A stretch of 64,000 nt of DNA from Spiroplasma clarkii (GTDB lineage Bacteria > Bacillota_I > Bacilli_A > Mycoplasmatales > Mycoplasmataceae), in contig NZ_CP024870.1 of the NCBI RefSeq assembly GCF_002795265.1, positions 682,001 through 746,000 on the forward strand, read 5' to 3'. A model generated the notes under the pieces. It was not told the DNA's origin, searched no databases, and was given only the letters and a program-made list of their open reading frames with translations. The first letter of the stretch is position 1; each line of letters begins with the position of its first letter. The translations under genes were made by a program, and so were the position numbers. Shown piece after piece: positions 1 to 64,000 of this stretch.

Positions 1-428
1 TAAAGGAATTTAATACTGAATTATTTAATAGTAAAGAAATCATTGGTTTTAATGGTAAAGATGTGTACTCAGGTGAGTTTTATCTACACAAAATTATGTA
101 TCTAGCAAATATTTTTCATTTATTAGTATTTGAAGAAGAGTTAATACCAACTTCAGATTTTTTAAATTGAGAAAATGGTCTAGTTAATATAAGACTAATA
201 AATCCATCAAATGAAGACAATATTGAAATTTCAAATGAAACTAAGGTTTTTTTGAAAAAAATTACTATTTTCTTTAGTGATTCAAAACCAGATGAATTAT
301 ATGAAATTATTCAATCTGATATTGCTTATAAAAACACTAGTTTAAATGAGTCAATTAATATAAAAAAATTTATAAATTTTTATAAAGAAGAATATGCAGA
401 GGCAATAAAAGAATTCAAAAATCTTTAA
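1..428 (+). CDS. Hypothetical protein, C-terminal part
   Basis: This is an open frame that runs in from the left edge of the window and stops at TAA 426-428; about 141 residues are visible. It contains an in-frame TGA read as Trp. The visible part is acidic, rich in Asn, Glu and Phe, with no signal peptide or membrane segment. The segment reading GEFYLHKIMYLANIFHLLVF near residues 27-46 resembles the helix seen in several type II toxin-antitoxin or phage-associated DUF4065/SocA-like proteins (Y-x-x-K-L-x-Y-L), but the match is weak and I do not assign a function. Confidence 0.6.
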
Positions 429-745
429 AAATTTAATTTAGAAACCAATATTTACCACAAAAAAACACTTAAAAGAAAATGGTTGAAACAAATGGGGTAA
501 TTTGTTTTGACGATAATGATTAACGTCAATTTATGAATGTAAAGCTATTATAAAAGGCATTTAATTCCAAATAATAATCTTAAATATTACTTTTAAAGTT
601 TTAGTTAAGTTAATTATAAAGGTGAATGCCTTTTTATGTTTTGCTTTTAAAATCTACTAGAAAATTTCAAGAACATTGATTTATGAAAAATTGTTGTTTA
701 AAATATTAATAAGATAAATGAGTATAAATAGTGAAGGAAAGAAAA
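429..745. other. Intergenic, inverted repeats
   Basis: No gene is seen here. There is a short inverted repeat TTGACG/CGTCAA at 507-512 and 524-529, and a longer-range pair AAAAGGCATT (about 552-561) and AATGCCTTTT (624-633) followed by a T-rich stretch, which could close a weak terminator for the upstream gene. Either could also be control DNA for the regulator that follows. Confidence 0.3.
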
Positions 746-1516
746 ATGAAAAATATTCGAGAAACATTAGTAAATTTAGCTAAGCAAGAAAATACTAAAG
801 CTAAAAATCTTGATTCCTTTATAGCAAACGCAATTTTAAAAAATTACAATTCAGGAATATTTTTAAACCAAGTTCAATTAGCAGAACAGTGTTTTTTGTC
901 AGCAAGTGCAATCACCAAGTTTTCAAAAAAACTTGGTTTTACTGGATACCGAGAGTTTAATTTTAATTTAAAAAATGAGTATTTAAAGTATTATGTTAAG
1001 GATAAGCAAGAGATTAATTCAACTTCAAAGATTAAGAATTTTTTTGATGTTTTTGTTAGTGAAATTAATGAGCAGCTAGATTTTGTCAATGACTTTATTA
1101 ACATGATTAAAACTGAAAAGCGATTGTTAATTGTATCAAGTTACCAACTTCAAGATAGTGCTAAATATTGCTATGAAATTTTTTCAGAATTAGGAATTGA
1201 AGTTGCTTTTCAAACTGTAAGAATAATTAGTAATAAAATACTAAGTACAAAGATAAGTGAAGTTCCAGTGCTATGTTTTTTAGCTGGTCAAGACAATTAC
1301 TTTTTAGTGGAGTGTTTGAATCGATTAGATCATCAAAACTTAGCCACCAAGCTTTGATTAATTTGTACCGAATCACAAGCAAATAAGGTTGTTAATTTTC
1401 ACCAAAGATTTATAGTTTCAAAATCTGGTTATGCACCATATAAATTTAGAAAGATATTTATTGATTACTTAATTTTAAATATTTATTGTGAACTTGTGCA
1501 ATATTTTACAAATTAG
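746..1516 (+). CDS. RpiR/MurR-family transcriptional regulator
   Basis: The protein has about 256 residues. An N-terminal helix-turn-helix domain spans roughly residues 1-75 (segment AEQCFLSASAITKFSKKLGF, typical of RpiR), followed by a SIS-like sugar-phosphate-binding domain from about 100 onward. This family senses phosphosugars and controls nearby carbohydrate genes. I chose ATG 746 rather than GTG 731 because a GAAGGAAAG ribosome-binding site lies just before it. An in-frame TGA at 1355-1357 is Trp; the true stop is TAG 1514-1516. It sits 76 bases upstream of a PTS permease and a phospho-beta-glucosidase on the same strand, so it is the likely regulator of that operon. Confidence 0.85.
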
Positions 1517-1565
1517 AAAGTATAGCACTTTAAATGATAATTGTAGAATTTTCCCAATTTTTCCA

Positions 1566-1580
1566 TCAAAATTATTTTGA
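1566..1580. promoter_or_regulatory. Perfect palindrome, candidate operator
   Basis: TCAAAAT-T-ATTTTGA is a perfect 7+1+7 palindrome ending directly at the AAGGAG ribosome-binding site of the PTS gene. Its position between the RpiR-type gene and the PTS gene makes it a candidate operator, although short AT palindromes are common by chance in such DNA. Confidence 0.3.
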
Positions 1581-1592
1581 AAGGAGAAATTT

Positions 1593-4091
1593 ATGGATAA
1601 ATTCTTTTTAAAAATATATGCACCATGTGATGGTTTTGTAAAACCGATTACTGAAATCAAGGATGGTGCTTTTAAAACAAAACAACTTGGTGATGGAATC
1701 TTTATTGTTCCTGAAACTGATGAATTCTATTCACCACTTGAAAAGTGTGAAATAGCTTTAATTGCTGCAACCAAACATGCAATTTATTTTTCAAAAGATG
1801 AAGTCAATGTCTTAATGCACATTGGTTTAGACACTGTTAAATTAGCAGGAAAACCTTTTGAAGTCTTTACTAAAGTTGGTCAAACTGTGCAAAAAAATGA
1901 TCTTTTAGTTAAATTGAAGAGAAGTGAGCTTGATGAGATTAATTTAGAGACACCAATTTTAGTAGATGTCAGTAACTTTAAAAGTTATAAACTAAATTAT
2001 GTAAATATCAACAAACACGTCAAAACTGGCGATTTACTGTATGAAGTTGAGTACCAAATCAATACCAGCAAGTCAGCAGAAACTACAGATTTAGTAGTAA
2101 TGAAACAAGAAATTAACAAGTATCAAGATATTGCTAAAAAAATTTTACAATATATTGGTGGAGTTGATAACCAGACAGATGTTTTTAACTGTATGACCAG
2201 ATTAAGATTTAAAATTCTTGATAAAAGTAAAGTTGATATAAAAAACATTGAGGCCTTAAAGATTGTAAAGGGCACCAACTGAAATGGAGAACAATTGCAA
2301 GTAATTATTGGAGGAGAAGTTTATAAAGTTAAAGATGAAACTGTAAAATTAATTCAAAACAATGGTGAAATAGACTTTTCAACAAAGTTACAAGGTACAA
2401 AAAAACCATTTAGACAAAAATTAGCACCAGCAATATCTTCAATTTTATTCCCCACAATTCCAGTTTTAATTGGGGCAGGGATTATTGGAGCATTGCAATC
2501 AATTCTAGTGTTAAGTGGTTTATTACGAAATCCATCTGCAACAGAGCCATTACAAAGTTTAGACATGTGAAGTGCATTATTTTTTATTGCTTCAAAAGTT
2601 GGTCTAGAACTAATTGGTGTAGTGTTCTTATATAGCACTGTAAAATATTTGAAAGGTGATATTCCCTTAGCACTAGGATTAGCTTTAATGTTGACAAGTC
2701 ATTACTTTATTGGTGATGGATGAAAACTATTTACTTTATTTGGAAATGAAATTGCCATTAAAACTTATGAAGGTACAGTGTTACCAATGATCGCTGCTGG
2801 TTTTTTAGTACATTACTTAAATGAATGAACCAAAAAATGAATGCCTTCATCAGTTGATGTTGTCTTTAGAGTTGCTTTTGTTTCTCTAGTTTGCTTTATT
2901 GTAATGATGTTTACAATTGGTCCAATTTTTAAAGTAATTGAGCAATTATTAGCAAAACTTGTCATTATCATTGGTAAACTTCCCTTTGGAATTGGAGTCG
3001 GAGTTTTTGCTATGATGTGACAACCACTAGTTTTAACAGGAACTCATGTGGCAGTTGTAACTACCATTGCTTTACCAATGAGTCAAATTCCAGCTGAACC
3101 ATCAGCTATGTATTCAGCCTTACAAATTGCTATTGTTGGTCAAATTGGTGCAACAATTGCAGTTCTGATTAGAACAAAAAATCAAAAAATTAAACAAGCT
3201 TGTATTGCAGGGTTACCAGGAGCTGTCTTTGGGATTACCGAACCCTTGATTTATGGTGTCACTTTAAGAAAGATTTGACCATTTTTCTATGGTTGTCTTG
3301 GTGCCTTGGTTGGTGGAGTAGTTGGAGGTATTTTTGGAATAGAACAAGTGGCTAGAACTGGAACTGGTGTAATGTCTTACATTGGTTTAGGGTATGGTAC
3401 TAATTTAGCTGTTGGTATTATTGCCTCTTTAATTGCTATGAGTACTGCTTTTGCTTTAACCATAGTTTTATATGTTGATCGAAAAAATGAAGTTAAAGAG
3501 GCAAAAAAAGTTTTCTCAAAAATCATTAAAGTTTTAAAAGCAGAAAACTATGATTCAAGTAAAGTACTTGAATTAAAAAATAGTTTCAAAGCTATTTGTT
3601 TAAAAATGAAAAAGGAAAACAATTTCACTCAATATGAAAAAGCTTTAATTGATCTAACAAAAAATGAACTAGCATTACAAAAACTACAAGATAGTTTTGC
3701 AACTAGTAAAGCCAAAAAATATAAAACTGCAATGAAATTTATGCAAAAAGACAAGGTTAAGTACAATAGACTTGCCACAAAATACAATGAATTACAAATT
3801 AACGAAGCTAAGTTAAAATTATTACAAGAAAAAAATGAGCAATTTGCTGCAAAGTTAGTTGGTGATAAAGAACTTTATGATAAAAATAATCTTATTTTTA
3901 TCAAAGAATTTAACAATTTGGTTTCAAAAAACCTAATCAAAGATAAAGAAAAATTAACCCAATTTAAATTAATGTTTGTTAATGCGGTTAGTGCATTAGA
4001 AATAAACTATGAAATTATTGAAAAAAATGATATTAAATTTGATGTCTTTAAAAAAACTAAAAAAGTTGAGGTGATTAAAAATGCAGTTTAA
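1593..4091 (+). CDS. PTS sugar transporter EIIABC, beta-glucoside/glucose type
   Basis: The protein has 832 residues with domains in the order EIIA-EIIB-EIIC. EIIA occupies about 1-155 with the phosphorylated His76 in MHIGLDTV; EIIB about 175-255 with phospho-Cys200 in FNCMTRLRF; EIIC about 265-630 has many membrane segments and the conserved PAISSILFPTIPVLIGAG and GITEPLIYGV stretches. It imports and phosphorylates a sugar at the membrane. Substrate is inferred as a beta-glucoside from the overlapping phospho-beta-glucosidase gene. Unusual points are the A-B-C order (the well-known BglP proteins are B-C-A) and a Lys/Glu-rich, probably coiled-coil tail of about 200 residues after the last membrane helix. 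Several TGA codons are Trp; no true stop interrupts the frame. Confidence 0.9.
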
Positions 4092-5478
4092 ATTTCCAAA
4101 AAACTTTTTATGAGGTGGTTCAACTAGTGCCTATCAATTTGAAGGTGCATTTGACACTGATGGCAAAGGACCATCAGTTCAAGATACTAGAAAAAACTAC
4201 CCAAAAGACACAACAGATTTTAAAGTAGCTTCTGACCATTATCATAATTGAAAAGAAGATATTGCTTTAATGGCTGAAATGGGATTTAAATCATATCGTT
4301 TTTCAATTGCTTGAACTAGAATTCTTCCAAACGGATTTGGCGAAGTTAATCAAAAGGGAATTGAATTTTATAATAATTTGATTGATGAACTTGTGAAATA
4401 TAACATTGAACCCATTGTAACAATTTTTCATTTTGATATGCCAGCAAAACTTGAAGAAAATGGCGGTTGACTTAATAGGGAAAATATAGATAACTTTGCA
4501 AATTATGCTAAAATTTTGTTTGAAAACTTTGGTGATCGAGTTAAAAAATGATTAACAATTAATGAGCAAAACATTATGATTATTTATGGTGAGATTGTGG
4601 GGATTAATTTTCCTGAAGGAAAAAATAAAGTTCAAACCAAATATCAAATTAACCACCACATGATGTTAGCCCAAGCAAAAGCAATTGCTCTTTGTCATAA
4701 AATAGTTAAAAATGGTCAGATTGGACCAGCTCCAAATATTTTATCAGTCTATCCAAACTCAAATAAGCCAATTGACCAATTGGCAGCCATGAACATGAGA
4801 ATTTTTAAGAACTGATTTTTCCTTGATACTTGTATTTTTGGTAGATACAATAACTTGGTGATTGAATACTTAAAAACAAACAAAATTATGTTTGAGATTT
4901 TAAAAGGCGATATGGAAACAATTACAGCTAATAAACCTGACTTTATTGCCTTTAATTACTATGCAACAGCAACAGCACAAATGCCACTTGAAGATCTTGA
5001 CTTTGATGCATTACCTGACCAACAAAGAATGAAGTCAATGTTAGGGATGTTTCAACAAGTTTCAAATGAAAACTTACAAAAAACTCAATTTGGATGAGAA
5101 ATAGATCCAGTTGGTTTGAGAAATACACTTCGTGAATTATACGATAGATACAATTTACCCTTGCTAATAACTGAAAATGGTATTGGTGGTTATGATGAAC
5201 TTATTAATGGATTTGTTGATGACACTTATCGAATTGAATATTATCAGCAACACATCAAACAAATGGCTCTTGCAATCAAAGACGGTGTTAACCTAATTGG
5301 TTTTAATCCTTGAAGTGCAATAGATCTTGTTTCAACTCATGAAGGTGTGAAAAAAAGATATGGTTTTGTTTATGTTAATAGAGATGAATTTGATTACAAG
5401 GATTTAAAAAGATATCCTAAAAAAAGTTTTTACTGATACAAAGAATTACTTGAAAAAAATTCAATTGAAATTGATTAA
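4081..5478 (+). CDS. bglA: 6-phospho-beta-glucosidase (GH1)
   Basis: The protein has 465 residues, normal for family GH1. It opens with [15 protein letters not shown], has the acid/base Glu in TINEQN and the nucleophile Glu in LITENGIGG. The C-terminal [15 protein letters not shown] stretch carries the Ser, Lys and Tyr that bind the 6-phosphate in phospho-glucosidases. It hydrolyses the phosphorylated beta-glucoside delivered by the PTS to glucose-6-phosphate plus aglycone or glucose in the cytosol. ATG 4081 overlaps the end of the PTS gene by 11 bases, so the two are translationally coupled. An intrinsic terminator follows. Confidence 0.92.
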
Positions 5479-5486
5479 ATTTAAAT

Positions 5487-5517
5487 AAAGAGACAGCAGC
5501 TTTTATGTCTCTTTTTT
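5487..5517 (+). terminator. Intrinsic terminator after the PTS/GH1 operon
   Basis: Stem AAAGAGACA (5487-5495) pairs with TGTCTCTTT (5506-5514) and is followed by a T run. Confidence 0.85.
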
Positions 5518-5652
5518 ACAATTAGATTTTTTATAGCAATAAATCTAATAGTATTAATGTGAAAATAGTGTAATTAGAAGCAAAAAATAGCACTCAACTA
5601 TTTTAAATCTATAAAAAATTATATAAAATATTAGTGTTTAAAGGAGTCAAAA

Positions 5653-7236
5653 ATGAAAAAAGCATCACTAATAGTCAACCTTTCATGCCTAGCAGCGATT
5701 ATCATACTTGCCCCAGCATTTTGATGAATTGCTTATTTAATAAATGATACTATAGATGTCAATGAAAATTATTCTATTATTTCTATCTTCAATCTAGATT
5801 TTAGTGTTGCTAATGGAACCTTTTATACTAACTTTCTTGGTATTTGTGGGCTGTCATTAATTGGTTCATTTTTCTTCTTTGCTGTTGTTTTTGGGTGAGG
5901 AGTTTTTAGTATTATTTTTGAAGGTAAACTTGTTATGAAAAATAAATTTACAAAGAAAAATTGGTATGCCAATTATTTTTGTAAATACTTCTCTTTTTTC
6001 ATTATAATGGTAGGATTTGTAGGTTTGCTCTTTGCATTTTCAATAATACTAACTTTTTCTAAATCATATATTGAAATTAAAAACTATAAATACCATGTTT
6101 TTGGTCCAGCCTGAGATTATATTGATTATGGTCGACCACAAATGTTTATTATTTTTAGTAAAATTTTAGTAGCATCAATTTTGTTTGTGATGCTACTTGC
6201 TGCTCTTTCAATTATATTGCTGATAGTTAATGTATTTTTAGCATTTATCAATCACAAAAAGTTAGTACCAGTTCAAGAGGAAAAAGAAAATAAAACTTTG
6301 GGCTGAGAAATGCCAACAGATATCTCTGCAGAACCATTAAAAGCACAAATCAAGGACTTTAAAGTAGTTGAACCATTTATTTATACAAATCCAATTTGAA
6401 CCAGTACAACCTTTACTGCTGAAACTAATGATGAGTTTTTGAAAGAAACCTTTTTAAAACTTAGCAATCTAAAAAACCCACAGTTTCAAACTTTAAGAGC
6501 TTTTGCAAAGCAAAATCCATCTAGTTTACAGTTCAAAAACCATGAATTAGCAATAGTGGTTTATCCCTTTGTTTTAAATCCAGGTGAAGTTTTTAAATGA
6601 GTTAAGACTAAACTCTTTTTGGATAAGGCTCAAAAAATGATTGCAGTTTGTTACTATCATTATGCTACTCAATTAGCAATTTGTTTAGAAGAAAACTTAA
6701 AAAATTTCTTAGCTACTCGTCAAGTTGATTTATTACAAATTCCTGAATTTGTTGAAAAACTTAAAGAAATGGCCCAAAAAGCTCTAAACCATTTCTTTGA
6801 AAAATTTGAAATCTTTTTGGCTGATAATTACCGAACAATGCACATAACAAATTTTGCAATTTTTTATAATTTTGCTGGTGAAATGCCATTTTTTAGCAAT
6901 GTATTAGATGGACTTGAAAATCTTTTTATAAAATATGATTTACTATCAGCAAAAATTGCTAATGATGCAGGTGTTAAAGCACCAAATCAGATCTTTAAAC
7001 TTAGTGAGACTAAGGTTGAGGCAGCACTTGCAGATTTAAAATTAACCAAAAAAAGTACTAAAAAAGAATTTCAAACCACATATAGAGAGTTTTTATATAG
7101 ACTTCACCCAACTCAACCTTGAAATGTTATTACTCCTAAAATTTCAGTGGATCAATTGCATCAACATAAAGTCACTTTAGATAGGTATTTTGCAAATAGA
7201 CGAGCAGAAATCACTAATAAATACTTATTAAAATAG
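5653..7236 (+). CDS. Four-helix membrane protein with C-terminal J-like domain
   Basis: The protein has 527 residues and starts at ATG 5653 after AAGGAG. Four strongly hydrophobic segments lie at about 7-29, 57-88, 112-136 and 164-198; the remaining 330 residues are hydrophilic and probably cytosolic. Residues about 460-527 look like a divergent DnaJ J-domain: a helix I-like LADLKLTKKSTKKEF, a helix II ending in YREFLYRLHPT, then a third helix; the canonical HPD is HPT (H485-P486-T487), which in known J proteins is the residue set needed to stimulate DnaK. No homologue is recognised for the rest. It is a monocistronic gene between two terminators. Function unknown. Confidence 0.75.
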
Positions 7237-7287
7237 ACTACTAGATTTTTAATGGCAAAATAACCAAAAAATTTTGTAAATATCTTG

Positions 7288-7322
7288 GCAAAAACAAAAG
7301 GTGCAAACCTTTTTTTGTTTTT
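7288..7322 (+). terminator. Intrinsic terminator
   Basis: Stem CAAAAACAAAAGGT pairs with ACCTTTTTTTG across a GCAA loop, followed by T-rich sequence. It closes the membrane protein gene at 5653. Confidence 0.75.
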
Positions 7323-7356
7323 TGGCATTTTTAATGTGCTTTAAATTTAAAATTTA

Positions 7357-7396
7357 ACACTTATAATATTGAAAACTACGCGAATAAGTGTATAAT
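7357..7396 (+). promoter_or_regulatory. Promoter region with inverted repeat, lipoprotein twin A
   Basis: TTGAAA (7369-7374) lies 16 bases before TATAAT (7391-7396). A second -10-like TATAAT is at 7362-7367. ACACTTAT (7357-7364) and ATAAGTGT (7384-7391) form an inverted repeat that frames the -35 element. The same arrangement recurs nearly base for base upstream of the paralogue at 46568. Confidence 0.65.
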
Positions 7397-7444
7397 ACTT
7401 TTAGGCATATAGTTATGCCACATGTATGAAAGGGAACAAAATAT

Positions 7445-8053
7445 ATGAAAAAATTATTAGGGTTACTTGCAGCAACTGGGTTAGTTGCTAGCACAGGATC
7501 TACAGTAATTGCTTGTGGAGAAACCACAGATTCAGCAATTACAACTGAGGCAATTAAAACAGCTGTTATAGCTTTATTAGAAGAAGGAAAAAGTGATTAT
7601 ACAACTACAGCATTAAAAACATTATTAGATAATGAAGAAAATGCAATTACTGGAGTTGCTTCTTGAACTGTAGCTGCAAATTCAGGTGTGGCCTCAACAG
7701 CAGTATTTACATTCGATGTTGCAGAAGGGCATGTTTTAGATGATGATGCTGAAAAAATTACTGGAACATTTGAGATAGCAAACCTTTTAACTACTACACC
7801 AACAAAAGTTACAATTGATGAACTAAAAGAACAAGTTGAAAATGAACTTGAAGAAGATTCATATGCTAACATTGATGCATTAAATGAAGCATTAGAAGAT
7901 GTTGTAGTAAATGGATTCTCTAGCTTTTCAGCAACTGCTGATGGTACTGTGAATGCAACTGTTACATTTACAGTTGCAGCTACTCATGAAATTACAGGTG
8001 GAGAAACAGAATTTACACTTGAAGATATCATTGGTGAAGCAGAAACTATTTAA
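7445..8053 (+). CDS. Surface lipoprotein (twin A)
   Basis: The protein has 202 residues. The signal peptide has a classic lipobox with Cys24 (TVIAC). The mature part is acidic and Thr/Ala rich, with two related halves: each holds a short helical region (EAIKTAVIALLEEGK; DELKEQVENELEE) followed by a beta-rich segment ending TFTVAA or TFDVAE. This repeated unit pattern is common in mollicute surface lipoproteins of unknown role. The leader, promoter and N-terminal half are almost identical to the gene at 46568, showing a recent duplication. One TGA is read as Trp. Start ATG 7445 follows GAAAGGGAAC. Confidence 0.85.
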
Positions 8054-8087
8054 ATAAAAATATATTATTTATAAAAAAATAATCAAT

Positions 8088-8123
8088 TTAAACTGTTCAA
8101 AACAAATTTGAACAGTTTTTTTG
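8088..8123 (+). terminator. Intrinsic terminator
   Basis: AAACTGTTCAAA pairs with TTTGAACAGTTT (ending about 8118) and a run of T follows. Confidence 0.85.
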
Positions 8124-8159
8124 TTTGTCATGTCTTCTGTAAACAAATGACCATTTTCT

Positions 8160-8188
8160 TTGATAATTCTTGACAAATCACTTATAAT
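8160..8188 (+). promoter_or_regulatory. Promoter of the 8218/engB operon
   Basis: TTGATA (8160-8165), 17-base spacer, TATAAT (8183-8188). The -10 belongs to a CACTTATAAT motif that recurs before several genes in the window. Confidence 0.65.
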
Positions 8189-8217
8189 ATAAATATATAA
8201 AAAGGGAGTTGTAACTT

Positions 8218-8541
8218 ATGATTAAGAATTTTTTAACCAAAGAAGAGAAAAAAATATTTTCAAATCGTGGTTGAGCTAAGATAAAAAAAGAAGACTTCTT
8301 TAGTTACATGGAAATGGAGCAAGCAGCTTTGGATTCATTGGTTAACAGTGCAGCAATTTCTAGTTTTAAAAACCCGCTTTTAGAAGAAAATATTGCCAAA
8401 CAAAGAAAAGTTGTAGATATTTTAAATAAATACTATTATGAAGTTATTTTACCAGATGAAAGTGTCACTGATAGTTTTGACATTAATGAAAAGGAATTTG
8501 AAAAAGAATTAAAAATTTATAAAAGAATTCAAAGAAGATAA
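8218..8541 (+). CDS. Small cytosolic protein, unknown
   Basis: The protein has 107 residues, is charged and helical, and has no signal peptide or membrane segment. One in-frame TGA is Trp. ATG 8218 follows AAAGGGAG. It lies 12 bases upstream of engB under a shared promoter, so it may be linked to translation or ribosome assembly, but this is inference from position only. I do not recognise the family. Confidence 0.75.
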
Positions 8542-8553
8542 GGAAAAAAAGCA

Positions 8554-9150
8554 ATGATCAAGCAAGCAAAATTTATAAAATCTGCAGCAGCTAAAAAGGA
8601 TTGAATTGATGATGCTATTCCTGAAGTTTGTTTTATTGGAAGAAGTAATGTTGGTAAATCAACTTTTATTAATGCTTTAACAAATCAAAATAAACTAGCA
8701 AAAACTTCAAGCACACCAGGAAAAACAAGACTTTTAAACTTTTTTGATATCAATAATAACTTGTTTCGTATTGTTGATGCACCAGGTTATGGTTTTGCTC
8801 GGGTTAGTCACAGTTTAAAAGCAGAATTTGGAGCAATGATGGATGATTACTTGGTTAATCGTTCCAACTTGAAAGGTGTTTGTCAATTGGTAGACTTAAG
8901 ACACAAGCCAACCACTGATGATGTTGAGATGTATAGTTTTTTTAAGCACCATAAAATCAAAGTTTTAGTAATTGCCACAAAAAGAGATAAATGCAAACGT
9001 AATGACATTGTTAAAAATGAAAAATTAATTAAAACCACTCTTGATCTAGCTGCCAGTGATTTGTTTTTATCAATTTCTTCAACTAGTAAAGAAAATTTAG
9101 CACAAGTATATGGTTTACTAGAACAATTGCTAGAAATTAAGTCAGATTAG
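8554..9150 (+). CDS. engB: Ribosome-assembly GTPase EngB/YsxC
   Basis: The protein has 198 residues, the usual length for EngB (YihA/YsxC). The G-motifs are visible: G1 GRSNVGKS (29-36), a conserved TPGKT switch, G3 DAPGYG, and G4 TKRD. This GTPase is needed for assembly of the large ribosomal subunit. ATG 8554 follows AAGGA 11 bases upstream. It is the second gene of a two-gene operon closed by the hairpin at 9168. Confidence 0.93.
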
Positions 9151-9167
9151 TACAAAAAATGAATATT

Positions 9168-9231
9168 TAAAACAACCAATGACAAATTTTGTTTAAATTT
9201 AAACAAGTTTGTTAACAATGGTTGTTTTTTT
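9168..9231 (+). terminator. Intrinsic terminator after engB
   Basis: AAACAACCA pairs with TGGTTGTTT about 40 bases later, with a further inner pairing of ACAAA and TTTGT; a T run follows. Confidence 0.7.
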
Positions 9232-9535
9232 GTCAAAAAGTGATAATTTAAAAAATTTCATTGAAGTAATTTCATTTTCTTTCAAACTAACACTTTAACT
9301 AGTTGAAATTAAAAGGTTTTATTTAAAATAACTATTTTAAGTTGATAAACTTCAATAACACTCCATAAAATAACTTTTAAATTTTAAAACAAATTTTATT
9401 TATGAGTATTTTTAGTTTTTTTAAATATAATAAAAACATATTTTACTAATAGTTTTATTATTGTTCGGGATACTAAATGACAACTTTAGTATGTGATAAG
9501 CAGGTAAAATTTTAATAAAAAAAGGAGTAAAAGAA
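9232..9535 (+). promoter_or_regulatory. Leader of the 9536 lipoprotein operon
   Basis: No gene is seen in this 304-base gap. A TATAAT lies at 9426-9431, with only a poor -35. Downstream, ATACTAAA (9470-9477) and TTTAGTAT (9485-9492) form a perfect 8-bp hairpin inside the expected 5' leader. The ribosome-binding site AAAGGAG sits about 10 bases before the ATG. Confidence 0.4.
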
Positions 9536-11626
9536 ATGAAAAGATTATTAGGACTTTTAGGAGCCATTAGTTTAACAGCTTCTGCAACTGCTGGAGTGGT
9601 TGCATGTTCACCAACAGGTGAAAGTGCTGAAAAAATTACAGAAGCTTTACCAGGTTTAATGTCTCAATATAGTAAAGCACTATTTATAAGTCAACAAGGA
9701 ACTACAAAATCAAAAACACATGTAAGTTCAGATTATATTTTTGCAAATATTTTAGGAAACCAAAAATTTAGTGATTTAGGAATAGAAAAATTAGCAACCA
9801 GTAATGAATTAACTGGTGATGATACTTTAAATAGACTTTCTGAAAAACATTTAGATGTTTTGAACTTAACTAGCAACGCTGAGTTAAAAGGAAATGTTTA
9901 TCTTGGTGGAACACTTGATTTAGAAACTGAAGTAGATTCAACAATTAGTTCTATTTTAAGTATGGCCCCAACCATAATTGGTCTTTTTGCAAACCCAGCA
10001 AATGCTGCTAATGCAATTTCATCAATTACTAGCTTGATTGATATTGAGTCGCTTTTATCTGGTGACTTACTAGAACAAGTTAAAACAATTGCTTCAGATG
10101 AGAACTTAACTCATTTAGAAGCTGCCTTTAGCAATGATGTTTATAAAGATATGGACTTTATAGATGCAATGAATTCAACTATGATTGGTTTAGCAAATGC
10201 TATAGAACAATTAGTTAACCAAGATAAAGCAACAATTTACGATTATAAAACAGTTGATGAAATCAACAAGAACTTTAAACTTGCCATTGAAGGTCTTGGA
10301 CAAAACATATATGGATTAATTGATGGAACAAAAGCAATTTCATTTGATATTTCAAAAGACATGTTAGCAGTTGCAGAAATTATCCGATTTGTTAGAACTT
10401 TACTTGTTTATTTAAATACATTTACCTATGAAGAAATGACAGGGGATTTAATCACAATTGAAGAAATGACTGAAAAAAGGAAAATTTCAGTTCAAAGTGT
10501 TGAAAACAAAATGGATTTCAAAAATGTCATTAGTGTTTTAAAAGCAATTGTGCTTGATGAAAACAATAAAGGTGACATTGTTTTAAGAAACTTCTTGGGA
10601 GCATTATTTATGACTACTGTTGTTGATAAAAATGGAGCAATCATAAAGGGTAACATTTACTCAGTTCGTAGTGAAAGCTATAATGAATTTCCAGGATCTG
10701 CTCTAGGATATAGACCAGCTGGATATGCACCAATTTTGTCAAACTTAGTTGTTGCCATGTTGGGTGGAGAGATTAAAATTGAAGTTGAAGCAGGGATCAT
10801 CTACTATTGTCCTGTAATAAGAGCAGTACTTGATAGTGGAATTAGAGGAACTTCAAATGTTAAAAATGTTCAAGGGATTTCTGAAGTTATGGATGCCTTG
10901 CCAACAATGGCAGATACTTTGCCAGATTTCATTGGTGATGCTTTACAAAAAATTAGTGGTAATGGAGATTACGATAAATTTAAAGAATCATGAATTAGTT
11001 ACTTGTGAAATAATGATAACAAAGAACTAAACTTTACCTTAAAAGGATTTTTAGACCAACCTTTAACAGGGTTAATGTCATTATTTGGAACTAGTGAATA
11101 TGGATTTGATCAAAAAACAAATTCAGGATTTGATTTTCTTTTGAAAAAAAGCTTAAAGGAAATTGTGGTTGATTTAGCAGCTGCAGTTGAAAATAAAGAA
11201 ACTGCAGTCTTTGACTTTGAAAAAGTTGCAGACTTGATGGCTTTACTGAAAAAAGATAATGCACTTGCAAATACTTTAAATGAACCTGCAAAATTCTTTG
11301 AAGCACTTGGTTATGTTGGCGGGGAGAACCCATCAATTACTCCAGGAAGTCCACTTGAAAAACTTGTTGAAATTTTAAGTGAATTAAACTGACTGGTTAA
11401 TGTGGCAAACACATTTTCAAAATGAGTTAAAGATTATCAAACTGAACTTGACAGTATTAGAGTTGAAGTTGAAGAACAGTTAAAAGGTCTTAAAGTTACT
11501 GGTCTTTCAAACAAAGATGGATCTTATGAATATAAAGTAACCGATGGAACTACAACTGCAAATTATACAATCAAACTTACTGCAGTTGAAGGTAAATCAA
11601 CAGTTACTAGCATTGATGTTGCTTAA
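9536..11626 (+). CDS. Large surface lipoprotein
   Basis: The protein has 696 residues with a lipoprotein signal peptide and Cys24 (GVVACS). The mature region is mostly helical with long Leu/Ile-rich amphipathic segments (for example residues about 140-180) and ends in a short beta-rich tail. Several TGA codons are Trp, including those at about 10991 and 11006. No enzymatic motif is recognised. It heads a set of three secreted or membrane proteins (this gene, 11850, 12823) that ends in a GDSL lipase-like lipoprotein, separated from the next by its own terminator. Confidence 0.85.
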
Positions 11627-11644
11627 AAACTTTAGATTAATTCA

Positions 11645-11675
11645 AAAAAACAGTTAGTTACAACTAACTGTTTTT
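11645..11675 (+). terminator. Intrinsic terminator
   Basis: AAACAGTTAG pairs with CTAACTGTTT across a short loop, followed by T residues. Confidence 0.85.
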
Positions 11676-11694
11676 AGATAAAATTAGTTTCCAA

Positions 11695-11704
11695 CACTTA
11701 TAAT
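11695..11704 (+). promoter_or_regulatory. CACTTATAAT promoter motif
   Basis: The extended -10-like motif CACTTATAAT seen before other genes in the window occurs here, about 145 bases before the gene at 11850. The -35 is not clear. Confidence 0.4.
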
Positions 11705-11849
11705 GGAAATTAACGCATTTTTTTAAAACTAATTTAGTTAATTTTATAAAAGAACTTTTAAAATTTAAAATAAATTTTATTATACAAATAGGCACTTACT
11801 TTTTAAAAATGTTTAAGTTAAAATTACACTTGAATTACAAGGAGGAATT

Positions 11850-12818
11850 ATGATTTATAACAAGTTATCACAAAAATGAAAACTAGGACTTGGGATTGGA
11901 TTAATCTCTTTTGGAGGAGCATTTTCTCTAACTGCAGGTTTAATGGCCATTCCTGGTATGGGGTTAGAATCATTAAAGTTTATCAACAGTGTTGAAAAAC
12001 AAATTGATGTTATTCTACCAAAAGATAAATATGTTTTAGATGGAAAAAGCATGGCATATGATATTGTTGTGGAAAATTCATTAAAAGCATCTTTTGCCGC
12101 TGATGCATTATCAACTTTAGACTTTAAAAGTGATGATAAAGACGGAACATTAAAATCTCAGTATGAGGCATTTGCAGATCAATGATGAGATAAATATTGA
12201 AAAGAAAAAACTGATAAAAAAGAGGACACTGACTTAAATGCCATTGGTAAAAACATGATTGAATTTGACAAAGCAGTTGCTGACAAATTCCATTCATATG
12301 GTTATGTACACACTGGTTGAGGGTGATTATTCTCAAAAGGTAGTTTGAGTGACACTTTTTCAAGTGACTTTCAAGCTTTTGCAGGGGCACAACAATCAAT
12401 TTGAGATCAAGCTGATTATGAAGCCACTCTATCATGACAACCAACAGGTTTAAGCAAATTTAAAGTAACAGGTGCCAATGGGGGAAACATTGTTAACAAT
12501 AAAGTTTGATTGTTAAACCAACAAATTGATGGTCTAAAACTATTAGTTTCTTTAGGAAATTTAGACCTTGGGGGAATCTTAGGTAAAAGTGCCAGTCCAA
12601 GATTGGACTTGAACCTAGGGGTTTTAAAAAACAAAGATTTAACTGAAAAAGATATTGCAGCTAAAATTACAGTGGCTGACTTATATCATCCAGATTTTAC
12701 TACTGCAATTGGAACTCAAAGAGCTGCCATAGTGATGATGTTTATGTCAATAGTTATTCTACCTGCCAGTGTTGGTTTGGGAGTTTTAGCTATTATAGAA
12801 TTTAAAAAAGGAGCATAA
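11850..12818 (+). CDS. Membrane protein anchored at both ends, unknown
   Basis: The protein has 322 residues. One hydrophobic segment lies at about 12-37 and another at about 293-317, leaving a central extracytoplasmic region of about 255 residues rich in Trp, Asp and Lys. ATG 11850 follows a strong AAGGAGG. The stop is only 4 bases before the GDSL lipoprotein start, so the two are certainly co-transcribed and the protein may help place or retain the lipase-like partner at the surface (inference). Many Trp are TGA encoded. Confidence 0.8.
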
Positions 12819-12822
12819 GTAA

Positions 12823-14244
12823 ATGAAAAAATTATTAACATTTTTAATGTCGACAGGACTTATTGTTCCTACTGTTACTGGAGTTGTGGCTTGTTTGCCA
12901 GCAACCAAGTTTGACCCAACAGCAATTGGAACAGGTATTGACACTAGTGGAGCACTTGATGATAGTATTTCAAGTGAGGAGAATGAAAAATCAGATTTTA
13001 CAAACTATTATATTGTTGGAGATAGTTTAAGTGATGTTGATGGTATCGGAACTTATATGGTTAAAAAACTACAACCACTTTTAGACCAAGTCATTGGAAA
13101 TCTAACTCAAGGTATCCCAATTCCAAATCTACAAAATTTGAAAGTTAACCTAAAAGTAGCCCTTGATGGAGATGGTTACGGATTTGCAGATGCTGATGAT
13201 AACCATCATAGTGCTTTCTCAAATGGGGGAACTGCTGGTTATTTATTAAATGAAGAATTGGGATTTAAACCTATGAAAAGCAGCAATATCTTTGTAACTG
13301 AACCAAATGATGATGATGGTGAAGGTTACGGGAATAACTATGCAGTTGGAGGTGCCACTGCAGCTCAAATGGATGGTTTCATGGGAAGTATTTTAAATGA
13401 TGCCACAATTGAAAAACAAACTGTGGCATTAATCAAGCAACACAAAATTAGTACAAATGACTTAACATTCTTTGAAATTGGCGGAAACGATCTATTTGCC
13501 ATGATCGACAATTACAAAGATACAGCATTAGTTGACAGAGTATTTAATGAAGGGATTAAATCAATTAGAACTGGGATTTACAATTTATTAAATCATGGAA
13601 TGAGTAAAATTTTATTTATGACACCACCAAAAATGAATGAAGTACCAAAATATGGTGCATTCTTCAAAGAAGATGCAAATGAAGAACAAAAAGCTCAAGC
13701 AAAATTCATTGAAGAAATTGGTGAAAAATATCAAAAAGCAATTTTGGATATAATTACTGAAGTGAACACTTACTATGAAAACAAAGTTGAAGTATTTGAT
13801 TTATATAATGAATTTGCCGATATTTTAGACTGATTTAAAAATAAAGATGTAGACAATAACATTATTGATCAAGGTTATACAGATGAATCAGGAGGGTACT
13901 ATGTTTTAAATGATGAAACAAATGCCCTGTTACCAGGTGTAGCCAAGGATGATTTTATTTATGAAAAAGATGATTATAAAAACGGAATCGTCACAATTGC
14001 AGAGTTCATTCAAAAAATAACTGAGTTAGCAAGTCTTGCAGGTGGATTTAGTAAATCTGCTAGAAGTTATCAAACAAGAGCAGAAGGAACTCAAACATAT
14101 GTACAACTATTAATGCTTGGTAGAAACACAAAAAATCCTACATGAGACATTAAAAATTACTTTTTCACAGATTATGTTCACCCAACAGCACAAGTTCATG
14201 AGTATGTTGCAAAATTACTTGCTAAAAAATTCGATCTAAAATAA
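12823..14244 (+). CDS. SGNH/GDSL-family lipase/esterase lipoprotein
   Basis: The protein has 473 residues with lipoprotein Cys24 (GVVACL). The SGNH blocks can be read: block I VGDSLSD with nucleophile Ser68, block II NNYAVGGATA, block III IGGND with Asn222, and block V DYVHPT with Asp450 and His453. These enzymes hydrolyse ester bonds, commonly phospholipids or acylated glycerols; a surface enzyme would give a sterol/fatty-acid-dependent mollicute access to host lipids. It is coupled to the upstream membrane protein and followed by a terminator. Confidence 0.88.
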
Positions 14245-14252
14245 TTTAAGAA

Positions 14253-14280
14253 CTAGCAACCTTACAATAGGTTGTTTTTT
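14253..14280 (+). terminator. Intrinsic terminator
   Basis: AGCAACCT (14255-14262) pairs with AGGTTGTT (14269-14276), followed by T residues. Confidence 0.85.
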
Positions 14281-14588
14281 ATATAGAAACCATAAGTTGA
14301 ATTAAGTTCAACAAATTGTATTTTTTAAAGTAAATATCAAAAGAAGTGATTAGTTAGTAATTACTTTTTTTAATTGACTTGTGCAAATATTTTTTACAAT
14401 TTTAAAAAATATTCAACAAACTTAAAATTTTCGCTTATAACTAGTGTTTTAAAGGAAATATTGAAACACTAATTATGTGATTGAGTTGCTAAATAATTGG
14501 GTATTGTGTAAAATATTTTAGTTAGGCAAATAATTTGAACTTTTTATTGAATGAGTCATTTACCAATCACGAAAGGAGATAAGAAAGT
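14281..14588 (+). other. Intergenic before lipoprotein 14589
   Basis: No gene is seen. A second hairpin AGTGATTA/TAATTACT followed by T residues lies at 14343-14371 and could be a back-up terminator. TTGACT (14374-14379) and TACAAT (14395-14400) have a rather short spacer of 15. The gene start at 14589 has a good AAAGGAGA site. Confidence 0.35.
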
Positions 14589-15854
14589 ATGAAAAAAATT
14601 TTAAGTTTATTGTCAGCAATTACTTTAATTGGACCTGCAGTCATTACAACAACTTCTTGTTCATTTTTTAAAATGAATGAACTTGATAAATTATTAAGTT
14701 TCAGAGAAATTGATTATAATGATCCAAGCAATATTCCAGTGATGATAAGAATGCAAGATGATGTTTTAGCATACCGAGCAAATTATTTTAAAAACATCCA
14801 GTTAGCTGTTAGAGCAGAGTATGAAAAATATTACCAACAATTAGCCAACAAAGAAAAAATTGATGTTGATATTACTCAAAACACCAAAGTACCAGTTAAG
14901 AGTGGTTCAGTTGACTATGTCTATTTAGGACAGCAAGCAATGGGTAATTATTACCCCAGAGCCACAGAGTTGCATGAAATTAACCGTTATGAAGTTCCAA
15001 ATTTTAGAGCTTTAAATGATTTAGGTTATACACTTTATATTAACAATTCTAATGACGAAAAAATTGAAATTATTAATGTTGATGCAAGCAAAAAAGCCAT
15101 TAAACACAATGATTTAGTCTATCAACCTCTAACAAATACTAACAAAACTGATTGTGTTTACTTTAGAACGACTAACAATGTCACTGAAAAAACAGCCACT
15201 GGTTCTTCAAAATGAAAATTCATTGCAGTAAATGATCTGGGAGATATTATTGAATCTGAAACAAATGCTTATGGTAATTCTTCGTTAACAGTAAGCATTA
15301 GTGAGTCAAATCCTGAAAAATCAAAATCTTACTTAAATTATAAACTTGGAGATTGATTGCGTTATGAATATGTTAATGACATTAATTTTCAAGCTTATGA
15401 ATTAACAACAATTTTATTGTGTTATGTTGAAGCAATTGGAAACTACATGTCTGTTGTTGAATTAATTGAGAGAAACTCAGACTTGGTAGATTATAGTGAG
15501 TTAATCCATGGAATGGGAAACATTAAATCAGGGAAATTTGATGGAGTTACTGGGGCTTCAAGTCTTTACACCACCATTAAATATGGTTACAATTTTGAAT
15601 TGTTTACTTTAATGCAAGCTGATGGAGAAACTACAATGGGAATTAATCTAGATCAAAATGATGATGTCCCAGCCCCAGGTCTAACTGAATTCACCAACTT
15701 AGGTCTAGATACAACTCCACTTCAAAGGGAAAAATTAAGTTTTAACCCATATTTAATGTTAGATCAAAAAATTATTAACTTTGCAAAAAGAGTTTGAAAT
15801 CTTTATTTAAAACTTGATGCTAAACAAATTGAAATATTAAAGGAGCATAACTAA
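14589..15854 (+). CDS. Lipoprotein linked to an ABC-2 transporter
   Basis: The protein has 421 residues with signal peptide and Cys24 (TTTSCS). The mature part is a mixed alpha/beta domain with no motif that I recognise. The stop codon lies within the ribosome-binding region of the ABC ATPase that follows (AAAGGAG is inside its last codons), so it is the first gene of a four- or five-gene operon. It may be an accessory or extracellular component of that transporter, or cargo-related (inference). Confidence 0.82.
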
Positions 15855-15855
15855 A

Positions 15856-16584
15856 ATGATACAAATTAAAGAGATAAAAAAAAGTTATAAAAAAAATTCA
15901 CCAAATGTTATTGATGATGTCTCATTTGAAATTAAAGATGGCGAAGCTGTAGCAATTTTGGGTGCCAATGGTGCAGGGAAATCAACATTGGTTGAAATTA
16001 TTGCTGGTATTATTGAACCAACATCTGGTGAAATTGCTTATGTGAGTGAAGGAAAAACTAGTGATAGTAAGAAAAATGATAAAGATTTTTTACAAAAAAA
16101 TGTTGGGATCCAATTTCAAAGTGGAGCTTGACCCTTTAACACTATGGGAACAGATTTACTTGAGTTTTTTGTTGGTAGAAAATGAAAAACCAATGAGTAT
16201 ATTACTGAGTTAATTAATGTTTTTGAAATTTCAAGTATTTTAAAAAATAGAATTGCTAGTTGTTCAGGTGGAGAACAACAAAGATTTAATTGTTTTTTAT
16301 CGATTATTAATAATCCCAAAATTCTAATTTTAGATGAGTTAATTACTGGATTAGATCTAAAAATGCAAATCAAGTTAATTAAATTTTTTCAAGAATTAAG
16401 AAAGAAAAGTGGCTTGACATTAATTGTGGTTTCACACATTCCAGAAGAAGTTGAGCAAGTGTGTGATCGCATTATCATTTTAAAACAAGGAAAAATTTAT
16501 AAACAAATGGACATTACAACAGTGAAAAAAGAATTTGGAAGTGTGAGAAATCTTCTCACTGAATTTTTTGAGGAACAAATCTAA
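15856..16584 (+). CDS. ABC transporter ATP-binding protein (ABC-2 type)
   Basis: The protein has 242 residues. Walker A is GANGAGKST (from Gly36), the signature is CSGGEQQR (136-143), Walker B is ILILDE (Glu161) and the H-loop is VVSHIPEE. Two ABC-2-like permeases follow directly (1-base overlap, then 6-base gap), so this is the motor of an exporter-type transporter rather than a sugar importer, for which a different permease architecture would be expected. Start ATG 15856. Confidence 0.9.
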
Positions 16585-17465
16585 TGTTAAAAAAAGTCAA
16601 TGTCATAGATTTTAAAACAACTGTTGTTAAAAAACAATTTTTAAAAGTTTTAAACTTAGTTTTTAAACTAAATGTCACATCTGAAAGAACTTGAGTTTTG
16701 ATAGTAACTTTACCAGCAATTCTCTCATTTATTTCGCTATATTGTTTTTCTCGTTACTCAACTTTGCACCGTATGTTACCACCTCAAATTGTTTGTTTAA
16801 TGCTCACTTCACCACTACTAACAGGATTTATTTTTTCACTAAATATTATTGAGTGAAGACAAACATATATGCTCCGAAGACTGAAAACTATTGGAGTCAA
16901 GCCATGACAGATTTTAACAAGTAGTTTGCTTGTGGCTTGTATATTTTTAACAATTTCTTTACTAGTTAATTTCTTAGTAAGTTATTTGTTAGCTAAAACA
17001 ACTCCAGAAATTGAGTTTAGTAATTTATCAAATTTAACTTCATATGTTTGAATTTGGTTTATTATTACCTCTGTATTAATGATGATGATGTTCTTTTTCT
17101 TAACAAGTTTTCTTTGTAATTTTATTAATAAAAAAAACATTGGGATTGTCATTCTGTTATTTACATTAGCATTTGCCTTAATATTTTCAGATATTTTAAT
17201 ACCTTCATATGTTGCAACTCAAAATGCTTTTTTAAACTATTTTAGTTACATCAACATTTTCAAATATTTTACTTGAATAATTCTCTTAACTGCATCATAT
17301 GCATTTTTGGATTTTGAAGGGGGAATTAATCAAGTAACTCAAAGTGATGCTTCAAGTCCAGAGTACATTTTTATTAACAATATTTATGCACCTCTAGTAA
17401 TTGCAGGTGTTGCAGTGGTGCTTTGCTTTGTACTTACTTGCAAGTATTTCAAATGAAAGGACTAA
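16584..17465 (+). CDS. ABC-2 type permease, subunit 1
   Basis: The protein has 293 residues with about six hydrophobic segments. ATG 16584 shares its A with the stop of the ATPase gene (TAATG), a coupled overlap. The cytosolic loop after the second helix (IEWRQTYMLRRLKTIGVKPW) is typical of ABC-2 permeases (E-R-...-L-K-x-x-x-V-x-x-W). Substrate unknown. Several Trp are TGA encoded, so a standard-code reading sees only fragments. Confidence 0.85.
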
Positions 17466-17471
17466 TAGGAA

Positions 17472-18377
17472 ATGGAAACAAAACAAATTTTTAGTACAAA
17501 TTTTAGATTTGAATTAAATAGTTTTTTAAGACTTTTAAAATATTCTTTAAAAACAACTTTAGCTTCAATTAGAATTTATTTTTACTGTTTTTTACTACCA
17601 ATTATATTTTATAGTGTAATTTACTTGATTGTGACTTCATTTGGTTACGCTAAAGTTACTTCTTTAAATCAAGTAAGTACTTTAGCATCACTATTGTTGG
17701 CTGCTTGTTTTGCTTTAATGAGTGCTGCTTGTTTAATTAATAACTGAAAGTATTCAGTGATGATTAAACAGTTTAAAATTTTTAGAATTAGTAAGCAAAA
17801 CTTAATTTTCTCACTTTTATTAACTACAATTGTGATAACTTTACTTTCTTATTTGACTTTGATTATTTGGGGTTGCTTTTTAGATTTATTCTTAATTAAT
17901 CAAAACTTTATTAATTCTTTAAAAATTATTACAAGTTTTTCACAAGTTTTAGGGATTTTCTTTGGCCTGATTTTAGCAGCTTTTATTACTTTTAGTATTG
18001 CTTACTTATTATCATTTTTAATTAGTTCACCATTATTAATCCAAACTTTAAATGTGGTAATCATTGTTTTTATCTTATTATCAAGTAATGTTGTTGGACT
18101 TAATTTAATTACTAACAATCAAGTAAATGCAGTCTTAAACATTTTAGGTTATTTTAACCCACTAAAAGCAGTGCAATGAATCTTTTTTGCCTCATATGCC
18201 AACTTAATTTCAAACTTAGTTAATGCTCGCCAAATTGTTGCCAGTGCTTATGGAGACTTTTCATTCACTCTTTACAGAAATGATGTTGGTTTAATTTTGC
18301 CACTAGCAATTTCAACAGCATTTTTCTGAGCAGGGGCATTATTTTTAACAACATTTTTTGTCAAAATTAAAAAGTAA
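17472..18377 (+). CDS. ABC-2 type permease, subunit 2
   Basis: The protein has 301 residues with about six hydrophobic segments and the same general layout as the preceding gene, including a basic loop (SVMIKQFKIFRISKQNLI). The two probably form the membrane heterodimer of the exporter. It starts 6 bases after the first permease and is followed 17 bases later by the GH85 lipoprotein gene with its own AAAGGAACC site, so all may be one transcript. Confidence 0.85.
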
Positions 18378-18394
18378 AAGAAAGGAACCAAAAT

Positions 18395-21253
18395 ATGAAA
18401 AAATTATTAGTATGATTACAAATTGTTGCCATTGTGGCACCAACCATTAGTATTGTTAGTGCTTGCGATATTGGGACCACTTCAACTAGACCATATTTAC
18501 TCTCACTTGATGATTATAACTGAGCAGAAGATACTGGAGCTGGAGCTGAATATAATTTTACAGACCAAGATAAAACAACTGACCAAGTTAATAGTGATGA
18601 AGTGGCAATTAAAACAGTGGCTAATGGTCCAGTTGACCAAGTTTTTGATTATGATAAATTTAGCACTGGTTATAAAACTCGTCGTTCAATTAGAAAACAA
18701 GGGGTAACTGGGGTACCCATTGTAACAACTTTTAGACCCAATGGGAACACCTGATCAGATTATGGGGTTGATTCAAAGTCAAGAAAATTTGAATATTTTA
18801 ATTCAGTTTTAGACTGAGATAAAGATAATTTAGATCTAAAATATAACACTGCAGCCACAGATATTCGAGCACGAAACTATGTTGCTGCTAAATCAACCAA
18901 ACGCCAATTACAAGGGGTTTATTACAATCGTTTTCATGATAAAGGAAATTCTGACTCATCAATTGTTGGAACTAATAATCCTTATTCAGCCCTAATGACC
19001 AATTATAGTTATGTTAATGACTTTATTGGTTGAGCTGGTTTTACAAATTTAGGGTGATTAACCCCATTATCTGCAGATGTCACTGATCAATTACATAAAA
19101 ATGGGGTTAATGCTATTGGTTTACTTTATTTATCTGGATGAGAAGATGTCTCACGAGAGAAATTAAAAAAACTTTTTGAACTAGATTCACAAGGAAATTT
19201 TAAAATTGTGGATATTTTAATTAACCAAGCACTTACTTTGAACTTTGATGGTTGATTTATTAATGATGAAGCAAATGGGGGAGCACCTGATGGTTCAGTT
19301 GTTAAACAAAGTGATATTTATGAAATTATTCGCCAATTTAACATCAAAGCAGCAGCATTAGAAAGAAAAGGTGGAAAAACCTTAACTTTTAATTACTATA
19401 AAAATACAAATTCAATTAATAAAGAAGAACCCGCTTATTCTCAAACTCTTGCTGCAGTTAATGGAACTACAGTTGGGTTTGGAGCTAATGCAAAAAATCG
19501 CACTAAATTCCAACTTGACTTTAACAGGTTATTTCCAGGTGAAGAAGAAAACTTCTTCACTGAAAGAAATAATGGTGACCCAACTTATCCTTCAAGATTT
19601 TACTCAATGTATTATGAAGGTGCCAATACTCCTGGAATTGGTAACATAGATATTAGAAAATACTTGTACAAAGTTACTAACAAATTTTCAGAAAAAAAAC
19701 CTGAATTAACATATGACTATGAAAACCATACTCCAGTTAGTTTTTCAAGCTTTGGTTCAGGAGCTGAAAATGATATTGCTCGTTCTTCATTTATTGAGTT
19801 TAGTAAAAATGCCAAAACTCCCTTTGATACAGATTGAGCTTGATTAAAAACCCAAGAAATTTCAAATTTGTATAATTCATACATGTATGCAGGTTATAAT
19901 GGTTATTTGAAATCAGATGCCAAAGGCTTTGAACAAGCTTTTGAAAATAACAAAAATAAGTATAATGATGAAGAAAGTTACGCTGCAATGCGTAAAAATA
20001 TGCATCGAGATGCAAGTTATGGTAATGCTATTGCTTTAAAAGATATTTTAGCAATCGATCCCCGAGTTGATTTTGATCAAATTAAAAATGAAACTCCACC
20101 AACTGATAGTAATAAACAATTTTTTTGAGATGAAAACACAGGAGTTTATCCATTTAGTTATGGTTATGGTAATGACTTTGCAGAACAAACCGTATTGACA
20201 GATACAAAATTAAATCAATATACAAATGCCGAAGAAACTACAACAGCTCCAAATATCACTACCAGTTTTTCAACTGGTAGTGGAATGTATTTTGTGGATC
20301 GAGATAGTGCAGGTAAATTGTTGTCTTATGCAAGTAATTACCCTTGAACTAATAATCGTTTAGCAGATGTTATGCCCACATACCAATGAGATTTTTGAAA
20401 AACAACCCAAAGTGATCGCACAGTTACTGACAACAATACAGTTGATGGAGTAAAGTATCGTTCAAAAATTACTAAAGCTGGTCAATTAAATGGTTATTTT
20501 GATTACAATAACCCTTATAAAAAAGGAAACTCAATTGCTATTGGTAATGGTTATGATTTTAATGGTGCTCAAGGTCGAATAAAACCAGGAATTTGAGAAA
20601 AAAATTCAGCTTATAATTGAAATTTAATGGGAACAAACTTACAAACCTCAGATTATACACTCGACTTTAAAGTTAAAGCTGCAAAACATGATGACATCAA
20701 GTCAGCAGGTCTAGCAGAAGTTGTTAAAAACACTAAAGTTCTTGTTAAAACTTCAAGTACAGAAGCTCCAAAAGTAATTGAACCAACTAGTGTAACACCA
20801 GTTGATGGGGGTTGGTATAATGTTTCACTCAACCTAAGTCAAGCTGGGTTAAGTGTCAACGATCAAAATCGTCTTGCTAAAATTGGTTTACAAATTAATA
20901 CTGGTGATAATACTGAATTTATTTATAATGTTGGGGAACTAAGTTTAAAACCCAACACTATGTCAGCACCAGTTGTAAATTCAAAAATTAAGAGACTTTC
21001 AAATGAAGCTACAATTGTTAGAGATGAAAATGCCTCAATTAGATTTAATTGAGAAACTGATAATACAAGTAATATAGATTATTATGAAGTTTTTTACAAG
21101 TATGATGATAAGTGATATCGAGTTGGACAAACCAATCTTACTTCATATTACCTTCGTGATCTTGTTGCAGGTGATGCTTTAACTCTGGGAATAAGAATCA
21201 AATATAATTCTGGAGAGTCTTCACAAATGTTTACAGGAACATTTAAAATTTAG
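18395..21253 (+). CDS. GH85-like endo-beta-N-acetylglucosaminidase lipoprotein
   Basis: The protein has 952 residues, with lipoprotein Cys24 (IVSACD). The region about 180-420 matches the GH85 barrel: SYVNDFIGWAGF, then PLSADVTDQLHKNGVNAIGL, then LNFDGWFINDEANGG, in which Asn290 and Glu292 fit the N-x-E catalytic pair used with a substrate-assisted mechanism. A later LNGYFDYNNPYKKGNS stretch resembles the beta-sandwich module that follows GH85 barrels, and the C-terminus (about 850-952) looks like an Fn3-like domain. These enzymes cut the chitobiose core of N-glycans, releasing the glycan from glycoproteins. It would act at the cell surface. Intact under code 4, with many TGA Trp codons. Confidence 0.8.
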
Positions 21254-21408
21254 CTAAAATAATTATTTTTCAAAATATCTCTTTGGGTTTTAACGAACTG
21301 ATAGGGGTATTTTTTTAATTTTTGATAACAACAGCAAGCTTTTAGATAGTTTATTGAATGTACAAATAAAAGCTTGACTTAAAATTAATGTGAGATTATA
21401 TTTTTCAT

Positions 21409-21502
21409 GTGCTAGCACAAGTGCTAGCTTAAAATTGCAAGTGCTAGCACTTTTTTTGGGCAAAAAGTCTTTATTAAAGGGGCTTTCTCAAAAAGTGCTA
21501 GC
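21409..21502. repeat. Four copies of GTGCTAGC palindrome
   Basis: GTGCTAGCAC occurs at 21409-21418 and 21441-21450, and GTGCTAGC at 21421-21428 and 21495-21502. The first two are 12 bases apart. Two of them also serve as arms of the terminator at 21419. Confidence 0.8.
21419..21457 (+). terminator. Intrinsic terminator after GH85 gene
   Basis: AAGTGCTAGC (21419-21428) pairs with GCTAGCACTT (21443-21452), followed by a T run. Confidence 0.75.
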
Positions 21503-21560
21503 GACCCTTATCCTGCTACCAAAATTTTGATTTAAAGTACTTAAATGCTAGAAAAAGTGA

Positions 21561-21589
21561 TTTTTTTTACTTACTTTTCACAAAAAGAG
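21561..21589. repeat. Target-site duplication, IS copy 1, left
   Basis: These 29 bases are repeated exactly at 23141-23169 on the other side of the IS. They begin with eight T and end in AAAAAGAG. Confidence 0.9.
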
Positions 21590-21653
21590 TGTAGCTATCA
21601 AAACAAATTTGGACTTTTAGTAATTTTAATACAACTTTTAATAAATTGCTAGT

Positions 21654-23054
21654 TTAATAGGAGTGCTTTTTATATCAACTTGAGTATTTTTTCTTAAAAA
21701 AGATAAAGTTTGATTGAGCTCAGACAGAGTTGTTTTTAATTTTTTGTGGCATATCTTCAGGTTTCACTCCTTCATTTTCAAGAACAACTTTTGATTTGTA
21801 GAGCATTTCATTATCAAATTCAATCATACTATAATAGTTATCACCAAGTGATGCGATAAGGTTACCATCACAACATTGAATTATCATAATCTCTCGTCTA
21901 GGTATATTTAATGGTGTTGTGAAATTGCATATAAAGTACTTTTTCTTTTCATAGGTAACAGTTAGATCTCTTGCAACCACTCTAATTGATTTGTGTCCCA
22001 AAATAATATTTAGATCTCCCTCAAATTTTTTGAATGAATTTGTAGTAAAATCTTTTTGAAGGGTTACAACATGATTATTTAAATACTCAACAAATTTTGG
22101 TAAGACTAGATTGGCCTCATTAATATTTGTGACTTTATTTTGTTCCATAAAGGTAGTGATTGTACCTTTAATGGTTTTTCAGAGCCTTTCAATCCTTGGT
22201 TTGAATTGTGGTGAAATTGATGATTGGATGTCAATACCTAAGTTTTTAGCTACAAATGCAAACTGAATTCGAGAATCTTCGGGCGAAGATTCTTTTTTTT
22301 CACTCCAAAAAGTTCTGCGTTTGTCAGTTCTTAGCACTTCAAAAGTCCCATAATTTTTTAAGACCGGTTTCAAAGCATTGAAATAACCTTCAGTAGTTTC
22401 TTGATGATCAAAATATAATCCTAAAACCTCTCCACTTGCCTCATCAATATAACCATGCAATGCCCAAATCTCCTCATCACTGAATCTTCAAAATGTAGCA
22501 TCAGCTTCAACAACATGACCACGCCTTTGGGTTCTTGGCCTTGCAATATGGATATTTTCTTTTGCTCTTTCTGTAGCTGAGGAGGGAACCAGTAGACTTT
22601 GAGGTCTATTTTTCAACTCTTCTTCTTTTGCTAACAATTTGATAGTTTTTTTATGTGCCAGTTTTGAGCAATGATTTTTAGATCTTAAAATATTGTAAAT
22701 ATATGAATAACTCACCCACTGATAGTCATATCTTTTATCTGCTTTTAAATAGCGCATAAAATCCCTAAAATTACAGTTTAAGTACTCATCCCTAAAAATC
22801 CTGCTAATCTCTAGTGCTTGCATATGGGTTCGCTTTTGAGCATGCTTATTGTTTTTATTTTTGTGGATAAAGAAGGCCTCACCAATTTCTTTGTATTTTT
22901 TAATGGCATCATAAAACCATGATCTACTACCACCACTTTTTATCAAAAGTTCTCTTTTGGCTGCTTTATCCCTGGATAAAGCAGCCTCCCTAATAATATC
23001 TTGTATATGTTTGTTGGTTTTCATTTGTCTTTTACCTCTATAATTTCTTTTCAT
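21654..23054 (-). CDS. IS1202-type DDE transposase, copy 1
   Basis: The protein has 466 residues. The N-terminal third is a helix-turn-helix region (about 10-60: HIQDIIREAALSRDKAAKRE, then KSGGSRSWFYDAIKKYKEIG), followed by an integrase-like core. Candidate catalytic residues are Asp185 in VVEADATF, Asp244 in LRTDKR and Glu289 in KPRIERL. I chose the ATG at 23054 (minus strand), which has a GGAAATCAGGGA site, over an upstream start that would lie in the terminal repeat. TGA codons at four positions are Trp, so it is intact; the real stop is TAA at 21654-21656. Confidence 0.9.
22272..22300 (+). terminator. Terminator-like hairpin antisense to transposase, copy 1
   Basis: On the plus strand, AGAATCTTC-GGGC-GAAGATTCT is followed by eight T: a textbook intrinsic terminator facing against the transposase gene. 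On the coding strand it encodes KESSPEDS. The same element is in all four copies. Confidence 0.65.
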
Positions 23055-23140
23055 TTTTATTCCCTGATTTCCTTTATTATTATAATCAAGTCCAAATTTG
23101 TTTTGATAACATTTAGTCCTTTTTTGTTTTGATAACAATG

Positions 23141-23169
23141 TTTTTTTTACTTACTTTTCACAAAAAGAG
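23141..23169. repeat. Target-site duplication, IS copy 1, right
   Basis: Exact 29-base copy of 21561-21589. Confidence 0.9.
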
Positions 23170-23396
23170 TGTTAAAAATATGAAACTGTGTTATGATTAT
23201 TTTGAAAAATGAAGAAAAAATTCATAGTTCAAAACTTAAATATGAAAATCACCTTGATATAAATTTTATTAAAAATCATCAATATTTCCTAAACATAAAT
23301 ATTTTTAGACCGGTGTTGCTTTTTATAATAAAAAGTACGGTAATTAAGCAAAGAAATCATTAAAAGCATAAACTTAGCTTGAAAGGAGCAGTTTTT

Positions 23397-25664
23397 ATGA
23401 ATTTAAAAAAAAGACTAATAAATAGTTTCTTAATATTTGGAATAATAACTTGCATATTAGCAAGTTCTTTATCAGTTTGGAGTGCCTTTACAAAAAGATC
23501 ACCATTTTTTGGAACCTCATATGATAACAATTATGTTGTTAATGAGATTGAACTGGATTCAAACAAACCAGCTCCTCATAATTTCACAATTTTTTATGGT
23601 GATAGCATGTACAATTATGCCAATTATAAATTGAGTGCAGATGAAACACCCGTTTTTAATGGTAATTTTGCCTCTTTAAGAAAAACAAATAACCCATGAA
23701 AAGAATTAAGTTTATGACAAAATGATCGTAAATCTCAACAAATGGTAATGGTTTTTGATATGAATGCTAAAATATCAAATGTGACTGTTAGTATTCAAGG
23801 GGTAAATGAAGCAAGTAATAATGGGGTAGAAGCAAAAATTAATGTAATGAACTTTATCTTGTCAACAAAAACTATTGGGACAAGCACAATTCCAGAAGGA
23901 ACCACTTATTTTCCTGATAAAATTGGGGGTAATACAGTGGTAAATCCTCAAATATTTCCAGTTCAACCATTTTTAGTATCATTTTCTTCTTACACTAACA
24001 AAGTTATTGCAAGACATTGAAACTACAATATCATTATTCAATATTTAGATAATGGAGTTTACAAAACTAAGGTTGAAAAAGTCACTCTCTTAGTTAGTGA
24101 CAAAACCATTAATCCTACTTCAGACTTTTCATTTAATGCAATGACTTCTCCAGCAACATTAGCAACATATAATTTTAATGCAGCTAATATTCCACCAACT
24201 CAAACCACTAAAAGTGGTGTAGTGACACCACTTAACAAGCCTGATGATGAGGTTGCTAATGAAATTCGAGATTTATATAGTGCCAATAATTACTTTGACT
24301 GAATGACTCACCATGACAACTATTTCCCATCATATTTAGATGATAAATATGCAGATATTTTAAAAAACAATTATTCTTATATGATGCAAATGGGTGCTCA
24401 GTATGCTTATGCTCCAATTTTTGGAAACTCAATTATGAGAGTCTCAGTTAAAAATAAAAAAAATTATGAAACTCACAATAAATATTTTGAAGAGATGGCA
24501 GATTTTAGTGGTGACTGATTTGCAAATGAAAATTTTGAATTTAGTTTTGACTTTAATGGTTTTGACAAATACTTAGAATTTGTTAAAAACAATGGTTTTA
24601 CAAAAATCTACATCCCAACCATAACCAGAGGAAGCAATGGTTTAAAATTCTTTTATAACTATGACAATAATGCTGGAGTGTCATCAGCAAGTCTAGGGTC
24701 AAATAATGCTCTTTACAATATTGTTTCAGCAGTTAAAGATGAGTTTATTGATGGCTATGGAAACATTACAAACTTAGGAACAAGTTATATTAATAATTTT
24801 ATTCCCCAATATTTTCAAGCAGTTCTTAACTATCTTGAACAACTAAGTGATGAACAAAAAACTACTGCAAGTGGAAGTAAATTAGAGTTTTATTATTCTT
24901 TTGATGAAACTAGTTTTGAAATTGATCAAGCAATTATTGAACAAATTAACCAAATTGATGAAAACAAACTTTTAAAATCACATGCATATTTAGGTTGAGA
25001 GTACCGAGTGAATATTGATGATTCTGATGATCTTTACCAAAAGTTTGTTGAACAATTTGATGATATTACAATTCAACAGCGAGAAATTGTTGTTAATGCT
25101 TTAAATGATGAAACCCGTTTGGCTAACTTAAAAAAAATAATCCAAGAACGTAAAAAAGCAAATAAAATTACTTGGATTTACTCTTCATGAAACAATGCTC
25201 CTGCAACTTACATTGCCTCTTTACCAAGTGAAGCTTATTGAGGAATGTTGATTGCTGAAAAACTTGGTGCTGATGGCTTTACTCGTTTTGCTTATGAAGG
25301 TTATCGTAACTCAATTACTAGTGATGGGGATGTTGACAATAGTGCAACAAAAGAACCAGGAGATTCATATTTAATGTATCCAACTTATTACTTACAAAAT
25401 ACTATGCCTAGTATTAGGTTATTTAATATTCAAGAAGCTTATAATTTAGTTAAAAAAATGAGAGTTTTGTTTGCAAATGGTGATTTAACTGAGGCTTCAA
25501 AAATCCAGTTATTAAGTTATCTTGTTAATCCTAAGACTTTTAAAAATACTTCAAATTATATGTTTGCCAATGATAAAAACTTAGAAATTAAAGATGTAGA
25601 TTTTGCCTCAATAAATGGAATGATTGAGTACTTGAAAATCTCATTAACTAACAAGGGGGCTTAA
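23397..25664 (+). CDS. GH123/DUF4091-like secreted or membrane-anchored glycosidase
   Basis: The protein has 755 residues with an N-terminal hydrophobic segment (about 7-30) but no lipobox, so it is anchored or secreted. The second half fits the GH123/DUF4091 fold: an N-terminal beta region, then a barrel with YYSFDETSFE, where the adjacent Asp503-Glu504 match the paired catalytic residues of GH123 beta-N-acetylgalactosaminidases, then YIASLPSEAYWGMLIAEKLG and GDSYLMYPTYY near the C-terminus, which mirror the WGAYKYGVDGYLYW and GDGYLVYP stretches of that family. I chose ATG 23397 because of the AAAGGAG just upstream. It overlaps no gene and is followed 2 bases later by a lipoprotein. Substrate specificity is inference. 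Confidence 0.7.
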
Positions 25665-25666
25665 AA

Positions 25667-26947
25667 ATGAAAAAATTATTACGAGTATTACTTTCAGTAA
25701 CAAGTACAGTAGCACCAACTCTTAGTATTGTTGCTTGTGAACAAACGAACAACACTGAAAAACTAGAGTTAGAAATGCAAAAATTATCAAGTGACTTAAA
25801 AACTGATTTAAGTCAGATTGATGTTGCCTCAATGATTATTAATCAACAAAGCGCAGCTCTTGAAGAGTTTTTATCTCAATTTTTAAAGCGAAATAATGCT
25901 GAAAATGACTTTCAATTTTATTTTGCAAGTGGAAATGATGCACAATCAAATGAATTTATTACTTTAGCTGAATTATTTGAATTAGGAATTATATTAAAAG
26001 TTAACTTAGTTTTATTCAAAGACTATGATCAATATGTTAACTTTGAATTATTTGATGTTAGAAAAAACCTTAGTGAGCTAGATACAATTGTGAAATTACC
26101 TAAAAACTTTTACTTAGACAGAAACAATGTGATAAATCCCGACATTTATTCAATTACAAAATCTGCTTTTGTAGAACTAATTGGTGAGATTGTAAGTAAG
26201 ATTGAAGAACCAGGTGTAGCAGAATTTTTACAAACTGCATTACACGTCTCAAAAGTTGACTTAAAAAATTACTTAATGAACACTTTAACAAATAATGTAA
26301 TGTATTTAAGTATTGCTGAAGACATTGTCTTAGGAGAAGACAATCGAGCAAATTTAGTTATTTCCCAACTAGAAACCACTTCAAATTGGTTTTTAAACTC
26401 TTTCTTTAAAATGGATGGTTTTAGTGATGGTTCTGCAAATAGTCAAATTGTACTTTATGAAAAAATTGTCATTAACAATGATGTTACACAAAGACTTGAA
26501 ACAGTTTATAAATTGGGTCAAGGTGATAAAGAATATGATCTAGAAAATGACATGTCTCTAGACTTGTCTCGACTAGATTTAACCGACAAAAAACTTGGAG
26601 ATATTATGCCATATATTAAAACTTATGTTAAAACCTGAATTTTAAAAGAATTTCCCAACAATAACATTGATTTAACTGAAGCTGATTTTGAAATCAAAAT
26701 TTTAAAAGCACTAAGTCCAACATCTGGTAAAGAAGATGAATGAGTTGATTACTGAAATAGTGTTGAAAATATTTGACAAGATAATGCTAACCCAACAGGA
26801 ATTACTAAAGGCAATTACTTTGGAGAATCAAGAAATATTTTTAATGTAACAATTATGAGCTCTAATCGAGATTATTTATCAGTGTTTAATGATGGTGCAA
26901 CCCGTAAATTATGTGCTTTTCATTTACCAATAATTTTTAACAATTAA
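25667..26947 (+). CDS. Lipoprotein of the glycan locus
   Basis: The protein has 426 residues with signal peptide and Cys24 (SIVACE). It starts 2 bases after the GH123-like gene, so it is translated from the same mRNA. The mature protein is helical with an acidic first half; no known domain is recognised. Trp codons are TGA. It could be a glycan-binding or accessory factor for the neighbouring enzymes, by position only. Confidence 0.8.
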
Positions 26948-26968
26948 TAAAGGCTTCAAGCCTTTTTT
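26948..26968 (+). terminator. Intrinsic terminator
   Basis: AAGGCTT-C-AAGCCTT followed by T residues, directly after the lipoprotein stop codon. The physical loop must be larger than one base, so the stem is about 6 bp. Confidence 0.8.
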
Positions 26969-27053
26969 GATGCCCTGATGATTTAGTTTAGAAATTTTTA
27001 TATATTTTTTGATTAAAAAATATATAATATTTAAGAATTAAAAAGCAGAAACT

Positions 27054-27085
27054 GGTTAGATTTTGATAAAATCAAGAATCTAACT
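27054..27085 (+). promoter_or_regulatory. Long leader hairpin upstream of the GlcNAc kinase
   Basis: GTTAGATT-TTGAT-AAA-ATCAA-G-AATCTAAC forms a 13-bp stem with one bulged G in the leader, about 30 bases before the kinase ATG. A TATAAT lies upstream at 27023-27028. There is no T run after it, so it is more like an operator or leader structure than a terminator. Confidence 0.5.
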
Positions 27086-27116
27086 AGTGTTATCTTAAAA
27101 GAAAGGTGTAAAAGCA

Positions 27117-27935
27117 ATGAAAACATACAAATTATTTGTTGATGGAGGTGGGACTTCCACAAAAGTTTATTTAACTGATCCACAACACAATATTTTAGAA
27201 ACAAAAGTCTTTGCTGGAATGAATATTCAGCAAGGAGTTAATAAAATCTTACAAACAGTTCAAGAAATTAAAGATTATTTTACAAATAACTTTGAAGAGA
27301 TTTATTTAGGAATGCCTGGAGTACATGAGTTTCAAGCAAAACCAGAAATAATCAAGATTTTCGCTAGTGTTTGTCAAAACACCCAAATAGTAACTGACAT
27401 TGAAGTTCAAGAACACTTGTTTATTACTGAAGCAAGTTATTACATGTTGTGTTTGGGAAGTGGAACAATTATGATTGAAAAAGATCAACAACACAAGAAA
27501 TTTTTAAATGGTTTTGGGCCAATGTTTCAAGATGATGGTTCAGCATTTAAGTTTGCTCAAAACTTTATTGCCAAAGCCCTTGTTGATTGACAAAATAATA
27601 TTTCAAGTAACTATGTCAATTATGTTTATGATTTTTTTAAAACCAATGATATGGAAAAAGTTAAGTTAATTTATCAAAATTGAAATGATATTAAACCAAT
27701 TTTATTAAGTTTTAGTAAAGAACTTTTAACTGAAAAAAATCAAGCTTATAGTTCTGAAATCAAAGCTATTTTACAACAAAACTTTGAACAATTCTTTACT
27801 TATTTTGATAAAGTCAAAATAAACCCAAATATTAAAAAAGTCTATATTTTTGGCGGACTATTTAAAAGTGATTTTTATAGAGAGTGTTTTAACCAAGCAT
27901 TTCAAAGCAGGGGTTTAACACCTATCTTTAATTAA
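27117..27935 (+). CDS. BadF/BadG-type N-acetylglucosamine kinase
   Basis: The protein has 272 residues. The N-terminal phosphate-1 loop VDGGGTSTKVYL (residues about 9-20), the LGMPG and LGSGTIMI segments and the GFGPMFQDDGSAF motif are those of the ASKHA-fold GlcNAc/glucosamine kinases (BadF/BadG/BcrA/BcrD family). It would phosphorylate GlcNAc to GlcNAc-6-phosphate in the cytosol, using ATP. Its position after the GH85 and GH123-like enzymes supports a role in using glycan-derived amino sugars. It is a single gene with its own promoter and leader hairpin, and a terminator about 60 bases downstream. Confidence 0.85.
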
Positions 27936-27996
27936 ATTTAAATGGATTGTTTTATAAAAAGGTAGTGTTTTATTTTTTCAATTTAAGATCTCAATA

Positions 27997-28030
27997 GCAC
28001 AAATTAGTTTCTAATTTGTGTTTTGGTTTT
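27997..28030 (+). terminator. Intrinsic terminator after the kinase
   Basis: Perfect 10-bp stem CACAAATTAG (27998-28007) with CTAATTTGTG (28011-28020), 3-base loop, then TTTTGGTTTTT. Confidence 0.85.
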
Positions 28031-28422
28031 TATTGAATTTTAATCATTATTGACAGCTACCTTTCTTTAAAATTGTCAAAAATCTCTAAATGCTAGATAA
28101 AAGGTTTAAGACAAGAATATTTTAAAAACATCTTTCTAATTAACTTTTGATTAATAAAAATGAAAAATTTTAAAATCTATTAAAATATAAAGGAGTTTTT
28201 CATAGAATAGCAGAATTTATGCACACTTTAAGTTTTATTTTTATTCAAAAAGCGCAAAAATATAATATTTTTTTTGAATATTGTTGATTTTTTTACATTT
28301 TTTATGGTATTCTAGTAGTAGATTTCAGAGTGAGATACGAAAGGTTTATTTAAATTATTTTGTATCTCTGAGATCACAAAATATTGAAAAAAATAACTCA
28401 ATTTTTGAAAGGAAAAAAATAA
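28031..28422 (+). promoter_or_regulatory. Promoter and leader of Ig-like lipoprotein 28423
   Basis: No gene is seen. A candidate TTGATT (28284-28289) precedes TATTCT (28308-28313). The stretch TTTTTATGGTATTCTA is shared, with one change, with the region upstream of the paralogue at 31095. In the leader, GAGATAC pairs with GTATCTC around 28334-28369. Both leaders end with a near-identical TTTTTGAAAGGAAAAAAA before the ATG. Confidence 0.4.
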
Positions 28423-29118
28423 ATGAAAAAATTATTAGGATTATTAGCAGCTACTGGATTAGTTGCAAGTACTAGTGCATCAGTTGTTGCATGTGGAGAT
28501 GCAGATGCTAAGACTTTAGGAAGTGTTACTTTAGAAGGTTCAGCAGAAAAAATGATTGGAACTGTAAAAGATGTTACAATCGAAGCATTTGTTGAAGGAA
28601 AAGCAACACTTAATATTACATCAGATAAAGATGACAAAACAATTTTATCAGCTTCAAATTCAACACCATTTACTGCTGAAAACTTAAAATCAGATGTTCT
28701 TATAACATTAAAAAACCCATCAGAAGTAACTAAAGAAGAAGTTAAAGAAGTTCTTACTGTAAAATACAACGATGTTGTAATTGGAAAAATCAATGTAACA
28801 GTTAAAAAAGATACAGGACTTGCACTTCCAGGAGATACTGCTTCAATTAGTGTAAGCGATACAGAAGTTTCATTAGCAGTAGATGATACAAAAGTAATTA
28901 CAATCACTATTACTGGAACTGTTGAAGGATTGGATGTTGTATCTGGAACTCCAGCAACTGCAACTGTTTCAGTAATTGTAGATAACCAATTCACAATTAC
29001 TGCAGTAGCTGAAGGTACTTCAACAATTACTGTTTCTTCAACAACTGACGATGTAGCTGATGTTACAATTGCTGTGACTGTTACTGCTGCAGGTGGAGAT
29101 GGAGAAACTGAAGAATAA
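28423..29118 (+). CDS. Ig-like surface lipoprotein, short paralogue
   Basis: The protein has 231 residues with Cys24 (SVVACG). The mature part has an N-terminal beta domain (about 30-130, ending VKYNDVVIGKINVTVKKDT) and one bacterial Ig-like (BIG2-like) domain from about 140 to 220 with the alternating pattern of short beta strands (VSLAVDDTKVITITITGTVEG ... ITVSSTTDD). It shares leader, signal peptide and first domain with the longer gene at 31095. No TGA codon is used inside. Likely a surface-exposed adhesin or coat protein; role unknown. Confidence 0.85.
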   Translation: MKKLLGLLAATGLVASTSASVVACGDADAKTLGSVTLEGSAEKMIGTVKDVTIEAFVEGKATLNITSDKDDKTILSASNSTPFTAENLKSDVLITLKNPSEVTKEEVKEVLTVKYNDVVIGKINVTVKKDTGLALPGDTASISVSDTEVSLAVDDTKVITITITGTVEGLDVVSGTPATATVSVIVDNQFTITAVAEGTSTITVSSTTDDVADVTIAVTVTAAGGDGETEE

Positions 29119-29172
29119 TCTCAACAATCATTATTAATTTTTAAAAACTTTGAATATTTATTATTTTAAAGT

Positions 29173-29203
29173 TAACCTAAACCATTTGGTTTAGGTTTTT
29201 TTA
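29173..29203 (+). terminator. Intrinsic terminator
   Basis: AACCTAAACC (29174-29183) pairs with GGTTTAGGTT (29188-29197), followed by T residues. Confidence 0.88.
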
Positions 29204-29327
29204 TTCTTTTATGACATGATTAGAATATCTAAAATATTAATTAAAGTCATGATGTTGTTTGACACAACTTCTGAATTTGTTTGATCATTATTCTTAGTAA
29301 CTTTAAATAAATTCTAGTAAAATAATT

Positions 29328-29356
29328 CTATTTTTTGTAAAGTTTAAAGATTATTT
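29328..29356. repeat. Target-site duplication, IS copy 2, left
   Basis: These 29 bases recur exactly at 30908-30936. Confidence 0.9.
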
Positions 29357-30907
29357 TGTAGCTATCAAAACAAATTTGGACTTTTAGTAATTTTAATACA
29401 ACTTTCAATAAATTGCTAGTTTAATAGGAGTGCTTTTTATATCAACTTGAGTATTTTTTCTTAAAAAATATAAAGTTTGATTGAGCTCAGACAGAGATGC
29501 TTTTAATTTTTTGTGGCATATCTTCAGGTTTCACTCCTTCATTTTCAAGAACAACTTTTGATTTGTAGAGCATTTCATTATCAAATTCAATCATACTATA
29601 ATAGTTATCACCAAGTGATGCGATAAGGTTACCATCACAACATTGAATTATCATAATCTCTCGTCTAGGTATATTTAATGGTGTTGTGAAATTGCATATA
29701 AAGTACTTTTCCTTTTCATAGGTAACAGTTAGATCTCTTGCAACCACTCTAATTGATTTGTGTCCCAAAATAATATTTAGATCTCCCTCAAATTTTTTGA
29801 ATGAATTTGTAGTAAAATCTTTTTGAAGCGTTACAACATGATTATTTAAATACTCAACAAATTTTGGTAAGACTAGATTGGCCTCATTAATATTTGTGAC
29901 TTTATTTTGTTCCATAAAGGTAGTGATTGTACCTTTAATGGTTTTTCAGAGCCTTTCAATCCTTGGTTTGAATTGTGGTGAAATTGATGATTGGATGTCA
30001 ATACCTAAGTTTTTAGCTACAAATGCAAACTGAATTCAAGAATCTTCGGGCGAAGATTCTTTTTTTTCACTCCAAAAAGTTCTGCGTTTGTCAGTTCTTA
30101 GCACTTCAAAAGTCCCATAATTTTTTAAGACCGGTTTCAAAGCATTGAAATAACCTTCAGTAGTTTCTTGATGATCAAAATATAATCCTAAAACCTCTCC
30201 ACTTGCCTCATCAATATAACCATGCAATGCCCAAATCTCCTCATCACTGAATCTTCAAAATGTAGCATCAGCTTCAACAACATGACCACGCCTTTGGGTT
30301 CTTGGCCTTGCAATATGGATATTTTCTTTTGCTCTTTCTGTAGCTGAGGAGGGAACCAGTAGACTTTGAGGTCTATTTTTCAACTCTTCTTCTTTTGCTA
30401 ACAATTTGATAGTTTTTTTATGTGCCAGTTTTGAGCAATGATTTTTAGATCTTAAAATATTGTAAATATATGAATAACTCACCCACTGATAGTCATATCT
30501 TTTATCTGCTTTTAAATAGCGCATAAAATCCCTAAAATTACAGTTTAAGTACTCATCCCTAAAAATCCTGCTAATCTCTAGTGCTTGCATATGGGTTCGC
30601 TTTTGAGCATGCTTATTGTTTTTATTTTTGTGGATAAAGAAGGCCTCACCAATTTCTTTGTATTTTTTAATGGCATCATAAAACCATGATCTACTACCAC
30701 CACTTTTTATCAAAAGTTCTCTTTTGGCTGCTTTATCCCTGGATAAAGCAGCCTCCCTAATAATATCTTGTATATGTTTGTTGGTTTTCATTTGTCTTTT
30801 ACCTCTATAATTTCTTTTCATTTTTATTCCCTGATTTCCTTTATTATTATAATAAAGTCCAGTTTTGTTTTGATAACATTTAGTCCTTTTTTGTTTTGAT
30901 AACAATG
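29357..30907 (-). mobile_element. IS1202-like insertion sequence, copy 2
   Basis: The element is 1551 bp, with the same ends and layout as copy 1, flanked by a 29-bp duplication. It is inserted between the terminator of the short Ig-like lipoprotein and the promoter region of the long one. Confidence 0.88.
29421..30821 (-). CDS. IS1202-type DDE transposase, copy 2
   Basis: The protein has 466 residues and is nearly identical to copy 1. Relative to the others it has an Arg to Trp change just after the ESSPEDS segment (CGA to TGA), which would look like a stop in the standard code but is Trp here, and N to S and K to I differences near the C-terminus. The catalytic candidates Asp185, Asp244 and Glu289 are kept, so it could be active. 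The antisense terminator-like hairpin lies at about 30039-30067. Confidence 0.88.
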
Positions 30908-30936
30908 CTATTTTTTGTAAAGTTTAAAGATTATTT
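30908..30936. repeat. Target-site duplication, IS copy 2, right
   Basis: Exact 29-base copy of 29328-29356. Confidence 0.9.
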
Positions 30937-31094
30937 TATAAATAACACGTTTTTATGGTACTCTATTAATAGGTTCTAGAATGAGAACGAAAATGAGAAT
31001 GAGTATATGAAATGTATGAAAGGAAATTAAGGTTTCTTCTGGAATCGAATTTAAAGAAAAAACAACTTAATTTTTTGAAAGGAAAAAAAATTGA

Positions 31095-32324
31095 ATGAAA
31101 AAATTATTAGGATTATTAGCAGCAACTGGATTAGTTGCTAGCACAGGGGCAACTGTTGTTGCCTGTGGTGAAACAGTAAATGCATTAGCAAATGTTACAC
31201 TAAACAATACCACAAAATCTTTTGAAGTTAAAGATGTTACAATTCCAGCATTTGTTACTGGAAAAGCAAACTTTGCATTTGAATCAAATGCAGCAACAGG
31301 AAAATCAATTCTTGTAGTTGAACAAATGACTAACCTAGATACTAGTGTTTTAAAATCAAATGTTAAAATTAGCTTAAAAGCAGGTACAGCAAAATTAGCT
31401 GCAGATGTTACAGAAATTATTACTGTAAAATACAATGATGCAGTTATAGGTACTATTAATGTTACTATTAAAAAAGACACTGAAAGTGCTGCAGTAACAG
31501 GTACAATTACAAACCCAGGTGATCAAGTTGTATTAGTTAAAGCTAGTGACCGTGTTGCTGTCACAAAAGAAATTACAATTACTACTACTGGAACTGTTGA
31601 AGGATTATCAGTTTCTTCTGGAACAGAATCAGTTGCAACTGCAACAAATGTAGGTAATAAAATCACTATTTCAATTCCTACAACTGCTTCACTTAACTCA
31701 ACATCAAAAATTACAGTTAAGTCAGCTACTACAGGGGTAGAAGAAATTTCATTTACTGTGACTGTTAAAACAGCTGGGACAATTACAAAACCAGCTAATA
31801 TTAAAGCAGCAGCAGGCATTAAAGAAGAAATTGTAATTGCTGCTAGTGACTTTGATTTAGTTGGGAAAATAAAAGTTGCAGCAAATCCTGCTCATGCAAC
31901 TGTAACGTATAGTGAACAAGGTAGAAAAATTGAGTTCACAGGTTTGGAGGCTGCTCTTGGAACAAATGTTACTGTTACAATCAGTTCAGAAGATACTGCT
32001 GTTGAACCAGTTACATTTGATGTATCAGTTGTAGCAGGCTTTATTGTACAACCAATGGATATTGTTCGTACTAGTGGTGCTACTACTGTGGACGAAACAC
32101 TTACCATTGCAGTTAAGGGTACTGTTACAGATTTTACTGTTTTAACATCACCAGAAACACCTACTGGTATTACTGAAGTTAGCATTAATCCAATTACCGG
32201 TGTGCTTTCATATAAAGTTGCTGCAGGATTAAATGCAGAAGCTGTTACTACAGTGACAATTGCTGCTACTGGAGTTACTGGAGTTACTGCAGTTACATTT
32301 ACTGTGACTGTTAGTGCTGCATAA
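31095..32324 (+). CDS. Ig-like surface lipoprotein, long paralogue
   Basis: The protein has 409 residues with Cys24 (TVVACG). Its first domain is homologous to that of the gene at 28423 (VKYNDAVIGTINVTIKKDT), but it carries about three consecutive Ig-like units (roughly 137-225, 226-315, 316-409), each ending in a TVTV or DVSV strand. Differences in domain number between the two paralogues point to growth or loss of units by recombination, as is common for mollicute surface antigens. No TGA codon is used inside. A perfect palindromic terminator follows. Confidence 0.85.
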   Translation: MKKLLGLLAATGLVASTGATVVACGETVNALANVTLNNTTKSFEVKDVTIPAFVTGKANFAFESNAATGKSILVVEQMTNLDTSVLKSNVKISLKAGTAKLAADVTEIITVKYNDAVIGTINVTIKKDTESAAVTGTITNPGDQVVLVKASDRVAVTKEITITTTGTVEGLSVSSGTESVATATNVGNKITISIPTTASLNSTSKITVKSATTGVEEISFTVTVKTAGTITKPANIKAAAGIKEEIVIAASDFDLVGKIKVAANPAHATVTYSEQGRKIEFTGLEAALGTNVTVTISSEDTAVEPVTFDVSVVAGFIVQPMDIVRTSGATTVDETLTIAVKGTVTDFTVLTSPETPTGITEVSINPITGVLSYKVAAGLNAEAVTTVTIAATGVTGVTAVTFTVTVSAA

Positions 32325-32380
32325 TAACATCAATAACCATTATAAATTTTAAAAACTATTAAAATTAATAAATTTAGATT

Positions 32381-32411
32381 TTACCCTATACCATATGGTA
32401 TAGGGTTTTTA
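32381..32411 (+). terminator. Intrinsic terminator
   Basis: ACCCTATACC-ATAT-GGTATAGGGT (32383-32406) is perfectly self-complementary and is followed by T residues. Confidence 0.9.
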
Positions 32412-33579
32412 TAAATTAAGAATTTTGACATGAACTTGAAAAGGGCTGGCTGAAATAAAAACAAATGTTAACCCAAACCCATCTTGATCATTAAACAAAA
32501 TTTCTTTCTATAAGTGTTAAAATATTTCAAAAAAATATTATTTTCACTTGATTCTACTTAAAAGTGTAGTATAATTTAAGTAGGTTTTGTTGGGAATAAG
32601 ACTGAAGTTAGATTGAAAATATTAAAGTTTTTTAGTGTCATAAATTTTACTTTACAATTTTTGCAAAACCAAAAAAATAGTTTTCTTTTGCTAGAGAACA
32701 AAATTATAACAAGGTTAAAATTATTCGTTAGATTATTTGGTCTAGTTCAGGCAAAACAGTTAGGTTGTTTTGCCTGGTTGTCAATCTATACTATTTAAAA
32801 TTTTTTTACAAGTTTTTTATTAATCTAGCTAGTAGTTGTGAATACATATATCCTTATTTGCATTTGAATATTGTTGTTTATAAACAAGCGTGAATATTGC
32901 CAATTAAACTGCATTGGTTGTGATTTTTAAGCATTTGGTAATCTGCTTACCAGTTCAAAGTTACAATTGTTAAGGTATCTCCAAAATATTGGTAATATAA
33001 CAACAATACTGAGCACTTTTTTCAATAAAAACTTATAATACTTGTATGTCGGGACCATTATTTATTAATTTAGGTAATGGATTACAATGATTGTGAGCTT
33101 ATTGTAGTTATTTTTTCAAACGTTTTAAATTATTAATAATATAAAAAAACATAACTAAAGTAACTTACCTGCTTTTGTTACTTTGCTAGAAATGTTTTAC
33201 CATGTGTTGAAGTCTATACTTTACACCGTTCTTTATCACAACAACTTGATTTTCTCCTAGCAAATTGTCTGTAAAACTAAAATTGTGATTTATCACAAGA
33301 TTAACAACTAATCTGGGGTTTCCTCAAATTGGTTGTTTTTTGTTTGTCAATGATCTTTAAATTTATTTTGAAATCTAAAAATATTCAAAGAATATTATTC
33401 CAAAAGTAAAGGTCAGTTTTAGTTAAAACCATGAATAAAAACCTAATTACAAAAGGTTTTTATTCAGTATATTTTTTTTAATTTCAACAATTCTTTCTAC
33501 TAGTCTACGGAATTTCTTGAATATTTTATAAAAAGTGTTAAGATAATTGCGTATCAACCCAATGAGAGGAGAAAAGAGA
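32412..33579. other. 1.2 kb gene-poor region
   Basis: No convincing gene is seen on either strand; the only frame of note, 32613-32798 (61 residues, TTG start), has no ribosome-binding site and I reject it. Visible features are a good promoter at 32548, a hairpin AGGCAAAAC/GTTTTGCCT around 32749-32775 without a T run, a TATAAT at 33034-33039, TTTATCACAA motifs at 33232-33241 and within the palindrome TTGTGATTTATCACAA (33283-33298), and a hairpin with AACAAC/GTTGTT and T residues at about 33303-33340. It may be the remains of a decayed lipoprotein locus or hold an undetected RNA. Confidence 0.4.
32548..32575 (+). promoter_or_regulatory. Orphan promoter
   Basis: TTGATT (32548-32553), 16-base spacer, TATAAT (32570-32575). 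The next credible start codon is about 1 kb downstream. Confidence 0.5.
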
Positions 33580-33747
33580 ATGAAAACTAAGTTTTTTAAA
33601 AAAATACATTCATTTTCACAAATAAATTTACTAATTTATTGTTATGCTGGGGTTCAAGGTTTTAGAGCCACATGACAATACACATCAATTAATGCAAATG
33701 TTAGTGGCTGAACAATTCTTGAAAAAGAGGTTAACCAAAACCACTAA
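33580..33747 (+). CDS. Possible 55-residue protein coupled to a lipoprotein
   Basis: ATG 33580 has a strong GAGAGGAG site and opens a 55-residue frame (MKTKFFKKIHSFSQINLLIY ...), with two TGA Trp codons, ending in TAA 33745-33747. The last A of the stop is the first base of the ATG of the next gene (TAATG overlap), the arrangement seen in translationally coupled genes. The downstream lipoprotein has only a weak site of its own. It may be a leader peptide, a small membrane-associated protein or the remains of a gene; no family is recognised. Confidence 0.45.
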
Positions 33748-34874
33748 TGAAAAGGATCTTAAAATATTTAGCAAGTCTTTCTTTGCTAGCACAATTAACA
33801 ACAGTCACAATTGCTTGTTCAAAGTCTCGTGGTCCTGAAGTTCTTGATGGTTTATGAATTACAGTGGGAGAAAAATATGATGAAATTGCAAAAAAAATTA
33901 ATAATAAACTTGAAAATGTAGTTTATCAATATGAATTAACAGTGAGAAATAGTTCAAATTCAGAACTTAAGTTTGATAAAAATTACCAAGCCTTTGTTGG
34001 GGATAAGTTTAATTTTAAAGTTATCCACAAAGAAAATGCTGAACCAAAAACTAAAACAATTTTAGTAATTGATGGGCGTGAAGAATTCACCAAAAGTCTC
34101 TTGGGGACACTTAAAAATAATCTCTATGTTAATCATAGTCTAGATGATTTAAAAAAATTTGTTTTTGAAAAAAATCTAGAAATTCATTATCAACAAGATT
34201 ATCTAGTTTATCTTAAAATTGATAATAAATATCAATTAGTTGCTGAAGATTATTATTTTCAAACAAATGATATTGTCATGTTTGAAGCAAAAACAGCAAC
34301 TTCATATTATGTTAGTGGTAACTTTGAGTTTACCCCAAAAGATAAAAGATTAGATCTTGCAGAATTTGATTTTACAAGTTCAATTGGCCAAGGTTGAAAT
34401 GACATAAGAATTGAAATTGCTTTAATGAAAATAACTGAAGTTGATGATGCCATAGATTGAGTTGACATAAAAATTTGTAGAGATAATACTTCTTTTGATT
34501 TGGATAATAGATATGAAGCACTTGAGGGAGATATTTTATTAATCAAACCAAGTGAACATAGTCTTAAATTTAAAAATAGTAACCAAACCAAAGTAGTTTT
34601 TAAAAAATTTGCAACTAGTTACTTTTTAAATTGAACTACAATCAGAGTGGGTTGAACCTTACAAAAAACAAAAGCACACTTGTATGATGTAGTCATAAAA
34701 AAACTAGAATATTTTGCCAATCCAGATTATCTCTTTGAAGAAGATGAAATCCAAATAACAATTAATGGTAGCACAGATTTAAGCCCAGATTATCAACTTA
34801 AAAAAAGTGATGAAATCTATATTAGTATAAACACATCACTAATGGAAGGAACAATAAAAAAAGAGGCTCAATAA
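33747..34874 (+). CDS. Lipoprotein, unknown
   Basis: The protein has 375 residues. ATG 33747 gives a proper signal peptide with Cys24 (VTIACS). The mature protein has repeated units of the type D-x-x-I-x-I/V (for example LKKSDEIYISINTSL, ENDIVMFEAKT, EGDILLIKPSEH) suggesting several small beta-domains. The start is fixed by the signal peptide and by the TAATG overlap with the 55-residue frame. TGA codons are Trp. Function unknown. Confidence 0.75.
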
Positions 34875-34932
34875 TAATAGTTTAGTGAAAAAATGCATAG
34901 ATTCTTTTCTTGTAGTGACCAGGAGGACTAAC

Positions 34933-34989
34933 ATGAAAAAATTATTAAAGCTTTTAGTAGCAACAGCTACAATAATGCTGCAAAAATAG
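34933..34989 (+). pseudogene. Lipoprotein signal-peptide stub
   Basis: A good ribosome-binding site (AGGAGGA) precedes ATG 34933 and an 18-residue frame MKKLLKLLVATATIMLQK that looks like the start of a lipoprotein signal peptide, but TAG follows at once and the stop is part of a terminator hairpin. No lipobox is present. It is best read as the 5' end of a lost lipoprotein gene, although a tiny peptide cannot be excluded. Confidence 0.5.
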
Positions 34990-35017
34990 TTAATTTTTAA
35001 AAATTAACTATTTTTTT
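34982..35017 (+). terminator. Intrinsic terminator
   Basis: AAATAGTTAATTT pairs with AAATTAACTATTT (ending about 35013) and a T run follows. Confidence 0.8.
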
Positions 35018-35212
35018 AATTTTTCAATAAAATACTGTAATAATTTTTATTTTGAAAAAAATATTCACGGGTTTTAAACTATAATAAAGGTGTAGAAGTA
35101 ATGACTAGACTTTGAGCTCGTTAATTTACTTTATTCTAATAGCTAAATGCAAATTTTTTTTGCCATAAAAAAATCTTGTCAAGCTAGTTGGTAGAGCAAG
35201 GGAGGCAATTTT

Positions 35213-35698
35213 ATGAAAAAACTATTAAAAATAATGACTTTTAGTTTTAGTGTTGTTATTGTGGGATCTCAATTGACTCAAGTTGTTGCTTGTACTAAGA
35301 CAAGATTTGTACTACCAAATCAAGTAAATACTTTAAGTGAGGCCCAGATAGCTCTTGTGGATTACCGAGAAAAACAAGCGTCTCTAGCAAAAACAGTTAG
35401 CGTGTGAGTAAAAGAATTAGAATAAAAAGGCACAAGTGTAGCTGAATCAAAAAAAATGAAAATGAATTCATATGATTTTCAGTGATTGTATTGCCTTGAT
35501 ATGATTATTATTGCTATTGAAGCTCGAATTGAACTGTTTAATGCAGCAAAAAATAACCATGATATTGGCTATAAAAAAGATTTAATTTCTCAAGCTTTTA
35601 TTAGATATGCAGCTATTGGTAGACAAGAAGGGAATTATATCGAAGAAACATTGAGTTTTATTGAAAGTTTAGCAGATTGGGCAACTAGCGGTTTTTAG
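35213..35698 (+). pseudogene. Lipoprotein gene broken by one TAA codon
   Basis: ATG 35213 after AGGGAGG opens a lipoprotein frame with lipobox Cys27 (QVVACT). After 70 residues it meets TAA 35423-35425. The same frame then stays open to TAG 35696-35698, with 90 more codons (ending ETLSFIESLADWATSGF) and two Trp-type TGA codons only where expected. The simplest reading is one gene of about 160 codons interrupted by a single nonsense mutation. Alternatively the short 70-residue lipoprotein is still made. No family is recognised. Confidence 0.65.
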
Positions 35699-35775
35699 GC
35701 TACTAGTTATTAACGGAAAAAATTAAAATTTCTTAAAATACCCTTTAAATAAAAGTGTTTAATACGGCATAAAGA

Positions 35776-35804
35776 TTGCAATTTCAGAATATTACCATTA
35801 TAAT
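35776..35804 (+). promoter_or_regulatory. Promoter of lipoprotein 35889
   Basis: TTGCAA (35776-35781), 17-base spacer, TATAAT (35799-35804). A small hairpin GTCTA-TTTA-TAGAC follows in the leader. Confidence 0.7.
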
Positions 35805-35888
35805 AAAAACATTAAAGAAATCAGTCTATTTATAGACCCTAACTTTTCTTTAATTAAAAATTGTATTTAAAAAAGGCAGGTGTTATTT

Positions 35889-36461
35889 ATGAAAAAGTTA
35901 CTTTCAGTTATTTCGAGTCTCTCAATTGTTTCAACAAGTGCATCAGCAATAGTTGCATGTAATTCAGACCCGCTTCCGATTGCAGGGAATGACCCAAACT
36001 CTATTGGAGATAAAATTCCTGACACTGAAACCACTGAGGACTATTATAAATGACTTGGAGATCAAAATGTTGGAGATTTTGACCCTGATAGAGCTCAAGA
36101 ATTAGTTGTAGATTCAGAGAAAAAGGTTGTTATCAATAATGTAAATAGTACATTAGTTGCAACTAAATTGAATGAACAATCTTGAGTTAATGCTGGGAAC
36201 TTGTATGATTCTATTTGTACCAACATTCTTCGCAACATTTATGGAATCAATGTTATTAACCAAGTTGGTGATTATACCCACTTCAATATTTTCTTTCTAG
36301 GATTAAGTGTAGAAGACTTAATATCTCCAGAACAATGAATTGAAAATGACTATGGTGATCGAGTTTCTTCAGGACTTTACAGAGTTCAAGCAACTCAAAG
36401 TAGTCCAAATATTACTGGTTCATTCCAATTTGAATTAAGTTATCACGACGATCAAGACTAA
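35889..36461 (+). CDS. Small lipoprotein, unknown
   Basis: The protein has 190 residues. The frame is cut into short pieces by TGA codons in the standard code, so it is easy to miss. Signal peptide with Cys24 (AIVACN); the mature part is acidic (NSDPLPIAGNDPNSIGDKIP ...) and ends FQFELSYHDDQD. A promoter with ideal spacing lies upstream. It belongs to the group of unrelated or highly diverged lipoproteins between 33747 and 36461. Function unknown. Confidence 0.8.
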
Positions 36462-36514
36462 AACTAAATACAATTTATAAGTTTAAAACTATTTTTAAAC
36501 TTGCCTAAATTACA

Positions 36515-36540
36515 ATGACCACTAATAATGGTCTTTTTTT
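36515..36540 (+). terminator. Weak intrinsic terminator
   Basis: GACCA (36517-36521) pairs with TGGTC (36529-36533), followed by a long T run. Confidence 0.6.
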
Positions 36541-36601
36541 TATTTTTTTGAAGTAAAAATCTAAATTGGAGTAAAATATAAATGACAGGGGGGATAAAAA
36601 A

Positions 36602-37423
36602 ATGTCAGTTTTAAACAAAAAAATTAAATTTAACAATGGTGAAGAAATACCACAATTTGGTTTAGGAACTTATAAATTAGATGATGAGAAAGCAACTTAT
36701 GATGTAATTATTGCTGCCTTAAAAGCAGGTTATTTACACATTGATACTGCTCAAATCTATGGAAATCAAAAGTTAATTGCAAAAGCTTTAAAAGATAGTC
36801 AAGTTCCTAGAGAACAAATTTTTATTACATCAAAAATCTGAAATTCAGATCATGGTTATGAAGAAACTAAAAAAGCAATTGATCGTATTTTAGCTGAATT
36901 AGAAATTACTTACATTGATTTAGTACTAATTCATTGACCAACACCAAAACGTCTTGAGTGTTGAAAAGCACTAGAAGAGGCAGTAGCTGCTAAAAAAATA
37001 CGCTCAATTGGGTTAAGTAACTTCCAAATTGTGCATATTGAGGAATTGCTAAAAAATTGTCAAATTAAGCCAGTAATTAATCAATTTGAATTACATCCAG
37101 CTTTACAAAGAAAAGATCTAGTAAAATACTTACAAGACAATGATATTGTTGTGGAATCATGAGGTACTTTAATTAGGGGTAAATGTTTTGAAGTTGAGCA
37201 AGTTAAAGTCTTGGCTGAAAAATACCAAAAATCTCCAGCTCAAATTTGTCTGCGTTGAGCTTTCCAACAAGGATTTGTGATTATTCCAAAATCATCAAAA
37301 CCACACAGATTAATTGAAAATACTGAGATTGAAGATTTTGCCTTAACTGCAGAAGATATGGCTTTACTGGCAACCATTCCTGAATACAGAGATGGTCCAG
37401 ATCCAGATAATTTTGATTTTTAA
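36602..37423 (+). CDS. Aldo/keto reductase
   Basis: The protein has 273 residues, normal for the AKR family. The catalytic tetrad is visible: Asp48 and Tyr53 in HIDTAQIYGN, Lys78 in ITSKIW and His111 in LIHWPTP. Cofactor-binding segments GLSNFQ, INQFELHP and VIIPKSSKPHRLIEN are present. It reduces carbonyl compounds with NADPH; the substrate is not predictable. ATG 36602 follows AGGGGGGA. Single gene with terminators on both sides. Confidence 0.92.
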
Positions 37424-37428
37424 AGGAA

Positions 37429-37459
37429 CAAAAAATGCTCTTAATTAGAGCATTTTTTT
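37429..37459. terminator. Terminator between convergent genes
   Basis: AAAAATGCTCT (37431-37441) pairs with AGAGCATTTTT (37446-37456), with A-run before and T-run after, so it can act for the reductase and for the facing gene at 37458, whose end overlaps it. Confidence 0.8.
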
Positions 37460-37838
37460 AAATAAAACTTAAAATCTCTTTTAATTTTACTTTATTCACA
37501 AAGTGATTGCCAAGATATTCATTAAAACACAAAACAATTTGACCTTGTAAGTACTGGTTAATATCCATTGCCCTTAGTTGCTGTTGTTTTTCATGAAGGT
37601 GTTTGGCTTTAAGATCTAGTTCATTGGCAACTGCATGGATAAATTTTGTGGCCTCAAACTGTTTTGTTGCAAGTGAATTTGTTAATTTATTAGTTAAAAT
37701 TTTTACAGTGGCTTCAACTAAATCCTTAAATTTATCAATTAAATTGGTCTTACCATCATTTAAAAGGTATGATCTACCATAATTAAAAAAATCTTGCTCA
37801 AAAATATTGAGTGCCATTATTACTTCTTCTTTTTGCAT
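37458..37838 (-). CDS. Small helical protein, unknown
   Basis: The frame has 126 residues from ATG 37838, or 119 from the inner ATG at 37817, which has a GAAGAAG site; the choice is open. The protein is charged and helical without signal peptide or membrane segment. I do not recognise it. It faces the aldo/keto reductase, and IS copy 3 is inserted 85 bases upstream of its start, so its promoter may have been changed by the insertion. Confidence 0.7.
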   Translation of the reverse strand: MQKEEVIMALNIFEQDFFNYGRSYLLNDGKTNLIDKFKDLVEATVKILTNKLTNSLATKQFEATKFIHAVANELDLKAKHLHEKQQQLRAMDINQYLQGQIVLCFNEYLGNHFVNKVKLKEILSFI

Positions 37839-37894
37839 GTTTCTTTAGACTCCATTTTCTATAAATATTTTACAATACTTTAGTTCAACAAAAT

Positions 37895-37923
37895 AGATTT
37901 ATCTAAAATCTAGATACTTAATT
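37895..37923. repeat. Target-site duplication, IS copy 3, left
   Basis: These 29 bases recur exactly at 39475-39503. Confidence 0.9.
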
Positions 37924-39474
37924 CATTGTTATCAAAACAAAAAAGGACTAAATGTTATCAAAACAAATTTGGACTTTATTATAATAATAAAGGAAATCAG
38001 GGAATAAAAATGAAAAGAAATTATAGAGGTAAAAGACAAATGAAAACCAACAAACATATACAAGATATTATTAGGGAGGTTGCTTTATCCAGGGATAAAG
38101 CAACCAAAAGAGAACTTTTGATAAAAAGTGGTGGTAGTAGATCATGGTTTTATGATGCCATTAAAAAATACAAAGAAATTGGTGAGGCCTTCTTTATCCA
38201 CAAAAATAAAAACAATAAGCATGCTCAAAAGCGAACCCATATGCAAGCACTAGAGATTAGCAGGATTTTTAGGGATGAGTACTTAAACTGTAATTTTAGG
38301 GATTTTATGCGCTATTTAAAAGCAGATAAAAGATATGACTATCAGTGGGTGAGTTATTCATATATTTACAATATTTTAAGATCTAAAAATCATTGCTCAA
38401 AACTGGCACATAAAAAAACTATCAAATTGTTAGCAAAAGAAGAAGAGTTGAAAAATAGACCTCAAAGTCTACTGGTTCCCTCCTCAGCTACAGAAAGAGC
38501 AAAAGAAAATATCCATATTGCAAGGCCAAGAACCCAAAGGCGTGGTCATGTTGTTGAAGCTGATGCTACATTTTGAAGATTCAGTGATGAGGAGATTTGG
38601 GCATTGCATGGTTATATTGATGAGGCAAGTGGAGAGGTTTTAGGATTATATTTTGATCATCAAGAAACTACTGAAGGTTATTTCAATGCTTTGAAACCGG
38701 TCTTAAAAAATTATGGGACTTTTGAAGTGCTAAGAACTGACAAACGCAGAACTTTTTGGAGTGAAAAAAAAGAATCTTCGCCCGAAGATTCTCGAATTCA
38801 GTTTGCATTTGTAGCTAAAAACTTAGGTATTGACATCCAATCATCAATTTCACCACAATTCAAACCAAGGATTGAAAGGCTCTGAAAAACCATTAAAGGT
38901 ACAATCACTACCTTTATGGAACAAAATAAAGTCACAAATATTAATGAGGCCAATCTAGTCTTACCAAAATTTGTTGAGTATTTAAATAATCATGTTGTAA
39001 CCCTTCAAAAAGATTTTACTACAAATTCATTCAAAAAATTTGAGGGAGATCTAAATATTATTTTGGGACACAAATCAATTAGAGTGGTTGCAAGGGATCT
39101 AACTGTTACCTATGAAAAGAAAAAGTACTTTATATGCAATTTCACAACACCATTAAATATACCTAGACGAGAGATTATGATAATTCAATGTTGTGATGGT
39201 AACCTTATCGCATCACTTGGTGATAACTATTATAGTATGATTGAATTTGATAATGAAATGCTCTACAAATCAAAAGTTGTTCTTGAAAATGAAGGAGTGA
39301 AACCTGAAGATATGCCACAAAAAATTAAAAACAACTCTGTCTGAGCTCAATCAAACTTTATCTTTTTTAAGAAAAAATACTCAAGTTGATATAAAAAGCA
39401 CTCCTATTAAACTAGCAATTTATTAAAAGTTGTATTAAAATTACTAAAAGTCCAAATTTGTTTTGATAGCTACA
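37924..39474 (+). mobile_element. IS1202-like insertion sequence, copy 3
   Basis: The element is 1551 bp, in the opposite orientation to the other three copies, beginning CATTGTTATCAAAAC and ending GATAGCTACA. It is flanked by an exact 29-bp duplication. It lies between the small reverse-strand gene and the AAA+/subtilase pair. Confidence 0.88.
38010..39410 (+). CDS. IS1202-type DDE transposase, copy 3
   Basis: The protein has 466 residues and differs from copy 1 by Ala to Val and Ala to Thr changes near residues 25-33 (EVALSRDKATKRE). The candidate catalytic triad Asp185, Asp244 and Glu289 is intact. ATG 38010 follows GGAAATCAGGGA. The coding frame includes TGA Trp codons at 38574, 38883, 39342 and about 39388, and stops at TAA 39408. 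The antisense terminator-like hairpin is at about 38763-38792. Confidence 0.9.
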
Positions 39475-39503
39475 AGATTTATCTAAAATCTAGATACTTA
39501 ATT
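39475..39503. repeat. Target-site duplication, IS copy 3, right
   Basis: Exact 29-base copy of 37895-37923. Confidence 0.9.
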
Positions 39504-39523
39504 TTTAAAAAATATCTAATTTC

Positions 39524-39614
39524 TTGTCCCAAAATATAGCATTTTGGTAGCAAAACAAGGAATTTTGTCCCAAAAAAATTCTTTTTGTCCCATTTTGAGA
39601 TTTTAATATATAAT
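39524..39614 (+). promoter_or_regulatory. Promoter with three phased TTGTCCC repeats
   Basis: TTGTCCC occurs at 39524-39530, 39565-39571 and 39585-39591, spaced 41 and 20 bases, close to four and two helical turns. The third copy also gives a -35 (TTGTCC 39585-39590) 18 bases from TATAAT (39609-39614). A protein bound to these repeats would control the AAA+/subtilase genes; the HTH-bearing ATPase is a candidate. Confidence 0.6.
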
Positions 39615-39631
39615 ATTGAAGAGGTGAGCCA

Positions 39632-40657
39632 ATGGAGCGATTAATACAAATAGACCCAAAAATTTTGTTAAAACTTGCAGAGTTTGTTCAAGAGGGAAAT
39701 ATTACAGAGAGACAAAAAAAGATATTGTTTAATCAAATTTCTGAGGTTTTACAAGAAAATAACATGAGAAAAGAATCAATTTATATTAAAGATTTACTGG
39801 GGCATATTGCATATGCTAAGGTTTTAAAAGAAGCAGATGAAATTGATACCACTAAGTTTCAGTTTTTAAAAAGTGAGCTGTTAAGTGAAGAGCTACCAAA
39901 ACAAAGATTAGGTAGACTTGTTGAAATAATTAACAATGATCATGTTGTTTATAAGTTTAATGGTTTGAAAATCTTTATTTATGGAAAACCAGGAACCGGA
40001 AAAACAAGTTTAGTTCAGACATTGGCAGCAGCAACTAAAAAACATCTATACTCAGTTTCTGCCAGTAACATAATTTCATCAAGACTTGGAGAAACTCAAA
40101 AAAATATTGATAAATTATTTGAAGAAATTAAAGAAGCCCATTATGGCTCAATTATTTTAGTAGATGAATTTGATTCATTACTGGGATCTAGGGATAGAGA
40201 AATTAATGATGAGTACTATAGAATGATTGGTACTTTTAATAAAAATCTAGATAAGTTACCAAAAGGTTCAATAGTGATAGCGATTTCAAATAAACCTAGT
40301 TTCATTGATGATTCGACTCTAAGACGATTTAATTTAAAAATTGAAATGAATGAAATTAGTTTAGATGATTTAGTTAAGACTTTTGTTTGCAGAGCAAAAG
40401 ACTTTAATTTTGAAGTTGATGAAAACCTAATTAATAAAATTGCACAACTAAAGTATGATGATTTAAATTATTCACTGGTTGAAAATGTCATTTCCATTGC
40501 TCTTTTAGAGGAAAAATCCATAGAAGGGGCATTTGCAAAGTTTTTAAATCTTTCCTTAGATGATCTGAAAAATAAAAAATTTACATTGAGAGAAATTGAA
40601 AAAGTTAGTGGGATTAGTAGGTCAACACTACAAAGGAAAAGAAAAGATGGTGAATAG
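39632..40657 (+). CDS. AAA+ ATPase with C-terminal HTH, partner of a subtilase
   Basis: The protein has 341 residues. An N-terminal helical region (1-105) is followed by an AAA+ core: Walker A GKPGTGKT (118-125), Walker B ILVDEFD (Asp178-Glu179), sensor-1 Asn220 in AISN, and paired Arg231-Arg232 in LRRFN. Residues 318-338 (LREIEKVSGISRSTLQRKRK) look like a helix-turn-helix. It resembles the ATPases encoded next to S8 proteases in many bacterial genomes. ATG 39632 follows GAGGTGA. The protease gene starts within 3 bases of its stop. Role unknown; protein remodelling to feed the protease, defence and autoregulation are all possible inferences. Confidence 0.85.
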   Translation: MERLIQIDPKILLKLAEFVQEGNITERQKKILFNQISEVLQENNMRKESIYIKDLLGHIAYAKVLKEADEIDTTKFQFLKSELLSEELPKQRLGRLVEIINNDHVVYKFNGLKIFIYGKPGTGKTSLVQTLAAATKKHLYSVSASNIISSRLGETQKNIDKLFEEIKEAHYGSIILVDEFDSLLGSRDREINDEYYRMIGTFNKNLDKLPKGSIVIAISNKPSFIDDSTLRRFNLKIEMNEISLDDLVKTFVCRAKDFNFEVDENLINKIAQLKYDDLNYSLVENVISIALLEEKSIEGAFAKFLNLSLDDLKNKKFTLREIEKVSGISRSTLQRKRKDGE

Positions 40658-40659
40658 TC

Positions 40660-42884
40660 TTGAATATTGTTAAATATAGGGCTCCCCACAGAATTGTTCC
40701 TCAAAATTCTAGTGGTGGCATTGATTATACAAAATTAAGTTTTAATTTTGTATCTCAACTTAAAGACATTTTAAAAAGCTGTTTAGAAATTTTTGAAAAT
40801 TTTAAAAAATGAAGTGAATTTACTACATTACCAATTTCAATTACATATTCAAAATTGGTTCCAAAAACATCTAGAGTGTCAAAGTTATTTAAGTTAAGAG
40901 ATTCAGAACCATTTCAAATCGGTTCTGAATATATATTTTCAAAAGATGCAGAAGATATTCAAAAGATTCGCATTGTTTATGAATGTGGACTTGAAGATGT
41001 AAGAAAGACTTATACTAATCTAAGTCAGCTTTTTGAGATTATTAATAAAAACTATCCAAATATAGATTTATTAATGGCCACAAAGCTTAAAGAAATTAAA
41101 AATTCTAATGATTTAAAATCTAAACAAAAAAAACCAAAATTTAAGGAATTTATTAAGAACAATTTTAATCTGTTAAAAAATAAGCATTGAGAAATTTTAA
41201 AAGACCTAACTTATATAGAAAAAGTTGAAATTAAAATTTGAAATGAGTTTGATAAAGCACCAATATTTTCATTTTTACCATTAAAGTCAGTAGAACAATG
41301 AATAATAATTTTGGGAAAATATGATATTAATATTAAAAAAGAGTGATTAATTGCAGGTGAATATTGAAACATAAACATTGAGGATGTTAACAAAATTGTA
41401 AGGCATTTTCCATATGCATTTGCATTTGCAACCAATGATGTAGAATGTTGCTTAGAATCTGATGAGTTTATTGATAAGATTGATATTGATATTGAAATGC
41501 AAAGTAATAGTAAATTTAATAAAGAAATAATTGGTGTTTTTGATTCATATTGTGACTTGCCAAGTTCTTGGTTAGAACATGCTGTGATAAGTAGTGAAAA
41601 ACTAATTCCAATTTCTAAAAATAGAGATACAGCACATGGTACACAAGTAGCATCATAATAATTGGGAATGACTTAATTAACAGTTCATATAAGGACAATT
41701 TAGGGTTATTTAAAATTAAATCATTTGAAGTTTTACCGCAGGGAACAATATTGGTGAGTACATTAGTTCGGGAAATTGAAAATGTAATTAAAAATAATTG
41801 TGATACAATTAAAATTTGAAATTTATCAATTGGTTGTGAGAGAATAGGGAAATGTATTTCTTTTTTTGGGAAATTCATTGACCAACTCCAATATATTTAT
41901 GATGTGTTATTTATAATTGCTGCTGGTAACTATGGAGACAATAAACTCATTATGCCTGCAGACTCATTAGCTGCTATTGCAGTGGGCACAGCTTATAAAG
42001 ATACTAATAACAAAATAAAAACCTGGAGCAAATCTGGAACTGGTAAAGTTTTTGGGACATATGAAAAGCCAGACTGTTATGAAATCGGGAATGCAATTGG
42101 TGCTTCAGATTGAAACCAAGACCCACAAATTACTTTAAGTGGGCCATCTCAACCCAAAGTTGAAAATGGAACTTCATTTTCTGCACCCTTAGTTGCTCGA
42201 AAGGATGCATATTTGTTGGGAAAATATAATTTGAATGTTCAGTCAACCAGAGCATTAATTAAACATTTATCTTCATTAAATCCAAATAAAATATGTGACT
42301 TAGGTATTTTAGATGATTTCAAAAATGATTGACTTATTCTTATTGAAGGGAGCACCGAAAAAGGTCTACTTAAAGAGGTTAGAGTCAAATTACCTGTAGA
42401 TTTTTTTTCAAAAACAGAATTTGTTGTAGCATACTCACTATCATATAATGTTCCAGTTTTGAATGACATCGGTGATGAGTACACACCTTTTGATCTTTTT
42501 TTTAAACTTGCTAAAGTTAATGGAGATAACAAAAGACCAAACATAATAAAAAGTAATAATAATAAAAATGATGGAGTTGATGCTAGTGAGAGCACTTTAA
42601 GAAAGCACTTTGGTAAATTCAACCCAAATATTGTGTTGATTAATAACAGTTTTTGTAACAAAACACCAATTAAAATTTCAGCAACAGACAACGAGTTTGG
42701 ATTTGTAATTAAAAGAACCGATCTAGTTGGGTTTGAAACTGAATCAATTGGATATGGATTGATAGTTCATTTGAGAGAAGTTGTTGAAAATTCACTAAGT
42801 TCATTTATTGATTTAAATGCAGAAAATATTATTGAAATAATTGACTTGGAACAAACCATAGATGACTTAGAAATCAAACAGTAA
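40660..42884 (+). pseudogene. Subtilisin-like serine protease (S8), frameshifted
   Basis: The gene encodes about 741 residues in two frames. Start is probably TTG 40660, 3 bases after the ATPase stop. The N-terminal third is a helical extension. The catalytic Asp is at 41542-41544 (IGVFDSYCD) and the His at 41635-41637 (TAHGTQVAS) in the first frame, which hits TAATAA at 41656. Moving to the next frame at about 41653-41655 gives VASIIIGND and an open frame to 42884 with the oxyanion Asn (IIAAGNYG, 41928) and catalytic Ser (NGTSFSAP, 42174). So one base seems to be missing. There is no homopolymer or slippery heptamer there; it is either a real inactivating mutation or a sequence error. No signal peptide is seen, so the protease would be cytosolic. 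Confidence 0.8.
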
Positions 42885-42915
42885 AGTTATATAATATTTC
42901 TGAGAGGTTCTTTAT

Positions 42916-42944
42916 TTGCTTAACCAATAAGAAAATAATACAAT
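42916..42944 (+). promoter_or_regulatory. Promoter of a probable small RNA
   Basis: TTGCTT (42916-42921), 17-base spacer, TACAAT (42939-42944). No open frame follows before the terminator at 43087. Confidence 0.5.
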
Positions 42945-42951
42945 CGATAAT

Positions 42952-43133
42952 AATGAAAAATTAAAAAAGATTAAAAAAAATAAAAGTCTGTGCTATGATA
43001 ATTGTGATAGTAGTAGAGGACCAAAAGTTCAGCCAGGCATAGAAAATATGCGGCAAACTCAGGAAGCTATTGATTGATATACTAAAAAAGAACTAGATGT
43101 TTTTTTTATAAGGTCTTTGCTAGTCCTTTTTTT
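42952..43133 (+). ncRNA. Candidate small structured RNA
   Basis: A roughly 180-base unit has its own promoter and a terminator and no coding frame. It holds a locally GC-richer core (about 42985-43075) unlike the surrounding AT-rich spacers, with a clear hairpin GCC-AG-GCATA-GAAAA-TATGC-GGC at about 43033-43053. The P-type ATPase downstream has its own promoter at 43190, so this is more likely an independent RNA than a riboswitch. I could not match it by eye to SRP RNA, RNase P, tmRNA, M-box or yybP-ykoY consensus motifs. Confidence 0.5.
43087..43133 (+). terminator. Terminator of the candidate small RNA
   Basis: AAAGAACTAG (43087-43096) pairs, with one mismatch, with CTAGTCCTTT (43120-43129), then a T run. 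The loop itself contains eight T. Confidence 0.55.
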
Positions 43134-43189
43134 ATGCCTAAACAATAAGAAAATAATGACAATTTAGCCATAATCATTTTATAATATCT

Positions 43190-43219
43190 TTGTTAAATTT
43201 TGTTTTTATTTGATATAAT
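43190..43219 (+). promoter_or_regulatory. Promoter of the P-type ATPase
   Basis: TTGTTA (43190-43195), 18-base spacer, TATAAT (43214-43219), 25 bases before the start codon. Confidence 0.6.
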
Positions 43220-43243
43220 TTTTTAAGAAGAGGGCGAATTTAT

Positions 43244-46192
43244 ATGGACAAATATTTGTCGCAAAAAAATGAAAATTTAGAAAAAGAACTAGAGACCAAT
43301 TTTGAAGAGGGTTTGACTAGTGAACAAGTAGAAGATCGACTGCAAAAGTATGGAAGAAATGAACTGCCTCAAGGAAAAGTAACGCCTTGATATTTAATAT
43401 TTTTAAAGACATTAACTCAACCAATCCAGATAATTTTAATCATTGCTGCAATTATTAGTGTAATTGCACCATTAATTTCAAATCACTGAGAAGTTCACTT
43501 TGAAGTATTTATTGACTTTATGGTTATTATTTCTATTGTTTTGATCGATGGTATTTTAGAAACCGTTCAAGAGGTTAAGGCCCGTAAGTCAATGGATGCC
43601 TTAAAAGAAATTTCAAAACCTAAGGCAGTTGTCATTAGAAATGATGGTCAACAAGAAATTGATGCAGGTGAACTTGTAGTTGGTGACATTGTAGTTTTAG
43701 AAGCAGGAAAATACATTCCAGCAGAACTAAAAATCATTGAAGCCAGTGATTTAATGATTGATGAATCAATTTTAACAGGTGAATCAGTACCAGTTGAAAA
43801 AATTGACACCCCATTAGCTAAAACTACTCAAATTTTAGCTGAAATGAAAAACATTGCTTTTATGTCCACTGTTGTAACTGCAGGTAGAGCAATCGGGGTG
43901 GTTATTAAAACTGGAAAAGATACAGAAATTGGAAAAATAGCTACTTCAATTAATGAAAATGATGAAAGTCACACTCCATTAGAGAAAAAATTTAATCGTT
44001 TTACAATGATTATTGCTTTAATAAGTTTCTTGATTGGGATTGCTATCTTCTTGACTTTGTTTGTTTCTGGAGATCAAAAGGCATGAGCAAACCATTTAAT
44101 GGTTGCCATTACCTTGGCAATTGGAGTTATTCCTGAGTGTTTAGCGGCCATTATTTCAATTACTTTAAGTTTTTCAACAAAAAGAATGGCAACTGAAAAT
44201 GTTATTGTAAAAAAACTACAAGCAGTTGAAACTTTAGGTAGTGTTAATGTTATTTGTACTGACAAAACAGGAACCTTGACTCAAAATAAAATGACTGTGC
44301 AAAAAATCATTATTAACAACCAAATTATTGATGGTAAAAAGTATAGTCTTGAGAAAAAAGATGAGCATGCTGATTATTTCTTAAAATCATTGGTTTTATG
44401 TAATGACTCAGTAACTGAAGGTTTAGAGAGAATTGGTGACCCAACTGAATTAGCTTTGGTGGATTTTGCTGAATCTATGGGCTATGATGAACAAGATGCT
44501 CGTGATGAGTGAAAAAGAATTGATGAAATTCCTTTTGATAGTGAAAGAAAAATGATGACTACTGTTAACAACATTAATGGTGTCAACACCACATTTACAA
44601 AGGGAGCACTAGATCAACTTTTAAAACACTGTACTAAGATTATGGTTAATAACACTGTTCGAACTATTACCCAAGCAGATAAAGATAGTTTATTAGAAAT
44701 TGCCAATAAACTAAGTGATGATGCTTTGAGAGTGCTGGCTTTTGCATATAATACAAGCTATGATGTTGAACCCGATCAAGACGACTTAGAACATGATTTA
44801 ACTTTCATAGCAGGGGTTGCTATGATTGACCCAGTTCGTGAAAGTGCAGTAAATGCTGTAAAACAAGCCCATGATGCTGGGGTTAAAGTTGTTATGATTA
44901 CAGGTGACCATGCTGTAACTGCTTTGGCAATTGCCAAAGAGTTAGATATTGCTCACAGTATGAATGAGGTTATGAGTTCAGAACGTTTAAACTCATTAAG
45001 TGATGATGAATTATACCAAATTATTGAGCAAATTAATGTTTTTGCTAGAGTTAACCCTGAACATAAAGTTCGAATTGTTGATGCCTTTCAAAGAAGAGGT
45101 AACATTACCAGTATGACTGGGGATGGAGTTAATGATGCCCCATCTCTAACAAAAGCAGACATTGGAGTTGCTATGGGGATTACTGGAACAGATGTAGCAA
45201 AACAAGCTGCAGACATTATTTTAACTGATGATAACTTTGAAACTATTATTAAAGGAGTTAATGAGGGGCGAAATGTTTATCAAAAGATTAAGCGAGCAGT
45301 AACCTTTGTTATTGGGGTCAATATGGCCAATGTTATTTCAATCTTTGTCTTATCAGCCTTAAATAGTGTTTCACCAGTGGAAGCCACAAATATTTTGTGA
45401 ATGAACCTAATTGTTGAGTCTTTAATAGCCATTTCAATGGGTATGGGAGCCAATGATAACAGCTTAATGAAAGTTAAACCAATTAAAGGTAAAAATCCTT
45501 TATTTAGGGGTATTTGGTGATCAATGATTAAGATCACTATGTTTACTTCAATTGCCTCAATTGCTGCATGATACTTTGGAATGGGTTTTGTAAATACACA
45601 AGTTATTGAAAGTGCTTTAAGTCAAGCAGGGTACAATGAGGCTCAGGTTAGTGAAATTTTAATTAGAAATAACCATGGTTGGTACCAAATTTTTAAAGAT
45701 CACAATGTTTTAATAAGTGCAAAAGTTATTATTGGTAACTTTGGTAGAACTGCAATGTTTATTGCAATTACTTGCGGACCTTGTGGTTATGCTAATTTAA
45801 TTAAATTATCTCAATGACAAACAAGTAAAAAAATTAACATTATTGTCAATAAACCATTATGAATTTGTTCAATGGGAGCACTAGGACTTAACATTATTGT
45901 TATTTTTGTTCCTGGGTTAAATACAAGTATTCTTAACTTAATTCCTCTAACTGAGTATCAAACTGCTTGATACTTAATCCCAGTGTCGCTAGCTATTGCA
46001 GCAGCACCAACTTTTATTATTTTAGCTCTTGATGGTATTGTTTTTGTGACTTATCATTACTTTCCAGATCCAAAAAGAAGAAACCAAATGTTAGTGGCAG
46101 AAATGATAAAATCTGACAAATTATTAGCTGAGAAAAAACGTAAAAAAGCAAAAGCTAAAAAACAAAAAGAAGAAGCAGAAGCAAATAAATAA
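43244..46192 (+). CDS. P-type cation-transporting ATPase (calcium type)
   Basis: The protein has 982 residues. The N-terminal cation ATPase domain, TGES actuator loop (Glu180), phosphorylation site Asp340 in ICTDKTGTLTQN, KGA in the nucleotide domain and the hinge TGDGVNDAPSL are all present, with about ten membrane helices. The segment VETLGSVNVICTDKTGTLTQN and general layout are those of type II (PacL/PMCA-like) calcium ATPases. In helix 4 the usual IPEGLP reads IPECLA (Pro297-Glu298-Cys299). It exports cations, probably calcium. The C-terminus ends in a Lys/Glu/Ala tail. Start ATG 43244 after GAAGAGGG. Confidence 0.92.
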
Positions 46193-46242
46193 TCTTGCAA
46201 TTATTAGTGTTTACAAGTTAAACCACTAAAGACAAGTTAAGT

Positions 46243-46270
46243 AAAAACAGATAAATTTATCTGTTTTTTT
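46243..46270 (+). terminator. Intrinsic terminator
   Basis: AAAACAGATAAA pairs with TTTATCTGTTTT, a perfect palindrome, followed by T residues. Confidence 0.85.
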
Positions 46271-46479
46271 ATTGAAAAATTGCTTAATTTATATTAAGCT
46301 GTGCTTAAATTAAGTTTTATTTTCAATTATGGTGCTTAATAGCCTAGATAAGTACTAGTTAAGTCCATATTTATCTTCATATTTTAAAGCAATTGTCATG
46401 ATTTTCTTAATTTTTTAAGAAAATAATGTTTATTATTTGGTTTTTAGGACTTTAAAATACGGTTTGAATTTAAAATTTA

Positions 46480-46519
46480 ACACTTATAATATTGAAAACT
46501 ACGCGAATAAGTGTATAAT
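46480..46519 (+). promoter_or_regulatory. Promoter region, lipoprotein twin B
   Basis: TTGAAA (46492-46497), 16-base spacer, TATAAT (46514-46519), with the same ACACTTAT/ATAAGTGT inverted repeat as upstream of 7445. Confidence 0.65.
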
Positions 46520-46567
46520 ACTTTTAGGCATTTAGTTATGCTACATGTATGAAAGGGAACAAAATAT

Positions 46568-47182
46568 ATGAAAAAATTATTAGGGTTACTTGCAGCAACA
46601 GGGTTAGTTGCTAGCACAGGATCTGCAGTAATTGCTTGTGGAGAAAACACAGATTCAGCAATTACAACTGAGGCAATTAAAACAGCTGTTAAAGGTTTTT
46701 TAGAAAATGGAAAAAGTGATTATACAACTACAGAATTAAAAGCATTATTAGATAAGGAAGAAAGTGCAATTCCTGGAGTTGCTAATTGAACTATAACTGC
46801 AAAATCAGGAACAGCATCGACAGCAGTATTTGAATTCGCTGTTGTAGAGGGGTATGTTTTAGATGATAATGCTGAAAAAACTACTGGAACATTTGAAATC
46901 ACATATCTTTTAGCTGTTACACCAGTGCAAAAAACACCAATCACTACTGAGGAAATTGAAACAGAAGTTATTGCTAAAATTGGTGCTACAAAATATGCTA
47001 ACATTGCTGCTTTACAAACAGCATTAGATGGTTTTGTAAGTGATATTGATGGGATCACTAGTTTGACTGCTGCTGAAGTTGAAGATAGCTTAGATGCAAT
47101 AGTTACATTTGAACTTGAAGAAACTTATGAATTAGATGGAGAAGTTTATACTTTTACTCTTGAAGATATCATTGAAGAATAA
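46568..47182 (+). CDS. Surface lipoprotein (twin B)
   Basis: The protein has 204 residues with Cys24 (AVIACG). It is a close paralogue of the gene at 7445: about the first 90 residues, the ribosome-binding site and some 100 bases of upstream DNA are nearly identical, while the second halves have diverged, keeping the same helix-then-strand plan (EEIETEVIAKIGATKYANIA; TFTLEDIIEE). One TGA is Trp. A terminator follows. Function unknown; likely surface exposed. Confidence 0.85.
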
Positions 47183-47234
47183 GACTTACCTCATTTAATA
47201 ATAAATATATTGTTTATTAAAATAATAATCTACT

Positions 47235-47267
47235 TAAATTACTCAAATAAATTTGAGTAATTTTTAT
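47235..47267 (+). terminator. Intrinsic terminator
   Basis: AAATTACTCAAAT pairs with ATTTGAGTAATTT across a short loop, then T residues. Confidence 0.85.
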
Positions 47268-47369
47268 TTACTTGCCAATTTACCTTGCAAATTAGTTTAT
47301 AATTTTGAAGTAGTTGCAAGAAAACTTAATGTCATATATACTATTAATGATACAAGGAGGTCAGGTATT

Positions 47370-47771
47370 GTGGATAAAAAACTAATCAAAATCAAGCAGT
47401 CTATTTTTAAGATTACCATAACATCTGCCATCTTGTGCTTAATTAGCTTTATTATTTTCTTATTGCTAGTTTTACACACATTTATTTGGTGGGATCATAC
47501 TGGAAGAATTCAAATTACAATTGAAGTTGCTTGTGGAGTTTTCTTTTTTATTTTTACCTTTATTTTTTCACTAGCATGAATTGTTGGGACTGTTTTTTTA
47601 GCAAAAAATAAAAAAACTTTAGAAGTAAAGAAACTTAAAAATCTCTCTACCCTTGATATTGGAATCTTATATTTTAAAGTAAGTGAAAGAATCCACAAAA
47701 TAATTGATGAAACCATTGAAAATGAAAAGCAACAAACAGAAATAAACCCTGATGAAACAGTGTCAGTTTAG
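47370..47771 (+). CDS. Small membrane protein, unknown
   Basis: The protein has 133 residues with two hydrophobic segments (about 12-36 and 50-75) and a charged C-terminal tail. I chose GTG 47370 because AAGGAGG lies 9 bases before it; the frame is open further upstream but into the terminator of the previous gene. One TGA is Trp. It is followed by another small membrane protein on the same strand. Confidence 0.7.
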
Positions 47772-47842
47772 GGTACACCTCAACAATTTTTTATTTTGAT
47801 TTAATTATAGTAAAATGAGATTACTATTTTGGAGATGATAGG

Positions 47843-48367
47843 ATGTTTCAAGAAAAAAAATTAAAAAAAACTACAAAAATACTAACTATTGTAGGCTTAA
47901 CTGTAATTTATTTGACCTGATGTTTGAGTTTTTGTGCTTTCTTTTTTGTTGATAGCTCTTATCTTGACTATATTTTAATAACTTGTTTTTCAATTTTATT
48001 AATAACTCTAATAGTTTATCTAGTCTATACAATTGGTTATGCACATCAAGGTAGGTTATTATTTTCTAATGCCTCAATTACAGATCCATTTCCTTGAAAA
48101 AGATATTTAGTTGTTTTTGCACTAACTATTTTCATTCCAGCAGCAATAATTACCATAGTTTTTATAATTTATTTAATTATTTTTAGCCGATTTTTAAGTT
48201 ATTCAACTGTTAGCTTTATGTTATTATGTTATTTGATTTTCTTAGGAATAGTTTTATTTTTGTATGGAATAAACTTGGTTTACATCTATGTTTTATACTT
48301 AATTTTTAAAAAACTTGATGCAAAAAAAGCAGCTGCAAACACTGCTACTGAATCTAAAATTGCATAA
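47843..48367 (+). CDS. Four-helix membrane protein, unknown
   Basis: The protein has 174 residues with four hydrophobic segments (about 14-38, 45-67, 93-120, 127-158) and an Ala/Lys-rich tail. Only two Trp codons (TGA) break it in the standard code. ATG 47843 follows GGAGATGATAGG. No family is recognised. Confidence 0.75.
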
Positions 48368-48399
48368 AAAAAACTCATTTTTTTTAAAATGAGTTTTTT
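48366..48399. terminator. Terminator between convergent genes
   Basis: AAAAACTCATTTT pairs with AAAATGAGTTTTT, with T-run on one side and A-run on the other, so it can serve both strands. Confidence 0.8.
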
Positions 48400-48408
48400 A
48401 GATATAAA

Positions 48409-48714
48409 CTAAACATTTCTTACATTTCCAGTTCATTTTTCACCAAATGATTCTTTCCCTGAAAGTAAGTTGATTACATCAATTAATCACATAACTCCAA
48501 AAGTCATACTTCATAATGAGTAAACTAAATAGTTCATAATTAATAAGTTACCTGATTTGTCTGGATTACTATATGTAATTCCCATTCATCTCATACCAAG
48601 GGTTTCTTTTGAGCGAGCTGTATTAATCACTTGAATAATTCCATAAATTGTAAATGTTATGGCAGTAAAAAAAGCATCAATTAACATAGCTCCAAAAATT
48701 TTAAGACCTTTCAT
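48409..48714 (-). CDS. RDD-like small membrane protein
   Basis: The protein has 101 residues. Two hydrophobic segments flank the motif ARSKETLGMRWMGITYSN, which matches the R-x-x-x-T-x-G-(K/R)-x-x-x-G core of RDD-family proteins; a later IDVINLLSG completes the pattern. Start at 48714 (minus strand) follows AGGAGGTACATT. Three TGA codons are Trp, so it is invisible as a long frame in the standard code. IS copy 4 is inserted 70 bases upstream. Confidence 0.7.
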
Positions 48715-48755
48715 AATGTACCTCCTATGTGGAAATAATAACATTTCCTTTGATA

Positions 48756-48783
48756 TATTTCTACGTTTTTTTGAAATTTTTTA
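48756..48783. repeat. Target-site duplication, IS copy 4, left
   Basis: These 28 bases recur exactly at 50309-50336. Confidence 0.88.
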
Positions 48784-50308
48784 TGTAGCTATCAAAACAA
48801 ATTTGGACTTTTAGTAATTTTAATACAACTTTTAATAAATTGCTAGTTTAATAGGAGTGCTTTTTATATCAACTTGAGTATTTTTTCTTAAAAAAGATAA
48901 AGTTTGATTGAGCTCAGACAGAGTTGTTTTTAATTTTTTGTGGCATATCTTCAGGTTTCACTCCTTCATTTTCAAGAACAACTTTTGATTTGTAGAGCAT
49001 TTCATTATCAAATTCAATCATACTATAATAGTTATCACCAAGTGATGCGATAAGGTTACCATCACAACATTGAATTATCATAATCTCTCGTCTAGGTATA
49101 TTTAATGGTGTTGTAAAATTGCATATAAAGTACTTTTTCTTTTCATAGGTAACGGTTAGATCTCTTGCAACCACTCTAATTGATTTGTGTCCCAAAATAA
49201 TATTTAGATCTCCCTCAAATTTTTTGAATGAATTTGTAGTAAAATCTTTTTGAAGGGTTACAACATGATTATTTAAATACTCAACAAATTTTGGTAAGAC
49301 TAGATTGGCCTCATTAATATTTGTGACTTTATTTTGTTCCATAAAGGTAGTGATTGTACCTTTAATGGTTTTTCAGAGCCTTTCAATCCTTGGTTTGAAT
49401 TGTGGTGAAATTGATGATTGGATGTCAATACCTAAGTTTTTAGCTACAAATGCAAACTGAATTCGAGAATCTTCGGGCGAAGATTCTTTTTTTTCACTCC
49501 AAAAAGTTCTGCGTTTGTCAGTTCTTAGCACTTCAAAAGTCCCATAATTTTTTAAGACCGGTTTCAAAGCATTGAAATAACCTTCAGTAGTTTCTTGATG
49601 ATCAAAATATAATCCTAAAACCTCTCCACTTGCCTCATCAATATAACCATGCAATGCCCAAATCTCCTCATCACTGAATCTTCAAAATGTAGCATCAGCT
49701 TCAACAACATGACCACGCCTTTGGGTTCTTGGCCTTGCAATATGGATATTTTCTTTTGCTCTTTCTGTAGCTGAGGAGGGAACCAGTAGACTTTGAGGTC
49801 TATTTTTCAACTCTTCTTCTTTTGCTAACAATTTGATAGTTTTTTTATGTGCCAGTTTTGAACAATGATTTTTAGATCTTAAAATATTGTAAATATATGA
49901 ATAACTCACCCACTGATAGTCATATCTTTTATCTGCTTTTAAATAGCGCATAAAATCCCTAAAATTACAGTTTAAGTACTCATCCCTAAAAATCCTGCTA
50001 ATCTCTAGTGCTTGCATATGGGTTCGCTTTTGAGCATGCTTATTGTTTCTATTTTTGTGGATAAAGAAGGCCTCACCAATTTCTTTGTATTTTTTAATGG
50101 CATCATAAAACCATGATCTACTGCCACCACTTTTTATCAAAAGTTCTCTTTTGGCTGCTTTATCCCTGGATAAAGCAGCCTCCCTAATAATATCTTGTAT
50201 ATGTTTGTTGGTTTTCATTTGTCTTTTACCTCTATAATTTCTTTTCATTTTTATTCCCTGATTTCCTTTATTATTATAATAAAGTCCAGTTTTGTTTTGA
50301 TAACAATG
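48784..50308 (-). mobile_element. IS1202-like insertion sequence, copy 4 (short right end)
   Basis: The element is 1525 bp: it lacks 26 bases at the right end, because the two tandem copies of the terminal repeat present in copies 1-3 are reduced to one. It is flanked by a 28-bp duplication, so it inserted in this form or lost the bases afterwards. Confidence 0.88.
48848..50248 (-). CDS. IS1202-type DDE transposase, copy 4
   Basis: The protein has 466 residues and starts at 50248, the same ATG chosen in the other copies; here no upstream in-frame start remains because of the missing 26 bases, which supports that choice. It has a Lys to Arg change near residue 73. The catalytic candidates are intact. 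Antisense terminator-like hairpin at about 49466-49494. Confidence 0.9.
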
Positions 50309-50336
50309 TATTTCTACGTTTTTTTGAAATTTTTTA
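50309..50336. repeat. Target-site duplication, IS copy 4, right
   Basis: Exact 28-base copy of 48756-48783. Confidence 0.88.
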
Positions 50337-50486
50337 CAAAATATAAAAAATAGTGTATTAAAATGGAATAAATGTGTCTTAAAAACACTCTTGACACTTA
50401 TAAACTCTTAAGTAAGAACAAGATCATAGATAATCAAGTTAAAATAGAGTAAACTAAAAATATTAGATGGGGGAACTACAGGGTTT

Positions 50487-51772
50487 ATGGAAGTAACAAT
50501 TATTGGTGCTGGTTTGGCTGGCTGTGAAGCTGCTTGGCAGTTGGCAGAACATGGAGTACAAGTAAAATTGTATGAAAAAAAGCAATTAGTTAAAAATGAA
50601 ATTCAACAACTTAATACTTTTGCTGAATTGGTTTGTTCAAACACTTTTCGCAGTACTTCAACTCAAAATGCAGTGGGAATCTTAAAAAAGGAACTGGAAT
50701 TGCTAAATTCTTTTATTTTAGAATGTGCACAAAAAACCAGAATACCTGCAGATGATGCTTTAGCAGTTGATCGACAAAAATTTTCGCAACTGGTTGATCA
50801 AAAAATTAGAAATCATAAAAATATTCAAGTTTTTGATTGTGAAGTGACAAAAATTGATGAAAATCAGTATACAATTATTGCTTGTGGACCTTTGATTAGT
50901 GCTGAATTTAAACAAGAATTAACAAGAATTATAGGATCTCAAAAACTGTTCTACTTGGATGCATCTGCTCCAATTATAAAAAATGCTTCCATTGATTTAC
51001 AACAAACCTTTTTTGGAGGGAGACATCACCAAGATGAAAGTTATCTTTGTTTGCCACTAACTGAAACTGAGTTTGATCAATTTCATCAAGAATTATGTAA
51101 TGCGAATAAAGTTGTGCTTAAAGACTTTGAAAAGGAAATCTTTTTTCAAGGTTGTCAACCAATTGAACAGTTGGCTAAAACATCAAAAAAATCTTATTAA
51201 AAGGACCATTATCACCAAATGGGTTGTTAAATAACGGGGTTGAGCCATATGCTGTGGTTCAGCTGCGTCAAGATGATGCAGTTGATGATTTATATAATAT
51301 GGTTGGTTTTCAAACTAATTTGACTTGAATAGAACAAAAAAGGGTTTTTTCAATGTTACCTGGGTTGCAAACAGCAGAATTTGTGAGATTTGGAGTTATG
51401 CATAAAAATTTTTATGTAAATTCACCAAAAATCTTAAATAAAAAATTACAAGTTATGCGTAATAAAAAAATTTATTTAGCAGGTCAAATCACAGGAGTTG
51501 AGGGTTACATTGAATCATTTGCCTCTGCTTTGGTTTGTGTGCAAGCACTGTTGCAGCATTTTCAAGGGAATAAGTTTGAACCATTTCCCACTGAAACCAT
51601 TTTAGGATCATTAATTAACTATGTGACTAATCCTAAAATTAAGAAGTTAAAACCGATGAAAGCAAACCTAGGAATTGTTAATTATGAAATGCCTGCATTT
51701 GCTTCAAAGGTTGAAAAAAATAATTATATTTATGAAAACAGTTTAAAGAAACTTAGAGAATATCTAAATTAG
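50487..51772 (+). pseudogene. trmFO: tRNA (m5U54) methyltransferase TrmFO, frameshifted at A7
   Basis: The gene encodes a folate/FAD-dependent tRNA methyltransferase of about 428 residues, usual for TrmFO. The FAD motif GAGLAG (7-12) and the conserved CSNTFRS, FFGGRHHQDESY, FFQGCQPIE and LAGQITGVEGYIES stretches are present. The first frame ends at TAA 51198-51200 just after a run of seven A (51185-51191); shifting -1 there gives [16 protein letters not shown] and an open frame to 51772. The run is in the A_AAA_AAA register, so ribosomal or transcriptional slippage could restore the protein; a sequence error in the homopolymer or a true mutation are the alternatives. CACTTATAAA at 50395-50404 may be its -10 region. 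Confidence 0.85.
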
Positions 51773-51844
51773 CATTTTGACATTCTAGCTTAGAAGTGCT
51801 ATGATTAAAAATATTATTAAAGAAAATAACTACAAGGGGGACAC

Positions 51845-52843
51845 ATGTACATTAATTCAAAAGATATGTTGGAGTGAAGATTTTGGTATAAAATACTAGT
51901 TATCTTATTAGTGATTGGTTTTTTAGTAGCAGATTACTCATATAACATTTATAAAATTGCTAAAATGGATCACAACAATATTGTTAGCGCAAGTGATTTT
52001 ACAGGATGAGAAATCTTTGGTGCAAATGGAAAAGTAATTGGCCAGGATTATTTTGGTTACAGTTTATTTTATTTGGGCTACTTTACCACACAATCAAATA
52101 TTTTAGTTTTAATTTTATTTATTGTGGCAATTATAAAGTTTAATTATAATCCAAATGAAAAAGGTCATAAGAGTTTTATTCTATCAAGATTTAGTGTCTT
52201 GCTAATTTCAATTTATATTTTAGTTACAGGCTTAATTTATAACTCAATTTTATTACCAATGCGTTTAATTACTTCTGACAAACCAATTAACTTTTGAATG
52301 GATATTTTTGTTCAAGAAATCGGTCATGGTTTAGTGCCCCTTATGATGGTTTGCTATGCTTTATTTATTAACAGATCAGCTTTTAAAAGAAATTCATGAG
52401 TTAAGTATTTTGCCAAAGACTTTACTTTGGGTATAATTTATCCAATTGTTTACTTGACTTTAGCATTAGTTAGAGGTGCTTTGACTTATGCTTCATTATC
52501 ACGCCTTGAACCCTTTGAAAATTTAGGAGTTACAATTTCAAATGCTAGTCAGTATGTAGCTCACTTTCATATTAAAGCTTATCAATATTTCTTCTTAGAT
52601 ATTAACTCTGCAAAAGGTCAAATTTTCTTCCCAATTACCTTAATAATGATTATTTTAATTATTTTAGGATTAGGAGCAGCTTTAAACAAAGGAATTAATT
52701 TAAGATGTTTAAAATTAACAGATCCAGAAGGGTATAAAGAATATAAAGCAAATCATGCTCAAATTGCAGCAGAAAAAAAAGCAGCTAAAAAAGCTGAGAA
52801 GAAAAAACTTTCAAAACCAACCAGCACAAGTGAAACTGCTTAG
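51845..52843 (+). CDS. Polytopic membrane protein, Pr6Pr-like
   Basis: The protein has 332 residues with about seven hydrophobic segments. The YFTTQSNILVLILF stretch after the second segment is typical of Pr6Pr/FAR-17a-like membrane proteins found in bacteria. The C-terminal 40 residues are an Ala/Lys-rich soluble tail. ATG 51845 follows AAGGGGGA. Several TGA Trp codons. Function unknown. Confidence 0.75.
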
Positions 52844-52849
52844 TTTTGG

Positions 52850-52884
52850 TAAATAAAACCCCTTGTTTTTAGGGGTTTTATTTT
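52850..52884 (+). terminator. Intrinsic terminator
   Basis: AAATAAAACCCCT (52851-52863) pairs with AGGGGTTTTATTT (52871-52883). Confidence 0.88.
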
Positions 52885-52887
52885 GTA

Positions 52888-52947
52888 GACCTATTAAAAT
52901 AATTTTAAATAATAATGAGACCTATTAAAATAATTTTAAATAATAAT
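52888..52947. repeat. 31-bp tandem repeat, two units
   Basis: The unit beginning GACCTATTAAAATAATT starts at 52888 and again at 52919, so nearly two full copies lie between the terminator and the valS promoter. It is probably a replication-slippage product. Confidence 0.75.
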
Positions 52948-52989
52948 TCATTTTTTTTCAATATTGGGTATAATAATTTTGATAACTAT

Positions 52990-53170
52990 AAGGAGTAAAA
53001 AATTTTAATTTTTCAGAGAGTTAGTGTTTGGTGTGAACTAATAAATTAGATTTTTGAAGGTTGTATAGTTTTTACAAGTGAATATCTTTGAGTGAGCTAG
53101 TTTAGCTAATAAGGATGGTACCACGGAGATTCTTCGTTCCTATTTTGTATTATACAAAATAGGTTTTTTT
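52990..53170 (+). promoter_or_regulatory. T-box leader controlling valS
   Basis: A long structured leader precedes valS. The T-box sequence AAGGATGGTACCACGG is at 53111-53126; the variable base in TGGTACC is T, matching an A discriminator as in tRNA-Val. The terminator stem CCTATTTTGTA/TACAAAATAGG with T run is at 53139-53170. AGAGAGTTAG and GGTGTGAAC in Stem I are visible; a GTA triplet near 53060 is a possible Val specifier but I am not sure. Uncharged tRNA-Val would favour antitermination. A TATAAT at 52969-52974 is the likely -10. Confidence 0.85.
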
Positions 53171-53191
53171 ATTATTAAGGAGTGAAAAATT

Positions 53192-55840
53192 ATGAAAAAA
53201 GAATTAGATAAAAAATATAACCCCACAGCTGTAGAACAAGGTAAATATGAATTTTGAAATAAACACAAGTATTTTGAAGCTGAATTGAATCAGTCTAAAA
53301 AACCATACTCAATTTTGATTCCACCACCAAATGTAACTGGAAAATTACACTTGGGACATGCTTGGGATACAGCCCTACAAGATACCTTAATTCGTTACAA
53401 AAAAATGAGTGGTTTTGACACTTTATATGTTCCAGGAATGGATCATGCAGGAATTGCAACTCAGGTTAAAGTTGAACAACGTTTGAAAGAGCAAGGAATT
53501 TCTCGCTTTGAACTAGGTAGAACTAAGTTTATTGATAAAGTTTGAGAATGAAAAGAAGAATATGCTCAAACTATTAGAGCTCAGTGAGCCAAATTAGGTT
53601 TAAGTTTAGATTATTCAAAGGAAAAATTTACATATTCTCCCCAGCTGAATGATTTAGTTAATTATGTATTTACTGAAATGTATAATAAAGGTTTAATTTA
53701 CAAAGCCAAACGAATTGTTAACTGAGATCCAGTCCAAAAAACTGCTATTTCTAATATTGAGGTAATTTATCAAGAAACAACAGGGGGTATGTATCATTTT
53801 AAATATGTTCTAGCAGATGATCCAACTAAATTTTTACAAGTGGCAACCACAAGACCTGAAACTATGTTTGGTGATGTTTGTGTTGTGGTAAATCCCAAGG
53901 ACAAACGTTATCAAAAATTTATTGGAAAAAAAGTAATTAACCCAGTAAATCAACAAGCAATTCCAGTTCTTGGAGATAGTTATGTCGAAATGGATTTTGG
54001 AACAGGAGCTATGAAGTGTACTCCAGTACATGATGTCAATGACTTTATTTTGGGTGAAAAATACCAACTTGAACAAGTCATTTGTTTAAATGAAGATGGT
54101 TCTTTAAATGAACTTTGTGGTGAGTTCCAAGGTCTTGATCGTTTTGCGGCCAGAAAAGAAATTATTGCCAAATTAAAGGCGGCTGGAACTTATGTTAAAA
54201 CTGAAGAAATTGTTCACCAAGTTGGTTATTCAGAAAGAAGTAATGCAATTGTAGAACCATACTTATCACTACAATGATTTGTTAAAATGGATGAATTAGC
54301 AAGTAATGTGTTAAAATTACAAGCATCAGACCAAGCAATTCAATTCTTTCCAAAAAGATTTGATGATACTTTAAAGAGATGAATGGAAAATGCAAATGAT
54401 TGAACTATTTCAAGGCAATTATGATGAGGTCACCAAATTCCTGCTTGATACCATAATACTAGCCAAGAGATTTATGTTGGGGTAAAACCACCAAGTGATG
54501 AAGCCAACTGAACCAGAGATCCAGATGTTTTAGATACTTGATTTTCATCAGCCATATGACCATTTGCTGTTTTTGATTGAGGGACTGATGAAAATAATCC
54601 TTTATTTAAGCATTATTTCCCAAGTAATGTTTTAGTTACAGGTTATGACATTATTTTCTTTTGAGTGGCTCGAATGATCTTTCAAACCCAAGAGTTTATT
54701 GGTTCGAAACCATTTGATGACGTTTTAATTCATGGTTTAATTCGCGATGCAGAAGGTAGAAAAATGTCAAAATCATTAGGTAATGGTGTTGATCCAATGG
54801 CTGTTATCAAGGAATATGGGGCAGATACTTTGAGGCATTTTCTTTTAACAAATTCAGCACCAGGTCAAGATTTACGTTATAGTGAAGAAAAACTGCGAGC
54901 AAGTTGAAATTTTATTAATAAAATTTGAAATGCAGCTCGTTATGTAATGTTAAATATTGAGTTTGTTGGGGATTTAAAAACAATTACCAGTAGTTTACAA
55001 AAGTCAGCATCATTTGAAAACGTTGCTGATAAATGAATTTTAAATAAATTGAGCCAAACAAAAAAAGCATATCATGAAGCTATGGACAAATATGAATTCA
55101 CAATTGCTGGTAAAAATCTGTATAAATTTATTTGAGATGATTATTGTTCATGATACTTGGAATTAACAAAAGCTGAGTTAAACAGCTCAACACCAACTAG
55201 CAAAACAACTCAAGCAGTTCTTGGGTTTGTATTAAAAGAAATTTTGTTAATGTTAAATCCAATTATGCCTTTTGTCACTGAAGAAATTTATCAACAATTA
55301 GAACTAAGAACTTCAATTATGGAAGAACAATTTAGTGAAATAGATTTTGATTTCTTAACTCCTGGTTTTGAGGAACTTGTTTTAGAAGGAATTTCAAAAA
55401 TTAGAGAGTTTAGAACCAATCAGAAAATCAAAAATTCTCATCCTTTGTCATTCTCTTGCAATGGCAAAGAATCAAGTTTTAAAAAACAATTAGTTGAATT
55501 ATTACCAACTTTAAATAAATACTTTCAAGCTTTAGTAAATTCACAAGTGACTTTAACCTTGCTGACTGGGGAAGTGACCACTATTCAAGTGGGGGATTGT
55601 TTTTTTGAGATTTTAAATTTAGATTTTATTGATAAAGAAAAACAAGTTGCAGAGTTACTGGCTACCAAAGCAGAATTAAGTGCAGAAATTGCTCGTAGCC
55701 AAAAAATGTTATCAAATCAAAATTTTATAGCAAAAGCAGATCCAAAAAAAGTTGAATTAGAAGTTGAAAAAGCTAAACAAAATCAACTTCAGTATGACTT
55801 GATTACAGCAAAATTAGCAAAGTACCAAAAGAATAAGTAA
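53192..55840 (+). CDS. valS: Valyl-tRNA synthetase
   Basis: The protein has 882 residues. Class I signatures are HLGHA (53-57, in [16 protein letters not shown]) and KMSKS (524-528). The editing domain (for example [10 protein letters not shown]) and the C-terminal coiled-coil arm ([20 protein letters not shown]) are present. It charges tRNA-Val with valine. It is controlled by the T-box just upstream. ATG 53192 follows AAGGAG. Many TGA Trp codons; no real stop interrupts it. Confidence 0.97.
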
Positions 55841-56575
55841 AGACTAGTTTTTTAGTTAGTTTACTCTCTGATTGGATTAAAAAATGAGATAAATTCAGGG
55901 TTTGTCATGACAAACCCTATGGAAAATTATTTTCAAATACTTGGCAAAAACAATTGTATTTTTTCCAATTTGAGATAAAATATAAGTGTTAATTAAGTGA
56001 TGTTAATTAATTAAAAAAGATAGTAGTGAATATAAAATCTAATTCAAACAATTCTGTTTGGGGATTTGCCTCATCAAACAGAATAAATATTTTAAAATAA
56101 TGCAGACAATATTAAACTATGTTTTGTTCCTTTATCTCTTTGTATAAAGTTAAATTTAGCTTATTTATTGTCACAACTTAGTTAAGATTAATAGTTAATG
56201 AGACTATTCCCCCTTGATTAGCTTCATAAGAGTTATTTGTGTTCTTAAAAATTAATAATAGTTTTTACTAAAAGTTATACAAATTATTTCATATAATCTA
56301 CATGCTAAGGATAGGCAATAAAATAATTTAAGTTATATCTATACTTTATAATATCAATTTTTACTAACCCTTTAGTGTACTACTTCATTTTTTAAAATTT
56401 CATCAGTTAATTGATAAAAATAAGTTGAATTTAGTATGTCAAGTCAATTGGTGTTGAAAGAAACTTTCTCTATCCGTAAGGATAGAGTTTTTATTATTTT
56501 TTTTGTTTTAAAAAAACAATTTTATCTGGCAAAATTAGTAATTTCCAGACGATAAATAATTGGAGGCAAAAAATA
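55841..56575. other. 735-bp gene-poor region with hairpins
   Basis: No coding frame is convincing on either strand. Visible are a perfect 22-bp palindrome AGGGTTTGTCA-TGACAAACCCT (55897-55918) without T run, a stem ATTCTGTTTG/CAAACAGAAT (56051-56060, 56075-56084), and at the end an intrinsic terminator (56466). The combination of a terminator with no upstream gene suggests an unrecognised RNA gene in 55990-56490, but I found no known consensus. Confidence 0.4.
56466..56497 (+). terminator. Intrinsic terminator of an unseen transcript
   Basis: CTCTATCC (56468-56475), loop GTAA, GGATAGAG (56480-56487), then a long T run. No gene lies directly upstream; valS ends 625 bases before. Confidence 0.75.
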
Positions 56576-57106
56576 ATGAATAAAAAAACTATTTTTTCAG
56601 GTGCTTTTATCTTAGTGACTTTAACTACAATTTTGTGATTAATGCTGAATAAAAGCCAAGTTCAACCTGTTAATATTAAAAATGATCAATATGTGACTTT
56701 TAAAATTAAATTTGATATCAAGTTAAAAGATCCAAATTTAGTTCCTCAACCAATTTTATATCAAGGACAATTAACTACAGAAAAGAAATTCTTAAAGAGT
56801 CAAAAACTCAGCTATTTATACAAGTGGTTTGATGTTAGTGTCTTAAAGAATTTTCAAACCACTAAGGTTATTGAATTATACCCTGATGAGGAAGTTGAAA
56901 TTGCAAAAACTTCACGTTATAAAGTTGATGTGGATTTCTTCCTATCAAGAGGTATTAGTCTAAACAACTCAAAAAAAACAGTGGCAATTTTAGCAAATAG
57001 TGATGAAGATTTAGAAACTTGTTTTGAAAAATTGAAGAAAATCTACATTGGCAATGAATACAATAAAGACTTTTTTATGTTTGGTTTACCGAAATTGATT
57101 TACTAG
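56576..57106 (+). CDS. Membrane-anchored protein preceding comEC
   Basis: The protein has 176 residues with one N-terminal hydrophobic segment (about 6-24) and an extracytoplasmic beta-rich remainder. ATG 56576 follows TTGGAGGC. It overlaps comEC by 53 bases if comEC starts at 57054, so the two are probably one operon. No known family is recognised; it could assist DNA uptake, by position only. Confidence 0.7.
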
Positions 57107-59138
57107 ACTTAACTATATCTGAGTTACTTGTGCAACATTACTACTAACAATTGCAACCTGGAAACTAAATAATTTGATAATTTGTGGTTTTATCTATGGA
57201 TTATGTATAGCTAGTTATTGTTTTAACTTAAAAAAAGGGTGAAAATGATTCATTGTGTATGGATCATTTTTGACATTCTTTATAGTTTTTTATAAATTAC
57301 AAATCAACCCATGAGTAAGTTCAAAAATATTTTATGTTTATGAGGTTAAAGAAAATTATTCACTGTTAAAACAAGGGGTAAATCTCTATCTAACCTCAGT
57401 AGGGGAGTCACAAATTTCGATAGGGGAGTTTGTGAAGTTGACGGGGGAGTCAACTAAGCTAGTAAACAATGGGGTTTTTTGAGAATTTAATTTTACAGAC
57501 TATCTGAAAAATCTTAATGTAATTGGTGAAATTAAAAACCCTCATTTTGAAATTTGTCAGTTCAAATTTTTAAGATATTTGTTCTATCAAGTAGCAATGC
57601 ACCAGCATGAACTTGTGAAAATACTGATTTTTCAAAGAAAAGCTCAACAAGAGTTGTATAAAAGTATGATCCATTTAAACATAAGTTGATTATTAAACTT
57701 AAGTGGTTTACTACTTTATCCAATTGATTACTTTATTGAAAAAAAATTATTTAAATTTAACAAGACCTACAAAAAATATAAAATCATACCAATTTTAGTC
57801 TTATTATTTTACTGCTATTTATTAAAGTTCCCTGTAGTTATGTTGAAAGTAATAGTGGTTTTACTAATAAAATGGTATTGTTATGTTAAAAAGTTTAGTA
57901 TGTCCAGAGCAATTCGAATGACACTAACATGAACTACATTATTAATCTTTAATCCACTTTATCTATTCAATTTGGGGCTAATTTATTCATTTTTAGCATA
58001 TTTTTTACTAACTAAATTATCAACAGCTCACTGGTACAAAAATTTATTCTTAAATTTTGTCCTTATCTTTTTGTTATTTGCACCATTAACTCTTTATGCA
58101 CAGTACAAACTCTATTTTTTTGACTGACTTTATGAGTTAATCCTTTTACCATTTGTGCATTTATCATTTTTACTAAGTTTAGTATTTTTCATTCCCAAAA
58201 TAGATGTTTGCTATGATCTTTTGGTGAATATTTTAAGTACCATAGTTAGGGCATTTGAATATGGAAATATTTCTATTGTGATTGGAAAAATTTCAGTAAT
58301 TTGATTTGTCCTTTATTATTGTGGTTTAATTTCTTATATTAAACTTGAATTTAAAACCAAACGATTGCAAATGCTTTTGTTGGTTTTATTAGTAATGCTG
58401 GCTATTCCAGTTATCAGTACAAGTAGAATGAAATTAATGCAAAATAGTGTTCATATGTTAAATGTTGGTAATGGGAATAGTTTTATTATTAACTATCAAA
58501 GCAATGTTTATATGTATGATGTTGGTGAGGGCACAGGTCACTCACCAACAATTGTCAAGACTTATTTTGATTATTTAGGTGTAACCAAGGTTAACACAAT
58601 TTTTATTTCTCACCACCATGTGGATCATTATAATTTATTAGAGAGTGTAATTGCTTCAAGACCAGTTAAAAAAGTTATTCAAAATGATAACACCATAACT
58701 GAAACGGCTTTTGGAGATCTAAAAGTGCACATTTTTAATGAGTACAAAAATTCAGATGAAAATGATAACTCTATGGTGATCATTTTTGAAACTCCATCAT
58801 CAAAAATGTTATTTCTTGGTGATGCCACTAGTAAACGAGAGCACCGTTTAGTTCAAGATTTTCGTTTTGCAAATTTAGTAAAAAGGGGAATTGATTTTTT
58901 ACAAGTTGGTCATCATGGTAGCAAAACTAGTAGTAGTGAAGAGTTTATCAAAACCATCAAGCCCAAGGTTTGTTTTGTTTCAGGCGAAAAAAAAGGGAAA
59001 AAAGCTTTCCCAAATTTTGAAACTATTGCTACTTTGACTAAACATCACTGTCAAATCTATACCACTCAAGGTCTTTATAGTTATAAATTTAAAATAGATT
59101 CCCATCAAGTTAACTTAATTGAACCAACATTCTGATAG
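57054..59138 (+). CDS. comEC: ComEC/Rec2-family DNA-uptake channel
   Basis: The protein has about 694 residues. An N-terminal pair of hydrophobic segments and an OB-like region are followed by the multi-helix competence domain (about 200-460) and a C-terminal metallo-beta-lactamase-like domain with the metal motif HHHVDH (His520, His522, Asp524, His525) and a later GHHGSKTSS. The family forms the membrane channel and nuclease for DNA import. ATG 57054 is the most upstream start in frame; TTG 57081 is possible. Many TGA Trp codons split it in the standard code. Five runs of four or more G occur in the OB-like part (57375-57474). No other late-competence gene is in the window. Confidence 0.85.
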
Positions 59139-59142
59139 TTGA

Positions 59143-59190
59143 TTTTAAAAAACCAATAAAAAAGAGCTCTTCACTGAACTCATTGGTTGT
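59143..59190 (-). terminator. Terminator of rpsT
   Basis: On the minus strand AACCAAT (59188-59182) pairs with ATTGGTT (59157-59151), with an inner GAG/CTC pairing, followed by T residues. Confidence 0.6.
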
Positions 59191-59191
59191 A

Positions 59192-59434
59192 TTATCTCAT
59201 TAATCTTGATTTTTCTCTAGCAGCTTTGTTTGCTTTTCAAACACCTTTAACTACTGATTTATCAATTAAGCTAACAGCTGAATTAATTAATGTATCTTTA
59301 TCACTTGCATCATTTGCTTTAGCAATTGATGCTTTTTTTATAGCAGTTTTAACTTGACTTCTAAATGCTTTGTTTGCAATTCTAGATTTTTCATTAGTTA
59401 AAATACGTTTTTTCTGTGATTTAATATTTGCCAT
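59192..59434 (-). CDS. rpsT: Ribosomal protein S20
   Basis: The protein has 80 residues, basic, beginning MANIKSQKKRILTNEKSRIANKA, typical of S20. The last part (WKANKAAREKSRLMR) is reached only when TGA is read as Trp; the stop is TAA 59192-59194. A strong AGGAGG site precedes the start. It binds 16S rRNA in the small subunit. Single gene on the minus strand, next to holA as in many Firmicutes and mollicutes. Confidence 0.95.
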
Positions 59435-59644
59435 TTATTTTCCTCCTAAACTACTAGTATTTTTAATATATACAAAATAAGTATATAGGAAAATCAACAA
59501 AATTTACAAAGAAATTATTTTTTTTCTTGTAATTATGACAATTAGCAGACAATGTTGTTTATGGTTCAGTTGCATTTTTCTTAAATAATAGTAAAATTCT
59601 TGGCTTTTTTTCATTAAAATAATAAAGGAATTAGGGTGAAAATA

Positions 59645-60598
59645 ATGCAATTTCTACAATCAGCTGATAACTTTTTACTTCGTAAACAGGTACAAAAAAT
59701 TATTAAAACTTTAAAAGCTCAAGATGAGTTTGAAGTTTTTGAATTTTCTTTAATTGAAGATTCAATTGCAAGCATTTATGAAGAAATTGTTACTTACTCA
59801 CTGTTTGGTGGTAAAAAAATTGTAGTTATTAATGATTGTTGGTTTGTAAATGAAAGTAAAGTGAAATTGCACAAGGATTTTGATTTGAAATTAATTGAAA
59901 AAATTTTAAATAATCAAAATCTGGATGTTGAAATTATTCTGACTTTAAATTCAGATAAATTTTCAAAGAAATTAAAAATTGCTAAATTAACTGAGACAAA
60001 AGCTGATGTGATGCTGATTCAGGTCCCAAATATTATTCAAAAAAAACAAATTGCCCTAAGACGCTTACAATCAAAACAAATTAGTTATGATGAAAGAGCT
60101 ACTGATCTATTTTTAGAGTATATAAATGATGATATGAATGTTTTTACAAATGAGCTAAATAAGTTAATCAACATGAACAAGCACATAAATGAAGAACTCA
60201 TCCAAGCATCTATTAATCATTACTGACAATTTGATGTTTTTCAAATTTTAAATGCATTTATTAGAGGTGATTTAAATAGTTTTATTGTGGGTTGAAAGGG
60301 TTATATTGAAGTAAATTCAAACATTTTTGGTTTTGTGGCCCTATTAGGTGGGCAGTTAATTACTTTAAGAAATGCTTTATTATTGCGTCAGCAAGGTTAT
60401 ACCAATCAAGATATTGCATCACGCTTGGTAAAAAACCCTTATATTATAAAAAAAATACTTGATGAAAATAAATTAAAGATAAGTGAAATTAATGATAAAA
60501 TAAAAGTATTGTACACATTGGAAAAAAATATAAAAGAAGGAATCTTTGATAATAAGATTATTCCAGAACTTGAATTTATTAGAATGTTTTGCAATTAA
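59645..60598 (+). CDS. holA: DNA polymerase III delta subunit
   Basis: The protein has 317 residues. The general plan is that of HolA: an N-terminal region without Walker motif (MQFLQSADNFLLRKQVQKII), a middle part with DMNVFTNELNKLINM matching the conserved [D/E]-x-x-x-L-x-x-E-L-x-K-L, and a C-terminal helical collar. Position next to rpsT supports the call. It is part of the clamp loader at the fork. ATG 59645 was preferred to GTG 59636; both are possible with the AAAGGAATTAGGG site. Confidence 0.82.
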
Positions 60599-60615
60599 TG
60601 TTAGAGGGGATAATT

Positions 60616-62049
60616 ATGGAAGCAAAAAAAATATATGAAGATATTGTGGTTTCATTATTTAACATAATTAAGAATGAGAAACTGCGTACTAAAATTGCTT
60701 TAAATCTTGAGTACAAAACTAAGGCAATAAGTTTAGTAAATGATTTACTAGCGCTTGAAAAAGATTATGACTGTTCTTTTAAAGACACAAATTGAAGTCA
60801 AATTTATGCTAAGGCTATTGTTAACGTTACTAAGGAAAAATTAAAGTTTGAAAAACCTGATGATAAATCAGAAACAGACATCTATGCAGATTATGCAGAT
60901 ACTTTAACAGTATCACTAAATTTATATAATGTTCCAAAAGAAGTTTTAATGAGCAATAATCTAGAAATAACTGCTGAGGAAATCAAACTGAACTCAAAAG
61001 TGACTGAACAAATGAAGTCATTATACACTGAGCAGGTTGAAGAGACTACTGAAGTTTTACCAATTGTTGAGGTGGTTGATAAAAATAGTGAACAACCAAA
61101 CACAAATCCAAAAAACCAATTTTTCCAAGATGGTTTTGGTGGACAACAGGTAAATTTTGGAGATATTCCAATCCCACCGTTACAAAATCCAAGATTTTAC
61201 CCTTATCGTTCAAAACCAAAGAATATGAAATATTTCAAACTTGTTTCAGGATGTATTTTTGCACTTTTAACATTAATTTTTGTGATTGGTGAAATAGTTA
61301 TTCTCTCACAATCAGTAAAAGTAAGTATTGTTGAAAATCCTGATTTTTTTAGTGGATGAATTTTTATAACTGATAAAAAAATTGAAGAACTTATCTTGCC
61401 AATTATGACTGGATTTACAGGTGCAAACACTCAGGTTTTAAGTTATTTTACTGTATTAATTGGTCTTGCCTCTGGTACTGGGGTTGCTTACTTTTTATTA
61501 ACAAAACCAAGACATTATCGTGATCAATTCCGCATTTCATGAATGATAGTATTTTATGCCTTGTTTTTTGTTATTATAACTGGTATGAAATATATTACAT
61601 CAGCAAAATACATTTGACCAGCAATGGTTAATCAATCAACTTTTGAAGTCAATTTAAAATCATCATTTGAAGCAGCAGCCAGAGCAGCAAATGTGGAGTG
61701 AGGTTATGTTAGTTCTTCAGTTAGCAATGTTACTGGATGAGATGCAAATATAAGATCGATATATCAAATGTTTTTAGATACCAATAGCATCAAACTTGCA
61801 GCAATTTTCTTATGAATTGAAATGGCAATTTCTTTTCTTGCACTAGTGGTTGTAATTACTTTATTATTCTACAACCCAGCAACAGATCGCAATAAAGTGA
61901 TGAGAGCAGTTAGTGAATATCAAAAAGCAATGGGAGAAGCTATGAATGGTCGTAAATATAAGATGGATCCCACTCTTTTTGAGGATGAAGATGTGATTCG
62001 AGACTTTTATGAAAGCAAAAATAACCCAAAAGAATCAGATGAAAAATAG
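60616..62049 (+). CDS. Membrane protein with long N-terminal soluble domain
   Basis: The protein has 477 residues. The first 200 residues are soluble, acidic and then Pro/Asn/Gln-rich (FGGQQVNFGDIPIPPLQNPR). Four membrane segments follow at about 205-228, 270-292, 308-327 and 393-420, with an extracytoplasmic loop of about 60 residues, and a charged C-terminal tail. I chose ATG 60616 because of AGAGGGGA upstream; it begins 17 bases after holA and may be co-transcribed. Function unknown. Confidence 0.75.
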
Positions 62050-62071
62050 AGTAGGAGACTCTATTTTTTTT
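62043..62071 (+). terminator. Intrinsic terminator
   Basis: AATAGAGT (62045-62052) pairs with ACTCTATT (62058-62065), then T residues; it starts inside the last codons of the preceding gene. Confidence 0.85.
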
Positions 62072-62124
62072 AAAAAAAATATGGTTTAATATAATTATAA
62101 AAATAGGGTAAATGAGGTTATTAA

Positions 62125-62406
62125 ATGGGATATTACTATCGTCATGAATTTAAATTTTCAGACCACTCAATTCAGAGAATAAAACAACGTTTGAATCTTG
62201 GAAATAGTGAAGAGTATCTTTTAAAAGAAAAGGTACTTGATATGATTGAAAAATCAACTAAATGTTTTGAAACCTCAACACATTTGTATATCCACACCAA
62301 AAAACAAGACATTTATTTTGTGATAAAATTACCTGAGAAGTTAATTATTACAGCGACCCCAATTTCAATTGCCAAGCAGTTACAACTAATCGAAAGTGAT
62401 GGATAG
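62125..62406 (+). CDS. Small cytosolic protein, unknown
   Basis: The protein has 93 residues and no TGA codon. The pattern FSDHSIQRIKQRLNL followed by a beta-rich part (HLYIHTKKQDIYFVIKLPEKLIITATPI) resembles small toxin-like or DUF4258-type folds, but the likeness is only general. A TATAAT lies at 62090-62095. It is 11 bases upstream of the next gene and probably forms an operon with it. Confidence 0.7.
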   Translation: MGYYYRHEFKFSDHSIQRIKQRLNLGNSEEYLLKEKVLDMIEKSTKCFETSTHLYIHTKKQDIYFVIKLPEKLIITATPISIAKQLQLIESDG

Positions 62407-62417
62407 GAGGATTAAGT

Positions 62418-63473
62418 ATGAGTGATTTTAATATGAAAAAAAATATTAAAAGGAATTTACTTTTGCCAGCTGAGTTCTTAAACCGTTGAATTACAGTAGA
62501 TGATAATGGTAAAAGAACTTTTAAATACATAGATTTTGCCTCAGACCAAGTAGTTGAAGTAGAAGTTGAAAATGATCCTTTAATTAAAGTCCTTTTTGAG
62601 TGAGATACAAGTTTTGACATTGAGTTAATCCAAAGACAATATAGTCAAATCGCTAAAATTGCACGTACTATTTTTGATCGCCGAATTGGAAAAAAAGGGT
62701 CTGAAATTACAATGACAGGTAAAGAGGTCTTATTCATTAAGTATTTTTATTTTTTAGTATCTTTGTTGAATGGAGATTATCGATACAATTTTAATGAATT
62801 GGGTAGTTACAGAGTTTTTGATGTTTTAAATCCTGAAATTTCTTTAGACATTCGTCGCACAATTTTATCAATTATAAGTTATGTGTTGTTTGAGATGTAT
62901 GATTATATCTTTACACCAAGGATTTTTGAAAGTTTATTCAAGTACATTGAAGATTCTGGGGTCAATTTTGTGCACCAAGAGTTTAAAAAACAAATTTTTG
63001 TCCCATATAATGCCTTAGAAAATCAAAATTATAAATTCTTAGATGCTTATTTTCACAACATTGTGAACAATACCTTTATTAAAGTTTATCGAGTTTCAGA
63101 ATTAGATGAAAAATCACTAATTTTAACTAATAAAACTATTGCTAACTTCATGGATGAAAGAACTAAAATCTCAGTTTTAAGCATGTTTGTGGTTGACCCA
63201 ATGTTTGCAATTGGTTTAATCAATTTAGGACCAGGAAGAGGTGAATATCGCCCCTTATTTAAGTTTATTACTAATAAGCAGGTGGATACAGGAATGATTC
63301 CTGCATGTTTAAAACCTGAACATTCAATTGAAGCTGATGGTATTTATTTAAGTGAAGAACAAAGATTTAATTTTAGAAGCTTTGAATTAACAAGTAAACA
63401 AGTTCGTTTAATTAATGAGTGTCTTACAATTAGAGATCTAAGAACAGATTTAGACTTTTTTGTCCAAGGTTAA
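62418..63473 (+). CDS. Cytosolic protein, unknown
   Basis: The protein has 351 residues without signal peptide or membrane helix, with alternating charged and aromatic segments (FFYLVSLLNGDYRYN-like). ATG 62418 follows ATAGGAGG. Five or so TGA codons are Trp in the first 100 residues. No motif is recognised. It is the second gene of a short operon closed by the hairpin at 63483. Confidence 0.75.
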
Positions 63474-63482
63474 TTTTTAAAT

Positions 63483-63508
63483 TTAAAGAGATTATTGTCT
63501 CTTTTTTA
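63483..63508 (+). terminator. Intrinsic terminator
   Basis: AAAGAGA (63485-63491) pairs with TCTCTTT (63498-63504), then T residues. Confidence 0.8.
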
Positions 63509-63659
63509 TTTGATAAATAACTATCTAAAAATGTCTTTACAGTTATTGAAATTTAACACTTAAAAACAAGGTTTGCTCTATATTTTATGGTACAATGTAT
63601 AATTTAATGTAAAAATAGTGTATAATTATTACAATTATTATTATGAAGGAGGGCTCTTC

Positions 63660-64000
63660 GTGCAAAAGGTTAAAATAATTAAAAAGAACCGCAAGGCTCA
63701 ATATATGATTGTGGCGACTGTTTTATTTGGTTTGGCTTTTTTAAGTTTTGGGGTTTGTATGCTGTTATCTCCAATTGTGAATTACTCAGTTGATGGTTAT
63801 TCATCTGAAATTTGACTAAGAAACTTCTTCACAAGAGAACTGACTGATGAGTTAATTGTTGAAGAAAAAGGATTGCAGGTTTGAAATTTACTTAAGTGAT
63901 TGCCTTTTATTGCAACAGAATCAGTTTCTGGGAATGCAGTGGTTTTCTTACCAAGTAAAATTGCAATCATTTGAATTCCTCTTGCAGTTGGAGGTCTAGC
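63660..64000 (+). CDS. Membrane protein, N-terminal part
   Basis: The frame runs off the right edge. GTG 63660 was chosen because AAGGAGG lies 7 bases before it; the frame is open upstream through TATAAT 63621-63626, which is more likely the promoter. After a basic N-terminus there is one strong hydrophobic segment (about 15-38) and a second begins near residue 100. TGA codons are Trp. Function cannot be told from the visible 113 residues. Confidence 0.7.

What the first reader, a model, noticed from the sequence alone, without database searches (positions are those of the whole stretch)
39524..42884. AAA+ ATPase with HTH plus cytosolic subtilase under helically phased TTGTCCC repeats
The promoter carries three TTGTCCC copies spaced 41 and 20 bases, near whole helical turns, and the last one doubles as the -35. 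The ATPase has both an AAA+ core and a C-terminal HTH, so it might bind these repeats and control itself. The protease has a complete Asp-His-Ser triad but no signal peptide. A regulated cytosolic protease with an ATPase partner looks like an inducible defence or toxin-type module rather than a secreted nutrient enzyme; this last step is inference.
Basis: partly seen in the sequence, partly recalled or inferred. Interest (0 to 1): 0.7.

Follow-up and report, generated by a model that had tools for sequence, protein, structure and literature searches.

The report
Toxin-antitoxin pair with phased operator repeats
This is a mollicute copy of a known protease toxin-antitoxin (anti-phage) pair whose toxin gene is interrupted here; its promoter repeats belong to a wider, apparently undescribed pattern in which the antitoxin's DNA-binding tail and repeats spaced two helix turns apart change together across bacteria.

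Summary
The observation mostly holds. The TTGTCCC repeats, the AAA+ ATPase and its C-terminal helix-turn-helix (HTH) are real. The subtilase is not one open gene: a frameshift lies between the catalytic His and Ser, while relatives have intact 707-784 aa genes. The pair is a divergent member of IetAS/IteAS/SgiAT, a known toxin-antitoxin and anti-phage module already shown to work in mycoplasmas.

The new part is general. In 74 non-redundant IetA loci, the promoter's best self-match falls at 20, 21, 41 or 42 bp in 53, against about 5 expected. The repeated word differs by locus but goes with the HTH. GF[TS]xREIE-type HTHs pair with TGTCCCA from mollicutes to Carnobacterium; other HTHs pair with TTACTCA, TACA or AGAAACGATTTT. 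Copies with a degraded HTH, and classic proteobacterial IetA without one, lack the arrays. Word similarity follows HTH similarity after controlling for the ATPase core (partial Mantel r=0.50, p=0.001).

Best reading: IetA autoregulates its operon by binding an array phased at two helical turns. In this window the operator and antitoxin look intact and the toxin looks dead, unless the frameshift is a sequence error.

The parts
39524..39530 (+). operator word 1, TTGTCCC
39544..39550 (+). degenerate slot in register (TTGGTAG), 20 bp after word 1
   Evidence: inferred to be a decayed site
39565..39571 (+). operator word 2, TTGTCCC
39585..39591 (+). operator word 3, TTGTCCC, overlapping a possible -35
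39609..39614 (+). predicted -10 box TATAAT
   Evidence: sequence; position
39632..40657 (+). ietA: AAA+ ATPase, presumed antitoxin (341 aa)
40580..40648 (+). C-terminal helix-turn-helix of IetA (FTLREIEKVSGISRSTLQRKRK)
40660..41658 (+). ietS 5' part, table 4; catalytic Asp codon 41542-41544, His codon 41635-41637
41625..41658 (+). overlap of the two open frames: region of the frameshift
41625..42884 (+). ietS 3' part in the second frame; catalytic Ser codon 42174-42176

Best explanation
This is a divergent, HTH-bearing IetAS-type toxin-antitoxin / anti-phage module. By homology, IetS is a cytosolic subtilase toxin and IetA an AAA+ ATPase that neutralises it. IetA's C-terminal HTH binds a direct-repeat array over its own promoter, one HTH every two helical turns on the same DNA face, and so (inferred) represses the operon, probably as an AAA+ oligomer. 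Each HTH subfamily has its own word. Shown here by sequence statistics: the array, its 20-21 bp period, its link to an intact HTH, its covariation with HTH type, and its overlap with the promoter. From literature on homologues: toxicity and neutralisation. Inferred: binding, repression, induction, oligomeric form. In this window the toxin frame is broken, so this copy is most likely an antitoxin with its operator plus a dead toxin gene, unless the frameshift is a sequence error.
For: PADLOC/NCBIfam IetA and IetS hits on both genes. Intact A-S pairs in relatives. 53 of 74 non-redundant loci peak at lags 20/21/41/42; shuffles give 5.2 on average, flank windows 10%. HTH profile score of 5 bits or more: 50/59 with the period; below: 3/15; Fisher 4e-6. 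Arrayed TGTCC-type sites in 29/40 loci matching a loose GF[TS]xRE-like pattern and 0/34 others, p=8e-12. Partial Mantel word~HTH given core: r=0.50, p=0.001. HTH-degraded copies L077, L078, L087, L129, L146 and the second copy in L082 lack arrays. The own genome's orphan IetA (L034) has a different HTH and a different word ([TG]ACA x5, exactly 21 bp apart). 18 of 24 Mycoplasmatales genomes with a TGTCCC pair at this spacing have it directly upstream of IetA. Last word 13-15 bp upstream of the predicted -10 in 28 of 44 listed loci. Homologues are functional TA pairs (PMC8562856, PMC5006074).
Against: No binding or expression data. Some HTH-bearing loci show no clear array (L073, L079, L082 first copy, L153, L156, L157), and some loci without this HTH do (L046, L089, L091, L038). 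NCBIfam scores are far below the equivalog cut-offs (99.6 vs 510; 68 vs 900), so this is a divergent relative. The structural model of the HTH has low confidence (pLDDT about 52). Relatedness among loci inflates the Mantel test somewhat. The test of HTH pattern against TGTCC sites was framed after seeing the data.
Confidence: 0.8

Rival explanations
1. The repeats are bound by some other regulator (a host global repressor or a phage-induced factor), and IetA's tail serves protein contacts instead.
For: No binding data; a few arrays exist at loci whose IetA lacks the usual HTH (L038, L046, L089, L091).
Against: The word changes with the HTH type, also between two IetAs of the same genome (window TGTCCC, L034 [TG]ACA); HTH-degraded copies lose the array; in Mycoplasmatales the spaced TGTCCC pair sits mainly upstream of IetA.
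Confidence: 0.1
2. The pair is a Clp-like proteolytic machine: the AAA+ ring unfolds substrates and feeds them to the subtilase, for regulated cytosolic proteolysis rather than toxin-antitoxin control.
For: AAA+ and protease in one operon; Walker motifs and arginine finger conserved.
Against: In homologues the protease alone is toxic and the ATPase neutralises it (PMC8562856, PMC5006074); orphan IetAs exist without a protease (L034, L035). The two ideas could both hold.
Confidence: 0.15
3. In this genome the locus is only a decaying remnant: toxin dead, array partly decayed, no present function.
For: Frameshift in ietS, degenerate second slot, IS copies on both sides.
Against: ietA is intact with conserved motifs and HTH; the rest of ietS is well conserved, so the break is recent or a sequence error.
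Confidence: 0.35

Closest known systems
IetAS of Agrobacterium Ti plasmids (Yamamoto 2009; cited in PMC8562856 and PMC5006074, paper itself not held)
   Same: AAA+ antitoxin gene directly upstream of an S8 protease toxin gene; same PADLOC families
   Different: The Ti-plasmid IetA examined here (pTiEML4, L130) has no C-terminal HTH and no 20-21 bp array upstream
AAA-ATPase/subtilisin TA132/3 of Mycoplasma mycoides subsp. capri (Hill 2021, PMC8562856)
   Same: Same gene pair and order in mollicutes; shown to be toxin and antitoxin
   Different: The main text describes no HTH or operator for this pair; the window copy has a broken toxin frame
SgiAT of Salmonella Genomic Island 1 (PMC5006074)
   Same: AAA-ATPase antitoxin and subtilisin toxin, functional TA pair
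   Different: Sits on an integrative mobilizable element; its promoter was not compared here
DnaA boxes with dnaA autoregulation, and plasmid iterons bound by Rep (general knowledge)
   Same: AAA+ protein with C-terminal HTH (DnaA), or direct repeats about two helical turns apart (iterons), with autoregulation
   Different: No replication role seen; different HTH type; the word changes between loci. Analogy only, not membership

Membership tests
IetAS / IteAS | AAA+ ATPase of the IetA family | tested here: met
   PADLOC IetA 3.8e-31; NCBIfam IteA 2e-28 but 99.6 bits against a cut-off of 510: relative, not equivalog
IetAS / IteAS | S8 subtilase of the IetS family directly downstream | tested here: met
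   Pfam S8 1e-15; PADLOC IetS 4.6e-24 on the 3' part and 5e-4 on the 5' part
IetAS / IteAS | Intact protease with the triad in one reading frame | tested here: not met
   Frameshift between His and Ser in this copy; intact in relatives. Membership is therefore claimed for the locus, not for a working module
IetAS / IteAS | Walker A/B and arginine-finger residues in IetA | tested here: met
   G118-T125, D178/E179 and R231/R232 invariant across 16 sequences
IetAS / IteAS | Toxicity of S and neutralisation by A, or phage protection | not testable with these tools
   Known only for homologues (PMC8562856, PMC5006074)
HTH-type IetA with phased operator (subgroup proposed here) | C-terminal HTH | tested here: met
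   37.6 bits in the leave-one-out profile; helices 319-326 and 330-338 (low confidence)
HTH-type IetA with phased operator (subgroup proposed here) | Direct repeats 20-21 bp apart over the promoter | tested here: met
   20-21-20 register, one slot degenerate
HTH-type IetA with phased operator (subgroup proposed here) | IetA binds the repeats | not testable with these tools
   Covariation only

The most novel reading that the evidence does not exclude
The array is more than an operator: an AAA+ IetA oligomer laid along the two-turn-phased repeats holds the protease on DNA and senses infection, for example by loss of ATP or of the DNA complex. The fast-changing HTH-word pairs would then be a private code that keeps several co-resident modules from disturbing each other.
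Probability: 0.12. Interest if true: 0.85.

Novelty: new variant of a known kind. Interest (0 to 1): 0.58.

Why it matters
IetAS/SgiAT/IteAS systems occur widely, but I found no account of how they are switched on. The HTH-word pairing gives concrete operators for dozens of loci, predicts which protein reads which word, and marks natural HTH-loss copies as controls. It makes autoregulation, cross-talk between co-resident modules and the induction trigger directly testable in laboratory hosts. For the window itself, the result is a known module with a broken toxin gene.

Tried and rejected
The genome-contig scan with close IetAs found only two loci; viral-contig scans with three IetA proteins found none. 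TTGTCCCA pairs in viral contigs: none of the 80 loci held IetA, so taken as chance in a very large collection. PADLOC IetA over the phylum was swamped by FtsH-like ATPases. The structure job with two sequences gave a poor model (mean pLDDT 51), so no fold search was made. Programmed frameshifting was considered: no slippery heptamer is seen at the break and relatives read through in one frame, so rejected. A rule that the last repeat is always the -35 was rejected. A structured RNA downstream of the protease gene: no Rfam match at threshold, folding z -1.1.

Full report
What is there. The window is mollicute DNA read with table 4 (TGA=Trp), inside a 1.56-Mb single-contig genome. At 39524, 39565 and 39585 lie three TTGTCCC copies on the + strand. 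A degenerate slot in register at 39544 makes the real spacing 20-21-20. A TATAAT follows at 39609-39614, then a 341-aa AAA+ ATPase (39632-40657) and a subtilase-like protein (40660-42884). The heptamer itself is not rare in the window, but three on one strand within 70 bp appeared in none of 200 dinucleotide shuffles.

The protease frame is broken. Under table 4 the first frame runs 40660-41658, carries the Asp and His motifs (GVFDS, AHGT) and ends in two TAA codons. The frame with the rest of the protein, including the Ser motif NGTSFSAP, is open from 41625 to 42884. Relatives have one intact frame of 707-784 aa. The window protein is well conserved on both sides of the break, so the break is recent or a sequence error; I could not tell which. 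No other IetS-like protease is found in the genome.

Identity. The ATPase matches PADLOC IetA (3.8e-31) and NCBIfam IteA_antiphage; the protease parts match IetS/IteS. The NCBIfam scores are far below the equivalog cut-offs, so this is a divergent relative. The AAA-ATPase/subtilisin pair is an established toxin-antitoxin system in mycoplasmas (PMC8562856) and, as SgiAT, on SGI1 (PMC5006074); both cite IetAS of pTiC58 (Yamamoto 2009, not held). I found no account of an operator or HTH for these antitoxins in the main text of PMC8562856 or in the literature searches. Papers outside the open library could hold one.

The promoter repeats are general. I collected IetA loci from 320 Mycoplasmatales genomes (48 genomes positive), from other Bacilli and from plasmids. 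Reading the promoters showed direct repeats about 20-21 bp apart at most loci, with a word that differs by locus. For 74 loci with IetA under 70% identical, the strongest self-match in the 150 bp upstream falls at lag 20, 21, 41 or 42 in 53. Dinucleotide shuffles give 5.2 on average (maximum 13 in 40 rounds), and windows from the same flanks 10% (binomial p about 5e-35). The lags 20 and 41 come from the window's own spacing; 21 and 42 are the full two-turn values and were seen in the first relatives.

Which protein reads the word. A leave-one-out profile of IetA C-termini, built without regard to the DNA, separates the loci: 50 of 59 scoring at least 5 bits have the period, against 3 of 15 below (Fisher 4e-6). 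Arrayed TGTCC-type sites occur in 29 of 40 loci whose C-terminus matches a loose GF[TS]xRE-like pattern and in 0 of 34 others (this test was framed after seeing the data). In 43 loci with arrays, word similarity correlates with HTH similarity after controlling for ATPase-core identity (partial Mantel r=0.50, p=0.001), much more than with the core after controlling for the HTH (0.19).

Natural experiments. Window and L036 share TGTCCC, while L039-L041, with cores 46-54% identical to them, have an unrelated HTH (FSDKDK...SYST) and TTACTCA. Carnobacterium plasmid IetA (L127, 24% identical overall to the window protein) has GFTVREIEKLKG and CGTCCCA/TGTCCCA 20 bp apart. Copies whose HTH is degraded (L077, whose promoter and tail are those of Mesomycoplasma hyorhinis NCTC10121, L316; L078; L087; L129; L146; the second copy in L082) have no array. 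The orphan IetA of the same genome (L034, no protease beside it) has a different HTH and five [TG]ACA words exactly 21 bp apart. Beyond Bacilli, Hymenobacter (L134: AGAAACGATTTTC) and Sphingopyxis (L159: AGCCTGACCA) plasmid IetAs with C-terminal HTHs also have arrays. IetAs without an HTH (Agrobacterium pTi, Klebsiella, Rhodococcus, Neorhizobium, Paracoccus, P. aeruginosa) do not.

Place in the promoter. For the TGTCC class, the last copy starts 13-15 bp upstream of a predicted -10, often an extended TGnTATAAT, in 28 of 44 listed loci; in the window and L037 it is 23 bp, in L036 37 bp. In 320 Mycoplasmatales genomes the spaced TGTCCC pair occurs 34 times in 24 genomes (reversed control: 2), and in 18 of those genomes it lies directly upstream of IetA.

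Structure. A model of the window IetA from only two sequences has low confidence (mean pLDDT 51) but places helices at 319-326 and 330-338 around GIS, as an HTH would. This is weak support.

Mechanism. Shown: operator array, period, link to HTH presence and type, promoter position. From the literature on homologues: S is toxic, A neutralises it. Inferred: IetA binds the array through its HTH, one per two turns on one face, probably as an AAA+ oligomer, and represses its operon; loss of IetA or of its DNA-bound form during infection would raise expression. Exceptions remain: HTH-bearing loci without a clear array (L073, L079, L082 first copy, L153, L156, L157) and arrays at loci with short C-termini lacking this HTH (L038, L046, L089, L091), which may use another DNA-binding end.

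Verdict. The window holds an ordinary, probably toxin-dead member of a known module. The surprise is the regulatory rule it belongs to, which appears undescribed in what I could search and is directly testable.

Noticed in passing
window 37953-39474 and 48784-50305: Two 1522-nt IS copies, 99% identical and inverted, bracket the module together with a P-type ATPase gene and lipoprotein genes; the left copy ends 50 bp before the first TTGTCCC. A third transposase copy lies at 29421-30905. Composite-transposon-like or invertible segment not tested.
   Followed up: partly
L034 (G000:C1:1166694-1167740) and L035 (G000:C1:1052433-1053407): Two further IetA-like ATPases in the same genome without a protease beside them. 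L034 has its own HTH and a five-site 21-bp array; L035 has neither and sits near a cytosine DNA methyltransferase-like gene.
   Followed up: partly
L312 about 2877-2903 (G059:C2, three copies): TTTGTCCCA pair 21 bp apart about 200 bp upstream of a small transposase-like ORF in a repeated unit of a 27-kb contig, with no IetA nearby.
   Followed up: partly
L130 and L132: In HTH-less proteobacterial IetAS loci a DUF6088 gene lies just upstream of ietA; it may take over the regulatory role.
   Followed up: no
L038, L046, L089, L091: Short IetA relatives without the usual HTH also have 20-42 bp phased repeats (AAGTGT- or GGGTAT-like words), several with an SxRxK-type C-terminus.
   Followed up: no
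window 43000-43135: Intergenic stretch before the P-type ATPase gene ends in a terminator-like hairpin; no Rfam family at threshold and folding not unusual.
   Followed up: partly
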